Assembly (NCBI RefSeq): GCF_030819175.1
Contig: NZ_JAUTBJ010000002.1
Coordinates: 1,560,001-1,624,000 of the forward strand
Reading direction: 5' to 3'
DNA from: Sphingomonas sp. SORGH_AS_0879
GTDB lineage: Bacteria > Pseudomonadota > Alphaproteobacteria > Sphingomonadales > Sphingomonadaceae
DNA length: 64,000 nucleotides
Positions 1 to 64,000 of the stretch are shown here, one piece after another. Within the stretch, counting starts at the first letter, position 1; each line of letters starts with the position of its first letter. A program made the position numbers and the translations under genes. The notes beneath the pieces were generated by a model. That model saw only the letters and a program-made list of their open reading frames with translations, made no database searches and was not told the DNA's origin.

Positions 1-85
1 GATCATGCGGCGCGGCTTCGGCGGGGGCGGCGGCGATGCCGCTGACAGCGATCAGACCGGCGCCCAAGACAGCAAGAAGTTTCAT
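1..85 (-). CDS. N-terminus of an exported protein (partial)
   Basis: Only the first 28 codons lie in the window; the rest is beyond the left edge. The peptide starts MKLLAVLGAGLIAVSGIAAA: a short basic start, a hydrophobic core and small residues before a likely signal-peptidase site. This is a typical Sec signal peptide. A GGGAG ribosome-binding sequence lies about 10 nt upstream of the ATG at 83-85. The mature product cannot be identified. Confidence 0.5.
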   Translation of the reverse strand, partial: MKLLAVLGAGLIAVSGIAAAPAEAAPHD

Positions 86-182
86 AACGCTTTACTCCCG
101 GTGAACCCGCCCTTCGGCGAGCATGGGAGAAGAATGCCGAATCGCCGATGATTGCGTGCTGAACCAACTCGTTATCGGGTGT

Positions 183-488
183 TCAGGGAAGCCGGGCGGT
201 CAATCCGTCCAATCGGTCGTCCATGACGATCTGGCAGGCGAGACGGCTGAAGCGTGTCGCATCGGGCACCAGATCCAGCATATCCTCCTCCTCGGGCGAG
301 GGCGGGGCGAGGAGGTCGATATAGGCCGGATCGATCAGCACATGGCAGGTCGCGCAGGACATTTGCCCACCGCAGGTGCCCTCCATCGGCTGGCCCGCCC
401 GTTGTCCGGCGCGGAGCAGCGTCTCGCCGGGCGAGGCCTCGGCGGGGAGGGCATGACCGTCGCGGCCGATGAAGCTCAGGGCGATCAC
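183..488 (-). CDS. [2Fe-2S] ferredoxin, adrenodoxin/putidaredoxin type
   Basis: A 101-aa electron carrier. The cluster-binding cysteines are visible as C39, C45, C48 and C85 (motif CGGQMSCATCHV, then the fourth Cys in RLACQ), the spacing of vertebrate-type and bacterial-type 2Fe-2S ferredoxins. The chosen start is GTG at 486-488, which overlaps the stop of the upstream cysteine desulfurase as GTGA, so the two are probably translationally coupled. The acidic stretch PEEED is typical of the partner-docking face. Its position behind two cysteine desulfurases suggests it supplies electrons for Fe-S cluster assembly or receives a cluster from them (inference). Confidence 0.88.
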   Translation of the reverse strand: MIALSFIGRDGHALPAEASPGETLLRAGQRAGQPMEGTCGGQMSCATCHVLIDPAYIDLLAPPSPEEEDMLDLVPDATRFSRLACQIVMDDRLDGLTARLP

Positions 489-1546
489 GGACGCTGCACC
501 TTGGCCGCCGTCACCAACTGGTCGAGGGCTTGGAGCAATTCGGCCTCCGTCGTGTAGCGCCCGAAGCCCAGCCGGATCGAGGATTTCGCCTGCGCGCCGT
601 TCAGGCCTAGCGCGGTCAGGACATGGCTGGTCCGTCCCGATCCGCTGGCACAGGCGCTGCCGGCGGAAAAGGCGATGTCGCGGCAATCGGACATGAGCCG
701 CGCCACGTCCAGCCCTTCGCGACGGACGTTGAGGTTGCCGTGATAGCGCCGGGTGGTCGAGCCGTTGACCGTCCAGTCCGGGCCGAGCCGCTCCACCGCC
801 AGCGTCCACAACCGCTCGACATGCACGCGATCCGCCTCGGCGTGCGTCGCCATCAGCCTCGCCGCCGCGCCGAACCCGGCACAGAGCGCGGGGCTGAGCG
901 TGCCCGAGCGACCGCCCTCCTGATCCCCGCCATGAAGCAGCGGGGGCAGGGTGATGCCGTCGCGTATCCACAATGCGCCGATACCTTTGGGGCCATGGAT
1001 CTTGTGCGCCGACAGCGCGACCAGATCGACGCCATCGGGAATGGCGATCCGGCCATAGCCCTGCACCGCGTCGCACAGCATCCAGGCACCTACGCGATGG
1101 GCGTGTCCGGCCAGCGCCGCGATGGGCTGGATCGTGCCGATCTCGTTGTTGACCAGCATGGCGGCGACCAGAGCCGTGCCCTCCGCCATGGATTCCGGCG
1201 TGACCAGACCCTCGCCATCGACCGGCAGCACGGTCAACGGTCGTCCGGTCGCGCGTGCGGTGTCGAGAACGGCGGCATGTTCGATGGCGGTGGTGACGAT
1301 GCCGCCGCTCACGCCCTTGATCGCCCAGTTGAGCGCCTCTGTCGCACCGCTGGTAAAGACCACCCGCCCGCCCGTGGGGAGTAGCGCCGCCACCTGATCG
1401 CGCGCCACCTCCACCGCCGCGCGCGCCTGTCGTCCGGCGCGGTGGGGGGAATGGGGATTGGCATGACCCTGTTCCAGCCAGGGGAGCATCGCCTTCAACG
1501 CTTCGGGGGCGAGCGGGGTCGTCGCCTGATAGTCGAGATAGATCAT
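485..1546 (-). CDS. Cysteine desulfurase, NifS/IscS type (second of a tandem pair)
   Basis: A 353-aa PLP enzyme of aminotransferase class V that converts L-cysteine to alanine and a protein-bound persulfide. It starts MIYLDYQATTPLAP, carries the PLP-lysine motif SAHKIHGPKGIGAL and the mobile-loop cysteine motif SAGSACASGSGRTSHVL. Length is normal for the family, slightly shorter than E. coli IscS. It overlaps the upstream paralogue and the downstream ferredoxin by 4 nt each. No IscU or SufU scaffold gene is adjacent, so its acceptor is unknown. Whether this or its neighbour is the main desulfurase cannot be told from sequence. Confidence 0.85.
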   Translation of the reverse strand: MIYLDYQATTPLAPEALKAMLPWLEQGHANPHSPHRAGRQARAAVEVARDQVAALLPTGGRVVFTSGATEALNWAIKGVSGGIVTTAIEHAAVLDTARATGRPLTVLPVDGEGLVTPESMAEGTALVAAMLVNNEIGTIQPIAALAGHAHRVGAWMLCDAVQGYGRIAIPDGVDLVALSAHKIHGPKGIGALWIRDGITLPPLLHGGDQEGGRSGTLSPALCAGFGAAARLMATHAEADRVHVERLWTLAVERLGPDWTVNGSTTRRYHGNLNVRREGLDVARLMSDCRDIAFSAGSACASGSGRTSHVLTALGLNGAQAKSSIRLGFGRYTTEAELLQALDQLVTAAKVQRP

Positions 1547-2589
1547 GCCGCCCGCTGACCCCGCGATATGGCGCGCCAGGCGGTGACGAAGCGATCGACA
1601 TCCTGGCGCGTCGTGGTGCGGCCGAAGCTGACCCGCACCACCTCGCGCCCCGCCTCCACGCTCCAGCCGAGGGCGGACAGGACATGGCTGGGCTTCAGGC
1701 TGCCGCTGGCGCAGGCGCTACCCGCCGATACCGAGATTTGCGCGAGATCGAACTGGATCAACTGTGCGGCGGAGGGCTTGCCGGGCATATGATAGCTGGC
1801 GATGGCGGGATGGCGGCGGCTGGCGTCCGCGACGACGATCCCGCCCGAACGACGGATCGCATCGTCGAGGTGCGCGCGCAGGTCGCAATGATCCGGCTCG
1901 GGCTCGGCCAGCGCGGCGGCATAGCCCAGCACGCCCGGCATATTCTCGGTGCCGGGGCGATAGCCGCGCTCCTGCCCGCCGGTGGGGGCCAGCAGGCTCA
2001 GGTCGCGGACCAGCAACGCGCCGATCCCCGGCGGTCCGCCGCGCTTGTGCGCCGACAGGGCGACCAGATCGGCATGGTCGATCACCTCCGGGTCGGCCCC
2101 CGCAGGCATTTGCGCGGCATCGACCAGCAGGATGTGCCCGGCGGCGTGAATGACCTCCGCCAGTTGCGCGATGGGCTGGCGCACACCCGTTTCGCTATTG
2201 GCCCATTGCACCGTCACGACCGCGCGGGGGCCATCGAGGTAGGGCAGGCGCAGCACGCCATCGACCCCGACCGGCATGACGATCGCCTCCGGGGCGGCGC
2301 GCAGCACCGCGTCATGGTCGATCGCCCCGACGAAGCGCCGCTCCGCCATCGTGCGGGTCAGCGCGATGGACAGGGATTCGCTCGCCCCGCTGGTGAACAG
2401 GATGTCGTGCCGCCAGCCCAGCGAACGGGCGATGCTGCCCCGCGCATCCTCCAGCGCGCGCTTGGCGGCACGCCCTTCGGCATGGGGGGAGGAAGGATTC
2501 GCCCAGATCGCGCAGCCCTCCGCCAGCGCGGCGCGCGCCGCGTCGGTCATCGGGGTGGTGGCGGCATGATCGAGATAAAGACGGGACAG
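1543..2589 (-). CDS. Cysteine desulfurase, NifS/IscS type (first of a tandem pair; non-standard start)
   Basis: A paralogue of the next gene, with PLP lysine motif SAHKRGGPPGIGALLV and cysteine loop SAGSACASGSLKPSHVL. The only ATG (2548-2550) would remove the conserved N-terminal strand: the frame upstream of it encodes LYLDHAATTP, matching the start of NifS proteins. No ATG, GTG or TTG exists in that frame upstream; the nearest plausible initiator is CTG at 2587-2589, preceded by AGG. I therefore place the start there with low certainty; the ATG version would be 335 aa. The 3' end overlaps the next desulfurase as ATGA. Divergent from the alpha/beta hydrolase. Confidence 0.75.
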   Translation of the reverse strand: MSRLYLDHAATTPMTDAARAALAEGCAIWANPSSPHAEGRAAKRALEDARGSIARSLGWRHDILFTSGASESLSIALTRTMAERRFVGAIDHDAVLRAAPEAIVMPVGVDGVLRLPYLDGPRAVVTVQWANSETGVRQPIAQLAEVIHAAGHILLVDAAQMPAGADPEVIDHADLVALSAHKRGGPPGIGALLVRDLSLLAPTGGQERGYRPGTENMPGVLGYAAALAEPEPDHCDLRAHLDDAIRRSGGIVVADASRRHPAIASYHMPGKPSAAQLIQFDLAQISVSAGSACASGSLKPSHVLSALGWSVEAGREVVRVSFGRTTTRQDVDRFVTAWRAISRGQRAA

Positions 2590-2620
2590 GGTTCGTTGCC
2601 TAACTGGAATGATCGAACAA

Positions 2621-2648
2621 TTGCGAAAATGACGCTTCGGCCTATATA
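2621..2648 (+). promoter_or_regulatory. Candidate sigma-70-type promoter for the alpha/beta hydrolase
   Basis: TTGCGA at 2621-2626 and TATATA at 2643-2648 are separated by 16 bp, with the coding start about 50 bp downstream. Visual match only. Confidence 0.35.
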
Positions 2649-2699
2649 GCGCAACGTTCCGGGTGCTCCACCAGCGCCCTTCCAGATCGGCGAGTTTTG

Positions 2700-3356
2700 A
2701 TGCCCGAAGTCATTTTCCCCGGCCCCGAAGGCCGCCTCGAAGGCCGTTTCGCTCCCGCTCCGCGTCCGCGCGCGCCCGTCGCGATGATCCTGCACCCCCA
2801 TCCCAATGCGGGCGGCACGATGAACAACCGGATCGTGCAGGAACTCTACAAGACCTTCCAGCGGCGCGGCTTCGCGACGCTGCGCTTCAACTTCCGGGGT
2901 GTGGGCAAGAGCCAGGGCACGTTCGACAACGGTATCGGCGAACTGTCCGACGCGGCCTCGGCGCTCGACTGGGTGCAAAGCTTTCACCCGGAAGCGTCGA
3001 CCACCTGGATCGCGGGCGTCAGCTTCGGTGCGTGGATCGGCATGCAGTTGCTGATGCGCCGCCCGGAGATTCGCGGCTTCATCTCGGTCGCGCCGCCCGC
3101 CAACATGTACGACTTCACCTTCCTCGCGCCGTGCCCCTCCTCGGGCATCATCATCCAGGGCGAGGCCGACGAGGTCGCGACCCCGGCGGCGACCCAGAAG
3201 CTGGTCGACAAGCTGCGCACCCAGAAGCACATCACCATCCACCACGACACCATCCCCAAGGCCAACCACTTCTTCGAGCATGAGATGCCCGAGCTGATGG
3301 GGTCGGTGGACCGGTATCTGGACATGCGGCTGGATCCGAACTCGCCGATCCGGTGA
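2700..3356 (+). CDS. Alpha/beta hydrolase, COG2945-like
   Basis: A 218-aa protein with an alpha/beta-hydrolase core: an oxyanion/early-strand region MILHPHPNAGGTMNN, the nucleophile elbow GVSFGAWIG (Ser within GxSxG), a late Asp region (IIIQGEADEV) and a C-terminal His (PKANHFFEHEM). Substrate is unknown. The start is ATG at 2700, with an in-frame TTG directly before it. Hydrolases of this type often sit beside Suf/cysteine-desulfurase genes in alphaproteobacteria, which fits the divergent desulfurase pair here (family knowledge plus inference). Confidence 0.8.
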   Translation: MPEVIFPGPEGRLEGRFAPAPRPRAPVAMILHPHPNAGGTMNNRIVQELYKTFQRRGFATLRFNFRGVGKSQGTFDNGIGELSDAASALDWVQSFHPEASTTWIAGVSFGAWIGMQLLMRRPEIRGFISVAPPANMYDFTFLAPCPSSGIIIQGEADEVATPAATQKLVDKLRTQKHITIHHDTIPKANHFFEHEMPELMGSVDRYLDMRLDPNSPIR

Positions 3357-3473
3357 GGAGTGCGGGACGAAGGATCGAATACCCCCTGCGAGGATCGGGG
3401 GCTTTCGTCATGGGGCGAGGAGTCCGGCATTGCTTGCCTCCTCGCCGATGGCGCGCGGCCGTGACGGGGCCTG

Positions 3474-3908
3474 TCAGGATGGGGTGATCCAAACCGCCAT
3501 GCCTTGCGAGGCGGGCGCGACGGGTTCGAAGCCGAATTGCGCATAGAGGCGGTGCGCCTCGCCATCGGCGATCAGATTGACATAGGTCTCGGCGGGAACA
3601 TGCGCTGCGATATAGGCCATCAGCGCGGCCATGACCGACTTGCCCAGTCCGCGTCCCTGATGCTCGGGATCGACCGCAATGTCGGCGATGTGCAGGCATA
3701 GCGCGCCGTCACCGATGACCCGGCCCATGCCGATCGCGCGGCCGTCATGCTCGATCGTCACGCCAAAGATCGATCGCGGCAAACCGGCCTCGGCGGCGCC
3801 GGTGCTGCGTGGGGTCAGCCCGGCGATCCGGCGAAGGCGAAGATAGTCCGCGATCTCCGGTATGGCATGGCGCAGCGTATAGCCTGGAGGAAGATCGGGC
3901 GCGGTCAT
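3474..3908 (-). CDS. GNAT-family N-acetyltransferase
   Basis: A 144-aa single-domain GNAT protein. The acetyl-CoA pyrophosphate loop is seen as DPEHQGRGLGKSVMAALM (Q/RxxGxG/A), preceded by the beta-4 strand HIADIAV and followed by the C-terminal LYAQFGFEPV motif. An ORF open further upstream runs into the neighbouring oxidoreductase; I chose ATG 3906-3908, which has AGGAACGAG just before it and gives the usual GNAT length. The substrate (amine or protein N-terminus) is not deducible. Confidence 0.8.
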   Translation of the reverse strand: MTAPDLPPGYTLRHAIPEIADYLRLRRIAGLTPRSTGAAEAGLPRSIFGVTIEHDGRAIGMGRVIGDGALCLHIADIAVDPEHQGRGLGKSVMAALMAYIAAHVPAETYVNLIADGEAHRLYAQFGFEPVAPASQGMAVWITPS

Positions 3909-3954
3909 CTCGTTCCTGTCCTGTGTCGTCCCATCGGGATGCAGTGATGGCGGG

Positions 3955-5175
3955 TCAGGACGATGCCAGTATCGCCCGCGCCATCGCAAGACCGGTCGTA
4001 TAGGCGCCGTGTGCGGTCGAGAAATCCTCACGCGAACAGGCCTCGCCTGCGAAAAACAGGCGGTTGTCGACCGGTTCGGCCAGCTTTTGGCGCGCCTCAG
4101 CGTGGCCGACCCTGGCATGGCTGTAGCTGCCGCCGATCAGCGGTGCATGCCGCCAGCGTGTTGCGTCCAATGGGGTAAACCGCCGTCGCCAGTCGTTGCC
4201 GAGCAATTTGACCAGTTCGTCGACGGCGAATTGCGCCGCCGCGCCTTCTTCCTCCAGCGCTTCGGCGCAAGGGCCGCCGAAGAAGCTTTCGACAATCGGC
4301 CAGCCGAAGGGCGAAAGGCGGTGGCTGGCGGTGCAGGCGGAATGCGGATCACCGGTCAGATGCGCATGCGCGGGCCAGGGCAGGGGGCCTTCGACCGACA
4401 GGAAGACCTTATCCGCGATCCCCAGCGGCAGGGCGGCGGCGGCTTCCTGCTTGGCGGGCAAAGGTGGATCGAAGGTGAGTTTGCCTTCCGCCAGCACGGT
4501 GGTGGGGACGGCGATCATGACGTGCTCCGCCTCAAGCACACCCTGCGAGGTTTCGATGCGGATGGTCTTGCCGCGATGGTCGATCCGGCTCGCGGTCACG
4601 CCGGTGCGCACCGGCACGCGGCCCGCGTGGTTCACGATGACCGTGCCATAGCCTTCGACCACCGCCCAATTGTCGTCGGTCGCGGCCTCCTCATAGGTCG
4701 CCCAGTCGTGCAGCGACACGTCGGTGAGTGGCGCGCCGTTGGCGTAGCCCGAAATCGCGTCGATCATCGGCCGCCACGGATCGTCCGCCGCCACGAAATC
4801 GGACAGCGGCCGGTCGGGCCGGTCGAGCGCGGCCATCGCGGCTTCCTCGAACCGGGCATAGGCCTGACCCGAGGCGCGCTTCCCATCCGGGGGAAAGCCC
4901 AGGTCGTTCCACTGGACCTGCCAGTTGGGCGAGCGGCGGTCGATGGTGAAGCCTGCCTGTTCGGCAATGGCCGTCCAGGGGTTACGCTTGGCGGAATGAA
5001 GCCAGCCACAGCCATGGTCGACGATATGGCCAGTCGGCAACCGAACGCTACGCGCCCGCCCGCCAAGCCGGTCCGCTGCCTCGATCAGCAGGACATCCCG
5101 CCCCGCCTCATGCAGCGTCCGTGCCGCCGCGATCCCGGCCGCGCCGCCGCCGATGACGACGGTGCGGCCGGTCAT
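3955..5175 (-). CDS. FAD-dependent amine oxidase / protoporphyrinogen-oxidase-like protein
   Basis: A 406-aa flavoprotein. The N-terminus VVIGGGAAGIAAARTLHEAG plus the acidic end of the second strand (LIEAADRLGGRARS) forms the Rossmann dinucleotide fold of flavin monoamine oxidases. The C-terminal FAD contact motif RLFFAGEACSREDFSTAHGA is also present. It begins 2 nt after the rpoH stop, so it may be cotranscribed with rpoH. Likely oxidises an amine, but related proteins include phytoene desaturases and carotenoid enzymes. Substrate unassigned. Confidence 0.8.
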   Translation of the reverse strand: MTGRTVVIGGGAAGIAAARTLHEAGRDVLLIEAADRLGGRARSVRLPTGHIVDHGCGWLHSAKRNPWTAIAEQAGFTIDRRSPNWQVQWNDLGFPPDGKRASGQAYARFEEAAMAALDRPDRPLSDFVAADDPWRPMIDAISGYANGAPLTDVSLHDWATYEEAATDDNWAVVEGYGTVIVNHAGRVPVRTGVTASRIDHRGKTIRIETSQGVLEAEHVMIAVPTTVLAEGKLTFDPPLPAKQEAAAALPLGIADKVFLSVEGPLPWPAHAHLTGDPHSACTASHRLSPFGWPIVESFFGGPCAEALEEEGAAAQFAVDELVKLLGNDWRRRFTPLDATRWRHAPLIGGSYSHARVGHAEARQKLAEPVDNRLFFAGEACSREDFSTAHGAYTTGLAMARAILASS

Positions 5176-5177
5176 GC

Positions 5178-6083
5178 TCAGGCGGCCGCCAGCAGCCGCT
5201 TTTCACCGGCGATGCGCATCATCGCCTTTTGCAGTTTCTCGAACGCGCGCACCTCGATCTGGCGGACGCGCTCGCGGCTGACGCCGTAAACCTGGCTGAG
5301 TTCTTCCAGCGTCTTGGGATCGTCGGTCAGGCGGCGTTCGGTCAGGATGTGCTTCTCGCGGTCGTTCAGGTCGTCCATCGCGCTGACCAGCATGTCGTGG
5401 CGGACATCCGCCTCCTGCTGCTCGGCGACGACCGAGTCCTGGAGCGGCGCGTCATCGGCCAGCCAGTCCTGCCACTGGCCCTCGCCATCCTCGCGCATCG
5501 AGACGTTGAGCGAGGTGTCGCCCCCCATCGCCATGCGGCGGTTCATGCTGATGACCTCGTCCTCGTTGACGCCCAGATCGGTGGCGATCTTGGTCACGTC
5601 CTCGGGGCGCAGATCGCCGTCCTCGAAGGCGTCGAGCTTCGACTTCATCCGGCGCAGGTTGAAGAACAGCTTCTTCTGAGCCGCCGTGGTGCCCATCTTC
5701 ACGAGGCTCCACGAGCGCAGGATATATTCCTGGATCGAAGCGCGGATCCACCACATCGCATAGGTGGCCAGGCGGAAGCCGCGATCCGGCTCGAACTTCT
5801 TCACGCCCTGCATCAGGCCGATATTGCCCTCCGAGATCAGCTCGGAGGTGGGCAGGCCATAGCCACGATAGCCCATCGCGATCTTGGCCACGAGACGCAG
5901 GTGCGAGGTGACGAGCTGGGCCGCCGCCTCCGGGTCGCCATGCTCCTGGAAGCGCTTGGCGAGCATATATTCCTGCTCCGGGGCAAGGATCGGGAATTTC
6001 TTGATCTCGGCCAGATAGCGGTTGAGCGACTGCTCCCCGCCGAGCGCAGGAATCGTCGCCGGGACGTTGCTGCCTTTTGCCAT
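5178..6083 (-). CDS. rpoH: Heat-shock sigma factor sigma-32
   Basis: A 301-aa sigma-70-family protein lacking region 1.1. Region 2 is clear (HLRLVAKIAMGYRGYGLPTSELISEGNIGLMQ, with the -10 recognition helix YAMWWIRASIQEYILRSWSL). The RpoH box QKKLFFNLRRMK, unique to sigma-32, is present. Region 4 (YGVSRERVRQIEVRAFEKLQ) reads the -35 element. It directs RNA polymerase to chaperone and protease promoters. A single copy is seen here; many sphingomonads and rhizobia carry more than one. Confidence 0.95.
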   Translation of the reverse strand: MAKGSNVPATIPALGGEQSLNRYLAEIKKFPILAPEQEYMLAKRFQEHGDPEAAAQLVTSHLRLVAKIAMGYRGYGLPTSELISEGNIGLMQGVKKFEPDRGFRLATYAMWWIRASIQEYILRSWSLVKMGTTAAQKKLFFNLRRMKSKLDAFEDGDLRPEDVTKIATDLGVNEDEVISMNRRMAMGGDTSLNVSMREDGEGQWQDWLADDAPLQDSVVAEQQEADVRHDMLVSAMDDLNDREKHILTERRLTDDPKTLEELSQVYGVSRERVRQIEVRAFEKLQKAMMRIAGEKRLLAAA

Positions 6084-6151
6084 GATCCTTATCTCCCTTT
6101 CTGGAGCTTCATTCCGTCTGGCCCGTCGCTCGGGCGCGAGGCGGTCTTCTG

Positions 6152-7099
6152 CTATACGTGAAGCCGACTGAACAGTTCCTGCATATCGGCGGGCATCGGG
6201 CTCTCAAACGCCAAAGCGTTACCGCTTATGGGATGAATAAAGCCCAGATGCGCCGCGTGCAGGGCTTGGCGCCGGAAATCGAGCGATTCGAGCAGGGCTT
6301 TTTGAGCACCCTTTGTTCTACCATAGACCGGATCGCCCAGCAAGGCGTGACCCAGCGATTGCATATGCACCCGCACCTGATGCGTGCGTCCCGTCTCCAA
6401 CCGGCATTCGACCAAAGCGGCGTTGTTCAGCTTTTCAATGGTGCGATAATGGGTGACGGCGCGCTTGCCGCTCTGGACGATCGCCACCTTCTTGCGGTTC
6501 TGCGGGCTGCGCGCGAGCGGTGCATCGACGGTGCCGTCGGCGGGGCGGGGAATGCCGCCGGTGATCGCGCGGTAGCGGCGGTCGATCGAATGCGCCGCGA
6601 ACTGCTTGGCGAGCCCTTCGTGGGTACGGTCGGTCTTCGCCGCGACCATCAGGCCGGAGGTGTCCTTGTCGATCCGGTGGACGATCCCCGGCCGCGCGAC
6701 TCCGCCGATGCCCGACAGCGATCCGCCGCAATGATGGAGCAGCGCGTTGACCAAAGTCCCGTCCAGATTGCCCGCGGCGGGATGGACGACCAGCCCGGCC
6801 GGCTTGTCGATGACGATCAGATGCTCGTCTTCATAAGCGATGACTAGCGGGATATCCTGCGGTTCGTTATGCGCCGGGGTCGGGGCGGGTACGGCGACCT
6901 GAAAGACGTCGCCCGCCGCCGCGCGCTTGGCCGGGTCGCGCGCCATCGTGCCGTCGCGGGTGACCGCACCGCTGGCGATCAGCACCTTCAGCCGTTCGCG
7001 CGACAGGGTCGGCACCGCATCGGCCAGCGCGCGGTCCAACCGCCAGCCATCCGCTGTGGGCGCGATCCGCGCATCGATGATGGAAACCCCCCGGTCCAT
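6152..7099 (-). CDS. rluD: 23S rRNA pseudouridine synthase, RluD family
   Basis: A 315-aa enzyme with an N-terminal S4-like RNA-binding domain (RLDRALADAVPTLSRERLKVLIASG) followed by the pseudouridine synthase fold. The catalytic Asp lies in GIVHRIDKDTSGLMV, close to the family HRLDKxTSG, and the downstream motif LETGRTHQVRVH is intact. RluD isomerises U1911, U1915 and U1917 in helix 69 of 23S rRNA; RluC is the main alternative. It ends 68 bp before the rpoH start and is read in the same direction. Confidence 0.88.
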   Translation of the reverse strand: MDRGVSIIDARIAPTADGWRLDRALADAVPTLSRERLKVLIASGAVTRDGTMARDPAKRAAAGDVFQVAVPAPTPAHNEPQDIPLVIAYEDEHLIVIDKPAGLVVHPAAGNLDGTLVNALLHHCGGSLSGIGGVARPGIVHRIDKDTSGLMVAAKTDRTHEGLAKQFAAHSIDRRYRAITGGIPRPADGTVDAPLARSPQNRKKVAIVQSGKRAVTHYRTIEKLNNAALVECRLETGRTHQVRVHMQSLGHALLGDPVYGRTKGAQKALLESLDFRRQALHAAHLGFIHPISGNALAFESPMPADMQELFSRLHV

Positions 7100-7116
7100 G
7101 GCCTAGTAAATTGGGC

Positions 7117-7572
7117 ATGACCGTGACGATTTCAAGCGACGCGCTGGATTTGATCGACAAAAGCGCCGCCACCTCGCCCGATCGCGAAATCTGCGGACTG
7201 CTGCTTGGGCAGGGCGCGCATATCGCCGTCGCCTTGCCCTGTGCAAACGTCGCCGCCGAACCCTGGCACAGGTTCGAGATCGATCCGGCGGCGCTGATCG
7301 CGGCGCACCGGGCGGCGCGGGGCGGCGGTCCGGCGGTGATCGGGCATTATCATTCGCATCCGACGGGGCTTGCCGAGCCATCACCCCGCGATGCCGCCGA
7401 CGCCGCGCCGGACGGGATGATCTGGCTGATCGCGGGGCCCGCTGGTACGATCACCGCCTGGCGCGCAGTGGCGGCGGGTCGGCGTCATGGTCGGTTCGAT
7501 CCGCTCGACCTTGCTTGCGTCGATGTGACAGCCGCGCCACAAGGGGGCCATTCGTCGAGGGATTTTACATGA
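7117..7572 (+). CDS. JAMM/MPN-domain metallopeptidase-like protein
   Basis: A 151-aa protein essentially made of one JAMM domain. The Glu is E24 (DREICGLLLG) and the zinc motif is GHYHSHPTGLAEPSPRD: H79, H81 and D92 as ligands with S89, matching HxHPx6Sx2D exactly. JAMM enzymes remove ubiquitin-like modifiers or process sulfur-carrier proteins such as ThiS or CysO. No ubiquitin-like or E1-like gene is adjacent. Its stop overlaps the chpT start as ATGA, so it is translationally coupled to a phosphorelay protein. A TTG two codons upstream is an alternative start. Confidence 0.82.
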   Translation: MTVTISSDALDLIDKSAATSPDREICGLLLGQGAHIAVALPCANVAAEPWHRFEIDPAALIAAHRAARGGGPAVIGHYHSHPTGLAEPSPRDAADAAPDGMIWLIAGPAGTITAWRAVAAGRRHGRFDPLDLACVDVTAAPQGGHSSRDFT

Positions 7573-8213
7573 ACGTCAGCCCGGTGGATTTCGCGAGCCT
7601 GTTGTGTTCGCGACTGTGCCACGATCTTTTGTCGCCGGTGGGGGCGCTCAACAACGGGCTGGAGCTGCTCGCCGACGAGACCGATCCGGCGATGCGCGAA
7701 CGCTGCATGGAATTGCTGGCGGACAGCGCGCGCGCCTCGGCCAACAAGCTGAAATTCTTTCGTCTGGCCTTCGGCGCGGGTGGCGGCTTTGCCGACCGGG
7801 TCGACATGGGCGAGGCGAAGGCGGCGATCGAGGGGCTGCTGGTCGACAATCGCCGCACGACGCTGGGCTGGCTGGTCGAGCAGCCCAGCCTGCCCAAGCC
7901 CGCGGTCCGCATTCTGATGAACCTGGCGCTGATCGCGACCGAGGCGCTGGCGCGCGGCGGCACGATCGATATCGGCGCGGAGGCCGGCCGCGAGGCGATC
8001 GAGATCGCGATCCGGATCGAGGGGCCGCGCATCCTGCTCGATCCCGAAATCCGCCGGACGCTGATGGAAGGGCAGGGGACAGAGCCGCTGGCGTCGCGCA
8101 CCGCGCCCGCTTTCCTGGTCCATACGCTGACCACCGAGCATGGCGGCATGACGCTGGTCACCGAACCGGCCCCCAATACCATGATCCTGGGGGCGGCGAT
8201 CCGCGCGGGGTAA
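7569..8213 (+). CDS. chpT: Histidine phosphotransferase ChpT
   Basis: A 214-aa protein resembling a histidine kinase without catalytic ATP-binding motifs. The helix FASLLCSRLCHDLLSPVGALNNGLELL carries the phospho-accepting His of the ChpT H-box. The C-terminal half resembles a degenerate HATPase domain. In Caulobacter, ChpT carries phosphate from CckA to CtrA and CpdR, controlling cell cycle and motility. It is placed directly upstream of the chemotaxis operon, which fits CtrA control of motility in sphingomonads. It overlaps the JAMM gene by 4 nt. Confidence 0.85.
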   Translation: MNVSPVDFASLLCSRLCHDLLSPVGALNNGLELLADETDPAMRERCMELLADSARASANKLKFFRLAFGAGGGFADRVDMGEAKAAIEGLLVDNRRTTLGWLVEQPSLPKPAVRILMNLALIATEALARGGTIDIGAEAGREAIEIAIRIEGPRILLDPEIRRTLMEGQGTEPLASRTAPAFLVHTLTTEHGGMTLVTEPAPNTMILGAAIRAG

Positions 8214-8272
8214 ACACCCTTTTAATCTTGTAGCGCCATGAGGGAGCATAATTTTCGCTCCCTCGGGGATTT

Positions 8273-10601
8273 ATGGACGACCTGCTGCAGGAATTCATTG
8301 CCGAGACTCGCGAAACGCTGGAGGCGCTTTCCGGCGAGATCGTCGCGTGGGAAGCCGCCCCCGCCGACCGGGCACGGCTGGATGCGATCTTCCGCTTCGT
8401 TCATACCGTGAAGGGAAGCTGCGGCTTTCTCGACCTGCCGCGCCTGGCCCGGCTCAGCCATGCGGCGGAGGATGTGCTGGCCGCCGTGCGCGATGGCGAG
8501 CGGATGCCGGGACACCGCGCTGGTCGATGCCGTGCTGGCGATCGTCGACCGGATCGGTGCGATCGTCGAGGCGATCGCGGCGGGCACGCCCCATGACGAT
8601 TCGGACGATGTCGCGCTGATCGAGGCGCTGTCGCAAAAGCCGACCGCACCGGTCGCCCCGGCGGCGCGCACCGTCGCCGCGCCGCGCATCGCACCGCGCA
8701 GCGTGCGGCTGAATGTCGATCTGCTCGACCGGATGATGAGCGGTATGTCGGACATGGTGCTCGCCCGCAACGAACTGGCGCGGCGGCTTCGCGACGATGT
8801 GCTGGACCCGCGCGTCGAGGCGGCGCTGGACCGGCTGTCGCTGACCGTCGCCGACATGCGCGACACGGTGACGCGCAGCCGGATGCAGACCGTCGACGGC
8901 CTGTTCTCCGCGCTGCCCCGCATGGTGCGCGACGTGGCGGCGGAATTGGGCAAGGCGGTGGCGCTGCGTATCGAGGGCGCGGATGTCGAGCTGGACCGCG
9001 AGATGATCGAGATGATGCGCGACCCGATGGTCCATATCATCCGCAACGCGATCGACCATGGCATCGAGCCGCCCGCCGAACGCCGCCGCCTGGGCAAGCC
9101 GCCGACCGGCCAGATCCGGGTCAGCGCGCGCCAGTCGGGCAACCAGATCCTGATCGAGGTCGAGGATGACGGCGCCGGGATCGACGTCGCGCGCATCGCG
9201 GCCAAGGCGGTGGCAAGCGAACGCCGCACCGCCGCCGAGGTAGCCGCGATGACCCCGGCGGAAAAGCTGAAGCTGATCTTCGAGCCGGGGCTGTCGAGCC
9301 GCGACACCGTGTCCGCCACCTCGGGTCGCGGGGTCGGGATGGACGTGGTCCATGCCAATATCGAGCATGTCGGCGGTCGCGTCGCGCTCGACAACCGGCC
9401 GGGGCAGGGGCTGACCATCACGGTCCAGGTGCCGCTCACCCTGTCGATCATGTCGACCATCGTCGTGTCGGTCGGCGACCAGCGCTTCGGCATCGCGCGC
9501 CAGACGATCGAGGAGATCGTGAAGGTGCGCGGGGATCAGGTGCGGATCGATCCTGTCGGCGACATTCGCATCGCCACGGTGCGCGGGCGTCGCCTGCCCA
9601 TGCTGCCGCTGGGGCCGTTCCTGGAACTGGGGCGGGGCGATCCGGCGACGCTGGTGATCGTCGCGACCCGCGACGGCGATTATGCGCTGGGCGTCGACGA
9701 TGTGCTCGATACCGAGGAAGTGGTGGTGAAGCCCGCCGCACCCGCCGTGATGGCGACCGGGCTCTATGCCGGACAGACCCTGCCCGACAGCGGCCTGCCG
9801 ATGCTGCTGCTCGATGGCGGTGGGCTGGCGCAGGCGGCGGGCTTGCGCTTCCAGCGCGCAGCAATCGCCGCCGTCGCCGAGGTCGAGGAGGAAGCGGATG
9901 CCCCGGCCTTGCTGTTCGAGGATCTGGACGGCATGTACCGCGCCATTCCGCTGGGCGCGATCGACCGTGTCGAAAAGGTCGCCGCCGATGCCGTGCACCA
10001 TCTGGGCGGACGGGTCCGACTGGTGGTGGGCGAGACGACGATCGCGCTTCACCATAGCGATGCGGTCGCCCCGACCGATCTGTCGTCGGGCGGCGAGGTC
10101 GAGGTGATCCGCCTGACCGATGGCGAGACCGAATGCGCCTATGCCATTCGCGGCGCGCTGGAGATCATTCAACTGCCCGCCGAGATCACGCCCGCCGCCG
10201 GTGCGGGACCGATATTGGGGATCGCGGTGTGCGATGGGCGACCGATCGAGATCCTCGATCCTCTCGCGCTGTTCCTCGACACCGCACCCATCGGGGAGGG
10301 CGCACGGTCGCCGCTCTGCCTGCTCGACGGGGCGGGGGCGGCGTGGATGGATCGTTTCCTCCGTCCGGTGCTGGAGGCGAACGGCTATCGCTGCGTCCTG
10401 CAACCGCCCAAGGATGAAGCGCCCGCCGTGCGGCTGATGATGGAGGACGATGCGGCGCCGGGCGAGGCTTTGGGTGCGCCCGTGGTCCGGTTGCGGCGGG
10501 AGCGGGACATGGCCGCCGACCCGGACAGCATCTATCGTTACGACCGGTCCGCGCTGATCGCGGCGGTGGCGGGCCATGCCCGGCGTGGAGATGGCCGATG
10601 A
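8273..10601 (+). pseudogene. cheA: Chemotaxis histidine kinase CheA, interrupted by a +1 frameshift
   Basis: The reading frame breaks near 8509-8511 (a GGG run). Upstream, the Hpt domain is read in one frame with phosphorylatable H44 in FRFVHTVKGSCGF; downstream the rest is in another. Removing one G restores a continuous 775-aa protein (RMPDTALVDAVLA at the junction). After the junction come a P3 dimerisation region, an HATPase domain (N-box HIIRNAIDHGIEPP, DDGAGID, GRGVGMDVV) and a CheW-like domain. A second CheW-like stretch and a receiver-like tail without acidic-pocket residues follow. A P2 domain is not apparent. A sequencing error is as likely as a true mutation, because everything downstream is well conserved. 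Confidence 0.85.
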
Positions 10602-11026
10602 CCCTGTTCCTGATCGCCAGCATCGCCGGGCAGGGCGTCGTCTTCGATGCCGATCAGGTCGACTCGGTGGTCGATATCGGCGATGTCGTGGCCGTACCCC
10701 GCGCCGAGCCTTCCGTCCGGGGGCTGACCGCGCTCCGCAGCCGGGTCGTCACGGTGGTCGATACCCGACGCGCGCTGGGGCTGGAGCCGATGCCGCCGCA
10801 TGTCCGCCGCGCGGTCATCACCCGGCAGGACGGCCATTATTACGCGATGTTAGTCGACGCGCTGGAGGATATCGAGACGTTCGAGACCAGCCCGATGCCG
10901 CATGTCCCGCCCGGCGGCGGCGCCTGGTCGCGCGCGGCGAACGGCATGGTCGTGCGCGACGGCGAGCCGTTGCTGATCCTCGACCTGTCCCGGCTGGTCC
11001 CGCATCCCACGCCGATCCTGGCATAG
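10598..11026 (+). CDS. cheW: Chemotaxis coupling protein CheW
   Basis: A 142-aa single CheW domain that links CheA to chemoreceptors. The family pattern is visible: a first beta barrel (FDADQVDSVVDIGDVVAVP), the conserved GLTALRSRVVTVVDTRRALGL loop and a second barrel ending PLLILDLSRLV. It starts at an ATGA overlap with the cheA stop. It is slightly divergent from enteric CheW, as is usual for alphaproteobacterial clusters. Confidence 0.85.
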   Translation: MTLFLIASIAGQGVVFDADQVDSVVDIGDVVAVPRAEPSVRGLTALRSRVVTVVDTRRALGLEPMPPHVRRAVITRQDGHYYAMLVDALEDIETFETSPMPHVPPGGGAWSRAANGMVVRDGEPLLILDLSRLVPHPTPILA

Positions 11027-11110
11027 CGGATTAACCCGCCTGTTACCTTTCGATCGCTATCAACACGGCCTGGGTCCCGGCTGGACCGCAGTAGTAGCAA
11101 GGCGTGCCGC

Positions 11111-11476
11111 ATGAAAACCTGTCTCGTGGTCGATGACTCCAAGGTGATCCGAAAGGTTGCCCGGCACATATTGGAAACGCTGGACCTTCAGGTGCGCGAG
11201 GCCGGGGACGGTCGCGAGGCGTTGGAGGCGTGCCTGGAATCGGTGCCCGACGTCATCCTGCTCGACTGGAACATGCCGGTGATGAGCGGCATGGATTTCC
11301 TGCGTGCCCTGCGCGAGGCCAATCTGCCGCAGCGTCCGCGCATCGTGTTCTGCACCACCGAAAACGGCATGGCGCATATCCGTGCGGCGATCGATGCCGG
11401 GGCGGACGAATATATCATGAAGCCGTTCGACCGCGACACGCTGGAAAGCAAGCTCCAGCTCGTCGGTATGATCTGA
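11111..11476 (+). CDS. cheY: Single-domain response regulator CheY
   Basis: A 121-aa receiver domain with all key residues: D8 and D9 (acidic pair), D52 (phospho-acceptor, LLDWNMP), T83 in FCTTEN, and K104 (YIMKPF). It accepts phosphate from CheA and binds the flagellar switch or acts as a phosphate sink. It begins 84 bp after cheW, so it may have its own start site within the cluster. Confidence 0.93.
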   Translation: MKTCLVVDDSKVIRKVARHILETLDLQVREAGDGREALEACLESVPDVILLDWNMPVMSGMDFLRALREANLPQRPRIVFCTTENGMAHIRAAIDAGADEYIMKPFDRDTLESKLQLVGMI

Positions 11477-11490
11477 CCCCGGCGAAGCCG

Positions 11491-12582
11491 ATGGCGCCTG
11501 GGGATCATAGCGGCATGGTGCCGCCCGCCGCGCCAGGGGCTTTCCCCCTCGCGCGGCGTGGGGGGGCGACGCGCATCCTGATCGTCGACGATTCCGCCGT
11601 CGCGCGCGCCCTGATCGCCCGTCAGATCGAGCCGCATGCCCGGTTCGCGGTGGTCGGCGCGGTCAGTCATGTCGATGCCGCGCTCGCCTTTCTGGCGTCC
11701 GATCGCGCCGACATCATCCTGCTCGACGTCGCCATGCCGGGCATGGACGGGATCACCGCCTTGCCCAGCCTGTTGGCAGCGGGACAGGGGGCGCGGATCA
11801 TCATCGTATCCTCCTCCACCCCGACCGGCGGCGCGGCGGCGGTGCAGGCGCTGGCGCACGGGGCGGCCGACACGCTGGTCAAACCCCGGCCGCAGGGGCT
11901 GTCCGACTTCGCCCAGGCCCTGCTCCACAAGCTCGACGCGCTTGCGCTGTCCGATGAGCGTGCCGCACCGCTACCCAGTGTGCCGCTGCTGCCCATCGGT
12001 CATGCCCGGCCGGAAATCATCGCGATCGGCGCGTCGACCGGCGGTATCCATGCGCTGGCCCAATTGCTGGCCCCGCTTCCCGCCACGATGACGGTGCCGA
12101 TCGTCGTGACGCAGCATCTCCCGGCCTCTTTCATGCCCTTTTTCGCGGCGCAACTGACCGCCGTCGCGCGCCGTCCCTGCGACGTGGCGGAGGACCGGAT
12201 GCGCGTGCGGCCCGGTCGGATCATCGTCGCGCCGGGCGATGCGCATATCACCTTCATCCCGCTGGCCGATGGCGGTGCCGCGATCCGATTGCGACACGAC
12301 CGGGCGAGCAGCGGCTGCCTGCCCTCGGTCGATCCGATGTTCGCCTCCATCGCGGAGGTTTGGGGAACCCGCGCCTGGGGGATCGTCCTGACGGGCATGG
12401 GGCGCGATGGCATGGAAGGGGCGCGCGTGTTGAAGGCGGCAGGGGGTACGATCATCGCCCAGGACCGCGAAAGCTCGGTCGTATGGGGCATGCCGGGCGC
12501 GATCGTGTCCAACGATCTGGCCGACATTGTCCTGCCGCCCGGTGCGATCGGCACGATGATCATCACCGGGGCGATGGCCTGA
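11491..12582 (+). CDS. cheB: Chemotaxis protein-glutamate methylesterase/deamidase CheB
   Basis: A 363-aa two-domain enzyme. The N-terminal receiver (ILIVDDSAVARALIARQI, phospho-Asp in LLDVAMPGMDG) controls a C-terminal methylesterase. The catalytic triad is visible: Ser in GASTGG, His in VTQHLP, Asp in GMGRDGMEG. It demethylates receptor glutamates, opposing CheR. Start is uncertain: ATG 11491 or ATG 11515, both before the first strand; neither has a strong Shine-Dalgarno. Confidence 0.92.
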   Translation: MAPGDHSGMVPPAAPGAFPLARRGGATRILIVDDSAVARALIARQIEPHARFAVVGAVSHVDAALAFLASDRADIILLDVAMPGMDGITALPSLLAAGQGARIIIVSSSTPTGGAAAVQALAHGAADTLVKPRPQGLSDFAQALLHKLDALALSDERAAPLPSVPLLPIGHARPEIIAIGASTGGIHALAQLLAPLPATMTVPIVVTQHLPASFMPFFAAQLTAVARRPCDVAEDRMRVRPGRIIVAPGDAHITFIPLADGGAAIRLRHDRASSGCLPSVDPMFASIAEVWGTRAWGIVLTGMGRDGMEGARVLKAAGGTIIAQDRESSVVWGMPGAIVSNDLADIVLPPGAIGTMIITGAMA

Positions 12583-12584
12583 CC

Positions 12585-13469
12585 ATGCCGGGTGCTTTCT
12601 GCCCTCCCGCCCTTGCCGAGCGTTCCGCGACGCTCCCCGCCGCATCCGGACAGGCGCTGGCCGTGCTGGCCGCCCTGCTGGAAGCGCGGACCGGGCAGCA
12701 GATCGTCAGCCATCGCTCGACGCGGGTCGATACGGTGTTGCTGCCGCTGATGCGCGAACGGCATTTCGATACGCTCGACCAGCTGGTGTCCGCCATGCTC
12801 GACGGGCGCGATGCTTCGCTGGCGGGCCGCGTGGTCGATGCGCTGGTCAATGGCGAGACATCCTTCTTCCGCGACCCGCATGTGTTCGACCATGTTCTGG
12901 CGATCGTCGCGGAGGTAGAGCGTACCGGTCGCCGGCCGCGTATCTGGAGCGCGGGCTGTTCGTCGGGGCAGGAGCCGCTGTCGATCGCGATGCTCTTTGC
13001 CGAGCGGCATCAGGCATCGGGCATGGCGGTGCCCGAAATCGTCGCGACCGACGTATCCGAAGCGGCGCTGGCCCGGGCGCGGAGCGGCTGCTTCACCCAG
13101 TTCGAGGTGCAGCGCGGCCTGCCGATCCGCCAGATGGTCCACTGGTTCGAAGGGCGGCCCGGCAACGAATGGGCCGTCCGGCCCGAATTGCTGCGGCATG
13201 TCAGCTTTCGCCAGATGAACCTGGTGTCCGACCCCGCGCCGGGCGGCCCGTTCGATCTGGTGCTGTGCCGCAACGTCATGCTCTATCTCGCCCCCGAGCC
13301 CAAGCGGCGCGCCTTCCAGACCATCTCCGACGCGATGCGGCCCTCCGCCGGACTGATCCTGGGCGCGGGCGAGACGGTGATCGGCCAGACCGACCTGTTC
13401 CAGCTCGCTCCCGTCGGGCGCGGGGTGTACGAGAAATGTGTCGCGGACGATCCCCTTCGCCGCGCATGA
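12585..13469 (+). CDS. cheR: Chemotaxis protein methyltransferase CheR
   Basis: A 294-aa SAM-dependent enzyme that methylates receptor glutamates. It has the N-terminal all-alpha domain followed by the Rossmann-like domain with SAM motif RIWSAGCSSGQEPLSIAM, the loop VNGETSFFRDPHVFD and the motif DLVLCRNVMLYL. It begins 2 nt after the cheB stop. The cluster order is chpT-cheA-cheW-cheY-cheB-cheR; no chemoreceptor or flagellar gene lies in the window. Confidence 0.93.
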   Translation: MPGAFCPPALAERSATLPAASGQALAVLAALLEARTGQQIVSHRSTRVDTVLLPLMRERHFDTLDQLVSAMLDGRDASLAGRVVDALVNGETSFFRDPHVFDHVLAIVAEVERTGRRPRIWSAGCSSGQEPLSIAMLFAERHQASGMAVPEIVATDVSEAALARARSGCFTQFEVQRGLPIRQMVHWFEGRPGNEWAVRPELLRHVSFRQMNLVSDPAPGGPFDLVLCRNVMLYLAPEPKRRAFQTISDAMRPSAGLILGAGETVIGQTDLFQLAPVGRGVYEKCVADDPLRRA

Positions 13470-13535
13470 GGGCGTATCCTTGCGACCACGATGCCGCTAA
13501 CAGGGGCGGCGAACGGAGGTCGTTCAGGAGGTTGC

Positions 13536-14225
13536 ATGACGATCGTCGAAACGCCGTCACCCAATTTCGACGCGCGAACCCTGCCCATCACGATGATCGT
13601 ATTGCACTATACGGGAATGCAGGATGCCGAGTCCGCGATCGCGCGGCTATGCGACCCGGAGGCCAAGGTATCCTGCCACTATCTCGTCACCGAGGACGGC
13701 ACCGTCCTGCGCCTGGTCGATGAGGAGAACCGGGCCTGGCATGCCGGACGCTCGCACTGGCGTTCGATCGAGGACGTCAATTCGGCGAGCATCGGGATTG
13801 AGATCGTCAATCCCGGCCATGACTGGGGCTATCGTCCCTTTCCCGACGAACAGATCGCGGCGGTGATGGAACTGGTCGCCGACATCCAGAAGCGCCATGG
13901 CATCACGCGGGGCAATATCGTCGGCCATTCCGACATCGCCCCTGCCCGCAAGCGTGACCCGGGCGAGCTGTTTCCCTGGGGCGCGCTGGCCCGGCGACGT
14001 CTGGCCCTGCCGCGCCCGACCAAGAATCTGATGGACCCGATGTGGACCGAGGCGGGCTTCTGCCTGGCGCTGGAGCGGTTCGGCTATGACGTGACCGACC
14101 GGATGGCGGCGATCATGGCGTTCCAGCGGCGCTTCCGCCCCGAACTGATCGATGGAGAGATCGATGCGGAGTGCCGGATGATCCTGCTCGCGCTGTTGCT
14201 GCCCCGGCCGCAGGGGGATGACTGA
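13536..14225 (+). CDS. N-acetylmuramoyl-L-alanine amidase, AmpD/AmiD type
   Basis: A 229-aa amidase_2 domain protein. Zinc and catalytic residues are evident in IVLHYTGM, the central HAGRSHW region and the C-terminal GHSDIAPARKRDPGELFPW. A small C-terminal peptidoglycan-binding-like helical region (ALERFGYDVTD..AIMAFQRRFRP) follows. There is no signal peptide, so it is probably cytoplasmic and recycles anhydro-muropeptides like AmpD/AmiD family members. Start ATG 13536 is preceded by AGGAGGTTGC, a strong ribosome-binding site. Confidence 0.88.
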   Translation: MTIVETPSPNFDARTLPITMIVLHYTGMQDAESAIARLCDPEAKVSCHYLVTEDGTVLRLVDEENRAWHAGRSHWRSIEDVNSASIGIEIVNPGHDWGYRPFPDEQIAAVMELVADIQKRHGITRGNIVGHSDIAPARKRDPGELFPWGALARRRLALPRPTKNLMDPMWTEAGFCLALERFGYDVTDRMAAIMAFQRRFRPELIDGEIDAECRMILLALLLPRPQGDD

Positions 14226-14229
14226 GGGC

Positions 14230-14322
14230 GGGGCGTGGGCTTCGACTTCGCTCAGCCCGAACGGAGCGAGGGGCTGGATACCGAAATCCGTTCAGCCTGA
14301 GCGAAGTCGAAGGCCACGCCCC
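14230..14322. repeat. Intergenic inverted repeat, family A (copy 1)
   Basis: Two long complementary arms: the left contains CTTCGACTTCGCTCAG, the right CTGAGCGAAGTCGAAG, with extra pairing of GGGGCGTGG and CCACGCCCC outside. Further copies lie at 34904-35010 and 47914-48030. It resembles a REP-type element and can fold as a long hairpin. It fills the space between the amidase gene and rnpB. Confidence 0.75.
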
Positions 14323-14369
14323 ACCGTCCACACAAACCCCTTGCCCTCCCCACCAATCCGTCTACATCG

Positions 14370-14762
14370 CCCAGCAGTCAGAGGGCCGGGCGGCCGCGGC
14401 CTCGGGAAACCGGGGGCGAGGAAAGTCCGGGCTCCACGGAATAACGGTGCCGGGTAACGCCCGGCGGGGGTGACCCCAGGGACAGTGCCACAGAGAGCAG
14501 ACGGCCACGGCTTCGGCCAGGTCAGGGTGAAAGGGTGCGGTAAAAGCGCACCGCGGTCCCGGTAACGGGAACGGCATGGCAAACCCCACCGGGAGCAAGA
14601 CCGAATAGGGATGGCATGGCGCGCAAGCGTCGGGGCGTGTTCCCGCCCGCCATCCGGGTTGGTTGCTTGAGGCGATGTGCAAGCATCGTCCTAGAAGAAT
14701 GGTCGCCCATCCGGCTTTGCGCCGGTGGACAGAACCCGGCTTACAGGCCCTCTGGCTCATTC
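14370..14762 (+). ncRNA. rnpB: RNase P RNA, bacterial type A
   Basis: The catalytic RNA of RNase P, which trims tRNA 5' ends. The P1 helix pairs AGTCAGAGGGCC (14376-14387) with GGCCCTCTGGCT (14746-14757) with one wobble. The hallmark core GAGGAAAGTCCGGGCTCC lies at 14418-14435, and the conserved 3' half motif AGAAGAATGG followed by ACAGAACCCGGCTTA is at about 14693-14743. Boundaries are taken just outside P1. Confidence 0.95.
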
Positions 14763-14770
14763 CCATCCAC

Positions 14771-14796
14771 CGCGCGCCGCACCGTTACGGCGCGCG
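14771..14796. terminator. Strong hairpin between rnpB and the carbonic anhydrase gene
   Basis: CGCGCGCCG and CGGCGCGCG form a perfect 9-bp stem with an 8-nt loop. No T tract follows, so it may be an rnpB processing boundary or a weak bidirectional terminator for the convergent genes. Confidence 0.45.
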
Positions 14797-14810
14797 CGCA
14801 GGATCGCGGA

Positions 14811-15449
14811 TCACATCAGAACCTTGTCCGGTCGCGCCAGCGCGTCGAGATCGGTGGTCGCGTCGATTTCCAGCAGGGTTTTGATATGCCCGTCGCGAAT
14901 GTCATAGACCCAGCCGTGGAGCCAGAGTTCCCGACCCGAAGCGAACGCCTTCTGGATGGTGTCGAGCCGGGCGAGGTGGCGGAGCTGCTCCATCACGTTC
15001 ACCTCGACCAGCCGGTTGACCTTGGCCTCCTGGTTCGGCTGAGCGTCGATTTCGTCGCGGTGGCGGTGGAGCACGTCGCGGGCATTGGCCAGCCACTGAT
15101 CGACCGGCCCCTCCGTCCCGCCGTCGAGTGTGGCGAGCACCCCGCCACAGCCATGATGGCCGCACAGGATGACGTGCCGCACTTCCAGCACGTCGACCGC
15201 ATATTGCACGACCGACAACAGGTTCAGGTCGTCGTCATGGACCAGATTGGCGATGTTGCGGTGCAGGAACATGCCGCCCGGCGGCGTCATGGTCAGTTGT
15301 TCGGGCGTCACCCGGCTGTCGGAACATCCGATCCAGAGGAAGTCGGGTTTCTGCCCCGCGGTCTGGCGCTGGAAGAAGTCGGTCTTCTCCTCGAGCAGTT
15401 CGGCGGCCCAGGCCTTATTGGCGAGCAGGAGTTGCTTATATTCCCTCAT
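14811..15449 (-). CDS. Beta-class carbonic anhydrase
   Basis: A 212-aa zinc enzyme interconverting CO2 and bicarbonate. The zinc ligands are C42 (WIGCSDSRVTPEQL), H98 and C101 (CGHHGCGGV), with the D44/R46 dyad of active beta-CAs. Its start codon overlaps the stop of the SulP gene as ATGA. A SulP carrier coupled to a carbonic anhydrase is a known arrangement for bicarbonate transport, suggesting the pair supplies bicarbonate for carboxylation reactions. Confidence 0.93.
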   Translation of the reverse strand: MREYKQLLLANKAWAAELLEEKTDFFQRQTAGQKPDFLWIGCSDSRVTPEQLTMTPPGGMFLHRNIANLVHDDDLNLLSVVQYAVDVLEVRHVILCGHHGCGGVLATLDGGTEGPVDQWLANARDVLHRHRDEIDAQPNQEAKVNRLVEVNVMEQLRHLARLDTIQKAFASGRELWLHGWVYDIRDGHIKTLLEIDATTDLDALARPDKVLM

Positions 15450-17026
15450 GCGTAGCGCACTCCCGTCGAAGGGGCCTTGATCATCGGCGCGGTCCGTTCC
15501 GCGACGTCGCTGCGCACGATCACGTCGATCCCGCGATACTCCGCGCCTTTGATGAAGGCGTTGATGATGTCGATATTGTCGAGATCGACATAGGAGGTCG
15601 AGGACAGGTCGATCAGCAGGTTGGCGCCGTCCGGCACCTTGGCCAGCGACTTCTGCAACTCATATTTGTGGATGAAATACAGGTTGCGCCGCGCCCGGAT
15701 CAGGCAGTCCTCGTCGTCGGAAGCGAAGGTCAGCGCCGGGCGGAAATTGCGCGCCACGACGAAGACGAAGCCGACGGCCAGGCCGACCAGGATGCCGATC
15801 AGCAGGTCGGTGCGCAGGATCGCCAGGATGGTGACGATGAACGGGATGAACTGGGTCCAGCCCTGTTTGTACCGCTCGGTGAACAGCTTGGGCTTGCACA
15901 GCTTGTAGCCGGTGGCGATCAGCACGGCGGCGAGCGCGGCCAGGGGGATCTGGTTCAGCACCACCGGAATCAGCGCGACCGACAGCAACAGCCAGGTGGC
16001 GTGGAGCATGGTCGACAGCTTGCTCTCCGCGCCCGCATCGACATTGGCCGAGGAGCGGACGATGACCGAGGTGACCGGCAGGCCGCCGAGCAGGCCGGAG
16101 ACGATGTTGCCGCCGCCCTGCGCCATCAATTCCCAATTCTTGTCGGTCGTGCGGCGGCGCGGGTCGAGTTCGTCCACCGCCTTGACGCTGAGCAGCGATT
16201 CCAGGCTGGCGACGATGGCGAGCGTGATCGCGGTCGTCCACACCGCGCCAGTGCCGATCGCGGTGAAGTCGGGCAACTGGAACTGGCCGACGAATTCCGA
16301 CGCGCTGCCCGCGACCGGCACCTGCACCAGATGCGCGCCCGCCAATTGCCATTCGGGCCGCAGCGAGCCCAGGATCATGTTGCCGACCACGCCGATCACC
16401 ACGACGACCAGCGGGCCGGGCAGGAGCCGCAGCGGGCCCTGCTTGGGCTTGGCGTGATCCCACCAGAAGAGGAAGGCGAGCGAGATCGCGCCGATCAGCA
16501 CCGCACCGGGGGCGATATCGCGGCTGACGCTGGCCCACAGGTCGGTGAAGGTGTTGCCGCCCGCGCGGCTGGCATATTCGAAGCTGCCCTCGAAATCGCC
16601 GTCATAGCCGATGGCATGGGGGATCTGCTTCAGGATCAGGATCAGGCCGATCGCCGCCAGCATGCCGGTGATGACGGAGGAGGGCACGAACTCGGCCAGC
16701 ACGCCCGCGCGAGTCAGGGAAAAGCCGAGTTGAAGCACACCCGCCAGCGTCACGGCGAGCAGGAAGACCTGGAAACTCGGCAACCTCTCGATCGCTTCGA
16801 ACACGATGACGGTCAGCCCTGCGGCGGGGCCGGATACCGACAAGGGCGATTTGGAGAGGAAGCCGACGACGAGCCCGCCGACGATCCCGGCGATCATGCC
16901 CGCGAAGGGCGGCGCGCCGGAGGCGACCGCGACGCCGAGGCAGAGCGGCAGCGCGACGAGCGCCACCACGATCGAGGCGGGCACGTCCGCTCTAGCGGTA
17001 GCCAGGAAGGAACGGTTTTGGGCCAT
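15446..17026 (-). CDS. SulP-family anion transporter with STAS domain (probable bicarbonate transporter)
   Basis: A 526-aa inner-membrane protein with about 10-12 hydrophobic segments (VALVALPLCLGVAVASGAPP begins the first re-entrant helix; signature PLSVSGPAAGLTV) and a C-terminal STAS domain (LLIDLSSTSYVDLDNID). SulP carriers move sulfate, bicarbonate or dicarboxylates. The overlapping carbonic anhydrase argues for bicarbonate. The start is ATG at 17024-17026, preceded by AGGAG; an ORF 46 codons longer exists but its extension is not transporter-like. Confidence 0.88.
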   Translation of the reverse strand: MAQNRSFLATARADVPASIVVALVALPLCLGVAVASGAPPFAGMIAGIVGGLVVGFLSKSPLSVSGPAAGLTVIVFEAIERLPSFQVFLLAVTLAGVLQLGFSLTRAGVLAEFVPSSVITGMLAAIGLILILKQIPHAIGYDGDFEGSFEYASRAGGNTFTDLWASVSRDIAPGAVLIGAISLAFLFWWDHAKPKQGPLRLLPGPLVVVVIGVVGNMILGSLRPEWQLAGAHLVQVPVAGSASEFVGQFQLPDFTAIGTGAVWTTAITLAIVASLESLLSVKAVDELDPRRRTTDKNWELMAQGGGNIVSGLLGGLPVTSVIVRSSANVDAGAESKLSTMLHATWLLLSVALIPVVLNQIPLAALAAVLIATGYKLCKPKLFTERYKQGWTQFIPFIVTILAILRTDLLIGILVGLAVGFVFVVARNFRPALTFASDDEDCLIRARRNLYFIHKYELQKSLAKVPDGANLLIDLSSTSYVDLDNIDIINAFIKGAEYRGIDVIVRSDVAERTAPMIKAPSTGVRYA

Positions 17027-17055
17027 GGCGGCTCCTGACTCGCTTGCGTCCGCAT

Positions 17056-17072
17056 ATGTCCGGTACGGACAT
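17056..17072. promoter_or_regulatory. Perfect palindrome upstream of the SulP/carbonic anhydrase operon
   Basis: ATGTCCG-GTA-CGGACAT: 7-bp arms, 3-nt spacer, 30 bp before the sulP start and next to an AT-rich stretch that may hold the promoter. Likely a dimeric repressor or activator site; no regulator gene is adjacent. Confidence 0.4.
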
Positions 17073-17172
17073 GAATATATGATGACCGATAATTCATGAA
17101 CGAGTGGCTGGCCGCGGGTCAAGCGTTTCGAAGTGCCATTTTCACAGCCGTTCCGGGAAAGCATTCGCCTCT

Positions 17173-17751
17173 ATGCTTGCGCCCGCGCCGAAGTCGCTTA
17201 AATCGAGCGGCGTGGCGCGTTCTACTACCCGATCCAACGACTGGGGCTTTCCTCGCTGGCGCAGCTATGGCGCGGCGCGGGAGGCCAAGCCCGTGCGAAT
17301 CTGCGACCGGCATGGCTGCGACCAGCCGGGCAATTGTCCCGCGCCCAAGTCGCCGAACAGCCCCGACCGCTGGTATTTCTGCGAGACCCACGCCGCCGAA
17401 TATAATCGCGGCTGGGACTATTTTCAGGGTCTGAGCGCCGAGGAAGCCGCCGCGCGCGAAGCATCGGAGCGACGGACCAGCGCGGGCTATGCGCAGTCCA
17501 AGCATCAGGCCTGGGCGGGGCCGGGTGACGGTAGCCGTTCACGCGACGAAATGCGCGCGCTCGACGCGCTGGGGCTGGAGCCGGATGCCGAGTTCGACCT
17601 GATCCGCGCGACCTGGCGCGGGCTGGCCAAGGCGAACCATCCCGACATCCGCCCCAACGACCCCGAGGCGGCGACGAAGTTCCAACAGGTTCAGGCGGCC
17701 TATGAAGTGCTGCGCGCCGCCGAGGAGCGGCGGAGCTGGAAGCCCGAATGA
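17173..17751 (+). CDS. J-domain (DnaJ-like) protein
   Basis: A 192-aa protein whose J domain is at the C-terminus: DLIRATWRGLAKANHPDIRP carries the HPD motif that stimulates DnaK ATPase. The N-terminal part has a small cysteine/histidine cluster (CDRHGCDQPGNCP and WYFCETH) that may bind zinc. A C-terminal J domain with an N-terminal Cys-rich region is a DnaJ subtype common in alphaproteobacteria. Start is uncertain (ATG 17173 or further in). Overlaps the next gene as ATGA. Confidence 0.8.
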   Translation: MLAPAPKSLKSSGVARSTTRSNDWGFPRWRSYGAAREAKPVRICDRHGCDQPGNCPAPKSPNSPDRWYFCETHAAEYNRGWDYFQGLSAEEAAAREASERRTSAGYAQSKHQAWAGPGDGSRSRDEMRALDALGLEPDAEFDLIRATWRGLAKANHPDIRPNDPEAATKFQQVQAAYEVLRAAEERRSWKPE

Positions 17752-18044
17752 TCCGCCGCGCCAAGGTGGAGTGGGAAGCGACGGTCCTGGTTTGCGGCAA
17801 ATGCTCGAAAAAGGTCGGCGGCGGGTTCGGGCCGAAGGGCAAGACGCCATTGGCCAAGGCGCTCAGGCGGATGTTCGGCAAGGGGCGCAAGGCGTCGGTC
17901 GGGGTGATCGAAACCAAGTGCCTGGGGCTGTGTCCGAAGAATGCGGTGACCTTAGTGGACGGGCGTCGGCCGGGGGAGTGGCTGGTCGTGACGCCGGATG
18001 AGGATGTCGAGGCGATCGCCGCGCGGTTGGGGCGGGGGGCTTAA
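17748..18044 (+). CDS. Thioredoxin-like [2Fe-2S] ferredoxin
   Basis: A 98-aa protein with cysteines C16, C19, C58 and C62 (LVCGKCS, then KCLGLCPKNAV), the pattern of thioredoxin-fold 2Fe-2S ferredoxins (NuoE/Aquifex Fd family). The basic loop between the pairs (KALRRMFGKGRK) is unusual. Translationally coupled to the J-domain gene. Its redox partner is unknown. Confidence 0.75.
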   Translation: MIRRAKVEWEATVLVCGKCSKKVGGGFGPKGKTPLAKALRRMFGKGRKASVGVIETKCLGLCPKNAVTLVDGRRPGEWLVVTPDEDVEAIAARLGRGA

Positions 18045-18076
18045 GTTACGTGGGTTAGTCTCGGTGAGACTCCAAA

Positions 18077-18232
18077 CCCTCCCCCATCCCCTCCCGCTTG
18101 CGGGAGGGGAGCGGCCAGAGGCGCGGGCAAGTCTCTTTGTCGATCGTCAGGGATGGGGCAGACGTTGCTGAAGTAGGCTCGGGTCAGCCAAGAAGCACGC
18201 CCCTCCCGCAGGCGGGAGGGGATGGGGGAGGG
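18077..18232. repeat. Intergenic inverted repeat, family B (copy 1)
   Basis: A left arm CCCTCCCCCATCCCCTCCCG and its right-hand complement (ending GGGGATGGGGGAGGG) bracket about 90 nt. Each arm also contains its own hairpin (CCCTCCCGC..GCGGGAGGG). Other copies at 40706-40807 and 41160-41275. Confidence 0.75.
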
Positions 18233-18263
18233 CAAGGTGTCTCACCGAGCCCACCCCCGAACC

Positions 18264-18665
18264 TCAATACCGCCCCGCCGTCTCCCGGATCAGCGCGATC
18301 ATGTTGGGAATCCCCTGAGTCCGGTTGGAACTCAACTGGTTCCTCAGATCGAACGGCGCGAGTTCGCCTTCAATATCGGTCGCCAGTATTTCAGCAGGCG
18401 TCTTGTCCTGCACCGTCTTCAGGACCAGCGCGATGATCCCCTTGGTGATCGCCGCGTTCGAGTCCGCCAGGAAGTGCAGCGCCTCGCCATCCCCCTTGGT
18501 CGGATAGACCCAGACCGAAGCCGAGCACCCCCGCACCAGCGTCGCATCGGTCTTCAACGCCTCGGGCATCGGCTCCAGCGCGCGGCCCAGATCGATCAGC
18601 AGGCGATAGCGATCGTCGGCGTCGAGAAATTCATATTCGTCGCGGATTTCGGCAAGATCGGACAT
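18264..18665 (-). CDS. sufE: SufE-family sulfur acceptor
   Basis: A 133-aa protein that accepts persulfide sulfur from a SufS-type desulfurase. The acceptor cysteine is C47 in LVRGCSASVWVYP, the family signature. Starts MSDLAEIRDEYEFL at 18663-18665. It lies just downstream of the psp operon (gap 40 nt) and could share its transcript. The two desulfurases at 0.5-2.6 kb are NifS-type rather than clear SufS, so its donor may lie elsewhere. Confidence 0.9.
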   Translation of the reverse strand: MSDLAEIRDEYEFLDADDRYRLLIDLGRALEPMPEALKTDATLVRGCSASVWVYPTKGDGEALHFLADSNAAITKGIIALVLKTVQDKTPAEILATDIEGELAPFDLRNQLSSNRTQGIPNMIALIRETAGRY

Positions 18666-18705
18666 GGGCCCCGCGCTACCGTTGTTCGCGCGCGACGACA
18701 ACCGG

Positions 18706-19374
18706 TCAGTCCTTGAGCAGCGCGTCCACCGATCCGCCGTTGCGCGCCAGTTCCGCGGCGACGCGGCGGCGGCCTTCATAATAGGTCAGCACCGGCGCGG
18801 TCGGGTCGAGCCTGCGGATCAGCGCCTCGTCGCCGGGGCGGATGCTGGTTTCCCCCGCGACATAGTCGGGATAGCCTTCGCGCTTCCAGGCGGGCAGGCG
18901 AAGGGCGGCCCATTCGCCGATATGGTCGGCGACCAGCCGGTGGGTCGTCTCATGCGCGATGGTGCCCGACAGCGTGCGCACCCCGCCCAGCGGTGCGCCG
19001 TTGGTCACCCGGTCCGTCGCGACCGAACTGCGGTTGAAAACCAGCGCATGGGCGAAGGGGCGGCGAAAGGCGATCGCGTTCCGCACGCCGATCGACAGCA
19101 CGTCCCAGCGCCAGCCGCCATCGGTCAGCACCACCTGCCGCGACAGCCCCGTCCGGTAGAGCGGGCTCGTCGCCAGCAGCCCGTCGGCACGGGCCAGTAC
19201 CCGGCCCATCGCGGCCCGGTCGATCGGCTGCTCGGACAGCACCGTGGTCGAGCCGAAATCGGCGCGATAGGGAAAGGCGAGCGCGGCGGGGACATGCACC
19301 ACCCCGGCGATGACGACCGCGCCGCCACAGGCGACCCGGGCCGTCCATCGGCGAAGGCGGGCGAGGCGCGCCAT
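18706..19374 (-). CDS. Predicted membrane-anchored zinc metallopeptidase in the psp operon
   Basis: A 222-aa protein not assigned to a named family. It has an N-terminal membrane anchor or signal segment (residues 15-34) and a zincin signature: H141-E142-T-T-H145 (TIAHETTHRLVAD) followed by E166 in WKREGYPDYVAGE, the layout of peptidase-MA-type gluzincins. The domain would face the periplasm. It begins 2 nt after the last small psp-cluster gene, so it is almost surely in the same operon. Substrate is unknown; function as a protease in envelope stress is inference. Confidence 0.6.
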   Translation of the reverse strand: MARLARLRRWTARVACGGAVVIAGVVHVPAALAFPYRADFGSTTVLSEQPIDRAAMGRVLARADGLLATSPLYRTGLSRQVVLTDGGWRWDVLSIGVRNAIAFRRPFAHALVFNRSSVATDRVTNGAPLGGVRTLSGTIAHETTHRLVADHIGEWAALRLPAWKREGYPDYVAGETSIRPGDEALIRRLDPTAPVLTYYEGRRRVAAELARNGGSVDALLKD

Positions 19375-19376
19375 GG

Positions 19377-19616
19377 TTACAGGTCCACCCCGGCGGCTAT
19401 GGCCTCGAGCTTGCGAATGCGCTCCTTCAGATCGGCCATTTCGATCCGCGCCGCGGCAGACGTGGCGGGCGGGTAGGGCATGTCGTGGCTGCGGTCATAT
19501 TCGCGGCTTTTCAGCTGCAACCATCCGCGCCACCCCGCCAGCCCGGCGGTGACGATCATCGCCAGACCGGCCAGGCCGGCGGTCGCGATGACGATATAGA
19601 GATTGGTGTCGGTCAT
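19377..19616 (-). CDS. Small membrane/coiled-coil protein of the psp operon (PspB-like)
   Basis: 79 aa: one N-terminal transmembrane helix (residues 7-28), a basic linker and a short C-terminal coiled coil LKERIRKLEAIAAG. The coiled coil matches the LxxRIxxLERI pattern of PspB and the three neighbours upstream, but the terminal EIDxLR motif is missing. Probably a shortened member of the same paralogous set. Confidence 0.65.
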   Translation of the reverse strand: MTDTNLYIVIATAGLAGLAMIVTAGLAGWRGWLQLKSREYDRSHDMPYPPATSAAARIEMADLKERIRKLEAIAAGVDL

Positions 19617-19649
19617 GATCCGGGCTCCCTGTCCGTATCAACGGTTGGC

Positions 19650-19907
19650 TTAACGGTCGCGCAGACGCTCGATTTCGCGGTCGAGGTCGATGCTCTTGTG
19701 CTGGTCGGTGATGACGCGCTCCAGCACCTGGATGCGGTCCTTCAACTGCTGAACCTCGGCGCGGAGCGCCTGGGTGTCGCGACTGCCCTCGCCACGCAAA
19801 TGCTCGATCATGTCGAGGCCGGGCGAGCGGCGATGCTTGGCCTTGAAGATGCTGGCGATCATGACGATCGCGACGATCATGACGACCATGAACTGTGAAC
19901 CGGACAT
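19650..19907 (-). CDS. Small membrane/coiled-coil protein of the psp operon (PspB-like)
   Basis: 85 aa: a transmembrane helix at residues 6-19, a basic stretch (KAKHRR), then a coiled coil LRAEVQQLKDRIQVLERVITDQ and the terminus DREIERLRDR. Same plan as PspB: short periplasmic start, one membrane span, cytoplasmic coiled coil. Spacing of 28 nt from the upstream gene. Confidence 0.7.
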   Translation of the reverse strand: MSGSQFMVVMIVAIVMIASIFKAKHRRSPGLDMIEHLRGEGSRDTQALRAEVQQLKDRIQVLERVITDQHKSIDLDREIERLRDR

Positions 19908-19935
19908 GGTGGTAATTCCCCTCTAAAATCTTGTG

Positions 19936-20223
19936 TCAGTGCTCGATGCGGGCGGGCGTTTCGCCCAGCACACGCAGGCTGTCGATTTCGTCGCTGAGCG
20001 CCAGGCCGCGATCGGTGATGATCCGCTCCAGCACCCGGACCCGCTGTTCCAGCTTTTCGGTCTGGGCCGCATATTGCGCCGCCTTTTCCGCGACCATCGA
20101 GGCTTCGGTGGCCAGCCGCTTTTCGCGGTAAGCGAACCAGGGCCGGACGAAGACGCCGCCGATGATCGCGACCAGGCCGCAGCTGATGCCCATGATCGGG
20201 ATCAGAAGAGCGATATTGTTCAT
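19936..20223 (-). CDS. Small membrane/coiled-coil protein of the psp operon (PspB-like)
   Basis: 95 aa: a transmembrane helix at residues 5-27, basic FAYREKR segment, coiled coil EKLEQRVRVLERIITDRG and DEIDSLR near the end. Resembles its upstream and downstream neighbours more than any other gene in the window. Gap of 15 nt from the upstream gene supports cotranscription. Confidence 0.7.
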   Translation of the reverse strand: MNNIALLIPIMGISCGLVAIIGGVFVRPWFAYREKRLATEASMVAEKAAQYAAQTEKLEQRVRVLERIITDRGLALSDEIDSLRVLGETPARIEH

Positions 20224-20238
20224 CCTGTCTCTCCGGGA

Positions 20239-20535
20239 TCAGCGATCGCGCAGCGCGTCGATTTCGCGCGCGGTCCGCTCGGCGGGGTCGGTGGCGATCC
20301 GCTCCAGAACGGCGATCCGCTCTTCCAGTCGAGAGACCTGGCCGACCAGCTTCTGGTTCTCGGCGGTCAGCAATTCGACCTTGCGTTCATCGGCCATGCC
20401 GGTCTTGCCGACGGTGCCGCCCCAGTCATTGTCCAGGCTATAGCCGTGCTTCGCACGGATCCAGGTGGTGACCACCCAGCCGATCGTCGACATCGCGATC
20501 ATCGCCAGGACGAAACCCGGTCCTCCCCAAGACAT
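20239..20535 (-). CDS. Small membrane/coiled-coil protein of the psp operon (PspB-like)
   Basis: 98 aa: a transmembrane helix near residues 7-25, then a long coiled coil (LLTAENQKLVGQVSRLEERI and VLERIATD) ending in AREIDALRDR. The linker between helix and coil (about residues 28-50) is longer than in PspB. Follows pspC after 39 nt. Confidence 0.7.
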   Translation of the reverse strand: MSWGGPGFVLAMIAMSTIGWVVTTWIRAKHGYSLDNDWGGTVGKTGMADERKVELLTAENQKLVGQVSRLEERIAVLERIATDPAERTAREIDALRDR

Positions 20536-20574
20536 GATCCTTACTCCCCTTCAGATGTGGCGTTGGCCGGGCGA

Positions 20575-20958
20575 TCAGCGCAAGCTGTCGATCTCGTCGG
20601 CCAGTTGGCGGTTGCGGCTGGTATAGTGCAGTTCGATATCGGCGAGGCGGCGGTCGATGTCGCGGAAGGTCGAGCGGACCTCGGCGGTCGAGCGGCGCGG
20701 ATTGCTGCGCACGCCCTGCCAGAACTTGGCGTCCTCGTCCGACTGGTAGAGCCCGATCGGCTTGGCCGTCGCCATCCAGGCGACCAGGATGTAAGCGAGC
20801 GGAACCCAGGGCATACCCACCCCGGTGACGGTCAGCAGGACCGCGGCGATGCGGACCCACAGGACGTCGACCCCGGTATAGTCGGCGATGCCCGAGCACA
20901 CGCCCTTGAACTTGGCATTCTGCTTGTCGAGATAGAATTGGGTGCGGCTGGCGGACAT
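20575..20958 (-). CDS. pspC: Phage-shock protein C
   Basis: A 127-aa inner-membrane protein with the PspC domain at residues 5-65 (FYLDKQNAKFKGVCSGIADY, VDVLWVRI and a hydrophobic helix through TVTGVGMPWVPLAYILVAW). The C-terminal tail is extended relative to minimal PspC and ends in a coiled-coil-like segment with DEIDSLR, the motif shared with the downstream small proteins. PspB and PspC sense envelope stress and free PspF from PspA. It begins 1 nt after pspB. Confidence 0.9.
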   Translation of the reverse strand: MSASRTQFYLDKQNAKFKGVCSGIADYTGVDVLWVRIAAVLLTVTGVGMPWVPLAYILVAWMATAKPIGLYQSDEDAKFWQGVRSNPRRSTAEVRSTFRDIDRRLADIELHYTSRNRQLADEIDSLR

Positions 20959-20959
20959 G

Positions 20960-21253
20960 TCAGTTCCTCCGATCGAGGCTGTAGTCGGTGCGGCCGAGGC
21001 GACCTTCCGGGCGCCATTCGGGCTGCGACAGGCTGGGCTTGAAGTCGGGATTGTCGGCGGCGACGATCCGTTCGACCGTGTTCAGCCGGTCCTCCAGCCG
21101 CCGGGCGAGCAGATGAAGCTCGTCGAGCAATTGCTCGTCCTCCTGCGTGATCTTCGGCGCCTGCTTCCACTTGGTCATATAGTGGAGGAACAACCATGGC
21201 AGTGCGATGAAGATCGAGACGATGGGGACGGCGATGTTGAAGAAATCCTCCAT
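20960..21253 (-). CDS. pspB: Phage-shock protein B
   Basis: A 97-aa protein: an N-terminal membrane helix (AVPIVSIFIALPWLFLHYM) then a coiled coil (LDELHLLARRLEDRLNTVER). This is the classical PspB layout, with a C-terminal extension beyond the usual 75 aa. It partners PspC to bind PspA under stress. Starts 1 nt after the pspA stop. Confidence 0.88.
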   Translation of the reverse strand: MEDFFNIAVPIVSIFIALPWLFLHYMTKWKQAPKITQEDEQLLDELHLLARRLEDRLNTVERIVAADNPDFKPSLSQPEWRPEGRLGRTDYSLDRRN

Positions 21254-21254
21254 C

Positions 21255-21923
21255 TCACTCCCCCTTTTTCAGGCGCGCCTTGAGCGCGGCGAGTTCGGCA
21301 TCCACCCGGTCGGAGGTGCGCAGTTCGGCGATTTCCTCTTCCAGCGTCTTGGGCGAGGCGCCCAGGCCCAGCGCTTCGGCGCGGCCCTCGGCCTCGTCCA
21401 CCTTGCGCTCCAGCATGTCGAAGCGGCTGAACGCGTCATGCGTCTTCGACCCGTTCCACATCTCGCGCAGGCGATAGCGGTTGTTCGCGCTTTCCAGACG
21501 GGTCTGGACCGCATTCTGCTTGGTCCGCGCCTCGCGCAGCTTGTTCTGCAACTTGGCGATGTCCTCTTCCGAGGCGCGCAGCGCATCGTCGAGCACCTGG
21601 ACTTCGGCCTTCAACTGGTCGGCCATGTCGGCGGCCTTCTGGCGCTCGATCAGCGCGGCCTTGGCCAGGTCCTCGCGGTCCTTGGACAGCGCCAGTTCGG
21701 CCTTTTCCGTCCAGCTTTCCTGAAGCTGGTCCAGCTTCAGGATGTGGCGGCGGATTTCCTTCTGGTCGGCGATCGTGCGGGCGGCGGAGGCGCGCACCTC
21801 GACAAGCGTCTCCTCCATTTCGAGGATGATCATGCGGATCATCTTCGCGGGGTCTTCCGCCTTGTCGAGCAGGTCGGCGAAATTGGCGGCGACGATGTCG
21901 CGGGTGCGGGAGAAAATGCCCAT
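21255..21923 (-). CDS. pspA: Phage-shock protein A (PspA/Vipp1/ESCRT-III family)
   Basis: A 222-aa nearly all-helical protein starting MGIFSRTRDIVAANFADLLD, the amphipathic membrane-binding helix of PspA, followed by long coiled-coil helices. It binds PspF to repress the operon and, under stress, assembles on damaged membrane. Start ATG 21921-21923 has AAGGAGTCTCCG before it. Confidence 0.95.
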   Translation of the reverse strand: MGIFSRTRDIVAANFADLLDKAEDPAKMIRMIILEMEETLVEVRASAARTIADQKEIRRHILKLDQLQESWTEKAELALSKDREDLAKAALIERQKAADMADQLKAEVQVLDDALRASEEDIAKLQNKLREARTKQNAVQTRLESANNRYRLREMWNGSKTHDAFSRFDMLERKVDEAEGRAEALGLGASPKTLEEEIAELRTSDRVDAELAALKARLKKGE

Positions 21924-21954
21924 CGGAGACTCCTTGATGGCGGCTATTCGGGGA

Positions 21955-22101
21955 TTATGCGGTCGGTGCCTCGATCGCCGCAACCTGGGCCGTGCTGGTG
22001 GCGACATGCGCGGGGGCGAGGGCGCCCATCAGGCAGGTGGCGCTCATCACGACGGTGCAGGCGATGGCGGCGATCTGGCGGGTCAGGTTGGTGGCGAACA
22101 T
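21955..22101 (-). CDS. 48-aa exported peptide, first gene of the psp operon
   Basis: A short protein starting MFATNLTRQIAAIACTVVMS with a hydrophobic core and AHVA-type cleavage context near residues 28-31. The predicted mature peptide is only about 20 aa and Ala/Thr/Val-rich. It lies between the sigma-54-type promoter and pspA, 31 nt upstream of pspA. No relative recognised. It may be a signal-peptide-based sensor or a leader; the coding call is supported by position and a plausible ribosome-binding site (GGGAGTTTCC). Confidence 0.5.
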   Translation of the reverse strand: MFATNLTRQIAAIACTVVMSATCLMGALAPAHVATSTAQVAAIEAPTA

Positions 22102-22160
22102 GGTGGAAACTCCCTGAATTCTATGTTTCGGTCCGCTCATTGGCGGGATGTCGACAGCAT

Positions 22161-22177
22161 TGCAGGAGCCGTGCCAA
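22161..22177 (-). promoter_or_regulatory. Sigma-54 (-24/-12) promoter of the psp operon
   Basis: On the minus strand the sequence reads TTGGCACGGCTCCTGCA: the -24 element TGGCACG and -12 element CTGCA with GG and GC exactly 10 nt apart, as required for RpoN. It lies 60 bp upstream of the first gene. PspF, an RpoN-dependent activator, is encoded divergently, so both halves of the circuit are present. Confidence 0.85.
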
Positions 22178-22240
22178 CTTTAAAAATGACGTAAATACAG
22201 GCACTTATGAAATAGTTGCGATGAGCCAACGATTGCGCCC

Positions 22241-22257
22241 TTGCCAAGCCTTGGCAA
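22241..22257. promoter_or_regulatory. Inverted repeat just upstream of pspF
   Basis: TTGCCAA-GCC-TTGGCAA: perfect 7-bp arms, 20 bp before the pspF start and about 65 bp upstream of the -24 element of the divergent psp promoter. The position suits an upstream activator site for PspF or autoregulation of pspF. Confidence 0.4.
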
Positions 22258-22276
22258 AATCCGCCACCTGTTGGGA

Positions 22277-23314
22277 ATGGAGCGGACGAGTCAGGTCATC
22301 GGCCAGTCGGGGGCCTTTCTGGATACGCTGGAACGCGCCAGCCGCGCCGCGGCTCTGGATCGCCCGGTGCTGGTCATCGGCGAGCGCGGGACCGGTAAGG
22401 AACTGGTCGCCGAACGCCTCCACCGGCTGAGCGGGCGGTGGGACCAGCCCCTGGTCATCATGAACTGTGCCGCGCTCCCCGAGACGCTGATCGAGGCCGA
22501 ACTCTTCGGGCATGAGGCGGGCGCGTTCACCGGCGCGACCAAGGCGCGGGCGGGGCGGTTCGAGGAAGCCAATGGCGGCACGCTGTTCCTCGACGAACTG
22601 GGCACGCTGTCGATGGCGGCGCAGGACCGGCTGCTCCGCGCGGTCGAATATGGCGAGGTGACGCGGATCGGCTCGTCGCGGCCCTTGCGTGTCGATGTGC
22701 GCATCGTCGCGGCGACAAACGAGCATCTGCCCGACAAGGTCGCCGCGCACCAGTTTCGCGCCGACCTGCTCGACCGGTTGTGTTTCGAGGTCGTCACCCT
22801 GCCGCCGCTCCGCGCGCGCAAGAGCGATATCATGCTGCTCGCCAATCATTTCGGGCGGCGGATGGCGGCGGAGATCGGGTGGCAGGACTGGCCCGGCTTC
22901 GGTCCCGCCGCGACGGATGCGCTGATGGAGCATCGCTGGCCCGGCAATGTCCGCGAATTGCGCAACGTGGTCGAGCGCGCGGTCTATCGCTGGGACCGGG
23001 AAGGGCCGGTGGATGCGATCGAGATCGATCCCTTCCGCTCGCCCTATCGCCCGCAGGGCCAGTCCCCCGCCGCCGCGAAAAGCGATCAGGCCAGCGCGCC
23101 TGCTCCCATGAGCGACGGCGATGAGGTGGCGGCCTGCGATGTCGGGCCGTCCGACTTCAAATCGCGCGTCGCCCGGTTCGAGCGCGAATTGCTGACCAAG
23201 GCGCTGGCCGAGAATCGCTTCAACCAGCGGACCACGGCGGAGGCGCTGGGGCTGAGCTATGACCAGCTTCGTCACGCGCTTCGTCGCCATGATCTGATCG
23301 GAACGGTTGCGTAA
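22277..23314 (+). CDS. pspF: psp operon transcriptional activator PspF (sigma-54-dependent AAA+)
   Basis: A 345-aa enhancer-binding protein with no N-terminal sensor domain, as in PspF. The Walker A is GERGTGKE, the sigma-54-contacting loop is [16 protein letters not shown] (GAFTGA), Walker B is GGTLFLDEL, and the Arg-finger region FRADLLDRL is present. A Fis-type helix-turn-helix ([21 protein letters not shown]) ends the protein. Start ATG 22277; an in-frame TTG at 22241 lies in a palindrome and is less likely. Divergent from the psp operon. Confidence 0.93.
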
Positions 23315-23380
23315 CCGCGTTCGGGGAGCCATTTGAGGCGTCCGGCGTTGCCACAGGCAAACCCCAAAGGAGCAATTACG

Positions 23381-23992
23381 ATGGCTTTCGAACTGCCGCC
23401 CCTCCCGTACGACTATGATGCGCTGGAGCCGGTCATCTCCAAGGAGACGATGACCTTCCACCATGACAAGCATCATGCCGCCTACACCAACAAGCTGAAC
23501 GAGGCGGTCGAGGCGGATTCGTCGCTTCAGGGCAAGTCGATCGAGGACATTCTGGCGAACATCTCGTCGGCCCCGGCGGTCGTCCGCAACAATGGCGGCG
23601 GCTATTGGAACCATGACTTCTTCTGGAAGATCATGACCAAGCCCGGCACCACCCAGCCCTCGGGCAAGCTTGCGCAAGCGATCGAGGCGTTCGGCGGTCT
23701 CGACAAGCTGAAGGACGAATTCAACACCAAGGGTGCGGGCCAGTTCGGTTCGGGTTGGGCCTGGGTCATCGCGGATGCCGAGGGCAAGCTGAAGGTCACC
23801 TCGACCCCGAACCAGGACAATCCCCTGATGGACGTCGTCGCCGACAAGGGCACGCCGATCCTGGGTAACGACGTGTGGGAGCACGCCTATTACCTGACCT
23901 ATATGAACGACCGTCCGGGCTATCTGAAGGCCTGGTGGGACGTGGTGAACTGGGACGAAGCCGGTCGCCGGTACGAGGCGGCGGTCGCGTAA
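23381..23992 (+). CDS. sodB: Superoxide dismutase, Fe/Mn family
   Basis: A 203-aa enzyme converting superoxide to O2 and H2O2. It has the N-terminal PLPYDYDALEPVISKETMTFHH segment and the metal ligands around NHDFFW and DVWEHAYYL; ligands are His26, His76-region, Asp and His of DVWEH. The motif GGGYWNHDFFW with GSGWAW is more Fe-type than Mn-type, so the symbol sodB is tentative. Starts after AAAGGAGCAATTACG. A terminator follows at once. Confidence 0.92.
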   Translation: MAFELPPLPYDYDALEPVISKETMTFHHDKHHAAYTNKLNEAVEADSSLQGKSIEDILANISSAPAVVRNNGGGYWNHDFFWKIMTKPGTTQPSGKLAQAIEAFGGLDKLKDEFNTKGAGQFGSGWAWVIADAEGKLKVTSTPNQDNPLMDVVADKGTPILGNDVWEHAYYLTYMNDRPGYLKAWWDVVNWDEAGRRYEAAVA

Positions 23993-24022
23993 TCTCGCGC
24001 TGATCCGGTTCGGATAAGGGAA

Positions 24023-24051
24023 GGGCGGCTCCGTGCGGGGCCGCCCTTTTT
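24023..24051 (+). terminator. Rho-independent terminator of the superoxide dismutase gene
   Basis: GGGCGGC pairs with GCCGCCC (7-bp stem, 10-nt loop) followed by five T residues. Lies 31 bp after the stop codon. Confidence 0.85.
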
Positions 24052-24078
24052 CATTTCGTCATCCCGGCGTTTTTCATT

Positions 24079-24158
24079 CGTCATCCCAGCGAAGGCTGGG
24101 ATCTCTGGCAACGGACAAGCGCCATCGTGAAAGGCCCCAGCCTTCGCTGGGGCGACGG
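24079..24158. repeat. Intergenic inverted repeat, family D
   Basis: CGTCATCCCAGCGAAGGCTG and CCCCAGCCTTCGCTGGGGCG share the complementary core CCCAGCGAAGGCTGGG / CCAGCCTTCGCTGG. This is a short interspersed hairpin unit of REP type. It lies between the superoxide dismutase terminator and the end of yciB. Confidence 0.6.
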
Positions 24159-24162
24159 CCCG

Positions 24163-24777
24163 TTACTCCACAGGCGGGTCTTGCACCTTCGCCTCATCGG
24201 CGTTCAGCCCATGCTTCATCAGCATCGGAATATTCGCAATGGCGAAGCCCAGGGTCAGCGGCATCGCCCCCCACAGCTTGAACCCCACCCAGAAATCCCA
24301 GGTCGAGTTGCGCCACACCGCCTCGTTCAACACCGCCATCAGCGCGAAGAAGATCGCCCAGTTGCGGGTCAGCTTGCGCCAGCCCTCCGGGGTGAGCCCC
24401 GAATAGACGCTGCCCAGCACCAACTGGATCAACGGTCGCCCGGTCGCCAGCCCGAAGAACAGCAGCGCGGAGAACATCGCATAGACGATGGTCGGCTTCA
24501 TCTTGATGAAGCGTTCGTCGTGGAAATACAGGGTCAGCCCGCCGAACACGACGACCAGGATGCCCGACATCCACAGCATCGGCGAGATGCGGCCCATCTT
24601 CACCCGGCTGACAATCATCGCGATGACGGTCGCCACCATGAACGCGCCGGTCGCGACCAGCACGCGGGTCAGCGGGCCCATGGGCGCGAGGAAATTGACC
24701 GCGAAGAACAGGACCAGTGGACCATATTCGATCCCGGCCTTCAGCGCTGCACTCGCTTCTTTCTGTTGCGTACTCAC
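24163..24777 (-). CDS. yciB: Inner-membrane septation protein A (YciB/IspZ family)
   Basis: A 204-aa integral membrane protein with about five transmembrane helices (VLFFAVNFLAP, VLVATGAFMVATVIAMIV, MLWMSGILVVVFGGLTLYF, IVYAMFSALLFFGLATG, and a C-terminal pair). The conserved helix-loop motifs LTLYFHDERFIKMKPTI and NEAVWRNSTWDFWVGFK fit the YciB family, which interacts with cell-elongation and division proteins. Overlaps ftsY by 4 nt. Confidence 0.9.
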   Translation of the reverse strand: MSTQQKEASAALKAGIEYGPLVLFFAVNFLAPMGPLTRVLVATGAFMVATVIAMIVSRVKMGRISPMLWMSGILVVVFGGLTLYFHDERFIKMKPTIVYAMFSALLFFGLATGRPLIQLVLGSVYSGLTPEGWRKLTRNWAIFFALMAVLNEAVWRNSTWDFWVGFKLWGAMPLTLGFAIANIPMLMKHGLNADEAKVQDPPVE

Positions 24778-25709
24778 TTCCGGCCTCCTTCGATCCCGGC
24801 AATGATCCGGCTGACTTCGTTGGCGTCGAAGGGGCGCAGGTCGGTCATGCCCTCGCCGACGCCGATGGCATGGATGGGCAGGCCGTATTTCTCCGCCGCC
24901 GCGACCAGCACGCCGCCGCGCGCGGTGCCGTCCAGCTTGGTCATGACCAGACCGGTGACGCCCGCCACGTCCTTGAACACCTCGATCTGGTTGAGCGCGT
25001 TCTGGCCCGTCGTCGCGTCGAGCACCAGCAGGATGTCATGCGGCGCCTCGGGGTTCAGGCGGCCGAGCACGCGGCGGATCTTGGACAGCTCGTCCATCAG
25101 TTCGCGCTTGTTCTGGAGCCGACCGGCGGTGTCGACGATCAGCACGTCGATGCCGGTCGCGGTCGCCTGTTTCACCGCTTCATAGACGATGCCCGCCGCG
25201 TCGCCGCCTTCCTTGCCCGAGACGATCGGCACGCCGACCCGCTCGGCCCAGGTCGCAAGCTGGCCGATCGCGGCGGCGCGGAAGGTGTCGCCCGCCGCCA
25301 GCATCACGCCGTAATCCTGCTCCATGAAGAGGTGGGCGAGCTTGGCGATGGTGGTCGTCTTGCCCGATCCGTTGACGCCGATGACCAGGATCACCTGTGG
25401 CCGGGGAAAGGCGTCGATCTCCAGCGGGGTGGCGACCTTGGCCAGCGCCTTCTCCACCTCTTCGGCGACGACCAGGCGGATACCCAGTTCCTCCATGTTC
25501 CGCTCGAAGCTGCCCTCGGCCAGCCGGGTGCGGATATGGCCCGCCGTCTCGGGACCGAGGTCGGAGGCGATCAGCGCTTCCTCGATCTCGTCCAGCGTGC
25601 CCTCGTCGAGCCGCGCGGTGCCGAGGCCCGCCAGATTGCCGACCAGCCGGTCCGAGGTGCGACGGAAACCGCCGAGCAGCTTGTCGTGCCAGGAGGAGGA
25701 AGAACTCAT
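24774..25709 (-). CDS. ftsY: Signal recognition particle receptor FtsY
   Basis: A 311-aa SRP GTPase that docks ribosome-nascent chain-SRP complexes at the membrane. P-loop GVNGSGKTTTIAKLA, DTAGR motif VDTAGRLQNKRELMDEL and TKLDGTARGG are all present. The N-terminal acidic A domain of E. coli FtsY is absent; the protein opens near the N domain (MSSSSSWHDKLLGGFRR). Start ATG 25707-25709 overlaps the mtaB stop, forming a chain mtaB-ftsY-yciB. Confidence 0.95.
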   Translation of the reverse strand: MSSSSSWHDKLLGGFRRTSDRLVGNLAGLGTARLDEGTLDEIEEALIASDLGPETAGHIRTRLAEGSFERNMEELGIRLVVAEEVEKALAKVATPLEIDAFPRPQVILVIGVNGSGKTTTIAKLAHLFMEQDYGVMLAAGDTFRAAAIGQLATWAERVGVPIVSGKEGGDAAGIVYEAVKQATATGIDVLIVDTAGRLQNKRELMDELSKIRRVLGRLNPEAPHDILLVLDATTGQNALNQIEVFKDVAGVTGLVMTKLDGTARGGVLVAAAEKYGLPIHAIGVGEGMTDLRPFDANEVSRIIAGIEGGRK

Positions 25710-26950
25710 GCCAATTGTCCGATCAGATGGGTTTCGGTCGCCGCCGTGACCCGAACGCGGGCGATGCTGCCCGGTTCGGCGGCGGGGGAAAAATGAATGT
25801 CGGCGAAGTCGGGCGCATGGCCGCGCGTGCCGGGCCGCTCGACCAGCACCTCGCGGGTTTCCCCGACTTGGGCTGCCAACCAGTCGCGACGGCGACGAGC
25901 GGCGGCTTCGCGCAGTCTGGCCGCTCGCTCGCGGCGGAGGGGATGGGGAACCTGCGGCATCCGCGCGGCGGGGGTGCCGTCGCGCGCCGAATAGGGGAAG
26001 ATGTGCGCGTGGACGATATGACAATCGTCGATCAGCGCCAGCGTATCCGCTGCCATCGCTTCGTCCTCGGTCGGGAAGCCCGCGATCAGGTCCGCGCCGA
26101 TGGCGATGTCGGGCCGGGCGGCCAGCAGGCGTTCGACGATCGCGACCGACTGCGCGCGGCTGTGGCGGCGCTTCATCCGCTTGAGGATCAGGTCGTTGCC
26201 CGCCTGGAGCGAGAGGTGGAGATGCGGCATCACCCGCGCCTCGCCCGTCACCAATTCGAACAAGCGGTCGTCGATCTCGATCGAATCGAGCGAGGACAGC
26301 CGCAGCCGGGGCAAGGCGGGGACATGGGTCAGGATACGCTCGACCAACAGGCCCAGGCTGGGCGCGCCGGGCAGGTCGTGGCCGTAACTGGTCAGGTCGA
26401 CGCCGGTCAGCACCACTTCCCTGTGCCCCAGTTCGACCGCGCGCACGATCCGCTCGATGACCAGTCCGGCGGGGACCGAGCGGCTGGGCCCTCGTCCGGT
26501 CGGGATGATGCAGAAGGTGCAGCTATGGTCGCAGCCATTCTGCACCTCGACAAAGGCACGGGCATGGCCCGCAAAGGCCGACACCAGATGCGGCGCGGTC
26601 TCGACCACGCGCGACAGGTCGGCGACCAGCATCGGTTCGGCGGAGGCCCAGCTTTCGGGGCGCAGCTTGTCGGCATTGCCCAGCACGCGCGCGACTTCGG
26701 GCATGGCGGCGAAGCTGGCCGGATCGATCTGCGCCGCGCATCCCGTCACGACGATCTGCGCATCGGGCCGCGCCCTGGCGGCGCGGCGGATCGCGGCGCG
26801 GGTCTGCTTGACGGCTTCGTTGGTGACGGCACAGCTATTGACGACGACCATGTCCTCCCGCCCGGCGGCCAGCGCGCGGATCGTTTCGCTCTCGGCGATG
26901 TTCAGGCGGCAGCCCAAACTGATAATCTCGGGTCCAGGGAGGGACGACAT
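25706..26950 (-). CDS. mtaB: tRNA N6-threonylcarbamoyladenosine methylthiotransferase MtaB
   Basis: A 414-aa radical-SAM methylthiotransferase. The N-terminal UPF0004 domain has three Cys (SLGCRLN, NSCAVT, VTGCAAQ) for one [4Fe-4S] cluster; the radical-SAM motif is CDHSCTFCIIPTGRG. It modifies t6A37 to ms2t6A. MtaB is preferred over MiaB or RimO because of the ISLGCRLN start. The start codon shares the tetranucleotide CATG with the divergent DUF924 gene. Confidence 0.88.
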   Translation of the reverse strand: MSSLPGPEIISLGCRLNIAESETIRALAAGREDMVVVNSCAVTNEAVKQTRAAIRRAARARPDAQIVVTGCAAQIDPASFAAMPEVARVLGNADKLRPESWASAEPMLVADLSRVVETAPHLVSAFAGHARAFVEVQNGCDHSCTFCIIPTGRGPSRSVPAGLVIERIVRAVELGHREVVLTGVDLTSYGHDLPGAPSLGLLVERILTHVPALPRLRLSSLDSIEIDDRLFELVTGEARVMPHLHLSLQAGNDLILKRMKRRHSRAQSVAIVERLLAARPDIAIGADLIAGFPTEDEAMAADTLALIDDCHIVHAHIFPYSARDGTPAARMPQVPHPLRRERAARLREAAARRRRDWLAAQVGETREVLVERPGTRGHAPDFADIHFSPAAEPGSIARVRVTAATETHLIGQLA

Positions 26951-27524
26951 GACCGCCGATCTAGGGATGGATGAACGACGTGTCCACGCGGACGCGAAGG
27001 CCGTGCTCGACTTCTGGTTCGGACTGGCGCCAGAACGGCATTTCGCCAAGGACGATGCGCTCGACCGCGAGATTGCCGAGCGGTTCGGGGCGCTTCGCGA
27101 TCAGGTGCTGGCGACCGGGGCGATCGGCTGGCGCGACGATCCCGACACGCTGCTCGCGGCGATCCTGTTGCTCGACCAGTTTTCGCGCAATCTGCACCGG
27201 GGATCGGCGCAAGGCTATGCGGCCGATCCGCTCGCGCTGGAACTGTGCCTGTCGGCGATCGATGCGGGATGGGAATATCGCTATCCGCCCGAGCGGCTGG
27301 CCTTTGTCTATATGCCGCTGATGCACGCCGAGTCGCGGGCGATGCAGGATCTGAGCGTCGCCAAGTTCGCCGAACTGGGCCGCGAGGACAATCTCGCCTT
27401 CGCGCGCGATCACCGTGACGTCATCCGGCTTCATGGTCGGTATCCCAGCCGCAACGAAGCGCTTGGCCGGGCATCGACCGAGGCGGAGCGCGTCTATCTC
27501 AGCCGGCCAGACGCGGGCTGGTGA
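26949..27524 (+). CDS. DUF924 family protein
   Basis: A 191-aa helical protein of unknown function. Family features include VLDFWFG near the start, LLAAILLLDQFSRNLHRGSAQ (LDQFxRN) and FVYMPLMHAE. A strong ribosome-binding site (AGGGAGGGACGAC) precedes ATG 26949; ATG 26967 is an alternative. The start overlaps that of mtaB on the other strand. The 3' end overlaps the end of the convergent EAL gene by 26 nt. Confidence 0.8.
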   Translation: MTADLGMDERRVHADAKAVLDFWFGLAPERHFAKDDALDREIAERFGALRDQVLATGAIGWRDDPDTLLAAILLLDQFSRNLHRGSAQGYAADPLALELCLSAIDAGWEYRYPPERLAFVYMPLMHAESRAMQDLSVAKFAELGREDNLAFARDHRDVIRLHGRYPSRNEALGRASTEAERVYLSRPDAGW

Positions 27525-29067
27525 ACGGCGGGGCGGGCGCGGCCGCACCCGCCAGCAGGCGCTTTTCGGCCAGCATCTGGCGCACCTGTGCCAGGTCCAG
27601 CATCGGGCCGTAGAGCGGTCCCTGTCCGTGCGAACAGCCGATCTCGCGCAGCCGCGCCTCCGTCTCCGCGTCGCGCAGGCCCTTGGCGGCGATCGGCAGG
27701 TGCAGATTGTCGCCCAGTTGGACGATGGCCGACACGATCGCGCTGCAATCCGGGTCGGCGCTCATGTTGCGGATGAAATCGGGATCGATCCGCACGCGGT
27801 CGAAGGGCAGGACGCGCAGATGCGCCAGGCTGGACTGGCCGCTGCCGAAATGGTCGAGCGCCAGGGAAATGCCCTGGTTCTTCAGGCTGGTGACGATCGA
27901 CTGCGCCAGCGCCAGATTGGCGAACAGCGCATTCTCGGTGATCTCGATCTCCAGGCGGTGCGCCGGAAAGCCGCATTCGGTCAGCGTCTTGATGATCTTC
28001 TGCGCCAGCCAGGCATCCTGAAACTGCGACGCGACCATCGGCACGGACAGGATGATCGACGGGTCCCAGTCACGCGCACCCGCCATCGCCTGTCGCATCA
28101 GGCTGAGCGTCACTTCGCCCGACAGGCCGCACGCCTCCGCCACCGGCAGGAAGCGATCGGCGGCGATCGGGCCCAGCGTCGGATGCTCCCAATGGCCCGA
28201 TACCTCGAACCCGGTCAGGCGTCCGGTGCCCAGATCGACCTGCGGCTGGAAGCGGGGGCAGATATCGCTATCCGCCAGAGCGGCACGCAAATCGGTAATG
28301 ATGACGTTGCGCTCGGCCATCGCGTTTTCCATCGCGGGCTCGAACCACAGGGGCTTGCCGTCGCCTCGCGTCTTGGCGGTGATCAGCGCCAGATCGGCCT
28401 GGCGGACCAGCTGGTCGATGGTCGCCTCGCCATGTTCGATCCGGGTCAGGGCGATGGCGGTGCGCGGCGCGAATTCCTGATCGGCGAAGCGAATGGGCTG
28501 GCCCAGGCGGATGGCGAGCCGATCCGCCAGCCGGTCGATCCGGTCGCGCGCGCGCGGGTCGAAGGAGAGAAGGCAGCCGAAGCAGTCGCTCTCGAACCGC
28601 GCGACGATCGCCTCGGACGGGGCCTCGGCGCGGATCGTCTTGGCGACATGCTGGAGCAGGCTGTCCCCGGCCTCATGGCCGAACGATCCGGCGAAGGCGC
28701 GGAACCGGTCGATGTCGAGCAGCAGCAGGGCGACGCCGCGCTTGCGACGCTGCATCGCGTCGATCATCGACTGCCCGCTGTCATGGAAGAAACGCCGGTT
28801 GACCAGGCCGGTCAGCGGATCGCGCTGATCCGGGGCGGCCCGGTGGCGCAGTTGAAGCGCGGGCAAACGCCAATAGACGACGGTGGACGCGGTCGCGGCG
28901 GTAAAGAGCAATAGTTTGGCGGGTAGATCGAATCCAAGCTCGATCAACAGGATAGCGGCAGCCAATAAGAAGGTGCCGCCCGCCACCGCAACGCCGAGCA
29001 GGCGTGCGGAAACATCGGTGTTGGCATCGTTCTCGTGCGACCCGGACATAGGGGAAACGGGTCGCAT
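27499..29067 (-). CDS. Degenerate GGDEF-EAL domain protein
   Basis: A 522-aa protein with two N-terminal hydrophobic segments (about residues 24-44 and 49-66). The GGDEF active-site motif is RFESD instead of GG(D/E)EF, so cyclase activity is unlikely. In the EAL domain the motif is EVS, the DDFG motif is DHFG and the catalytic Lys is Arg (VRIDPDFI), so the phosphodiesterase is probably inactive too. It is more likely a c-di-GMP or protein-binding sensor. Start codon is uncertain (29067 or 29049). The frame is open further upstream but is opposite ffh and is not coding. Confidence 0.78.
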   Translation of the reverse strand: MRPVSPMSGSHENDANTDVSARLLGVAVAGGTFLLAAAILLIELGFDLPAKLLLFTAATASTVVYWRLPALQLRHRAAPDQRDPLTGLVNRRFFHDSGQSMIDAMQRRKRGVALLLLDIDRFRAFAGSFGHEAGDSLLQHVAKTIRAEAPSEAIVARFESDCFGCLLSFDPRARDRIDRLADRLAIRLGQPIRFADQEFAPRTAIALTRIEHGEATIDQLVRQADLALITAKTRGDGKPLWFEPAMENAMAERNVIITDLRAALADSDICPRFQPQVDLGTGRLTGFEVSGHWEHPTLGPIAADRFLPVAEACGLSGEVTLSLMRQAMAGARDWDPSIILSVPMVASQFQDAWLAQKIIKTLTECGFPAHRLEIEITENALFANLALAQSIVTSLKNQGISLALDHFGSGQSSLAHLRVLPFDRVRIDPDFIRNMSADPDCSAIVSAIVQLGDNLHLPIAAKGLRDAETEARLREIGCSHGQGPLYGPMLDLAQVRQMLAEKRLLAGAAAPAPPFTSPRLAG

Positions 29068-29228
29068 GCAAGGTGTGTACAAGCCGTTAACGGCGCGTCC
29101 TGCCGCCCCGTCTCCGCGCCGAGTTGCGGGGTGCGCGGCGGACTTGCGCCGGGCGACCTTTTGCCATAAGGGCCTTCCCCAAGTTCCGTTTCGGAATGTG
29201 AAGGTGAAGCGCCCAAGGGTGCACGCTG

Positions 29229-29252
29229 GCCGGCGAGGTTTCGCCCGCCGGC
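29229..29252 (+). terminator. Hairpin upstream of ffh
   Basis: GCCGGCG pairs with CGCCGGC (7 bp) and is followed by GCTTTTGCG, 60 bp before ffh. It may be an attenuator or structured leader. The rest of the 244-bp divergent gap (29068-29311) holds no gene I can identify, and no SRP RNA was found. Confidence 0.35.
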
Positions 29253-29311
29253 GCTTTTGCGTTTGGCGGTGCGTCGTTGGCCTTCGGGCCGGGTTTTGAC
29301 GAGGTAAGGCG

Positions 29312-30835
29312 ATGTTCGACAGCTTGAGCGATCGGCTTGGCGGCGTATTCGACCGCCTCCGCGGCCGTGGCGCGCTGACCGAGGCGGATGTCCGCACCGC
29401 GATGCGCGAGGTGCGCGTCGCGCTCTTGGAAGCCGACGTCGCGCTGCCCGTAGCGCGCGACTTCGTCGACAAGGTCACCGAACAGGCGATCGGCCAGAAC
29501 GTCCTGCGCTCGATCACGCCGGGGCAGCAGGTCGTCAAGATCGTCCATGACGCGCTGATCGCGATGCTGGGCGCGGATGCCAGCGAGTTGCTGCTCGACG
29601 TCACCCCGCCCGCAGTGGTGATGATGGTCGGCCTACAGGGTTCGGGCAAGACCACGACCACCGCCAAGATCGCCAAGCGGCTGTCGAGCGGGGCGATGGG
29701 CCGCGAGCGCAAGAAGGTGCTGATGGCGTCGCTCGACGTCAATCGCCCGGCGGCACAGGAACAGCTTGCCACGCTGGGCGCGCAGGTCGAGGTGTCGACC
29801 CTGCCGATTATCGCCGGCCAGCAGCCGGTCGAGATCGCGCGTCGCGCGATGCAGGCCGCCAAGCTCCAGGGCTATGACGTATTGATGCTCGACACCGCCG
29901 GTCGTCTGCACGTCGACCAGGCGCTGATGGACGAGATGAAGGCGGTGGCGGAGATCGCCCAGCCTCAGGAAATCCTGCTCGTCGTCGACTCTCTGACCGG
30001 CCAGGACGCGGTGAACGTCGCGACCAGCTTCTCGGAGCAGGTGCCGCTGACCGGCGTGGTGCTGACCCGGATGGACGGCGATGCGCGCGGTGGTGCGGCG
30101 CTGTCGATGCGTGCGGTCACCGGCAAGCCCATCAAGTTCGCCGGTGTCGGCGAAAAGATGGATGCGCTGGAGGCCTTTCATCCTGAACGGGTCGCGGGTC
30201 GCATCCTCGGCATGGGCGACGTGGTGTCGCTGGTCGAGCGCGCGGCGGAGTCGATCCAGCAGGAAGACGCCGAGCGCATGGCCAAGAAGATGGCCAAGGG
30301 TCAGTTCGACATGGACGACCTGCGTGGCCAGCTTCAGCAGATGCGCCGGATGGGCGGCCTGGGTGCGCTGGCGGGCATGATGCCGGGCATGAAGAAGGCG
30401 CAGAACGCGCTGGCCGATGCCGGTGGCGACAAGATCCTGCTCCGCATGGATGCGATCATCACCTCGATGACGCCCAAGGAGCGCGGAAAGCCCGAACTGA
30501 TCAACGCCAAGCGCAAGATCCGCATCGCCAAGGGCTCCGGCACCACGGTGCAGGACGTGAACAAGCTCCTGAAGATGCATCAGGAAATGTCCACGGCGAT
30601 GAAGAAGATCAAGAAGATGGGCGGCATCAAGGGCATGATGTCCATGCTTGGCAAGGGCGGCCTCGGCGGCCTAGGCAATGCGCTGGGCGGTCCGCAGATG
30701 GGCGAAATGCTCAACAAGGCGGGCGGCGGTGGCGGGCTTCCCGGCCTTGGCGGCATGGGCGCGGGCGGCGGCAAGCTGCCCGACGGCATGCCCAAGCTGC
30801 CCCCCGGCTTCGAAAATCTCCTGAAGAAGAAATAA
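29312..30835 (+). CDS. ffh: Signal recognition particle protein Ffh
   Basis: A 507-aa SRP GTPase that binds signal sequences. N domain, G domain with P-loop GLQGSGKTTTTAKIA, DTAGR motif and TRMDGDARGGAALS are present. The C-terminal M domain (methionine-rich LQQMRRMGGLGALAGMMPGM, then RIAKGSGTTVQDVNKLLK) binds RNA and signal peptides. The Gly-rich tail is typical. Begins the ffh-rpsP-rimM-trmD-rplS block. Confidence 0.97.
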   Translation: MFDSLSDRLGGVFDRLRGRGALTEADVRTAMREVRVALLEADVALPVARDFVDKVTEQAIGQNVLRSITPGQQVVKIVHDALIAMLGADASELLLDVTPPAVVMMVGLQGSGKTTTTAKIAKRLSSGAMGRERKKVLMASLDVNRPAAQEQLATLGAQVEVSTLPIIAGQQPVEIARRAMQAAKLQGYDVLMLDTAGRLHVDQALMDEMKAVAEIAQPQEILLVVDSLTGQDAVNVATSFSEQVPLTGVVLTRMDGDARGGAALSMRAVTGKPIKFAGVGEKMDALEAFHPERVAGRILGMGDVVSLVERAAESIQQEDAERMAKKMAKGQFDMDDLRGQLQQMRRMGGLGALAGMMPGMKKAQNALADAGGDKILLRMDAIITSMTPKERGKPELINAKRKIRIAKGSGTTVQDVNKLLKMHQEMSTAMKKIKKMGGIKGMMSMLGKGGLGGLGNALGGPQMGEMLNKAGGGGGLPGLGGMGAGGGKLPDGMPKLPPGFENLLKKK

Positions 30836-30892
30836 CCCCCGCGCCGGACGGAATGCCGGTGATTTTGAACGTTTTACATCAAGGACTAGAAT

Positions 30893-31279
30893 ATGGCTCT
30901 CAGCATTCGTCTGTCGCGTGGTGGCTCAAAGAAGCGCCCTTACTACCGCATCGTGGTGGCCGACGCCCGTGCGCCGCGCGACGGCAAGTTCATCGAGAAG
31001 ATCGGCAACTACAACCCGCTGCTCGCCAAGGACAATGACCAGCGCGTGCAGCTCGACGCCGAGCGCGCGAAGCACTGGCTGGCCAATGGCGCGCAGCCGA
31101 CCGACCGCGTCGCCCGCTTCCTGGACGCCGCCGGTGTCCGTGAGCGCGCCGCGCGCAACAACCCGAACAAGGCGAAGCCCGGCGAAAAGGCCACCGAGCG
31201 CGCCGAAGAGCGTGCCGAGAAGCTGAAGGCCGCTCAGGAAGCCGCCAACGCTCCGGCCGAAGAAACGGCCGAGGCGTAA
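30893..31279 (+). CDS. rpsP: 30S ribosomal protein S16
   Basis: A 128-aa protein: the first ~80 residues match bS16 ([20 protein letters not shown] and [12 protein letters not shown]). The C-terminal 45 residues are an Ala/Glu/Lys-rich extension, longer than in E. coli (82 aa) but common in alphaproteobacteria. Lies 57 bp after ffh. Confidence 0.96.
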
Positions 31280-31387
31280 TCGCTTCTCGCCTTGTGCGGG
31301 GCCCGGTCGATCGCGATCGGGCTCACGCAAGGCACCGGAACAGGGGTCATGCGTTTCTTCAAGTCATTGGCTTGAGAGGATAAGCGC

Positions 31388-31552
31388 ATGACCCCGCCGA
31401 CCGAACCCGATCCCCGGACCGCACCCGACGATCATGACGACGCGACCAACCAAGGCGTCTCCGCGCCAGACCCCGCCGAAGGCGCAGACGACGCGCCCGA
31501 CGAAGGCGGCGGCGACAGCCCCGACGGGGATGGCGACTCGCCCAACGGGTGA
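31388..31552 (+). CDS. 54-aa acidic Pro/Asp-rich ORF overlapping the rimM 5' end
   Basis: Starts at ATG 31388 with GAGAGG-type ribosome-binding site 9 nt upstream and ends at TGA 31550-31552. The peptide begins [18 protein letters not shown] and is strongly acidic. It overlaps the first 119 nt of rimM in another frame. It could be the true 5' end of rimM with a frameshift, a coupling leader, or a spurious ORF in a low-complexity region. Confidence 0.3.
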   Translation: MTPPTEPDPRTAPDDHDDATNQGVSAPDPAEGADDAPDEGGGDSPDGDGDSPNG

Positions 31553-32018
31553 ACCACGCGTCACGCTGGCCGTCATCATCGGTGCGCATGGCATTGCGGG
31601 CGAGGTTCGGCTCAAGGTTTTTGCCGACGATCTGTCGGACTATCGCTCGTTCAATGACGGCGCGCTGACGATGAAGTCGGCGCGTGATGGCTCGAATGGC
31701 GTCATCGCGCGCTTCGCCGAGGTGACCGATCGCAATGCCGCCGAGGCGCTGCGGGGTACGGAATTGACCGTGCCGCGCTCAGCGCTCCCTCCTCTCGAAG
31801 AGGGGGAATATTATCATGCCGACATCATCGGTCTGCCCGCCATTGCCAGCGACGGCGAGGAATTGGGCCATGTCGCCCTGATCGAGAATTTCGGCGCGGG
31901 CGACGTGCTCGAGATCGAACGCCCCGATGGTCGCCGCTTCATGGTGCCGATGAATGCGCAGGCGGTTCCCGAATGGGATCGGGACCGTTTGATCGTGGAG
32001 CGTGCCTTCATCGCCTGA
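31434..32018 (+). CDS. rimM: Ribosome maturation factor RimM
   Basis: A 194-aa protein: the RimM core begins at [20 protein letters not shown] and includes the PRC-barrel segment ([16 protein letters not shown] through [12 protein letters not shown]). The N-terminal 40 residues are Thr/Pro/Lys/Arg-rich and not part of the family; real initiation may be at ATG 31530 or elsewhere. RimM helps mature the 30S head with S19. Its end overlaps the convergent oxidoreductase by 11 nt. Confidence 0.9.
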
Positions 32019-32916
32019 TCGGGCGTTGCTCGTTCAACAGGTTGCGGATCGTCGTCGCGGCGACGCCTGCCTCGCCCATGGCGTGGCTGATCTGGTCCAG
32101 CCCCTTCACCACATCCCCAGCCGCGAACAGGCCGGGGACGGACGTCCGCTGGTGGTCGTCCACCTCCAGGCATCCGCTGGGGTCCGCCTTCGCCCCCGCC
32201 GACACCGCCAGTTCCGACCGGATGCGCGACCCCATCGCCGGATAGACGCTGTCGAAATCCATCCGCCCGCTCGCGGTGTCGAGCGCGATCCGATCACCCT
32301 CGATCGCCCAGCCGCCGCAGGGGCCGTCGACCCGGCCTATGCCCGCTTCATCCAAGGCTCTCGCGCATCCGGGATCGAGGTCGTGGGCCGCATCGGGCGC
32401 GATCAGCGTCACGTCGCGAGTATAGCCGCGCAGAAACAGCGCCTCCCGCATGCCATGGTCGCTGGTGCCGATCACCCCGACCCGCTTGTCGGTGACCTCA
32501 TAGCCGTCGCAGACCGGGCAATAGCGGATCAGCCCGCGCTCCAGCGCCGGGTCGTGCACCTCGGGCAGCAGGTGCCTGGGGCGGTGGTTGACCACGCCGG
32601 TCGCCAGCAACACGGTTCGCGTCCTATACTCCCGCTCATCGGTTGCGATGCGGAAATGCCCGTCTTCGGGATGGATCGCCGTCACGCGGTGCGGCGTACA
32701 ATGCGCGCCATAGAGCCGCGCCTGCTCATGCATCCGCGACAACAGCGCCTTGCCGCTGATCCCCTCGGGGAAACCGGCGTGATTGTGCGTGCAGGGGATC
32801 ATCGCGGCGCGGCTCGACCCGCTGTCGAACATATGGATACGCAGGTGATAGCGGGCGAGATAGATGGCCGCCGTCAGTCCCGCCGGTCCCGCCCCGATGA
32901 TGATGCAATCGTCCAT
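32008..32916 (-). CDS. FAD-dependent thioredoxin-reductase-like oxidoreductase
   Basis: A 302-aa flavoprotein with the FAD-binding motif [18 protein letters not shown] and the C-terminal GLFAAGDVV motif. The CxxC position carries [11 protein letters not shown], reminiscent of thioredoxin reductase. The NADPH-binding strand is [11 protein letters not shown], less canonical (GxSDxA instead of GxGxxA). It may reduce a thioredoxin-like protein or another disulfide or small molecule. It is read opposite to the ribosomal block and splits rimM from trmD. Confidence 0.82.
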
Positions 32917-32971
32917 GGCGGGGCAAAGCGCGAGGGCGGCCGGTGTTCCCTGGCGTTTCGCCTCGGATCAT

Positions 32972-32992
32972 GTATATACGCGATGTATATAC
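32972..32992. promoter_or_regulatory. Tandem palindromic operator of vapBC
   Basis: GTATATAC occurs at 32972-32979 and again at 32985-32992 (13 bp apart), the second ending 9 bp before the vapB start. Paired short palindromes like this are typical of toxin-antitoxin autoregulation by VapB or the VapBC complex. The same stretch likely contains a -10 element. Confidence 0.6.
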
Positions 32993-33001
32993 GGAGGCGA
33001 T

Positions 33002-33274
33002 ATGGGCAAGGATTATCAGGCGAAGGTCTTCCGCTCGGGCAATTCGCTCGCATTGCGCCTGCCCGCCGCGCTGGGGTTGACCGAGGGGACGGAGATGACC
33101 CTGCGGGAAGAGCAGGGGCGTTATGTGTTCGAGCCGGTTCAGGCGCCCCGTAAGACGATCGACCTGACGGGCATCGCGGGCTCGATGCCGTGGTTGAAGC
33201 CGATCGAGCGTGAGGACTTCGAAATGGAGCCCCGCGTGCTGGACTGGGATGGAAAGCTGCTGGGTCGTGAGTGA
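33002..33274 (+). CDS. vapB: VapB-type antitoxin (AbrB/MazE fold)
   Basis: A 90-aa protein whose N-terminus KVFRSGNSLALRLPAALGL is the swapped-hairpin DNA-binding motif of AbrB/VapB antitoxins. The C-terminal half (acidic, [19 protein letters not shown]) should wrap the toxin. It has GGAGGCGAT before ATG 33002 and overlaps vapC by 8 nt. Confidence 0.85.
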   Translation: MGKDYQAKVFRSGNSLALRLPAALGLTEGTEMTLREEQGRYVFEPVQAPRKTIDLTGIAGSMPWLKPIEREDFEMEPRVLDWDGKLLGRE

Positions 33275-33650
33275 ACCGCGCTATCTGCTCGATTCCAATA
33301 TCTGTATCTATGTCTTGCGCGATGCGACCGGCCGCGTGGCGCAGCGGCTCTCGAGCTGTGAGCCAGGCAGCGCGGTTGCCTCGGCGATTACCTACGCCGA
33401 GATCATGCGGGGACTAGGGAACCATAGCGGAGATGCGATCGATGCGTTCGATCGGCTCTTCGAACGCATCCCCATATTGCCGTTCGACCAACGTGCGGCG
33501 TCCGCCTATGCGGTGATTCCGTTCAGGCGCGGGCGGTTCGATCGGCTGATTGGAGCACACGCCGTGGCCACCGGACTAACACTTGTGACGAATAACGAAG
33601 CCGACTTTGCCGACATCCCCGGCCTTACCATCGAGAATTGGACACTGTGA
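33267..33650 (+). CDS. vapC: VapC-type PIN-domain toxin
   Basis: A 127-aa PIN-domain ribonuclease. Acidic active-site residues are D9 ([13 protein letters not shown]), E45 (TYAEIMRGL) and D92 ([11 protein letters not shown]), with the C-terminal LVTNNEADF. The start is GTG 33267. Known relatives cut tRNA or rRNA. Its stop overlaps the GTG start of trmD, so translation of the essential trmD is probably coupled to the toxin. Confidence 0.85.
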
Positions 33651-34366
33651 CCTTTCGCGCGACGATATTGACGCTCTACCCGGAGATGTTTCCCGGACCG
33701 CTTGGCGCTTCGCTGGCGGGGCGGGCGCTGCGGGAGGATCGCTGGGCGCTGGAAGCCGTTCAGATCCGCGACTTCGCGACCGACAAGCATCGCTCGGTCG
33801 ACGATACGCCCGCGGGCGGCGGGGCGGGCATGGTGCTGCGCGCCGATGTGCTGGCGGCGGCGGTGGATTCGGTCGCCGACGACCGGCCCGTTCTGGCGAT
33901 GACACCGCGTGGGCGCCCCCTGACCCAGCCGCGCGTCCGCGAACTGGCGGCGGGGCCGGGCGTCACCGTGTTGTGCGGCCGGTTCGAGGGGTTCGACGAG
34001 CGGCTGTTCGAAGCGCGCGACATCGAACAGGTATCGATCGGCGACTATATCCTGTCGGGGGGTGAGATGGGGGCGCTGGTGCTGCTCGACGCTTGCGTTC
34101 GGCTGCTTCCCGGCGTAATGGGCGCGGCTTCCAGTGGAGTCGAGGAAAGCTTCGAAAGCGGCCTTCTCGAATATCCGCAATATACCCGACCCGCTGAGTG
34201 GGAAGGGCGCACGATCCCTGAGGTGCTGCGATCGGGGGATCATGCGAAAATCGCGGCCTGGCGTCATGCCCGGGCTTGCGAGGATACACGGTCAAGGCGG
34301 CCGGACCTTTGGGAACGTCATGAGGGCGTTCGGGTCGGTCGCCCTCTGGCGCGCGGCGACGATTGA
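33647..34366 (+). CDS. trmD: tRNA (guanosine(37)-N1)-methyltransferase
   Basis: A 239-aa SPOUT methyltransferase. It contains [57 protein letters not shown] and the C-terminal [21 protein letters not shown], matching TrmD throughout. It methylates G37 to prevent frameshifting. The GTG start overlaps the vapC stop as GTGA; translation probably depends on vapC translation. Confidence 0.95.
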
Positions 34367-34377
34367 GGAATAGTGTC

Positions 34378-34770
34378 ATGAACGTGATCCAGCAGATCGA
34401 AGCTGAGCAGATCGCCAAGTTCAACGAGACGAAGAAGATCCCGGAATTCCGCCCCGGCGACACGCTGAAGGTCGGTGTGAAGGTCGTCGAAGGCGAGCGT
34501 ACCCGCGTCCAGTTCTATGAGGGCGTCTGCATCGCCCGCTCGAACAAGGGCATGGGCTCGTCCTTCACCGTCCGCAAGATCTCCTTCGGTGAGGGCGTGG
34601 AGCGCGTCTTCCCGCTCTACTCGCCGAACGTCGACTCGATCGATGTCGTCCGCAAGGGCGCCGTGCGTCGCGCGAAGCTGTACTATCTGCGTGGTCGCAC
34701 CGGCAAGTCGGCGCGTATCGCCGAGCGTCGCGATCCGCGTCCGGCCAAGGGCACTGCCGCCGCCGAGTAA
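34378..34770 (+). CDS. rplS: 50S ribosomal protein L19
   Basis: A 130-aa protein with the bL19 sequence: [60 protein letters not shown]. Follows trmD after 11 nt and ends in an intrinsic terminator. Confidence 0.97.
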
Positions 34771-34807
34771 TCGGTCCGGCGGACCCTTTGTGGTTCGACA
34801 GGGAAGG

Positions 34808-34844
34808 GGCGGTGGCACCAGGCGGTGCCGCCGCCCTTTTCTTT
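34808..34844 (+). terminator. Rho-independent terminator of the rplS operon
   Basis: GGCGGTGGCACC pairs with GGTGCCGCCGCC (12 bp with one wobble) and a 4-nt loop, followed by a CTTTTCTTT tract. Very stable. Confidence 0.88.
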
Positions 34845-34903
34845 GGGATATGCCCCGAACCGCAGCCGGCATCATGGCGCGCAGCATCGGTGGTCTTCCC
34901 ATG

Positions 34904-35010
34904 CACTTCGACTTCGCTCAGTGCGAACGGAGGGCAGGGGGACTGGCAGGCGTGTGACCGGGGAGGTGCTCATCCCCAATCCCCGTTCAGCCTGAGCGAA
35001 GTCGAAGGCC
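34904..35010. repeat. Intergenic inverted repeat, family A (copy 2)
   Basis: The left arm contains CACTTCGACTTCGCTCAG and the right arm CCTGAGCGAAGTCGAAGG, as in the copy at 14230-14322. The rest of the 325-nt gap between rplS and the isomerase gene (34771-35095) holds only this element and the rplS terminator. Confidence 0.7.
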
Positions 35011-35095
35011 GAGAGACGAACTGGCCTCAGGGCTTGGTAAGAGCTGAAGCGTGGCCTGATGAATGCCCTCAGACAGAACGCGGGGAAGAGGGGCC

Positions 35096-35737
35096 TCACC
35101 CCCCGAAATTGATCAGCCACACCTTGGGTTCGCCGGTCGGCTTGGGCTTGCCGTCCAGGCGTTTGGCGGTGATCAGGCGGACGGGTTGGAGGATCATCTG
35201 CCCCTTCATCGCGTCCATGCCGCCCCCCGATGGCTTGGCGAGGATCTTCTTGACCGTCTCCATACCTGCGATCACCCGCCCGAACGCGGCATAGCCCGGA
35301 TAGCCCGGCCGCGCATCCATGCCCGGGGTCGGGCCGACGGTGATGAAGAAATTGCCGCCCGCCGATTTGGGTGACTGGCCCCGCGCCATCGAAATGGTCG
35401 CGTCGAGATGCTTGATCCCCGTCTGCGCCGTGGTCTCCAGCGGGAAGGGAGGCAGAATGCGTCGCGCATCGGTCCTAATGCCGCCCTGGACGAACCCCTG
35501 TTTCGGGTTCCGCTTGTCGCGCGCGGCACGGTAGAAGACCGTGCCGTCGAACCGCCCGTCATCGACATAGGCGAGGAAATTGGCGCTGGTCGCGGGCGCA
35601 TGACGCGTGTCGAGCGCAACGACGATCGACCCTTCCGAGGTGTTGAGCTGGACCCGGACATAGCCGGGGCGGGGGACATTCTGATTGGCGGGCGCGGCTG
35701 CGGTCAACAGCGCGAGGAGGGGCAACGCATACTTCAT
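35096..35737 (-). CDS. Peptidyl-prolyl cis-trans isomerase, cyclophilin type (exported)
   Basis: A 213-aa protein with a signal peptide (MKYALPLLALLTAAAPANQN) and a cyclophilin core: VQLNTSEGSIVVALDTRHAPATSANF, FDGTVFYRA, GFVQGGI, ISMARGQSPKSAGGNFFITV. It is probably a periplasmic foldase, since it is clearly exported. The family's Arg before the catalytic Phe is replaced by Tyr-Arg-Ala in this region (VFYRAARD). Start ATG 35735-35737; longer frames upstream are not cyclophilin-like. Confidence 0.88.
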   Translation of the reverse strand: MKYALPLLALLTAAAPANQNVPRPGYVRVQLNTSEGSIVVALDTRHAPATSANFLAYVDDGRFDGTVFYRAARDKRNPKQGFVQGGIRTDARRILPPFPLETTAQTGIKHLDATISMARGQSPKSAGGNFFITVGPTPGMDARPGYPGYAAFGRVIAGMETVKKILAKPSGGGMDAMKGQMILQPVRLITAKRLDGKPKPTGEPKVWLINFGG

Positions 35738-35867
35738 GCGCGTCCGATTACCCTTTCCGACGGCGATTGTGGAGGGGCGGCCTGACCGGGAATTCACCGA
35801 CCCGACACGCCGTGGATACGGCGCAAGGCCGAGGATGGAAGCAAAGGATGGGTTAGGGAGACAGGAC

Positions 35868-36518
35868 ATGCGGTCGCTTCGGGTCTTGGCCTTATCGGTC
35901 TGCGTCATCACGGCGCCGGTCGCAGCGCATCCCCCTCAGCCCTTTGACCAGGGTGACCAACCGATCACGCCCGAGCGTCTCCAGGCTGCGGCGGTGCTCG
36001 TCACCCCGGTTACGCAAGGAGACGCGAAAAGTGTGGAAGCGCCGTTCCTGGCCATGGGCAAAGAGGAGTTCGCCAGGGGGATCGCCGGGCTCCCTGCGCC
36101 GCAGCAAGCCAGAGCGGCCAGGGACTTCGACGCGGCCTTCGATAAGGTCTGGCAGCGCAATGTGCGGCGAGCGCATGATGATCTGGTCCGCTATTACGCC
36201 GCGAACCTGAGCGATGCCGAGATCGCCACGCTGACTGCCTTTTTCGCGACAGGCATCGGCTACCGGCAATTCCATCATCGCGAACCGCTGACCGCCGAGG
36301 ATCGTCAGGCGTTCAAGCAAGCGATGACGCAGCGGCCCGAGGTCGCCAAATGGGTCAAGCTCGGGATGGATATGTTCCAGAAGGAAATTGCCGAATTCCG
36401 ACCGCGACTGATCGCAGTGCGCAGTGATTTGAATGCCGAGCTATGCCCGCGACTGGCGCGTGATCGCATTCCCGTCTCGATATGTCCGCCGATCCGGTCG
36501 GGTCGTCAGGGCAACTGA
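35868..36518 (+). CDS. Exported DUF2059-like protein of unknown function
   Basis: A 216-aa protein with a signal peptide (MRSLRVLALSVCVITAPVAA). Residues about 100-125 (LVRYYAANLSDAEIATLTAF, then FFATGIGYR) resemble the DUF2059 pattern of an amphipathic helix ending in a GxxxY motif. Two Cys lie near the C-terminus (ELCPRL, ICPP). A strong ribosome-binding site (GGGAGACAGG) supports ATG 35868. Function unknown. Confidence 0.65.
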   Translation: MRSLRVLALSVCVITAPVAAHPPQPFDQGDQPITPERLQAAAVLVTPVTQGDAKSVEAPFLAMGKEEFARGIAGLPAPQQARAARDFDAAFDKVWQRNVRRAHDDLVRYYAANLSDAEIATLTAFFATGIGYRQFHHREPLTAEDRQAFKQAMTQRPEVAKWVKLGMDMFQKEIAEFRPRLIAVRSDLNAELCPRLARDRIPVSICPPIRSGRQGN

Positions 36519-36552
36519 AACCCGCCGCCCCAACCCCCGCCGCCGCGGGAAT

Positions 36553-36588
36553 GAAAAAGCCGCCGATCCTTCGACCGGCGGCTTTTTC
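36553..36588. terminator. Bidirectional terminator between a DUF2059-like gene and rpoD
   Basis: AAAAAGCCGCCG on the left pairs with CGGCGGCTTTTT on the right around a 10-nt loop, giving A and T tracts on both sides. It ends both convergent transcripts. Confidence 0.88.
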
Positions 36589-36608
36589 GATCAGCATTTG
36601 CTACGATC

Positions 36609-38636
<2,028 letters not shown>

Positions 38637-38778
38637 CAAATGCCCTCGGGTCTCAATGCCCGGCCTCTGTCACACCGCTTGCCGATCATGCAAGCGGGTG
38701 AGAGGGCCATGCGTAATTTTCCAGTGTGGACGCAACGCGCCCAATATGCCCCGGATATGGGGCGCGGGGTGGCCTGTA

Positions 38779-40626
38779 TCAAGCGGCCTCCCCGGCTTGC
38801 TTGTCCGCCAGATCGCGGGCCGCCTCCAGCCAGCGATACAGTTGGTCGAGCGATTGCGCGTGCGCCGCATGACACCGCGTCTGCTCGGCGAAGCGATCCT
38901 CGGTCATGTCGGACTGGAACGCCTGCACCGCGCGCTCGCGATTGGTGCGCGTCTCGCTTTCCTCCAGCATCACCTCGATGACCTTTTCCAGATCGCGCAC
39001 GGCGATGGCGGGATCGCTGGCCTTGCTGAAGAAGCTGAACGCCAGGTCGCGGGTATAGTCGCGCGCGTCGATCGGGTGGACGTCGGTGGTCGCCATGATC
39101 TGCTCGATCAGGCTTTCCGCCTCGGCCGCGTCTTTCCGCGACAGATGCGGGTCGTTGACCGCCGCGTCGAGCAGATGGTGCCGCCAGGCGTCGAGATAGC
39201 GGTCGCCCATATCCAACCGGCTGAGTTCGTCCATGTACCGGCACAATACATGCGGATAGCGCATCAGCCCCAGCAGCACCGCGCGTTTCAGGCTGTATTC
39301 GACCCCGCGCCCGACATGGCGATTGGCTTCGGCCACCGCCTGATGCACCGCCGCCGCATTGACCCGACGGATGCCGAAAATGTCGAAATAGCGCGACATC
39401 ATCGCGCGCTTATATTCGTAGGCCAGATCCTTGTGCGGGATCTGCTGCGCCAGTTCCTCCAGCCGCTGTTTCAGCGCGGCGCGGCCCTCGGGCGTGTCGG
39501 TCTGGGCCTGCGCGATCTCGGACTGCCAGAGCAGGTCGCTGAGCGGGGTGGCGCGGGCCAGCACCGCCTCGAACCCCGCCGCGCCCTTTTCCTGGACCAG
39601 ATCGTCGGGATCCTGGCCCTGGGGCAGGGTGACGAAGGACAGGCTGCGACCCGGCTGGAGCAGCGGCAGCGCCCGCTGCGCGGCGCGGATCGCGGCCTTT
39701 TGTCCCGCCGCGTCGCCGTCGAAGCAGAGCGTCGGCACATCGACCATCCGCCACAGCCGCTCCAGCTGATGTTCGGTCAGCGCGGTGCCGAGCGGCGCGA
39801 CCGCTTCCTCGATCCCGGCCTGGGCGAGGGCGATCACGTCCATATAGCCCTCGACCACCAGCACGCGGCCGGACTTGCGCACGGCGGGCGCGGCGCGGTC
39901 GAGATTGTAGAGCGTGCGCCCCTTGTCGAAGAGGGGCGTGTCGGGCGAGTTGAGGTATTTGGGCTCGCCCTCGCCGATGATCCGGCCACCGAACGCGATC
40001 ACTCGCCCGCGCGCGTCGCGGATCGGGATCATCAACCGGCCGCGGAACCGGTCGTAAGGGGCCTTGCCGTCGACCTTGATCAGCAGCCCGCACTCGATCA
40101 GCGCCGGGTCGCCATAACTTTCAAGCGCCGCCTTCAGTTTGCCCCGGCTGTCGGGCGCGAAGCCCAGGCCGAAGGTGCGCGCCGTCTCGGGCGACACCCG
40201 GCGGCGGGTCAGGAGTTCGCGGGCGTCGCCGCCAGACAGGCCGCCCAGTTGCTCGGAGAACCAGTTCGCCGCATCGGCCATCGCATCGTGCAGGCCCTTG
40301 GCGCGCTCCGCCTTTTGCGCGGCGCGGCGGTCCTGCGCGGGCATGTCGAGCCCGGCGGCCTGTGCCAGTTCCTTGACCGCGTCGATGAAGGGCAGGCCGC
40401 GCTGGTCGGTCATCCAGCGAATGGCATCGCCATGCGCCGAACAGCCGAAGCAATGGTAGAAGCCCTTGTCGTCGTTGACGTAGAAGCTGGGCGTCTTTTC
40501 GTTATGGAAGGGGCAGCAGCCCTTATATTCCCGGCCGGCCTTTTGCAGCTTCACCGTCTTGCCGATCAGCGCCGACAGACTGGTCCGAGCGCGTAGCTCG
40601 TCAAGGAATTGCGGGGTCAGGCTCAT
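38779..40626 (-). CDS. dnaG: DNA primase DnaG
   Basis: A 615-aa primase. The N-terminal zinc ribbon is CCPFHNEKTPSFYVNDDKGF then YHCFGC; the RNA polymerase domain has FRGRLMIPIRDARGRVIAFGG; the TOPRIM domain has VVEGYMDVIALAQAGI and FDGDAAG. The C-terminal helicase-binding domain is present but divergent. Start ATG 40624-40626; the frame opens 16 codons earlier without family similarity. Confidence 0.97.
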   Translation of the reverse strand: MSLTPQFLDELRARTSLSALIGKTVKLQKAGREYKGCCPFHNEKTPSFYVNDDKGFYHCFGCSAHGDAIRWMTDQRGLPFIDAVKELAQAAGLDMPAQDRRAAQKAERAKGLHDAMADAANWFSEQLGGLSGGDARELLTRRRVSPETARTFGLGFAPDSRGKLKAALESYGDPALIECGLLIKVDGKAPYDRFRGRLMIPIRDARGRVIAFGGRIIGEGEPKYLNSPDTPLFDKGRTLYNLDRAAPAVRKSGRVLVVEGYMDVIALAQAGIEEAVAPLGTALTEHQLERLWRMVDVPTLCFDGDAAGQKAAIRAAQRALPLLQPGRSLSFVTLPQGQDPDDLVQEKGAAGFEAVLARATPLSDLLWQSEIAQAQTDTPEGRAALKQRLEELAQQIPHKDLAYEYKRAMMSRYFDIFGIRRVNAAAVHQAVAEANRHVGRGVEYSLKRAVLLGLMRYPHVLCRYMDELSRLDMGDRYLDAWRHHLLDAAVNDPHLSRKDAAEAESLIEQIMATTDVHPIDARDYTRDLAFSFFSKASDPAIAVRDLEKVIEVMLEESETRTNRERAVQAFQSDMTEDRFAEQTRCHAAHAQSLDQLYRWLEAARDLADKQAGEAA

Positions 40627-40705
40627 GGCGTCCGCGCGATTATAATGTGTAGCGGGGAAGGGGTGTTTTGGCAAGGGTCAGGGTGTTGTGGATGGTCCGG
40701 GATAG

Positions 40706-40807
40706 CCCTCCCCCAGCCCCTCCCGCTTGCGGGAGGGGAGTTGTTCAGGCTGTCCGACCGCGGCTTGCGCTTCCCCTCCCGCAGGCGGGAGGGGATTGAG
40801 GGGAGGG
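40706..40807. repeat. Intergenic inverted repeat, family B (copy 2)
   Basis: The left arm includes CCCCTCCCGCTTGCGGGAGG (itself a hairpin), the right arm CCCCTCCCGCAGGCGGGAGG, and the outer CCCTCCCCCAGCCCC/GATTGAGGGGAGGG parts are roughly complementary. The right half overlaps the 3' end of the DUF559 ORF and supplies its C-terminal residues. Confidence 0.75.
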
Positions 40808-41323
40808 CCTATCCGCGAGCGTTCGCTCGATGGTCGCGACGACGCCATCGAGGTTGCCCAGAACATCGTTGTTCCAGAAGCGGATAACCCGCCAGCCCTG
40901 TACTTCGAGGTAGCGGGTCCGGGCTTCGTCGTAGGCGACGCGCTCGCCGTGCTGGCCGCCGTCGACTTCGACGATGAGCTTTTCGGAGCGGGCGGCGAAG
41001 TCGGCGATGTACGGACCTATAGTGACCTGTCGGTTGAAGCGGACGCCTGAAACCTGACGGCGGGATAGCACCCGCCATAACCTTCGCTCCGCATCGGTCG
41101 GGTTCAGGCGGAGTTCTCGAGCGCGCTTCGTAGGGCGGTTTTCGCGGAAGGGTCGCGGGCCCTCCCCTCGGTCCCCTCCCGCCTGCGGGAGGGGATGCGT
41201 TTGTGGTGGAGGGTATCCCTCTCCCCACAACCCGTCAGGCTCCCCTCCCGCAGGCGGGAGGGGTTGGGGGAGGGGACTCCGCTCGCGATCAATCCGATCC
41301 ACCCGCCCCACGCCCCCAGTCAC
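40745..41323 (-). CDS. DUF559 (endonuclease-like) domain protein bracketed by repeats
   Basis: The open frame is 192 aa, but only residues ~55-165 look like DUF559: RPTKRARELRLNPTDAERRL, GPYIADFAARSEKLIVEVDGG, QHGERVAYDEARTRYLEVQGW and RVIRFWNNDVLGNLDGVVATI. DUF559 is related to Vsr-type very-short-patch endonucleases; D and E/D residues in IADF and VEVDGGQH could bind metal. The first ~50 and last ~20 residues are encoded by family B repeats at 41160-41275 and 40706-40807. The true start is unclear. Its function is unknown. Confidence 0.7.
   Translation of the reverse strand: MTGGVGRVDRIDRERSPLPQPLPPAGGEPDGLWGEGYPPPQTHPLPQAGGDRGEGPRPFRENRPTKRARELRLNPTDAERRLWRVLSRRQVSGVRFNRQVTIGPYIADFAARSEKLIVEVDGGQHGERVAYDEARTRYLEVQGWRVIRFWNNDVLGNLDGVVATIERTLADRPSPQSPPACGRGSASRGRTA
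41160..41275. repeat. Intergenic inverted repeat, family B (copy 3)
   Basis: Left part contains CCCCTCCCGCCTGCGGGAGG, right part CCCCTCCCGCAGGCGGGAGG, each a hairpin. Together with copy 2 it flanks the DUF559 core (about 40808-41159). Confidence 0.75.
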
Positions 41324-41324
41324 A

Positions 41325-41777
41325 TCACGCCAGCGAAGCCTTCACCAGCCCGCTCGCCTTGCTCATGTCCAGCACCGCCGCATGGCGCGCCTTCAACTCG
41401 GCCATCACCCGGCCCATATCCTTCATGCCGCTCGCCCCGATCTCCGCCTTGATCGCCTCGATCGCGGCCTTGGTCTCGTCCTCGGTCAGCGTCTGCGGCA
41501 GGAAGCGCTCGATCACCGCGACCTCGGCCTTTTCGGCATCGGCCAGTTCCTGGCGGCCGCCCTGTTCGTACATGGCGATCGATTCGCGGCGCTGCTTGAC
41601 CATTTTTTGCAGCACTTCGATCACGACCATGTCGTCATCGGCGGGCGCGGTCCCGGTGCGGAGTTCGATGTCGCGGTTCTTGATGGCGGCCTGGATCAGG
41701 CTGATCGCCGCGCGGCTTTCCTTGTCGCCAGCCTTCATGGCGGCCACCTGCGCGGCCTTGATGTCGTCGCGAATCAT
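41325..41777 (-). CDS. yqeY: GatB/YqeY-domain protein
   Basis: A 150-aa all-helical protein with the YqeY domain: MIRDDIKAAQVAAMKAGDKE, SLIQAAIKNRDIEL, the central QKMVKQRRESIAMYEQGGRQ, and the C-terminal segment GASGMKDMGRVMAELKARHA. The same tail domain occurs in the GatB subunit of Glu-tRNA-Gln amidotransferase. It lies between carA (divergent) and dnaG, a conserved alphaproteobacterial order here interrupted by the DUF559 element. Confidence 0.88.
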   Translation of the reverse strand: MIRDDIKAAQVAAMKAGDKESRAAISLIQAAIKNRDIELRTGTAPADDDMVVIEVLQKMVKQRRESIAMYEQGGRQELADAEKAEVAVIERFLPQTLTEDETKAAIEAIKAEIGASGMKDMGRVMAELKARHAAVLDMSKASGLVKASLA

Positions 41778-41917
41778 GTTTTGTCCGTCTTGTCTGAAAG
41801 GCGGGGACGATAGCCGATCGAAGCAATTCCGTGAACCGGTTGACGGATGGCTCCCCGGTGTCTAGCGGACGCCACTTAGCGACATTGCAGACATTTTAGC
41901 AGGAGTGCCCGCCGATC

Positions 41918-43111
41918 ATGGCCGACGCCAAGCCATTCGCCATGCCCGAAAAGCCTGAAGGCGCCACGGGTGTTCTCGTTCTGGCGAACGGAGACGTGTT
42001 GTGGGGGCGCGGTTTCGGCGTCGAGGGTGATGCCGTCGGAGAGGTGTGCTTCCACACCGCGATGACCGGCTATCAGGAGATCATGACCGACCCGTCCTTC
42101 GCGGGCCAGATCATTACCTTCACCTTCCCGCATATCGGCAACGTCGGCGCCAACCCCGACGATATCGAGGCGGACGCGCCGCACGCGCTGGGCATGATCG
42201 TCCGCGAGGATCCGACCGCCCCGTCCAATTTCCGCGCGATGGAGAATCTCGCCGGGTGGATGGCGCGGCATAACCGCATCGGCCTCGCGGGCATCGACAC
42301 CCGCGCGCTGACCCGCCGCATCCGGGCAGGCGGCGCGCCCAACGGCGTGATCGCGCATTCGGCTTCGGGCGAGTTCGACATCGCCGCACTGCTGGACAAG
42401 GCGCGTGCCTGGCCGGGGCTGGAGGGCATGGATCTCGCCAAGGACGTGTCGACCGAGCTGCATTATGGCTGGGGAGAGACGCGCGAGGGCGGCCTGTGGC
42501 GGCTGGGCTTCGGCTATGCCGGTGCCGAGGGCGAGGATCGCCCGCACGTCGTCGCGATCGATTATGGCAGCAAGCACAACATCTTCCGCAACCTGGTTCA
42601 GGCCGGTGCGAAGGTGTCGGTGGTCCCCGCCACCGCCTCCTATGAGGATGTCATGGCGCTGAACCCGGACGGCATCTTCCTGTCCAACGGCCCCGGCGAT
42701 CCGGCGGCGACGGGCGAATACACCGTGCCGGTGATCCGCCAGCTGCTCGACACGGGCAAGCCGCTGTTCGGCATTTGCCTGGGCCACCAGCTTCTGGGTC
42801 TGGCGGTCGGCGCCAAGACGACCAAGATGCACCAGGGCCATCGCGGCGCGAACCACCCGGTCAAGCGCCTGTCCGACGGTCTGGTCGAGATCACCAGCAT
42901 GAACCACGGCTTCGCGGTCGAGCGCGAGACGCTGCCTGCGAACGCGCGCGAGACACATGTGTCGTTGTTCGACGGGTCGAATGCGGGTCTGGAACTGACC
43001 GACCGCCCGGCCTTCTCGGTCCAGTACCACCCCGAAGCCTCGCCGGGGCCGCAGGACAGCTTCTATCTGTTCGAGCGGTTCGTGGGGTCGCTTCGACCGG
43101 ACGCCGCCTGA
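41918..43111 (+). CDS. carA: Carbamoyl-phosphate synthase small subunit (glutaminase)
   Basis: A 397-aa subunit. N-terminal CPSase_sm_chain domain (GVLVLANGDVLWGRGFGVEG) and C-terminal class I glutamine amidotransferase with the nucleophile Cys in GICLGHQLLGLA and the His/Glu in QYHPEASPGP. It supplies ammonia to CarB for arginine and pyrimidine synthesis. Divergent from yqeY across 140 bp with no obvious gene. Confidence 0.97.
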   Translation: MADAKPFAMPEKPEGATGVLVLANGDVLWGRGFGVEGDAVGEVCFHTAMTGYQEIMTDPSFAGQIITFTFPHIGNVGANPDDIEADAPHALGMIVREDPTAPSNFRAMENLAGWMARHNRIGLAGIDTRALTRRIRAGGAPNGVIAHSASGEFDIAALLDKARAWPGLEGMDLAKDVSTELHYGWGETREGGLWRLGFGYAGAEGEDRPHVVAIDYGSKHNIFRNLVQAGAKVSVVPATASYEDVMALNPDGIFLSNGPGDPAATGEYTVPVIRQLLDTGKPLFGICLGHQLLGLAVGAKTTKMHQGHRGANHPVKRLSDGLVEITSMNHGFAVERETLPANARETHVSLFDGSNAGLELTDRPAFSVQYHPEASPGPQDSFYLFERFVGSLRPDAA

Positions 43112-43344
43112 TGGCCGTGATCCGGCACATGAAACTGCTGAGCCAAGGCAGTGAGCGTCCGCAACCGGAGTGTGCCGCCGCTATAGTGCCGCTAGAGATC
43201 GCTGGGGAGCGCTTCCTACAGATCAATAGCTATGGCTCGACTGATAGAGTGCATGTCGGCGCACGCAGCCAGAACATGCGATTGACCAAAGAAGCCTACG
43301 ACCAGCTTGTTGAGCTTGGTCGCAAACATTTCGGCGAGAAATAA
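43111..43344 (+). CDS. Conserved-looking 77-aa protein between carA and carB
   Basis: Begins [20 protein letters not shown] with its ATG overlapping the carA stop (TGATG). The rest, [20 protein letters not shown] and [20 protein letters not shown], looks like a small soluble alpha/beta protein. No domain recognised. It is cotranscribed with carA and carB (1-nt gap to carB), but a link to carbamoyl phosphate synthesis is not shown. Confidence 0.65.
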
Positions 43345-43345
43345 G

Positions 43346-46300
43346 ATGCCAAAACGCACCGACATCTCCTCCATCCTCGTCATCGGCGCGGGGCCCATCG
43401 TCATCGGCCAGGCGTGCGAGTTCGACTATTCGGGCACGCAGGCGATCAAGGCCCTGAAGGAGGAGGGCTATCGTATCGTCCTGGTCAATTCCAACCCGGC
43501 GACGATCATGACCGATCCCGAGTTGGCCGACGCGACCTATGTCGAGCCGATCACGCCCGCCGTCGTCGCCAAGATCATCGAGAAGGAACGCCCTGACGCG
43601 GTCCTGCCGACCATGGGCGGCCAGACCGCGCTGAACACCGCGCTGGCGCTGTTCGAGGACGGCACGCTGGAAAAGTTCGGCGTCCAGATGATCGGCGCCG
43701 ATGCCGAGGCGATCGACAAGGCCGAGGATCGCCAGAAGTTCAAGGCTGCGATGGAGAAGATCGGGCTGGAATCCGCCCGCTCGGCCATCGCGCATAGCGA
43801 GGCGGAGGCGCTGGAGGGGCTGGAGAAGGTCGGCCTGCCCGCCATCATCCGTCCCAGCTTCACGCTGGGCGGCACCGGCGGCGGCGTCGCGTATAACCGC
43901 GAGGAGTTCATCGCGATCGTCCGCGCCGGGCTGGACGCCTCGCCGACGACCGAGGTGCTGATCGAGGAGTCGCTCCTCGGTTGGAAGGAATATGAGATGG
44001 AGGTCGTGCGCGATCGCAACGACAATTCCATCATCATATGCTCGATCGAGAATATCGATCCGATGGGCGTCCATACCGGTGACTCGATCACCGTCGCGCC
44101 CGCGCTGACCCTGACCGACAAGGAATATCAGATCATGCGCAACGCCAGCCTGGCGGTGCTGCGTGAGATCGGCGTGGAGACGGGCGGTTCGAACGTGCAG
44201 TTCGCGGTCAACCCGAAGGACGGCCGCCTGATCGTCATCGAGATGAACCCGCGCGTGTCGCGCTCGTCGGCGCTGGCGTCGAAGGCCACCGGCTTCCCGA
44301 TCGCCAAGGTCGCCGCCAAGCTGGCGGTCGGCTATACGCTGGACGAGATCGAGAACGACATCACTGGCGCGACCCCGGCCTCGTTCGAACCGACGATCGA
44401 CTATGTCGTCACCAAGATTCCGCGCTTCGCCTTCGAGAAGTTCAAGGGCTCGGAGCCCGTGCTGTCGACCGCGATGAAGTCGGTCGGCGAGGTGATGGCG
44501 ATCGGCCGCAACATCCATGAATCGATGCAGAAGGCGCTGCGTGGCCTGGAGACGGGCCTGAGCGGCTTCAACAATGTCGAGCATCTGGCGGGCGCGCCGC
44601 GTGCCGAGATCGAGGCGGCCTTGGCCAGGGCGACCCCCGACCGGCTGCTGGTTGCGGCGCAGGCACTGCGCGAAGGCTTCACCGTCGCCGAGGTCCATGC
44701 GATCGCCAAGTACGACCCCTGGTTCCTGGAGCGGATCGCCGAGATCGTCGCGGCCGAGAATGAGGTCATGGAGAACGGCCTGCCGCAGGACGCGGCCGGC
44801 ATGCGCCGTTTGAAGGCGATGGGCTTCTCCGACAAGCGGCTCGCTTATCTGGCACTCCAGTCGGCGAATCTGCGCGGCATGGATCGCGGCATCGCGCGCG
44901 GATCGGGTCTGATCCACGAAGTCGTCAAGATGATGACCGGTGGCGTCACCGAGCAGGAGGTGCGCGAGCATCGCCTGAAGCTGGGCGTGCGTCCGGTCTT
45001 CAAGCGGATCGACACCTGCGCCGCCGAATTCGACGCCAAGACGCCCTATATGTACTCGACCTATGAAGCCCCGACCTTCGGCGAGCCGGAAGACGAGGCG
45101 GTGCCCAGCGATCGGAAGAAGATCGTCATTCTGGGCGGCGGTCCGAACCGGATCGGGCAGGGGATCGAGTTCGACTATTGCTGCTGCCACGCCTGCTTCG
45201 CGCTGGCGGATGCGGGCTATGAGACGATCATGGTCAACTGCAACCCGGAAACGGTCAGCACCGACTATGACACCTCGGACCGGCTGTATTTCGAGCCGCT
45301 GACCGCCGAGGACGTTCTCGCCATTCTCGATGTCGAGAAGTCGCGAGGAGAGCTGGTCGGCGTGATCGTGCAATTCGGCGGCCAGACCCCGCTGAACCTC
45401 GCCCGCGCGCTGGAAGCGGCTGGCATCCCGATCTTGGGCACCAGCCCCGACGCGATCGATCTGGCCGAGGACCGCGAGCAGTTCGCCGCTCTGGTCGACA
45501 AGCTCAAGCTGCTCCAGCCCAAGAACGGCATCGCGCGCAGCCGCGAGGAAGCGCTGATCGTCGCCGAGCGGGTCGGCTATCCGGTGCTGATGCGCCCCAG
45601 CTTCGTGCTGGGCGGCCGCGCCATGGAGATCGTCGACGGGCCGCAGCAGCTTGAGGATTATATCCAGACGGCGGTGCAGGTGTCGGGCGACGCGCCCGTC
45701 CTGATCGATCAGTATCTGCGCGACGCGATCGAGGTGGACGTGGACGCGATCTGCGACGGCGATCAGGTCGTCGTGGCGGGCGTGCTCCAGCATATCGAGG
45801 AAGCGGGCGTCCATTCGGGCGACTCGGCCTGCTCGCTGCCGCCCTATAGCCTGTCGGCGGAGATCATCGCCGAGATCGAGCGCCAGACCGAGGCGCTGGC
45901 ACGCGGCCTGAACGTGCGTGGCCTGATGAACATCCAGTTCGCGGTGAAGGACGGTCTGGTCTATCTGATTGAGGTCAATCCGCGCGCCAGCCGCACCGTG
46001 CCCTTCGTCGCCAAGGCGATCGGCACCCCCATCGCCAAGATCGCCGCGCGTGTCATGGCGGGCGAGAAGCTGGCCGACCTGCCGCCGATCGACCGCCACA
46101 TCGATTATTATGCGGTCAAGGAAGCGGTCTTCCCCTTTGCGCGCTTCCCCGGCGTCGATCCGGTCCTGTCGCCGGAAATGAAGTCGACCGGTGAGGTCAT
46201 GGGCATCGACCCCGACTTCACCACCGCCTTCGCCAAGTCGCAGCTTGGCGCGGGCACCGTCCTGCCGACCGAGGGCGCGGTGTTCATCAGCGTCAAGGAC

Positions 46301-46678
46301 GGCGACAAGCCGCATATCGTCCCCGCCGCCAAGATGCTGTCGGAGGCGGGCTTCGCGATCGTCGCGACCGGCGGCACCGCCGATTATCTCGACCGGGCCG
46401 GTGTCACGGTCGAGAAGATCAACAAGGTCGCACAGGGACGGCCCCATATCGTCGACCGGATCAAGGATGGCGGCATCACCCTGATCTTCAACACGACCGA
46501 GGGGTGGCAGAGCCTGAAGGACTCGAAACCGATCCGTCAGGCGGCGCTGGGGCAGAAGATTCCCTATTTCACCACGGCGCCCGCCAGCATCGAAGCGGCG
46601 AAGGCGATTGCGGCGGCGGGCAGCCGTGGTCTTGAAGTACGGCCCCTGCAATCCTACTATTCGCGTTCGCACAACTGA
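43346..46678 (+). CDS. carB: Carbamoyl-phosphate synthase large subunit
   Basis: A 1110-aa synthase with two homologous ATP-grasp halves: first half [20 protein letters not shown] and [19 protein letters not shown]; second half [21 protein letters not shown] and [20 protein letters not shown]. The C-terminal MGS-like allosteric domain is [20 protein letters not shown]. It makes carbamoyl phosphate from bicarbonate, ATP and ammonia delivered from CarA. Start ATG 43346. Confidence 0.98.
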
Positions 46679-46705
46679 TCCCGACATGAGAACATGATGT
46701 GCTGG

Positions 46706-46738
46706 CGGACCGCCCTCCCGTTCGGGGATGGCGGTCCG
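46706..46738 (+). terminator. Hairpin between carB and greA
   Basis: CGGACCGCC and GGCGGTCCG form a 9-bp stem around a 15-nt loop, 28 bp after the carB stop. No T tract, so it may be a processing or attenuation hairpin in the carB-greA gap. Confidence 0.45.
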
Positions 46739-46774
46739 TACCGGGAATGCGTTATGGAATTGGGGACTAGGATT

Positions 46775-47251
46775 ATGGCGACCGTCGAAAAGATGCCGAT
46801 GCTCCAGGAGGGCTATGACAAGCTCACCCAGGACCTGCGGCGTCTGAAAGAGGAACGGCCGCTGATCGTCGACGCGATCGAGGAAGCGCGGGCGCACGGC
46901 GATCTCTCGGAAAACGCCGAATATCATGCGGCGAAGGAGCGGCAGGGTCAGGTCGAGGCGTCGATCGCCGATATCGAGGACAAGCTGAGCCGCGCGCAGA
47001 TCATCGATCCGAAGGATCTGTCGGGTGACAAGATCGTGTTCGGCGCGACCGTCACGCTGCTCGATGAGGACGACAAGCCGGTCAAATATCAGATCGTCGG
47101 CCAGACCGAGGCGGACGCCAAGACCGGGCGGATCAGCTACAACTCGCCGCTGGGCCGGGCGTTGATCGGGCGCAAGCTGGACGAAGAGGTCGAGGTGACG
47201 GTGCCGTCGGGCGACCGTTATTACGTCGTCAACAAGATCGAGTTCATCTGA
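46775..47251 (+). CDS. greA: Transcription elongation factor GreA
   Basis: A 158-aa protein of standard length. The N-terminal coiled coil contains [20 protein letters not shown], with the acidic tip [13 protein letters not shown], and the C-terminal FKBP-like domain ends [20 protein letters not shown]. It rescues backtracked RNA polymerase. Start ATG 46775 gives the family length; longer frames upstream are in the hairpin region. Confidence 0.97.
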
Positions 47252-47255
47252 TCCG

Positions 47256-47894
47256 ATGAACTGGACAGCGGCACGAGCGACGACGGCCATCGCGGCCGTC
47301 ACGGCGATCGTGTCGCTGATCCTGATCGCGGGCGGCATGGTGCCCGATGCGGCAGTCGCGGCGGGGTTCATCCCGCTCCGGTTCGAGGGGGCGGCCTTGC
47401 CCCCCGATTTCGGTTTCGCGGTGCCGACCCTGTTGACCCCGTTGACCGCGACCCTGGTCCATGGCGGGCTGGCGCATATCGCGTTCAACCTGGTCATGCT
47501 GGTCTATTGCGGCGCGCAGGCCGAGCGGGCCATCGGCGCGCGGGGCATTGCGGTGCTGTATGTCGTCGGGGCCTATGCGGCGGCGATCGCGCAATATTTC
47601 CCCGACCCCGCCTCGCCCATGCCGATGATCGGCGCGAGTGGGGCGATCTCGGCGATCGTCGGGGCCTATGCGCTGCTTTTCGGGCGGCGGCGTGCGACCA
47701 GGGGCGTGGCGGGACTGTCCGCCGAGACGACGCATGTGCTGTGGTTGGCGGCGGGGTGGATCGGTATCCAGTTGCTGCTCGGCTATGCCGGGATGGGCAT
47801 GGGCGCGATCGCGGTCGCCGCGCATATCGGCGGATTCATCGCCGGGCTGGTGTTCGCCAAGCCGTTGCTGTTGTGGCGCTATCGTAACGCATAA
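47256..47894 (+). CDS. Rhomboid-family intramembrane serine protease
   Basis: A 212-aa polytopic membrane protein with six predicted helices. The catalytic Ser is in MIGASGAISAIVGAYAL and the catalytic His in HIGGFIAGLVF; the HGGLAHIAFNL loop is the family's conserved N-terminal motif. It cuts single-pass membrane proteins within the bilayer. Begins 4 bp after the greA stop, suggesting cotranscription. Confidence 0.88.
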   Translation: MNWTAARATTAIAAVTAIVSLILIAGGMVPDAAVAAGFIPLRFEGAALPPDFGFAVPTLLTPLTATLVHGGLAHIAFNLVMLVYCGAQAERAIGARGIAVLYVVGAYAAAIAQYFPDPASPMPMIGASGAISAIVGAYALLFGRRRATRGVAGLSAETTHVLWLAAGWIGIQLLLGYAGMGMGAIAVAAHIGGFIAGLVFAKPLLLWRYRNA

Positions 47895-47913
47895 GGGCGA
47901 GGTGAAGCCCGTG

Positions 47914-48030
47914 CCCTTCGACTTCGTTCAACGCGAACGGAGGGAGGGTAGTGGGGCGAGCGGATTACGGAACGCCCTGGCCCATCCCCCAACCTCCGTT
48001 CAGCCTGAGCGAAGTCGAAGGCCACGCCCC
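47914..48030. repeat. Intergenic inverted repeat, family A (copy 3)
   Basis: Left arm CTTCGACTTCGTTCAA (one mismatch to the other copies), right arm CCTGAGCGAAGTCGAAGGCC. Fills the space between rhomboid and DUF4170 genes, which end facing each other. Confidence 0.7.
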
Positions 48031-48050
48031 GACCTCGCCCAGCAACCATA

Positions 48051-48266
48051 TCAACCCAGCGAAGGCTCGAGCAGCCGGTGCAGGTGGACCACGACGAACC
48101 GCATCTCGGCATCGTCCACCGTCCGCTGCGCGGCGGCGCGCCAGGCCTTTTCGGCGCTGGCATAGTCGGGGAAGATGCCGACCACTTCCAGCGCGGCGGG
48201 ATCGACGAAATCGAGGGTCTGCGGATCGCTGACGCGGCCACCGAACACGAGGTGCAGCTTGCTCAT
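48051..48266 (-). CDS. DUF4170 protein
   Basis: A 71-aa soluble protein: LHLVFGGRVSDPQTLDFVDP, AALEVVGIFPDYASAEKAWR, EMRFVVVHLHRLLEP. The pattern matches the DUF4170 family of short alphaproteobacterial proteins of unknown function. Monocistronic. Confidence 0.75.
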   Translation of the reverse strand: MSKLHLVFGGRVSDPQTLDFVDPAALEVVGIFPDYASAEKAWRAAAQRTVDDAEMRFVVVHLHRLLEPSLG

Positions 48267-48356
48267 GGTGTCTCCTGAGGATTTGCTCTTTCCCTAGCGG
48301 CAAGCGCGGCGCGATTGAAGACGCTCTTTCGCATTCGTAATGCTTTGTCATGGGAC

Positions 48357-48384
48357 GGGGTCATGGCGATGGGGTCATGGCGAT
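48357..48384. repeat. 14-bp tandem duplication upstream of the ferredoxin reductase
   Basis: GGGGTCATGGCGAT occurs twice in immediate tandem (48357-48370 and 48371-48384), 36 bp before the start codon. Perhaps a recent slippage duplication near the promoter. Confidence 0.5.
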
Positions 48385-48419
48385 TTGCAGGGGCCCTCCT
48401 TCCATCCTAGGGACGGCGG

Positions 48420-49667
48420 ATGAGCGACAGTCCCACCACGACCCCTTACGACATCGTCATCATCGGCACCGGCCATGCGGGCGCGCAGGCCGCGATCGCG
48501 TTGCGCCAGGAAGGGTTCGACGGCACGATCGCGATGATCGGCGAGGAAGCCTATCCGCCCTATGAGCGCCCGCCGCTGTCCAAGGAATATCTGGCCGGGG
48601 AGAAGGCGTTCGAGCGCATCCTGATCCGCCCCGAACGCTTTTGGGAAGAGCGGGCCGTCACCCTTCGCCTGGCCGAGCGGATCGTCGCGGTCGATGCGGA
48701 GGCACGCTGTCTGACGACCCAGGCGGGGGCGTTGGTCGAATATGGCACGCTGATCTGGGCGGCGGGCGGCCATGCGCGGCGACTATCGTGCGACGGGCAT
48801 GACCTGTCGGGCGTGCACAGCGTCCGCAATCGCGCCGATGTCGACCGGCTGATCGCGGAACTGCCCGATGTTCGCGAGGTGGTGGTGGTCGGCGGCGGCT
48901 ATATCGGGCTGGAGGCGGCCGCTGTCCTGACCAAATTCGGCAAGGCGGTGACCATCGTCGAGGCACAGGACCGCGTGCTGGCGCGCGTCGCGGGCGAGGC
49001 GCTGTCCCGTTTCTATGAGGCCGAACACCGCGCCCACGGCGTGACGATCCGTTTGAACGAGAGTGTCGCCTGCCTCGAAGGGGAGAGAGCGATCTCCGGC
49101 GTGCGCCTGGCCGATGGCTCGGTGCTCCCCGCTCAGATGGCGATCGTCGGCATCGGCATCATCCCCTCGGTCGAGCCGCTGATCGCGGCGGGTGCGGAGG
49201 GCGACAATGGCGTGACGGTGGATGCGCAGGGGCGGACCAGCCTGCCGCATGTCTTCGCGATCGGCGATTGCGCCGCCCATGCCAACGCCTTCGCCGATGG
49301 CGCGGTGATCCGGCTGGAGTCAGTGCAGAATGCGCATGACCAGGCAACGGTCGCCGCTCGCACGATCATGGGCAAGGAGGTCGCCAATCACGCGGTGCCC
49401 TGGTTCTGGTCCAATCAATATGATTTGAAGTTGCAGACGGTCGGCCTGTCCGCCGGGCATGACCGTGCGATCCTGCGCGGCGATCCGGCGGGCCGCAGCT
49501 TTTCCGTCGTCTATCTGCGGGGCGACCGGGTGATCGCGCTCGACTGCGTCAACGCCATGCGCGACTTCGTGCAGGGCAAGGCGCTGGTCGCCGACGGCGC
49601 CGTGGTGCCGGACGAGGCTTTGGCGGACCCGGAACGACCGCTCAAGACGCTCTGGCCGCTCGGCTGA
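48420..49667 (+). CDS. FAD-dependent ferredoxin reductase (putidaredoxin-reductase type)
   Basis: A 415-aa flavoprotein: FAD motif DIVIIGTGHAGAQAAIALRQ, NAD(P)H motif VVVVGGGYIGLEAAAVL, and HVFAIGDCAAHANAFADG near the C-terminal third, followed by the reductase C-domain (LKLQTVGLSAGHDRAILRGD). Such enzymes pass electrons from NADH to a 2Fe-2S ferredoxin and often a P450 or dioxygenase. A partner may be the ferredoxin at 183-488, but they are 48 kb apart. Confidence 0.88.
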   Translation: MSDSPTTTPYDIVIIGTGHAGAQAAIALRQEGFDGTIAMIGEEAYPPYERPPLSKEYLAGEKAFERILIRPERFWEERAVTLRLAERIVAVDAEARCLTTQAGALVEYGTLIWAAGGHARRLSCDGHDLSGVHSVRNRADVDRLIAELPDVREVVVVGGGYIGLEAAAVLTKFGKAVTIVEAQDRVLARVAGEALSRFYEAEHRAHGVTIRLNESVACLEGERAISGVRLADGSVLPAQMAIVGIGIIPSVEPLIAAGAEGDNGVTVDAQGRTSLPHVFAIGDCAAHANAFADGAVIRLESVQNAHDQATVAARTIMGKEVANHAVPWFWSNQYDLKLQTVGLSAGHDRAILRGDPAGRSFSVVYLRGDRVIALDCVNAMRDFVQGKALVADGAVVPDEALADPERPLKTLWPLG

Positions 49668-49759
49668 CAGGAGCGCGCCAAAACAAGTCCTTGCGCCGCC
49701 TCCCGCCGCTATGTCAGACTTAATGCAAAGCTTTGCAGAAGATTGGGCAGGAGAGTGGG

Positions 49760-52012
49760 ATGCGCTGGCGGAACGTCGTTCGGGCGGGAATGGGCATGGC
49801 GGCGGTCGCCGTTACGGGGGCCGCGCCGGTCTCGGCCAAGGTCACGGCTCCTGCGGGGGCCAGGATCTTCCGGCTCGACGGCGGCGGCGTCACCTATGCC
49901 ATGGGGGTGGATGAGAAGGGCTATCTCCAGCCGCTCTATTGGGGTTCGGCGCTGGCGGACGGCGATCCGCTGGTTTCCGGCGATCCGGTCAAGACGGGCG
50001 ACCCCATCGTCCTGAAGGCGCCGGGCGAATTGTCGGGCTTCGATCCCGCCGGATCGGTGACGCTTCAGGAATATCCGGGGCAGGGCGAGGGGCTGGTCAG
50101 CGAACCGGGCGTCAAGGCGCTGTTCGCCGATGGCAATCGTGACCTTGTCCTGAAATATCGCAGCCACAAGGCCAGCGGCGAGACGTTGACCGTCGAACTC
50201 GCCGATATTCGGCGACCGTTGTTCGTCACCCTGACCTATACCATCGATCCGGAGACCGGCATCGTCGCGCGCTCCGCCAAGGTGCGCAATGGCGATGCCA
50301 AGGCAGTGCGGGTCGATCAGTTGGCGGCGGCGGTCCTTTCGCTGCCGGTGGGGGACGATTACCGGCTTCATTATCTGACCGGCCGCCACGCCGCCGAATG
50401 GACGCAGAAGACCGTGCCGGTCGAGGCCGCCGCGACCGTACTGGAAAGCCGTCGCGGATCGACCGGCCATGGCAACAATCCCTGGTTCGCGATCGGTCGC
50501 GAAGGGCTGACCAGCGAGACGAACGGCCCGGTCTGGTATGGCGCGCTCGCCTGGTCGGGATCGTTCCGGATCAGCGTGGCATCGGACAATCTGGGCCGGG
50601 TTCGGATCGCCGGAGGATATAACCCCTATGACTTCTCCTGGACGTTGAAGCCGGGCGAGACGCTGGACACGCCGATCTTCTATGCGGGCTATTCTGGCGA
50701 GGGGCTGGGCGGCGCGTCGCGGACCTTCCACCGGTTCGAGGTTTCCCATATCCTGCCGCACGGCGATAAGGCGCGAGTACGCCCGGTCCTGTACAATAGC
50801 TGGGAGGCGACCGCCTTCGACGTGACCGAGGCGGGGCAGATGGCGCTGGCCGACAAGGCCGCGAAGATCGGCGTCGAGCGCTTCGTGGTCGATGACGGCT
50901 GGTTCGGCGCGCGCAACAGCGACAAGGCGGGCCTGGGCGACTGGACGGTCAACCCGGCCAAGTTTCCCAATGGCCTGAAACCCCTGATCGACCGGGTGAA
51001 GGGCTTGGGCATGGACTTCGGCCTGTGGGTCGAGCCCGAGATGGTCAATGTCGACAGCGACCTGTACCGCGCGCATCCCGACTGGGTGCTGAACTTCCCC
51101 GACCGGCCCCGGACCGAGGGGCGCAACCAGTTGGTCCTGAACCTCGCGCGCACCGATGTTCGCGATCACCTGCTCGCCGTGCTCGACAAGCTGGTCAGCG
51201 AGAACGACATCGCGTTCCTGAAGTGGGACTATAACCGCAACTGGACCGAGGCGGGCTGGCCCGAGCAGCCGGTCGCCGACCAGCAGCGTGTCTATGTCGA
51301 TTATGTCCGTAACCTCTATCATATCCTGTCCGAATTGCGGCGGCGTCATCCCGGGCTGGAGATCGAGGCGTGTTCGGGTGGGGGTGGTCGTGTCGATCTG
51401 GGCATCATCGGGCTGACCGATGAGGTCTGGCCGTCGGACAATACCGACCCCGCCGACCGGTTGACCATCCAGGACGGCTTCACCCGCGCCTATCCCGTTG
51501 CGGTGATGATGGCCTGGGTGACCGACAGCCCCAATTGGGCGAACACCCGCGTCACCAGCCTGGACTATCGCTTCCTGTCCTCGATGCAGGGCGGGCTGGG
51601 CATCGGCGCGAACCTGGACAAGTGGACCGACACCGACTTTGCCACCGCGCGCAAATGGGTGGCGGCCTACAAGACGATCCGCGAGACGGTGCAGCGCGGT
51701 GCGCTCTATCGGCTGGAATCGCCGACCGGCGACAACGCGACCGCGGCGACCATGTATGTCGGTCGCGACAAGCGGCAGGGCGTGCTGTTCCAGATGCTGC
51801 ATTCGTCGATGTGGCGCGACAATCCCGCCGCCATCCATGCGCAAGGGCTGGACCCGGCGCGGGTCTACAGCGTGAAGATGCTCGACGGCGCGGCCCGGCC
51901 CGCAGGCGTGCCGGACCGGGCGTCGGGGGCCTATTGGATGAACCGAGGGCTGCGCGCGCCGCTGAAGGGCGATTTCGTTGGGACGGCTTTCGTGTTCGAG
52001 GCGGTAAACTGA
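49760..52012 (+). CDS. Alpha-galactosidase, GH36 family (exported)
   Basis: A 750-aa glycosidase with a signal peptide (MRWRNVVRAGMGMAAVAVTG). The N-terminal beta-sandwich is followed by the catalytic barrel with the nucleophile D490 (FLKWDYNRNW) and acid/base D560 (WPSDNTD). Also visible are GLWVEPEMV and EACSGGGGRVDLGI. It hydrolyses alpha-linked galactose from sugars such as melibiose or raffinose. Start ATG 49760 has CAGGAGAGTGGG upstream. Confidence 0.92.
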   Translation: MRWRNVVRAGMGMAAVAVTGAAPVSAKVTAPAGARIFRLDGGGVTYAMGVDEKGYLQPLYWGSALADGDPLVSGDPVKTGDPIVLKAPGELSGFDPAGSVTLQEYPGQGEGLVSEPGVKALFADGNRDLVLKYRSHKASGETLTVELADIRRPLFVTLTYTIDPETGIVARSAKVRNGDAKAVRVDQLAAAVLSLPVGDDYRLHYLTGRHAAEWTQKTVPVEAAATVLESRRGSTGHGNNPWFAIGREGLTSETNGPVWYGALAWSGSFRISVASDNLGRVRIAGGYNPYDFSWTLKPGETLDTPIFYAGYSGEGLGGASRTFHRFEVSHILPHGDKARVRPVLYNSWEATAFDVTEAGQMALADKAAKIGVERFVVDDGWFGARNSDKAGLGDWTVNPAKFPNGLKPLIDRVKGLGMDFGLWVEPEMVNVDSDLYRAHPDWVLNFPDRPRTEGRNQLVLNLARTDVRDHLLAVLDKLVSENDIAFLKWDYNRNWTEAGWPEQPVADQQRVYVDYVRNLYHILSELRRRHPGLEIEACSGGGGRVDLGIIGLTDEVWPSDNTDPADRLTIQDGFTRAYPVAVMMAWVTDSPNWANTRVTSLDYRFLSSMQGGLGIGANLDKWTDTDFATARKWVAAYKTIRETVQRGALYRLESPTGDNATAATMYVGRDKRQGVLFQMLHSSMWRDNPAAIHAQGLDPARVYSVKMLDGAARPAGVPDRASGAYWMNRGLRAPLKGDFVGTAFVFEAVN

Positions 52013-52118
52013 TCGACGAAGCGCGCCATTGACGGGGGGCCGGTCATCCACTGGACCGGCCGCCCTCCGCCGGCAATATGGATCAACATCGCTAAGCCGC
52101 TATACTGCGCGGTGTTGG

Positions 52119-53966
52119 ATGGTGGAGACTTGCGTGGCGAAGCGCGGCTTTGTCGAGGGGCCTCCGGGCGATCGATACGGGGTGACACGGGCGATCCGGA
52201 GGCTGGGGCGCCGATTGGAGTTGCGCTCTTTCAGCCTCCTCCCCGAACATCTGAACCATGCGGAGGGCTATCGCGCGGCGGTGGCGGTCGCCCTGCCATT
52301 GCTTCTGGCGATCCTGACGGGGCGGAGCGAATGGGGGTGGGCGGTCTATGCCGCCTTCTGGACATGCCTGTGCGACGTGCCGGGGCCGGATCACCTGCGC
52401 CGCCGCTTGCTGGCGGTCTTCGTGGCCGGGGGAACGGCGGTCGTGCTGGTCGGCTCCTGGGCGGCGTCGATCGCCCCCCATGCGGCCATGATCGTCGGCC
52501 CGCTCCTGGTCTTCCTCGTGACGCTGGGCGCGGGGCGTTTGAGGTTCGGGGGGCTCGTCGGCACGCTGTCGGGCGTGGTGGCGGTGGTCGCGGTCGGCTT
52601 TCCGAACCGGCTGGATGCCGCGTTCCTGTTGGCCATGGCGTTCTTCGCCGGAGCGGCGTGGAGCTATGCACTAATCAACCTCCTCTGGCGCATCGATGCG
52701 TTCGACCCGCTGCGCCGCGCCGGCCAATCGGTGAGCGCGCGGCTGCTCGACATGGCGGATTACCTCGCCGGGCTGCGCGACCGTCCGCACCGCGACGCGC
52801 AGTGGCATAGCGATCATGCCGAGCATCGCCGTGCGGTGCGTCTGGCGATCGAGCGGTTCCGCGAGGTGCTGGTCCGTTTCGAGAGCGAGCCGGGCCGGGC
52901 GGCGATGGCCCGGCGCGAACTGGCGGCGGCGGAGACGATGTTCGGGGCGCTGCTGGCGCTCGATCAGGCCTGTATCGATCGTTACGGGCCGGTGGAGGAG
53001 CGGACGGCTCTGGCCCAGGCGTGCCGCGACGCGGTGTCCGCCTGGTGGCTATCCCTTCGCCAGCGACCCCGCTCCCAGGCTCCGCTGGCGGAGGCCGACG
53101 CGAGGATGCGGGCGGTGCGCGGCGTCCTGACCGACGATCCGTTCAAGGGATGCGCGGCGGCGTTCGGATCGGCGCTGGCGCTGCTGTCGGGGCGGGACGC
53201 CGCCGTGGAGGTCGCCCCGGCGTCGGTCGGCACGGGCTCTCCGGTCTCGATGGTTCGCCAGGGGCTGCGTCAGGCCGGGGGGCTGATCATGGTCTATTAT
53301 GCGGCGATCATCTTCGGGCTGGGCTATCCCTATTGGGCGGCGATGGCGGTGATCGTCGTGCTTCAGGGCGGCGTCCGGGTGACATGGGCGCGCTGTCTGG
53401 AGCGTATCCTGGGCAGCCTGATCGGGGGGATGATGGCGCACGCGCTGCCCCTGCTCGGCGGTGGTCCGATCGTGCCCGCGTTGGTCGCGGTGGCCCTGAC
53501 CGCGATCACCATGGCGCTGCGCTCGGTCAACTACACCATTTTCGTGATGTTCCTGACGGTGCTGTTCGTGCTGGTCACCGACATGCTGCATCCGGGCGTC
53601 GGTATCGCGTCGGCCCGGATGATCGACAATGTCGTGGGCAGCCTGGCCGCGCTGGTCGCCGTCCTCGCCTTTCGGAGCGACTTCGGCCCGCCCTTGCCCA
53701 AGCGGATCGAGGACGGCATCCGCGCCAATCGCCGCTATGGCGAGGCGGTGGAAAGCGATCGGCCGTTCGCGGTCATCGAAGCCGCGCGCGCCGCCGCCGG
53801 GCGGGCCAGCGTGGAGGCGGAGATCGCCGCCCATGATCCCGGCGGCTGGCTGCACCGGCGCGTTCGTCGCGAGGCGGATCTGGCGTCATTGCAGGACATG
53901 CGCAACCTGGCCGGGCGTGCCGCCCTGGCATGGCATGCGCGATTGGGAGAGCGGGCGGGGGGCTGA
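52119..53966 (+). CDS. FUSC-family membrane protein (aromatic acid exporter-like)
   Basis: A 615-aa protein with two repeats of a 4-5-helix hydrophobic block. The first is at about residues 45-175 (AVAVALPLLLAILTGRSEWG then LVVFLVTLGAG and LSGVVAVVAVGFPN); the second is near residues 390-525 (GLIMVYYAAIIFGLGYPYWA and TITMALRSVNYTIFVMFL). Between them is a cytoplasmic helical region. This matches the AaeB/FUSC fold. Substrate is unknown. Start ATG 52119 is chosen; the upstream in-frame part lacks similarity. Confidence 0.82.
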   Translation: MVETCVAKRGFVEGPPGDRYGVTRAIRRLGRRLELRSFSLLPEHLNHAEGYRAAVAVALPLLLAILTGRSEWGWAVYAAFWTCLCDVPGPDHLRRRLLAVFVAGGTAVVLVGSWAASIAPHAAMIVGPLLVFLVTLGAGRLRFGGLVGTLSGVVAVVAVGFPNRLDAAFLLAMAFFAGAAWSYALINLLWRIDAFDPLRRAGQSVSARLLDMADYLAGLRDRPHRDAQWHSDHAEHRRAVRLAIERFREVLVRFESEPGRAAMARRELAAAETMFGALLALDQACIDRYGPVEERTALAQACRDAVSAWWLSLRQRPRSQAPLAEADARMRAVRGVLTDDPFKGCAAAFGSALALLSGRDAAVEVAPASVGTGSPVSMVRQGLRQAGGLIMVYYAAIIFGLGYPYWAAMAVIVVLQGGVRVTWARCLERILGSLIGGMMAHALPLLGGGPIVPALVAVALTAITMALRSVNYTIFVMFLTVLFVLVTDMLHPGVGIASARMIDNVVGSLAALVAVLAFRSDFGPPLPKRIEDGIRANRRYGEAVESDRPFAVIEAARAAAGRASVEAEIAAHDPGGWLHRRVRREADLASLQDMRNLAGRAALAWHARLGERAGG

Positions 53967-54002
53967 GCGCGCGATTCCGCCGCTGTGTCCTTTCCCGCGC
54001 CG

Positions 54003-54710
54003 TCACCGCGCCAGCGCGCGCTCGGTATCCTCCCGCGCCTGGTCGACCAGAACGATCGTCGCGGCCCGCGCGGCGGCGGCATCGGAATCGGCGATGGCGG
54101 CGAAGAGCTGGCGATGTTCGGGCATCGAGTCACGCGGCAGCTTGGCGCTGCGATGCTTGTAGAGGGTGGTCCAGCGGACCGCCGCGCCGATGCTGCCCGA
54201 CAGGCTGATGAGCAGTTCGTTGCCGGTCGCCTCCAGGATGATGTTGTGGAAGAGCTGATCGGCGGCGCGGCCCTGTTCGGTGTGGAGGCCGTTTTCCCCC
54301 ATCGCCTCCAGCGCGGCGCCCATGCGCGACAATTGGCGGGTGTCGCGTTTGAGGGCGGCCAGCTCGGCGGCGGCGGGCTCGACGATCAGGCGGAGCTGGA
54401 ACAGGCTCTGGACGAAACCGGCGGGTGGTTCCCCCTCGAACATCCAGGCGAGCAGTTCGGGGTCGAGCAGGTTCCACTCCAGCCGCTCGCGCACCCGCGT
54501 TCCCGCCTTGGGCTTGCTGACCACCAGTCCTTTGGCAGACAACATCCGCAGCGCCTCTCGCACCACGGAGCGGGACATGCCGCGCTGCTCGGCGATCTCG
54601 ACCTCACCCGGCAGCGTCGATCCGGTGGCGATCCGCCCGGTCACGATGGCGACACCGATGTCCCGCGCCAGGGCGCTATGGGCGGGTCCGCGTCGCTTCA
54701 CTGTCGTCAC
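54003..54710 (-). CDS. GntR-family regulator, FadR subfamily
   Basis: A 235-aa repressor: an N-terminal winged HTH (RIATGSTLPGEVEIAEQRGM, SRSVVREALRMLSAKGLVV) and a C-terminal FCD domain with likely metal-binding His and Asp (FHNIILEATGN, HRQLFAAI). FadR/FCD regulators bind sugar acids or dicarboxylates. Divergent from the CocE gene; its operator-like palindrome lies at that gene's promoter. It may also control the alpha-galactosidase set. Confidence 0.85.
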   Translation of the reverse strand: MTTVKRRGPAHSALARDIGVAIVTGRIATGSTLPGEVEIAEQRGMSRSVVREALRMLSAKGLVVSKPKAGTRVRERLEWNLLDPELLAWMFEGEPPAGFVQSLFQLRLIVEPAAAELAALKRDTRQLSRMGAALEAMGENGLHTEQGRAADQLFHNIILEATGNELLISLSGSIGAAVRWTTLYKHRSAKLPRDSMPEHRQLFAAIADSDAAAARAATIVLVDQAREDTERALAR

Positions 54711-54828
54711 TCGACTTGTTCCTCTCCGATGGGAAGGGGGCTTGCTGGCGCCTTTGTCAGACCTTTCTATGGGTCATGATCGCGAAAGGGAAGCATGGTG
54801 TCGGGGCGTTACCGGACACCGCACGGCC

Positions 54829-54856
54829 TTGCCACGGAAATGATACATTGTATCAA
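54829..54856 (+). promoter_or_regulatory. Promoter and GntR-type operator upstream of the CocE-type gene
   Basis: TTGCCA at 54829 and TATCAA at 54851 are 16 bp apart. The perfect palindrome TGATACATTGTATCA (54841-54855) lies in the spacer and runs into the -10 element, so bound repressor would block RNA polymerase. Palindromes of this TGATAC/GTATCA kind suit FadR-type regulators. Confidence 0.6.
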
Positions 54857-54937
54857 TGACAAAATCGGCCAGTTGCCCTGACGCATCGATCGCGGCACGA
54901 TGGGCCATCAACCGATCCATGAGGGGGATCCGTTTTC

Positions 54938-56911
54938 ATGACGTTGCGTAACCTTTTGCTCGCCGCCAGCGCGCTCGCGATCCTGTCACCCGCCACGGCG
55001 CAGCAGCGCGCGGATGCCGATCAACCGTCCACCCCGGTCAAGGTCGTGACCGACTCCACGGTCAGCGACATTCCCGCCAGGTTCACGCCGCCGACCAACA
55101 TCGCCGAGCGCGATTACGACAAGCGCGAAGTGATGATCCCGATGCGCGACGGGACCAAGCTCTACACCGTCATCGTCGTGCCCAAGGGCGCGGTGAACGC
55201 ACCGATCGTGCTGACCCGCACCCCCTATAACGCGGCGGGCCGCGCCAAGCGGTCGGACAGCACCCGGATGATCGAGGCGCTGCCGCTGGCCGATGAGGAA
55301 TTCACCAAGGCGGGCTATATCCGCGTCTATCAGGACATTCGCGGCAAATACGGATCGGAGGGCGACTATGTCGTCACGCGTCCGGTCATCGGTCCGCTCA
55401 ACGCGACCAAGGTCGATCACACGACCGATGCCTATGACACGATCGACTGGCTGGTGAACAAGGCGAACCTGCCTGAGTCGAACGGTCGGGTCGGCATGAT
55501 CGGGTCCTCCTATGAGGGCTTCACCGTCGTCATGGCGCTGCTGAACCCGCACCCCGCGCTGAAGGTCGCGGCACCCGAGAGCCCGATGATCGACGGCTGG
55601 ATGGGCGACGACTGGTTGCATTATGGTGCCTTCCGCTTCGCCAATATCGGCTGGATCGGGTCGCAGACCGGCTACAAGGGCGAGGGCAAGGCGCCGTCGA
55701 GCGGCGGCTATGACGATTACGAGAATTTCCGCACCGGTTCCGCCAACGACTGGGCGAAGAAGTCGGGGTACGACCAGCTGCCTTTCTGGCAGCGGATCGT
55801 CCAGCACCCCTCCTATGATTTCTACTGGCAGGGCCAGGCGCTCGACGAGCTGCTGGCGGCCAATCCCTCCAACGTGCCGACCCTCTGGGAACAGGGGCTG
55901 TGGGATCAGGAGGACATGTACGGCGCGATCACGTCCTGGGAAGCGCTGAAGGCCAAGGGCAAGCTGGGCAACAATTTCCTGGTCATGGGCCCATGGCGGC
56001 ACAGCCAGATCAACCGGACCGGCACCAGCCTGGGGCCGTTCCAGTGGAATGGCGACACCGCCAAGCAGTTCCGCGCGGAGATGGTCCTGCCGTTGTTCAA
56101 CCAGTATCTGAAGGACGGCCCGCCCGCCAACCTGCCCAGCGCCGCCATCTACAACACCGGTGAGAATCACTGGGACAGGCTGACCCAATGGCCGCTCGCC
56201 TGCCAGACCGGCTGCGCCACGCCGCTGACCCCGCTCTATCTGGCGGATAACAAGGGGCTGAGCTTCGACAAGCCGGGGGCGGGGCAGGATGCCTATGTCT
56301 CCGACCCCGCCAATCCGGTCCCGCATCTGTCGCGGCCGGTCAATTTCGACGATGGCCGCTGGGGTGACTGGCTGGTCAGCGATCAGCGGCATGTCGACGG
56401 TCGGACAGACGTCGTCACCTATACGACGCCCGTTCTGACCAAGGCGGTGCGCGTGTCCGGCGCGCCGATCGCCGATCTGTTCGCGCGGACGACCGGAACG
56501 GACGGCGATTTCGTGGTGAAGATCATCGACGTCCTGCCGCCGGAAAATGCGATCGATCCCAAGATGGGCGGCTATGAACTGCCTATCAGCCTCGACATCT
56601 TCCGGGGCCGCTATCGCAACAGCTTCGCCAATCCGACCGCGATCCCGGCGGGCAAGGTGCAGGAGTACAAGTTCCGCCTGCCGACGGTGAACCATGTGTT
56701 CCAGCCGGGGCACCGGATCATGATCCAGGTCCAGTCCAGCCTCTTCCCGCTCTATGACCGCAATCCGCAGACCTTCGTGCCCAACATCTTCACCGCCAAG
56801 GCCGGCGACTATCGCAAGGCCACGATTACGCTGGAACGCGGCGGCACCAATGCCAGCCGTGTCTGGTTGCCCGTCGTACCGCTCGACCAATCGGCGGTGA
56901 CGGCGCGCTGA
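54938..56911 (+). CDS. CocE/NonD-type exported hydrolase (alpha-amino-acid ester hydrolase-like)
   Basis: A 657-aa protein with a signal peptide (MTLRNLLLAASALAILSPAT). The alpha/beta-hydrolase domain carries Tyr/Ser motif VGMIGSSYEGFTVVM (nucleophile S191), a WLHYGAFRF helical cap, and a C-terminal jellyroll typical of CocE/X-Pro dipeptidases (HRIMIQVQSSLFPLYDRNPQ). The family includes cocaine esterase and amino-acid ester hydrolases that make or cleave beta-lactam antibiotics. Substrate here is unknown. Confidence 0.85.
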   Translation: MTLRNLLLAASALAILSPATAQQRADADQPSTPVKVVTDSTVSDIPARFTPPTNIAERDYDKREVMIPMRDGTKLYTVIVVPKGAVNAPIVLTRTPYNAAGRAKRSDSTRMIEALPLADEEFTKAGYIRVYQDIRGKYGSEGDYVVTRPVIGPLNATKVDHTTDAYDTIDWLVNKANLPESNGRVGMIGSSYEGFTVVMALLNPHPALKVAAPESPMIDGWMGDDWLHYGAFRFANIGWIGSQTGYKGEGKAPSSGGYDDYENFRTGSANDWAKKSGYDQLPFWQRIVQHPSYDFYWQGQALDELLAANPSNVPTLWEQGLWDQEDMYGAITSWEALKAKGKLGNNFLVMGPWRHSQINRTGTSLGPFQWNGDTAKQFRAEMVLPLFNQYLKDGPPANLPSAAIYNTGENHWDRLTQWPLACQTGCATPLTPLYLADNKGLSFDKPGAGQDAYVSDPANPVPHLSRPVNFDDGRWGDWLVSDQRHVDGRTDVVTYTTPVLTKAVRVSGAPIADLFARTTGTDGDFVVKIIDVLPPENAIDPKMGGYELPISLDIFRGRYRNSFANPTAIPAGKVQEYKFRLPTVNHVFQPGHRIMIQVQSSLFPLYDRNPQTFVPNIFTAKAGDYRKATITLERGGTNASRVWLPVVPLDQSAVTAR

Positions 56912-56939
56912 TTCATCGGCCCCGCGGTCGGGATCGCGC

Positions 56940-56969
56940 CTTCCCCCTTCTCCGCTCAGGAGGGGGAAG
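56940..56969 (+). terminator. Hairpin after the CocE-type gene
   Basis: CTTCCCCCT and AGGGGGAAG form a 9-bp stem with a 12-nt loop, 28 bp after the stop. No strong T run follows. The remainder up to 57086 is unusually AT-rich and contains no gene. Confidence 0.5.
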
Positions 56970-57086
56970 ACGCGAAGCGTTGCAGGTGTAAATATCCTTA
57001 AAATATTGAAAAAGTTGACTTTTGTTTTGCCTTAATGGGTCATCTTACCTCTTGGAGGGGCGGGCCGGGAGCGCTATCTACAGCGT

Positions 57087-58256
57087 GTGGTTCTCGCCCC
57101 GCCATTGACCCCGCCACTGCCCTTGCCCGGTGATACGATCGCGACGGCGACCGCCGATTCCGTCGATGTGCGTCGCTATCTGGCCTTGGTGGCGGCCGCG
57201 ACCGAGCGGTTGATGACCGCCGACGATCCGGCGGCGATGATCGATTCGCTCTTCGCCTTGATCCGTGACGAGCTGCAACTCGACGTCTTCTTCCATTTCC
57301 GCCGCGACGGTGGCGCGACCCGGCTGGAGGCATGGGGCGGGCTGACCCGCGCCGAACGCCACGCGGCGGCGATGCTGGATGTCGAAAGCTCCGCCTGCGG
57401 GCAGGTGATGCGCGAGCGGCGGACGCTGCACCTGACCGATGTGCAGGGGAACGCAGAAACCCGGACGAGCTATGTTCGGTCACTGGGCGTCGAGGTCTAT
57501 CTGTGCATGCCGCTTCTGCACGGGGACGAGGTGCTGGGCACGTTGGGCTTTGGGCGACGCACCGCGCGGCCGTTCGATGAAGAGGAGCGGCGGTTGCTCC
57601 TGCTGCTCTGCCATTATGCGGCGCTGGCGCAGCATCGCTTGCGCATCGAGGAGGCGTTGCGCCACGGCATCGACACGCAGGCGCGGTTGCTCGCCGAATT
57701 GAACCACCGGGTCCGCAACGCCCTGCAAGTCGCGATCGGTCTGGTATCGCACGAGGTGCGTTCGGCGGTCGAGCCCACCGCCCGGACGGCGCTGTCGCGT
57801 GCGGCGGAGCGGTTGCAGGTGCTGGCGAGCGCGCACCGCCCGCTCTACGCCACCGCCGATCCGGGGCTGGTCGACCTGCCCGCGCTGTTCGGCGACGTCA
57901 TCACCCAGTTGCGGGGCGATGTTCCCGCCGGGACCATCCACGCGCCTTTGCCGCTGGCCGTACCGATCGAGCGGGCGGTGGCCGCCGCGCTGCTGCTCGA
58001 CGCCCTTCTGGAGGGCGGGGTGGCGCTGCCCCGGATCACGTTGCAGGCCGTGGACCGCGACGGGAACGAAAAGCTGATCATCTCGTTTCAGGGCTCCGGA
58101 TGGGGACATGTCGCGGCCGTCGCCGAGCAAAATCGGCTCGTCGTGCGGCTTTGCCACCAATTGCGAGCGACATTGACGAACGAGGATGACGAGTGCCTGA
58201 TCTTGGTCATGCCGCATGACGGCGATGAATACGGGCACGGTTGCGCGCATCGATGA
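57087..58256 (+). CDS. HWE/HisKA_2-type sensor histidine kinase with GAF domain
   Basis: A 389-aa soluble sensor: a GAF domain (about residues 25-185), then the HWE/HisKA_2 H-box LLAELNHRVRNALQVAIGLV. The catalytic ATP-binding part is short and weakly conserved. The start is GTG 57087; later ATG starts would trim the GAF domain. It lies beside a stand-alone receiver, its likely partner. Signal sensed is unknown. Confidence 0.8.
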   Translation: MVLAPPLTPPLPLPGDTIATATADSVDVRRYLALVAAATERLMTADDPAAMIDSLFALIRDELQLDVFFHFRRDGGATRLEAWGGLTRAERHAAAMLDVESSACGQVMRERRTLHLTDVQGNAETRTSYVRSLGVEVYLCMPLLHGDEVLGTLGFGRRTARPFDEEERRLLLLLCHYAALAQHRLRIEEALRHGIDTQARLLAELNHRVRNALQVAIGLVSHEVRSAVEPTARTALSRAAERLQVLASAHRPLYATADPGLVDLPALFGDVITQLRGDVPAGTIHAPLPLAVPIERAVAAALLLDALLEGGVALPRITLQAVDRDGNEKLIISFQGSGWGHVAAVAEQNRLVVRLCHQLRATLTNEDDECLILVMPHDGDEYGHGCAHR

Positions 58257-58275
58257 CGATCCCCACGGGAACAGC

Positions 58276-58695
58276 ATGCCCGACGATCCGCTGAACCTGC
58301 TGATCATCGAAGACGAAGCGCTGGTCGCGATGCTGGTCGAGGATGCGCTGACGCTTCACGGTCACCACGTCATCGGCATCGCCGACACGGTGGCGTCCGC
58401 CATGGCGCTGGCGGAGCAGGATCGGCCCGACCTGGCCTTGTGCGACGTGAAGCTGGCGGACGGGGATAGCGGCCTGACCGCCGCGCAGCTTCTGGCCGAT
58501 CGCGGTATCCCTTGCGTGTTCCTCAGCGGCAATTGCCCCGATCGGGGCGGTCATCCGCTGGTCATCGGCTGCATCGCGAAGCCCTTTCGCCCGGGCAGCC
58601 TGGGCTTGGCGGTCCGCGCGGCGTATCGGGTGGCGACGGGTCAGCCGGTGGACCATGCGCCCCCCGCGCTGAAATTCTATGGCGAGCCGCGGTAG
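58276..58695 (+). CDS. Stand-alone receiver-domain response regulator
   Basis: A 139-aa receiver without output domain: LLIIEDEALVAMLVEDALTL (acidic pair), D65-region phospho-acceptor in LALCDVKLADGDSG and the Lys in CIAKPF. A starting ATG at 58216 overlapping the kinase end is also possible. It is probably phosphorylated by the adjacent kinase. Confidence 0.82.
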   Translation: MPDDPLNLLIIEDEALVAMLVEDALTLHGHHVIGIADTVASAMALAEQDRPDLALCDVKLADGDSGLTAAQLLADRGIPCVFLSGNCPDRGGHPLVIGCIAKPFRPGSLGLAVRAAYRVATGQPVDHAPPALKFYGEPR

Positions 58696-58731
58696 CGCAT
58701 TCCGACCCGGATCGGGGAGGGACTTCCCGCC

Positions 58732-59181
58732 CTACGCTTCGCCGGACGGTCCCTCCAGCCGGGTTTCGATCGCCAGTTCCAGCTTGTCGAGAATGCGCTC
58801 CAGTTGCGCGGTATCGTCCGGGGTCAGCAGGCAAAAGGCCTGTTCGACGAGTTCGCGGCGCAACGGCTCGGTCTGGCGAATGACCTGTTCGCCGCTCTCC
58901 GTGATCTTCAGCCGCTTGGCCCGCCGGTCGGCCGGGTCCGCCACCCGCACCACCAGCCCGTCGCGCTCCATCGTGTCGATCGCCTGCGTCACGGTGCGTG
59001 GCGCGAGGTCGAACCACTCCGCGACGTCCGCCGCGCGCACCGGCATGTTGTTCGCGATGAAATAGAGCAGCTTGGCGCGCGCCAGCGATGCCCCCTGCGC
59101 CGCCATGCGCCGGTCAAGGTGGCGATGGAGCCGTTGGCAGATACGACTGTAGCGGAGGGCAAGGGCGTCAAGATCGGGCAT
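58732..59181 (-). CDS. MarR-family transcriptional regulator
   Basis: A 149-aa winged-helix protein: HLDRRMAAQGASLARAKLLY, VRAADVAEWFDLAPRTVTQA (recognition helix), VVRVADPADRRAKRLKITES (wing). Divergent from the emrA-emrB-nodT pump genes, with an inverted repeat in the shared intergenic region. It probably represses the pump and responds to phenolic or lipophilic compounds. Confidence 0.85.
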   Translation of the reverse strand: MPDLDALALRYSRICQRLHRHLDRRMAAQGASLARAKLLYFIANNMPVRAADVAEWFDLAPRTVTQAIDTMERDGLVVRVADPADRRAKRLKITESGEQVIRQTEPLRRELVEQAFCLLTPDDTAQLERILDKLELAIETRLEGPSGEA

Positions 59182-59195
59182 ATTATGAGGTAGCT

Positions 59196-59218
59196 CAATA
59201 AATGGTCTTGCCTTATTG
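59196..59218. promoter_or_regulatory. Inverted repeat in the marR-emrA intergenic region
   Basis: CAATAA (59196-59201) and TTATTG (59213-59218) are inverted with an 11-nt spacer, typical of a MarR dimer site. It lies 60 bp upstream of emrA and 15 bp upstream of the marR start. Confidence 0.4.
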
Positions 59219-59277
59219 TGCAAGTGCGAGCAAAAGCACCGTCAGGTTCTATTGATTCCATCGACAGGGAGGCCTGG

Positions 59278-60474
59278 ATGGCCGACGCACATCACGTGAA
59301 TGAGGGGCAGGACGTCGGCGCGCAGGATGCCGCCGAGGCGGAAGACAAGACCCCCGTCCCGCCCGCCAAGAAGCGGCGGATTCGCATCATCCTGCTGGTC
59401 GTCGCGGCGGTCGCGGTGATCGCTGGCGTGTTCTGGTACGCGAACTACAAAAGCGTCGGCCAGTATATGCAGTCGACCAACGACGCCTTCATTCAGGCCG
59501 ACGCGGTGACGGTCGCGCCCAAGGTGTCGGGCTATGTCGACAAGGTGTTCGTCGGCGAAAACCAGAATGTGCAGGCGGGCGAGCCGCTGCTCCAGATCGA
59601 CACCCGCGACTATCGCGCGCAGACCGCGCAGATCGAGGCCCAGATCGGTGTGGCGCAGGCCAATGCCGAGGGCGTCCAGGCGCAGATCAAGGAACAGCAG
59701 GCCGCGATCGACCGCGCTGAGGCCGATCTTCGCGCCGCGCAGAGCGATGCCGTCTTCGCCCAGGCCGAAGTCGCGCGCTACACGCCGCTGGCCGCATCGG
59801 GTGCGGAAAGCCGCGAACGTCTGTCGCAGCTTCAGAACCAGGCGCGCCAGGCCAATGCCAAGGTCGCGGCGGCCAATGCCGCGCTGTCCGCCGCGCGCCG
59901 CCGCATCGGCACGCTGAATGCGCAAGGACAGCAGGCCCGCTCGCAAGGCCAGGCCGCACGGGCGCAGTTGGACGCGGCCGAGGTTAATCTGGGCTCGACG
60001 ACCATCCGCGCCTCGATCGCGGGTCGCGTCGGCAACAAGACCGTGCGCGTCGGCCAGTTCGTCCAGGCGGGCACCCGTACCATGTCGATCGTGCCGGTCA
60101 GTCAGCTCTACATCAATGCGAACTTCAAGGAGACGCAGCTTGGCCTGATGCGTCCCGGCCAGCCGGTGAAGATCGAGGTCGATGCGCTGCCGGGCGTCGA
60201 GATCAAGGGCCATGTCGAGAGTGTGGCGCCCGGCACCGGCGCGCAATTCTCGCTGCTCCCGCCTCAGAACGCGACCGGCAACTTCACCAAGATCGTGCAG
60301 CGCGTGCCCGTGCGCATCGCGGTGGACGCCGATGCGCAGACCCGCGCGCTGATGGTGCCGGGCATGTCGGTCGAGGTGATCGTCGACACCCGCTCGGCCA
60401 AGGGCGCGTTGAAGCGTATCGCCGAGCAGCAGGACCAGCATAACGAAGCGCGGGAGGGGGCGCAGCGCCGGTGA
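59278..60474 (+). CDS. emrA: EmrA-type membrane fusion protein
   Basis: A 398-aa periplasmic adaptor: one N-terminal membrane helix (ILLVVAAVAVIAGVFWYANY), a first barrel-sandwich half (APKVSGYVDKVFVGENQNVQ), a long Gln/Ala-rich coiled coil and the second half (INANFKETQLGLMRPGQPVK). HlyD/EmrA class. It links the EmrB pump to the outer-membrane channel. Confidence 0.88.
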   Translation: MADAHHVNEGQDVGAQDAAEAEDKTPVPPAKKRRIRIILLVVAAVAVIAGVFWYANYKSVGQYMQSTNDAFIQADAVTVAPKVSGYVDKVFVGENQNVQAGEPLLQIDTRDYRAQTAQIEAQIGVAQANAEGVQAQIKEQQAAIDRAEADLRAAQSDAVFAQAEVARYTPLAASGAESRERLSQLQNQARQANAKVAAANAALSAARRRIGTLNAQGQQARSQGQAARAQLDAAEVNLGSTTIRASIAGRVGNKTVRVGQFVQAGTRTMSIVPVSQLYINANFKETQLGLMRPGQPVKIEVDALPGVEIKGHVESVAPGTGAQFSLLPPQNATGNFTKIVQRVPVRIAVDADAQTRALMVPGMSVEVIVDTRSAKGALKRIAEQQDQHNEAREGAQRR

Positions 60475-62024
60475 GCGCCGCCGTCGCCCAGCGGGGTGCC
60501 CCTCCGGCCAAGGCGGACCTGACCGCCTGGCTCGCCGTCGCGGCGGGCAGCATCGGCGCGCTGATGGCGACGCTCGACATCTCGATCGTCAACTCGGCGC
60601 TGCCCACCATCCAGGGCGAGATCGGCGCGAGCGGGACGGAGGGGACGTGGATCGCGACCTCCTATCTGGTCGCCGAGATCATCATCATCCCGCTGTCCGC
60701 CTGGCTGGAGCGGTTGCTGGGGCTTCGCACCTTCCTGCTGATCGCCTCTATCCTGTTCACCGGCTTTTCGGTGGTGTGCGGCCTGTCGACCAACCTGACG
60801 ATGATGATCGTCGGACGGGCGGGGCAGGGGATCACCGGCGGCGCGCTGATCCCGACCGCGCTGACCATCATCGCCACCCGACTGCCGCGCGAGCAGCAGC
60901 CGATCGGGACGGCGTTCTTCGGGGTGACCGCCATTCTGGGGCCCGTGATGGGGCCGCTGATCGGCGGCTGGCTGACCGAGAATGTCAGCTGGCACTATGC
61001 CTTTTTCCTGAACATTCCGGTCGGCGCGGTGCTGGTCACGCTGTTGCTGGTCGGCCTGCCGCACCAGAAGCCGCATCTCTCCGAACTGGCCAAGGCCGAC
61101 TGGCTGGGCATTGCCGGGCTGGCGCTGGGACTGGGCGGGCTGACCGTCGTGCTGGAGGAGGGCCAGCGCGAGCAGTGGTTCGAGTCGCGCGAGATCATCG
61201 AGCTGACCATCTTGTCGATCTTCGGCTTCGCCCTGTTGTTCGCCGGGCAATTCGTCGCCTCGCGCCCGGTCATCCGCCTCAAGCTGCTGCTCGATCGCCA
61301 GTTCGGCAGCGTGGTCATCATGGGCATCGTGCTGGGCATGGTGCTCTACGGCACCTCCTATGTGATCCCGCAATTCCTGGCCTCGATCGCCGGATATAAC
61401 GCGTTCCAGGCGGGCAAGGTCGTGCTGTTGAGCGGCATTCCCAGCCTGATCATGATGCCCTTCACCCCGATCCTGATCAAAAGGGTCGATATCCGCATCG
61501 CGGTGGGGCTGGGCCTGGGCATCATGGCGTTGAGTGCCGGGATCGACACGGTGCTGACGGCGGATTCGACCGGTAGCTCGTTCACCGACAGCCAGTTGTT
61601 GCGCGGTGTCGGCACCATCCTGGGCATGTTGTTCCTGAACCAGGCCGCGATCTCCTCCGTCCCGCCATCGCAGGCCGGGGATGCGGCGGGGCTGTTCAGC
61701 GCGGCGCGAAATCTGGGCGGGTCGTTCGCGCTCGCCGGGATCGCGACCGTGCAGGACCAGCGCAGCTTCCTGCACGAGCGCCGTCTGGAGGAATCGCTGT
61801 CGGCCAATTCGGGGGCGACCCAGGACTGGCTGTCTGCGCTGACCCAGCAGTTCGGCAGCCCCGACGCGGCGCTGCGCATGATCGGCAATATGATCCGGCA
61901 ACAGGCGCTGGTCATGACCTATAACGACCTGTTCTTCATCCTGTGCGTCGGCATCCTGATGGTGATGCCGCTTGTCCTGTTCCTCCGCCCGCTGCCCAAG
62001 GGCGGCCCCGTGGCGATGCATTGA
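60471..62024 (+). CDS. emrB: EmrB-type MFS multidrug transporter (DHA2 family)
   Basis: A 517-aa transporter with 14 predicted helices. First helix AGSIGALMATLDISIVNSAL carries the D in DHA2 motif D1 (LDxTIVNVALP), motif A/C are evident in VGRAGQGITGGALIPTALTI and GPVMGPLIGGWLTENVSWHY. The GTG start overlaps the emrA stop as GTGA. Confidence 0.9.
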   Translation: MSAAVAQRGAPPAKADLTAWLAVAAGSIGALMATLDISIVNSALPTIQGEIGASGTEGTWIATSYLVAEIIIIPLSAWLERLLGLRTFLLIASILFTGFSVVCGLSTNLTMMIVGRAGQGITGGALIPTALTIIATRLPREQQPIGTAFFGVTAILGPVMGPLIGGWLTENVSWHYAFFLNIPVGAVLVTLLLVGLPHQKPHLSELAKADWLGIAGLALGLGGLTVVLEEGQREQWFESREIIELTILSIFGFALLFAGQFVASRPVIRLKLLLDRQFGSVVIMGIVLGMVLYGTSYVIPQFLASIAGYNAFQAGKVVLLSGIPSLIMMPFTPILIKRVDIRIAVGLGLGIMALSAGIDTVLTADSTGSSFTDSQLLRGVGTILGMLFLNQAAISSVPPSQAGDAAGLFSAARNLGGSFALAGIATVQDQRSFLHERRLEESLSANSGATQDWLSALTQQFGSPDAALRMIGNMIRQQALVMTYNDLFFILCVGILMVMPLVLFLRPLPKGGPVAMH

Positions 62025-62029
62025 GAACC

Positions 62030-63493
62030 ATGATGCGCAAGCAGCTTTCCCTCATCCCGCTCCTCCTGCTGGGGGCCTGCACCGTCGGGCCCAACTATGC
62101 CGGGCCGCCCCAGGCGATCGGATCGGCGGCGACCCCGCCCGCCGGGTTCGTTCGCGCGGACAACATGCTCGCGACCACCGCACCGGCGGTGGCCGACTGG
62201 TGGACGACGCTGAACGACCCGATGCTCACCTGGCTGGAAGAGCGCGCGCTGGAGGCCAATCCGAACGTCGCGGTGGCGCAGGCGCGGTTGAAGCAGGCAC
62301 GCTCGGCTCTACGGCTGGAGCGGGCCAACCAGGCGCCCAACGCCAATGCCAGTGCGACCTATCTCCATGCCAATCTGCCGGGCCTGAACCTGGGCGGCAG
62401 CGGCTCGGGCGAAGGGCAGGGCGGTGCCGATGGCGGCGGCGGTTCGGGCGGTCAGAGTGTCAATTTCTTCAACCTCGGCTTCGATGCGAGTTGGGAGGTC
62501 GATCTGTTCGGCGGACGCCGCCGCACGGTCGAGGCGGCGCGCGCCAATGCGGCGGCGGCGGAGGCCAATGTCGCCGACGCGCAGGTGTCGCTCAGCGCCG
62601 ATGTCGCCCAGGCCTATATCGGGCTGCGCGACACGCAACAGCGGCTGATCCTGGCGCGCGATGCGTCGCGGATGCAGCGCGATACGCTCAAGCTGACCGA
62701 GCAGCGCTTCGCCAACGGCACCGCCTCGCAACTGGAGGTGGAGCGGTTGCGCAACCAGGTCGAGAGCACCGATGCGCAGATCCTGCCGCTGTCCTCCTCG
62801 GTCGAGACCTATCTCAACGCGCTGGCGATCCTGATCGGCGAGGCGCCGGGGACGTTGGACCAGCGGCTGACCCAGGCGGGGCCGGTGCCGTTGCCGCCCG
62901 CGCAGGTGGCGGTGGGCGATCCGACATCGCTGCTCCAGCGCCGCCCCGATATCCGCGCCGCCGAGCGCAACCTGGCGGCGCAGACCGCGCGGATCGGCGT
63001 GGCGGAGGCGGCCAAGTTCCCGCGCCTCAACCTGATGGGGATCATCGGCATCGGCGGCACCTCGCTGGACTCGCTGACCGATCTCGACAATCTGGTGACG
63101 CTGGGTGCGCCGATGCTCCAGTGGAATGTGCTCAACTTCGGGCGGGCCAATGCGCGTGTCGGCCAGGCCGAAGGCGCGCGGGATGAAGCGGAGGCGCAAT
63201 ATCGCGGCGCGGTCCTGTCGGCGCTACGCGATGCGGAGGATGCGCTGTCGCGTTTCCGGGCGCGGCGGAACACGGTGGCGACGCTCGCCCGCGCCAAGGC
63301 GTCGGCGGATCGCTCGGCGGTGTTGATGCAGCAGCGATATCGGGCCGGGGCCGCGACCCTGATCGACACGCTGGATGCGGAGCGGCAGCGGGTGGCGGCG
63401 GACCAGTCGCTGTCGCAGGCGGTGGCGGGGCTGACCAATGATTATGTGTCGTTGCAGAAGGCGCTGGGCCTGGGTTGGCGCGTGCCGTCTTAA
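62030..63493 (+). CDS. NodT-type outer-membrane efflux lipoprotein
   Basis: A 487-aa TolC-family channel with a lipoprotein signal peptide (lipobox LLGAC at residues ~13-17, MMRKQLSLIPLLLLGACTVG), internal repeats of the OEP fold (LEERALEANPNVAVAQARLK, then PDIRAAERNLAAQTARIGVA) and a Gly-rich insertion. Completes the tripartite pump with EmrA and EmrB. Starts 5 bp after the emrB stop. Confidence 0.9.
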   Translation: MMRKQLSLIPLLLLGACTVGPNYAGPPQAIGSAATPPAGFVRADNMLATTAPAVADWWTTLNDPMLTWLEERALEANPNVAVAQARLKQARSALRLERANQAPNANASATYLHANLPGLNLGGSGSGEGQGGADGGGGSGGQSVNFFNLGFDASWEVDLFGGRRRTVEAARANAAAAEANVADAQVSLSADVAQAYIGLRDTQQRLILARDASRMQRDTLKLTEQRFANGTASQLEVERLRNQVESTDAQILPLSSSVETYLNALAILIGEAPGTLDQRLTQAGPVPLPPAQVAVGDPTSLLQRRPDIRAAERNLAAQTARIGVAEAAKFPRLNLMGIIGIGGTSLDSLTDLDNLVTLGAPMLQWNVLNFGRANARVGQAEGARDEAEAQYRGAVLSALRDAEDALSRFRARRNTVATLARAKASADRSAVLMQQRYRAGAATLIDTLDAERQRVAADQSLSQAVAGLTNDYVSLQKALGLGWRVPS

Positions 63494-63539
63494 TTCGCTC
63501 GGGAAGAGCGTGATGGAGGGGTGGTGCCGGTCCGTCCTG

Positions 63540-63685
63540 CCCCTCCACCATCGCTGACGCGATGGTCCCCCTCCCCATCGAAGATGGGGAGGATTGGGGG
63601 GACTGGACGGTGCGGAATATCCCAAATCCTCCCCAAGCTCTGCTTGGGGAGGGGGACCGCCGGGCGTCAGCCCGGTGGTGGAGGG
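63540..63685. repeat. Intergenic inverted repeat, family C
   Basis: A composite hairpin: CCCTCCACCATCG on the left pairs with GGTGGAGGGG on the far right. Inner hairpins CCCTCCCCATC/GATGGGGAGG and CCTCCCCAAG/CTTGGGGAGG lie on the two arms. A partial unit continues to about 63770. It differs from families A and B. Confidence 0.65.
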
Positions 63686-63776
63686 GCAGGGGGCCTCTAG
63701 CTAGCGTTGAAGGCCCCTCCACCACGCCCTGCGAGCGCGATCCCCCTCTCAATCGGAGATAGGGAGGATTGGGAGG

Positions 63777-64000
63777 CTACGCCCCCGCTGCCGCGATCCG
63801 TTCGCGGGCTTCGCGTTCGATCGTTTCCAGTTCCTCGACCGTCTGCACCAACGCCGTCATCTGCTGGCGGAGTTCGTCCACGCGTTCGCGGCACCGCTCG
63901 GCCAGCGCACGCATCTGTTCGACATGCTGCGGGTCGGCATCGTACAGCCGTAGAAACTCTTCGATCTCACGAAGGGAAAAGCCCAGCCTTTTGCCGCGCA
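63777..64000 (-). CDS. C-terminal part of a MerR-family regulator (partial)
   Basis: 73 residues plus two bases remain before the right edge; the start is outside. The visible part begins RGKRLGFSLREIEEFLRLYD, the second helix pair of a MerR HTH domain, then a long coiled coil ending LETIEREARERIAAAGA. There is a Cys at AERCRER, but the metal-site pattern cannot be judged. Confidence 0.8.
   Translation of the reverse strand, partial: RGKRLGFSLREIEEFLRLYDADPQHVEQMRALAERCRERVDELRQQMTALVQTVEELETIEREARERIAAAGA

Follow-up and report, generated by a model that had tools for sequence, protein, structure and literature searches.

In Yersinia, membrane damage is known to release PspA from PspF, after which the PspC C-terminal domain retains PspA at the membrane. 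Most work on the Psp system concerns enterobacteria with one copy of each gene. To our knowledge, a clear account is still lacking of how damage is sensed by PspB and PspC and how these proteins pass PspA on. In the text examined of two papers, the C-terminal domain of PspC binds PspA (PMC5596341), and the leucine zipper of this domain is needed in Escherichia coli (PMC3068692). The text examined of Ravi et al. 2024 (PMC11237479) reports psp operons with duplicated PspB, as well as fusions of PspC with a divergent PspB at the C-terminus. In Zymomonas mobilis, pspA, pspB, and pspC were up under ethanol and ZMO1062-1065 under xylose, and ZMO1062 and ZMO1063 appear in a temperature table (excerpts of PMC3495753, PMC8645129, and PMC8237431); these excerpts name ZMO1062-1065, not the additional small gene of that locus.

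Here we analyzed a window of 64,000 nucleotides from Sphingomonas sp. SORGH_AS_0879, in which a row of small open reading frames (ORFs), hereafter the extras, follows pspC. They are o98, o95, o85, and o79 in the window; o98b is a further family in related loci. The text examined of Ravi et al. 2024 describes something of this kind, extra PspB genes in the operon (with one example accession), but it contains no row, tail, distribution, or mechanism; the main text of PMC11237479 has no words beginning "sphingo". No description of a row of extras with an EIxxLR tail was found in the literature searched.

Layout and Conservation of the Locus

The features are as follows.

22241..23314, + strand: pspF ORF, sigma54 activator, divergent from the operon (TIGR02974, 481.9 bits, cut-off 443.55)
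22160..22177, - strand: putative sigma54 (-24/-12) promoter motif TTGGCACGGCTCCTGCAA, ahead of the first gene (11/12 consensus positions)
21955..22101, - strand: leader peptide of 48 aa, exported or membrane, first gene of the operon (hydrophobic stretch 10-28)
21255..21923, - strand: pspA (TIGR02977, 274.4 bits, cut-off 242.95)
20960..21253, - strand: pspB, without the EIxxLR tail (TIGR02976, 86.1 bits, cut-off 51.7)
20575..20958, - strand: pspC, C-terminus ...LADEIDSLR (TIGR02978, 116.4 bits, cut-off 104)
20239..20535, - strand: o98 (98 aa), one membrane helix, coiled coil, tail AREIDALRDR (conserved family, homologous to o95/o85)
19936..20223, - strand: o95 (95 aa), one membrane helix, coiled coil, DEIDSLR plus 11 residues (homology, AlphaFold2)
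19650..19907, - strand: o85 (85 aa), one membrane helix, coiled coil, tail DREIERLRDR (homology, PspB-model match)
19377..19616, - strand: o79 (79 aa), one membrane helix, GWRGWL, end LKERIRKLEAIAAGVDL, tail-less, last of the array
18706..19374, - strand: HExxH-containing exported protein (matched in 5/80 related loci)

All four core genes in the window (pspA, pspB, pspC, and the divergent pspF) lie above NCBIfam cut-offs. The true start of pspF may sit slightly downstream of the ORF start (22241). The HExxH-containing protein is probably accessory and outside the psp system. The initial annotation had described four small ORFs of 98, 95, 85, and 79 aa behind pspA-pspB-pspC, each with an N-terminal membrane helix and a coiled coil, and this was confirmed; the coiled-coil form LxxR(I/V)xxLERI that it gave for all four fails for the 79-aa protein, which reads LKERIRKLEAI.

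Zymomonas mobilis (ZMO1061-ZMO1065) belongs to the same genome family and shares the layout sod-pspF-first gene-pspA-pspB-pspC. However, it has one extra only (o85-like), ahead of sufE, and its first gene encodes an exported protein of about 170 aa with a TonB C-terminal domain.

Conservation was assessed in loci L004-L083, which were the best 80 of 503 confirmed PspA loci and are therefore close relatives; wider tests covered 99 genomes of the order and 190 genomes of the class. The row behind pspC was present in 80/80 of these best 80 of 503 loci, so the gene order, whose loss in relatives would have counted against the initial annotation, is kept; o79 was found in 79 of the same best 80 of 503. 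The extras are real genes (median dN/dS 0.05-0.28), with o79 the most constrained (0.05). By hydropathy, all four have a strongly hydrophobic stretch of 19 residues that starts at residue 3-8 and is flanked by positive charge on its C-terminal side only; this charge predicts a coiled coil on the cytoplasmic side. The AlphaFold2 model of o95 is a single helix (residues 6-84, mean pLDDT 81.9). The C-terminal coiled coil, together with the tail where present, is better conserved than the membrane helix.

From pspB onward, 398/423 gaps in related loci measured between -20 and 100 nt, and 19/24 long gaps held a peptide of about 41 aa. The sigma54 motif, which marks a putative promoter, occurred with the same score against the consensus (11/12) in 73/78 related loci and in 0/1560 shuffles. 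Tight spacing and the conserved motif suggest that the extras are co-transcribed with the psp genes. The leader slot held an ORF of 35-62 aa in 73/78 related loci (picked by rule, with no shuffled control). The best reading of the row is an old expansion within a PspF/sigma54-controlled psp operon, conserved in sphingomonads.

Homology among the Extras

In profile-profile comparisons, o98, o98b, o95, o85, and their unlinked relatives matched one another with probabilities of 98-100%. Pairwise scores of the tailed extras were 72-161, while the controls (the families in reversed form, three segments of PspA, and FtsB sequences taken from related genomes) reached at most 28.7; the likeness of the coiled coils, which the initial annotation had set against chance, thus exceeds it. 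The FtsB control alone scored at most 21.3 (24/25 rows correct by eye; L251 still antisense). These results support the proposal that the tailed extras form one homologous family, as had been claimed for all the small ORFs. The position of o79 differs: its probabilities were 75-93% with o95, o85, and unlinked relatives (89-93% for o95/o85) and 3-41% with o98 and o98b, compared with 37% for its own reversed version, so that it appears only weakly linked to the family.

Relatives of the family exist in other genomes without a psp gene matched within about 1.5 kb. In a tree of only 71 columns, with unsettled bootstrap and rows pre-labelled by best HMM match, the o98-like rows of L165, L166, and L168 fell outside the main o98 group. 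PDB sequence searches with PspC and with the unlinked relatives gave nothing judged relevant.

Distribution of the EI(D/E)xLR Tail

The EI(D/E)xLR sequences given initially for three extras and the PspC end were as written; "end in" is correct for PspC and the 98- and 85-aa proteins, while the 95-aa protein continues for 11 residues beyond the motif. Among the best 80 of 503 loci, EI[DE]xLR was found in PspC (80/80, each time as its exact C-terminus), o98 (72/87), o98b (35/37), o95 (60/68), and o85 (61/72), after exclusion of one o98 and one o95 ORF without usable start (88 and 69 before exclusion). In the same best 80 of 503 it was absent from PspB (0/80) and o79 (0/79). Shuffled cytoplasmic parts contained it in at most 9/17,400 per family.

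In the order sample, PspC ended in [EQ]I[DE]xL[RK] in 25/26 genomes of one family, presumably Sphingomonadaceae, versus 0/62 others, and all 26 carried extras. Two Zymomonas genomes were left out of this count because they had been found by searching DNA of that same PspC end. In G240, the exception among the 26, no PspB passes the cut-off and PspC lacks the tail domain, yet two tailed extras are kept. The coupling of tail type and row is essentially confined to one clade and therefore perhaps reflects one event. In genomes of another family (f153), PspC ends EFEDL, EFENL, or EFRDL and the extra ends EI(D/N)xL (3/10 such extras read), so the two tails need not match. An origin of the extras as copies of the genome's own PspC fits L121, whose extra ends FRDL like its PspC; it was dropped as a general rule because of the f153 mismatch, EI(D/N)xL against EF(E/R)(D/N)L.

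Relation to PspB and PspC

The extras resemble PspB in size, in having one N-terminal membrane helix, in their position within the psp operon, and in a coiled coil with the pattern L(E/K)xR(I/L/V)xx(L/V)ER(I/V). Profile-profile scores with PspB reached 44 (PspB controls at most 22.7), and when the whole genome was scanned with the PspB model, ranks 2-4 went to the three tailed ORFs (E 0.005, 0.05, and 0.56), o85 being the best match after PspB itself (E 0.005). Nevertheless, all extras fell below the curated PspB cut-offs, the best reaching 19.9 of 25.6 bits (PF06667) and 19.6 of 51.7 bits (TIGR02976), and o79 matched neither model. The ends also differ: PspB ends ...NPDxxP and the tailed extras end like PspC. 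PspB ends ...AADNPD in the sphingomonad family and ...DAExPxWR in other alphaproteobacteria; no extra has a PspB-type end, reading EIxxLR instead or, in o79, AIAAGVDL. The "duplication of PspB" proposed initially is therefore unsupported as stated, PspB being tail-less in 80/80 loci, the similarity lying below curated cut-offs, and the tail being that of PspC. Simple duplication is further weakened by the relatives away from psp; because the family also exists there, it may just as likely have been recruited ready-made as have arisen by duplication within the operon.

In the window, PspC and o95 are alike over 24 ungapped residues (RLADIELHYTSRNRQLADEIDSLR in PspC, RVRVLERIITDRGLALSDEIDSLR in o95), and the tailed extras have the PspC tail, but the extras lack the PspC domain and the second membrane helix; PF04024 matched none of the four. 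Tailed extras and unlinked relatives matched the sphingomonad PspC C-terminal domain at 39-94% (scores 23-40), close to the domain's own reversed version (27.3, 80%). The comparison with domains of other alphaproteobacteria was cleaner, at 33-91% (scores 24-35) against controls of at most 21.4. A profile of this domain built outside the family found PspC in the genome studied (E 5e-11) and no extras at E up to 10. Overall, the family resembles PspB and, with less certainty, also the PspC C-terminal domain.

Possible Roles of the Extras

Considering these results, the extras may be PspF/sigma54-induced membrane anchors carrying copies of a PspC-type, probably PspA-binding domain, a proposal whose chances we hold to be evenly balanced. 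They would be single-span membrane proteins with a cytoplasmic PspB/PspC-type coiled coil, three of the four with the PspC tail, serving as additional anchors for PspA and perhaps also as partners of PspB and PspC. With several such proteins, a larger amount of PspA could be retained, or PspA could be retained in more than one membrane setting. Since the anchors would be products of the operon that they help to switch on, feedback and added capacity would follow. The conserved row with the PspC tail implies that the sphingomonad membrane-stress response may have several PspA docking points, against one in other bacteria. We infer PspA binding and feedback, and the sensing of stress and the docking of PspA or PspF proposed initially are likewise inferences.

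We counted for the anchors the homology of the tailed extras, their likeness to PspB and the PspC domain, the conserved C-terminal coiled coil, the tail-row coupling (25/26 vs 0/62), G240, the short gaps, the sigma54 motif, and the text examined of PMC5596341 and PMC3068692. Counted against them were the failure of the outside-family PspC-domain profile to find extras, the weak sphingomonad PspC-domain control, the f153 mismatch, the one-clade coupling, and the tail-less o79 being the most constrained. Moreover, since relatives exist away from psp, the domain need not work with Psp.

It is possible, though rather unlikely, that the extras do not hold PspA and instead use their coiled coils to pair with PspB and PspC, setting the threshold for release of the PspA-binding domain by PspC, as decoys or co-inhibitors. 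Their PspB-like coiled coil agrees with this, but G240 keeps two extras with no recognisable PspB and with a PspC lacking the domain, and pairing does not alone explain why the tail is the PspC end. We find it distinctly improbable that the extras resemble PspG or PspD in being small membrane effectors induced along with the operon, oligomerising in the membrane independently of PspA docking with the tail as a coiled-coil cap. Other small membrane peptides do occur in the operon (the leader and the 41-aa peptide), and relatives exist elsewhere without a nearby psp match; however, the tail sits at the exact PspC end in all of the best 80 of 503 loci, and genomes that lack the row have a different PspC end. 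A generic coiled coil with a chance tail on unrelated genes, suggested by the shortness of the proteins and the empty PspC-domain search, is very hard to credit and was rejected for o98, o98b, o95, and o85 by the reversed-sequence, PspA-segment, and FtsB controls and the shuffled tails; it may in part apply to o79, given its divided profile matches.

Returning to the extras as anchors, we would more tentatively extend the idea, in a form that we think rather unlikely. In sphingomonads, PspA docking might have been multiplied and partly moved off PspC onto a hetero-oligomeric membrane platform. Up to six different small proteins would build it, every one with a membrane helix of its own and most of them sharing a PspA-binding tail, and it would bring one PspA pool to different membrane environments; family members that occur alone elsewhere in proteobacteria might then be an unrecognised class of proteins that recruit PspA or its like. 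What the tail does is directly testable, because nature offers several versions of the putative docking domain here, each on a different membrane helix, and because G240 has lost PspB and the PspC tail and kept two extras. The extras also point to a protein family that is largely unnamed and whose short members score below PspB cut-offs.

Organization and Conservation of the Row

In the window, the psp operon lies on the minus strand with pspF opposite, and the genes there follow the order leader peptide, pspA, pspB, pspC, o98, o95, o85, o79, HExxH protein, and sufE, in which o98, o95, o85, and o79 are four small ORFs (the extras) that take their names from their lengths in aa. PspA, PspB, PspC, and PspF passed their NCBIfam cut-offs. 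The flanking features are as follows:

21955-22101, minus strand: leader peptide of 48 aa, first gene of the operon
18706-19374, minus strand: 222-aa protein between o79 and sufE; a hydrophobic stretch marks its N-terminus, and its HExxH motif reads HETTH
23333-23992, adjoining pspF: superoxide dismutase gene, named by eye

The same superoxide dismutase neighbor was found in Zymomonas mobilis, possibly an old synteny. The HETTH protein belonged to no Pfam family, and of the 80 related loci only 5 had a match to it.

These related loci were the 80 best of 503 found with PspA, and their titles were Sphingomonas or Sphingomonadales bar a few. One record (L025) is titled Arthrobacter sp. TPD3018 and carries a psp locus of Sphingomonas type; its label or assembly is probably wrong. 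The check for the same gene order in relatives, proposed in the initial annotation, did not refute its reading: extra ORFs stood behind pspB and pspC in 80 of 80 loci, and o79 was the last of the row in 79, the remaining locus (L050) being cut by a contig end. Complete loci held three to six recognized extras. The window's exact set occurred in 26 loci and the set plus o98b, a close relative of o98, in 21; in L071 and L079 an additional o95-like gene headed the row. When the window was compared with seven or eight of its close relatives, median dN/dS came to 0.28 for o98 (single pairs up to 0.77), 0.23 for o95, 0.22 for o85, and 0.05 for o79, compared with 0.22 for pspB and 0.14 for pspC. The extras are real genes, and the row is kept.

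From pspB onward, 398 of 423 intergenic gaps measured between -20 and 100 nt, and we infer that the row is co-transcribed. Gaps of more than 150 nt numbered 24, and a rule-based pick found a membrane peptide of about 41 aa in 19 of them. This peptide, near ALCGGAIALAESRDRPVRRA in many cases, occurred in L041-L083, mainly in the o95-o85 gap, and was not seen in the window. In L070, the o95 between o98b and o85 appears frameshifted, with its N-terminal and C-terminal parts in different frames.

Control Region and First Gene

In the window, the leader peptide is preceded by a sigma54 -24/-12 motif that agrees with the consensus at 11 of 12 positions. Upstream of pspA, the motif scored 11 in 73 of the 78 loci scanned, 10 in four, and 8 in one (two of the 80 loci had no exact pspA start to serve as anchor), and a score of 11 never arose in 1560 shuffles. 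Within the row itself, 4 of the 78 loci had a best score of 10 and the others stayed below it. A rule-based, uncontrolled pick filled the leader slot with an ORF of 35-62 aa at 73 of the 78 loci. In Z. mobilis (G545, locus L264) and in L162, the same slot, between the sigma54 motif and pspA, holds an exported protein of about 170 aa with a TonB C-terminal domain, which in Zymomonas is ZMO1062; 8 of 8 published ZM4 primers matched G545 at the expected spacing. Passages of the published Zymomonas data report that ZMO1062-1065 were raised under xylose and pspA, pspB, and pspC under ethanol, and these expression passages on psp genes do not name the extra gene of Zymomonas.

The EI[DE]xLR Tail

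The tail that the initial annotation read as a shared docking motif was present in PspC and in three of the four extras, and absent from PspB (0/80) and o79 (0/79). In PspC it formed the last six residues every time (80/80). It was found in 72 of 87 o98, 35 of 37 o98b, and 61 of 72 o85 proteins, and in 60 of 68 o95 proteins, 54 of these within the last 20 residues. Among 17,400 shuffles of the cytoplasmic parts per family, no more than 9 produced the tail. Because it marks every PspC and no PspB in these loci, the tail, on sequence grounds, ties the extras to PspC and not to PspB.

The C-terminal coiled coil of the extras, plus the tail where present, was conserved better than the membrane helix. 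All four have one strongly hydrophobic stretch, which begins at residue 3-8, and carry positive charge on its C-terminal side only; the coiled coil should therefore lie in the cytoplasm. An AlphaFold2 model of o95 alone gave one helix (residues 6-84, mean pLDDT 81.9, pTM 0.38), which fits an anchor bearing a coiled coil and is uninformative on partners.

Relationship to PspB and PspC

In profile-profile comparisons, the tailed extras (o98, o98b, o95, and o85) and the unlinked relatives, which are homologues away from psp, matched each other with scores of 72-161 (98-100%), whereas the controls (every family reversed, three coiled-coil segments of PspA, and the FtsB of related genomes) reached at most 28.7. 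The likeness of the coiled coils beyond chance thus holds for the tailed extras; o79 reached 89-93% with o95 and o85, 75-78% with the unlinked relatives, and only 3-41% with o98 and o98b.

The initial annotation took the extras for duplicated PspB. Kinship with PspB survives from this claim: the tailed extras and unlinked relatives matched PspB at 20% to 95%, varying with pair and direction. Membership does not, since none of the four extras reached a cut-off (best Pfam PspB match 19.9 bits vs. 25.6 required) and the tail, in the three that have one, is that of PspC. In whole-genome scans, TIGR02976 placed o85, o95, and o98 after PspB at E 0.005, 0.05, and 0.56, and a PspB profile from other alphaproteobacteria placed only o95 (E 0.87) and o98 (E 1.8) there.

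The match to the PspC domain is mixed as well. Matches of the same proteins to PspC C-terminal domains ranged from 33% to 94%, again with pair and direction. The sphingomonad domain scored 23-40 with the extras, but reversal of the domain still gave 27.3 (80%) against the original, and these scores thus exceed the control only in part; its counterpart in other alphaproteobacteria scored 24-35, with controls at most 21.4. In a whole-genome scan, a profile of this counterpart recovered PspC (5e-11), and none of the extras came up at E values to 10. PspB itself matched sphingomonad PspC domains at 0-1% and other alphaproteobacterial domains at 14-66%. Given these mixed results, we rank the extras, as judged from profiles, as a family of their own, a member of neither the PspB nor the PspC-domain family, that is related to PspB and probably also to the PspC domain.

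For 83 array proteins, taken from eight Sphingomonas loci and nine loci from other genera of the family, a tree was built (71 columns, bootstrap not settled, rows labelled beforehand by best HMM match). In it, o85, o79, and o98b were each confined to one side of a branch, and o95 and o98 required two changes each, so that the five groups needed four in total against a shuffled mean of 50.6. This grouping across genera suggests that the paralogues mostly predate the genera. Gene order varies, an o95-like gene coming first in L165, L166, L168, and L174. In the tree, the o98-like proteins of L165, L166, and L168 grouped apart from the main o98 cluster.

Taxonomic Distribution

The order sample of 99 genomes gave 90 with PspC and 26 with o79. 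The o79 genomes comprised 25 of the 26 from the family to which the window belongs (f1), plus G259, whose match sits inside a 555-aa frame and is taken as spurious. Judged by coordinates, 24 of these 25 f1 genomes have o79 no more than about 2.5 kb from the main pspC; G281 (L197) has an o79-like gene next to another PspC-like gene, well away from the main psp operon. PspC ends, scored for [EQ]I[DE]xL[RK] at the very end, and downstream extras were read in 26 of 26 f1 genomes and in 62 of 64 others with PspC (G209 and G268 left out). Extras were present in all 26 f1 genomes and the tail plus extras in 25. Outside f1, the tail occurred in 0 of 62, and a similar EI(D/N)xL without the same kind of protein end in 10; ten of the 62, every one from another family, f153, had a single extra no further than 2.3 kb away. 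In three f153 loci (L178, L179, and L180), the gene behind pspC is PspC-like but has the N-terminal half only, and one tailed extra comes next. Two Zymomonas genomes each had the tail and one extra; the search that found them had that PspC end as its query, and they are not counted in the 25 of 26.

Across 190 genomes of the class, the PspC model matched 22 (11 above cut-off), 19 of which were read. Two were f1 genomes with the row; among the other 17, only G175 (L121) had two extras, one with its own PspC's FRDL tail. The f1 exception, G240 (L169), resembles a natural loss experiment: its PspC stops before the tail domain, two tailed extras are kept, and no PspB scored above cut-off.

Possible Role of the Extras

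The C-terminal domain of PspC is reported to bind PspA (PMC5596341). According to passages of PMC3068692, PspA interaction in Escherichia coli requires the leucine zipper of the PspC C-terminal part. The extras have a coiled coil similar to that part, and three of the four the same tail, on different membrane helices. In the simplest reading, they would be additional membrane anchors for PspA, induced with the operon; they may bind PspA and contribute to feedback. Passages of Ravi et al. 2024 (PMC11237479) describe duplicates of PspB within psp operons, for which one accession serves as the example, as well as a PspC that carries a divergent PspB fused at its C-terminus; therefore, this kind of arrangement is already known. 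In the parts of the open-licence papers searched, neither the sphingomonad row nor its tail is described.

Relatives Away from psp

The o95 model matched 78 of the 99 order genomes. Outside f1, many of the matched ORFs lie far from pspC, code for about 70-100 aa, and show one membrane helix and the pattern (V/I)xxLExIxTDxxxxLxxxIxxL; reading covered 15 of these loci. Among the best 120 of 7,807 database matches, the names were Kordiimonas, Emcibacter, Rhodothalassium, Iodidimonas, and similar, and the annotations mostly hypothetical, with few "Phage shock protein B". Elsewhere these relatives are rare: their profile matched 5 of 190 class genomes (three f1) and 24 of 249 phylum genomes (ten f1). 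Of the 14 non-f1 phylum matches, inspection by eye suggests that three are spurious, and a fourth is the PspB next to pspA; for the other ten (two within the class, eight in other classes), a radius of about 1.5 kb contained no match to pspA, pspB, or pspC. In L191, L194, and L196, the large ORF directly upstream of the unlinked relative resembles rpoD, judged by eye from a motif.
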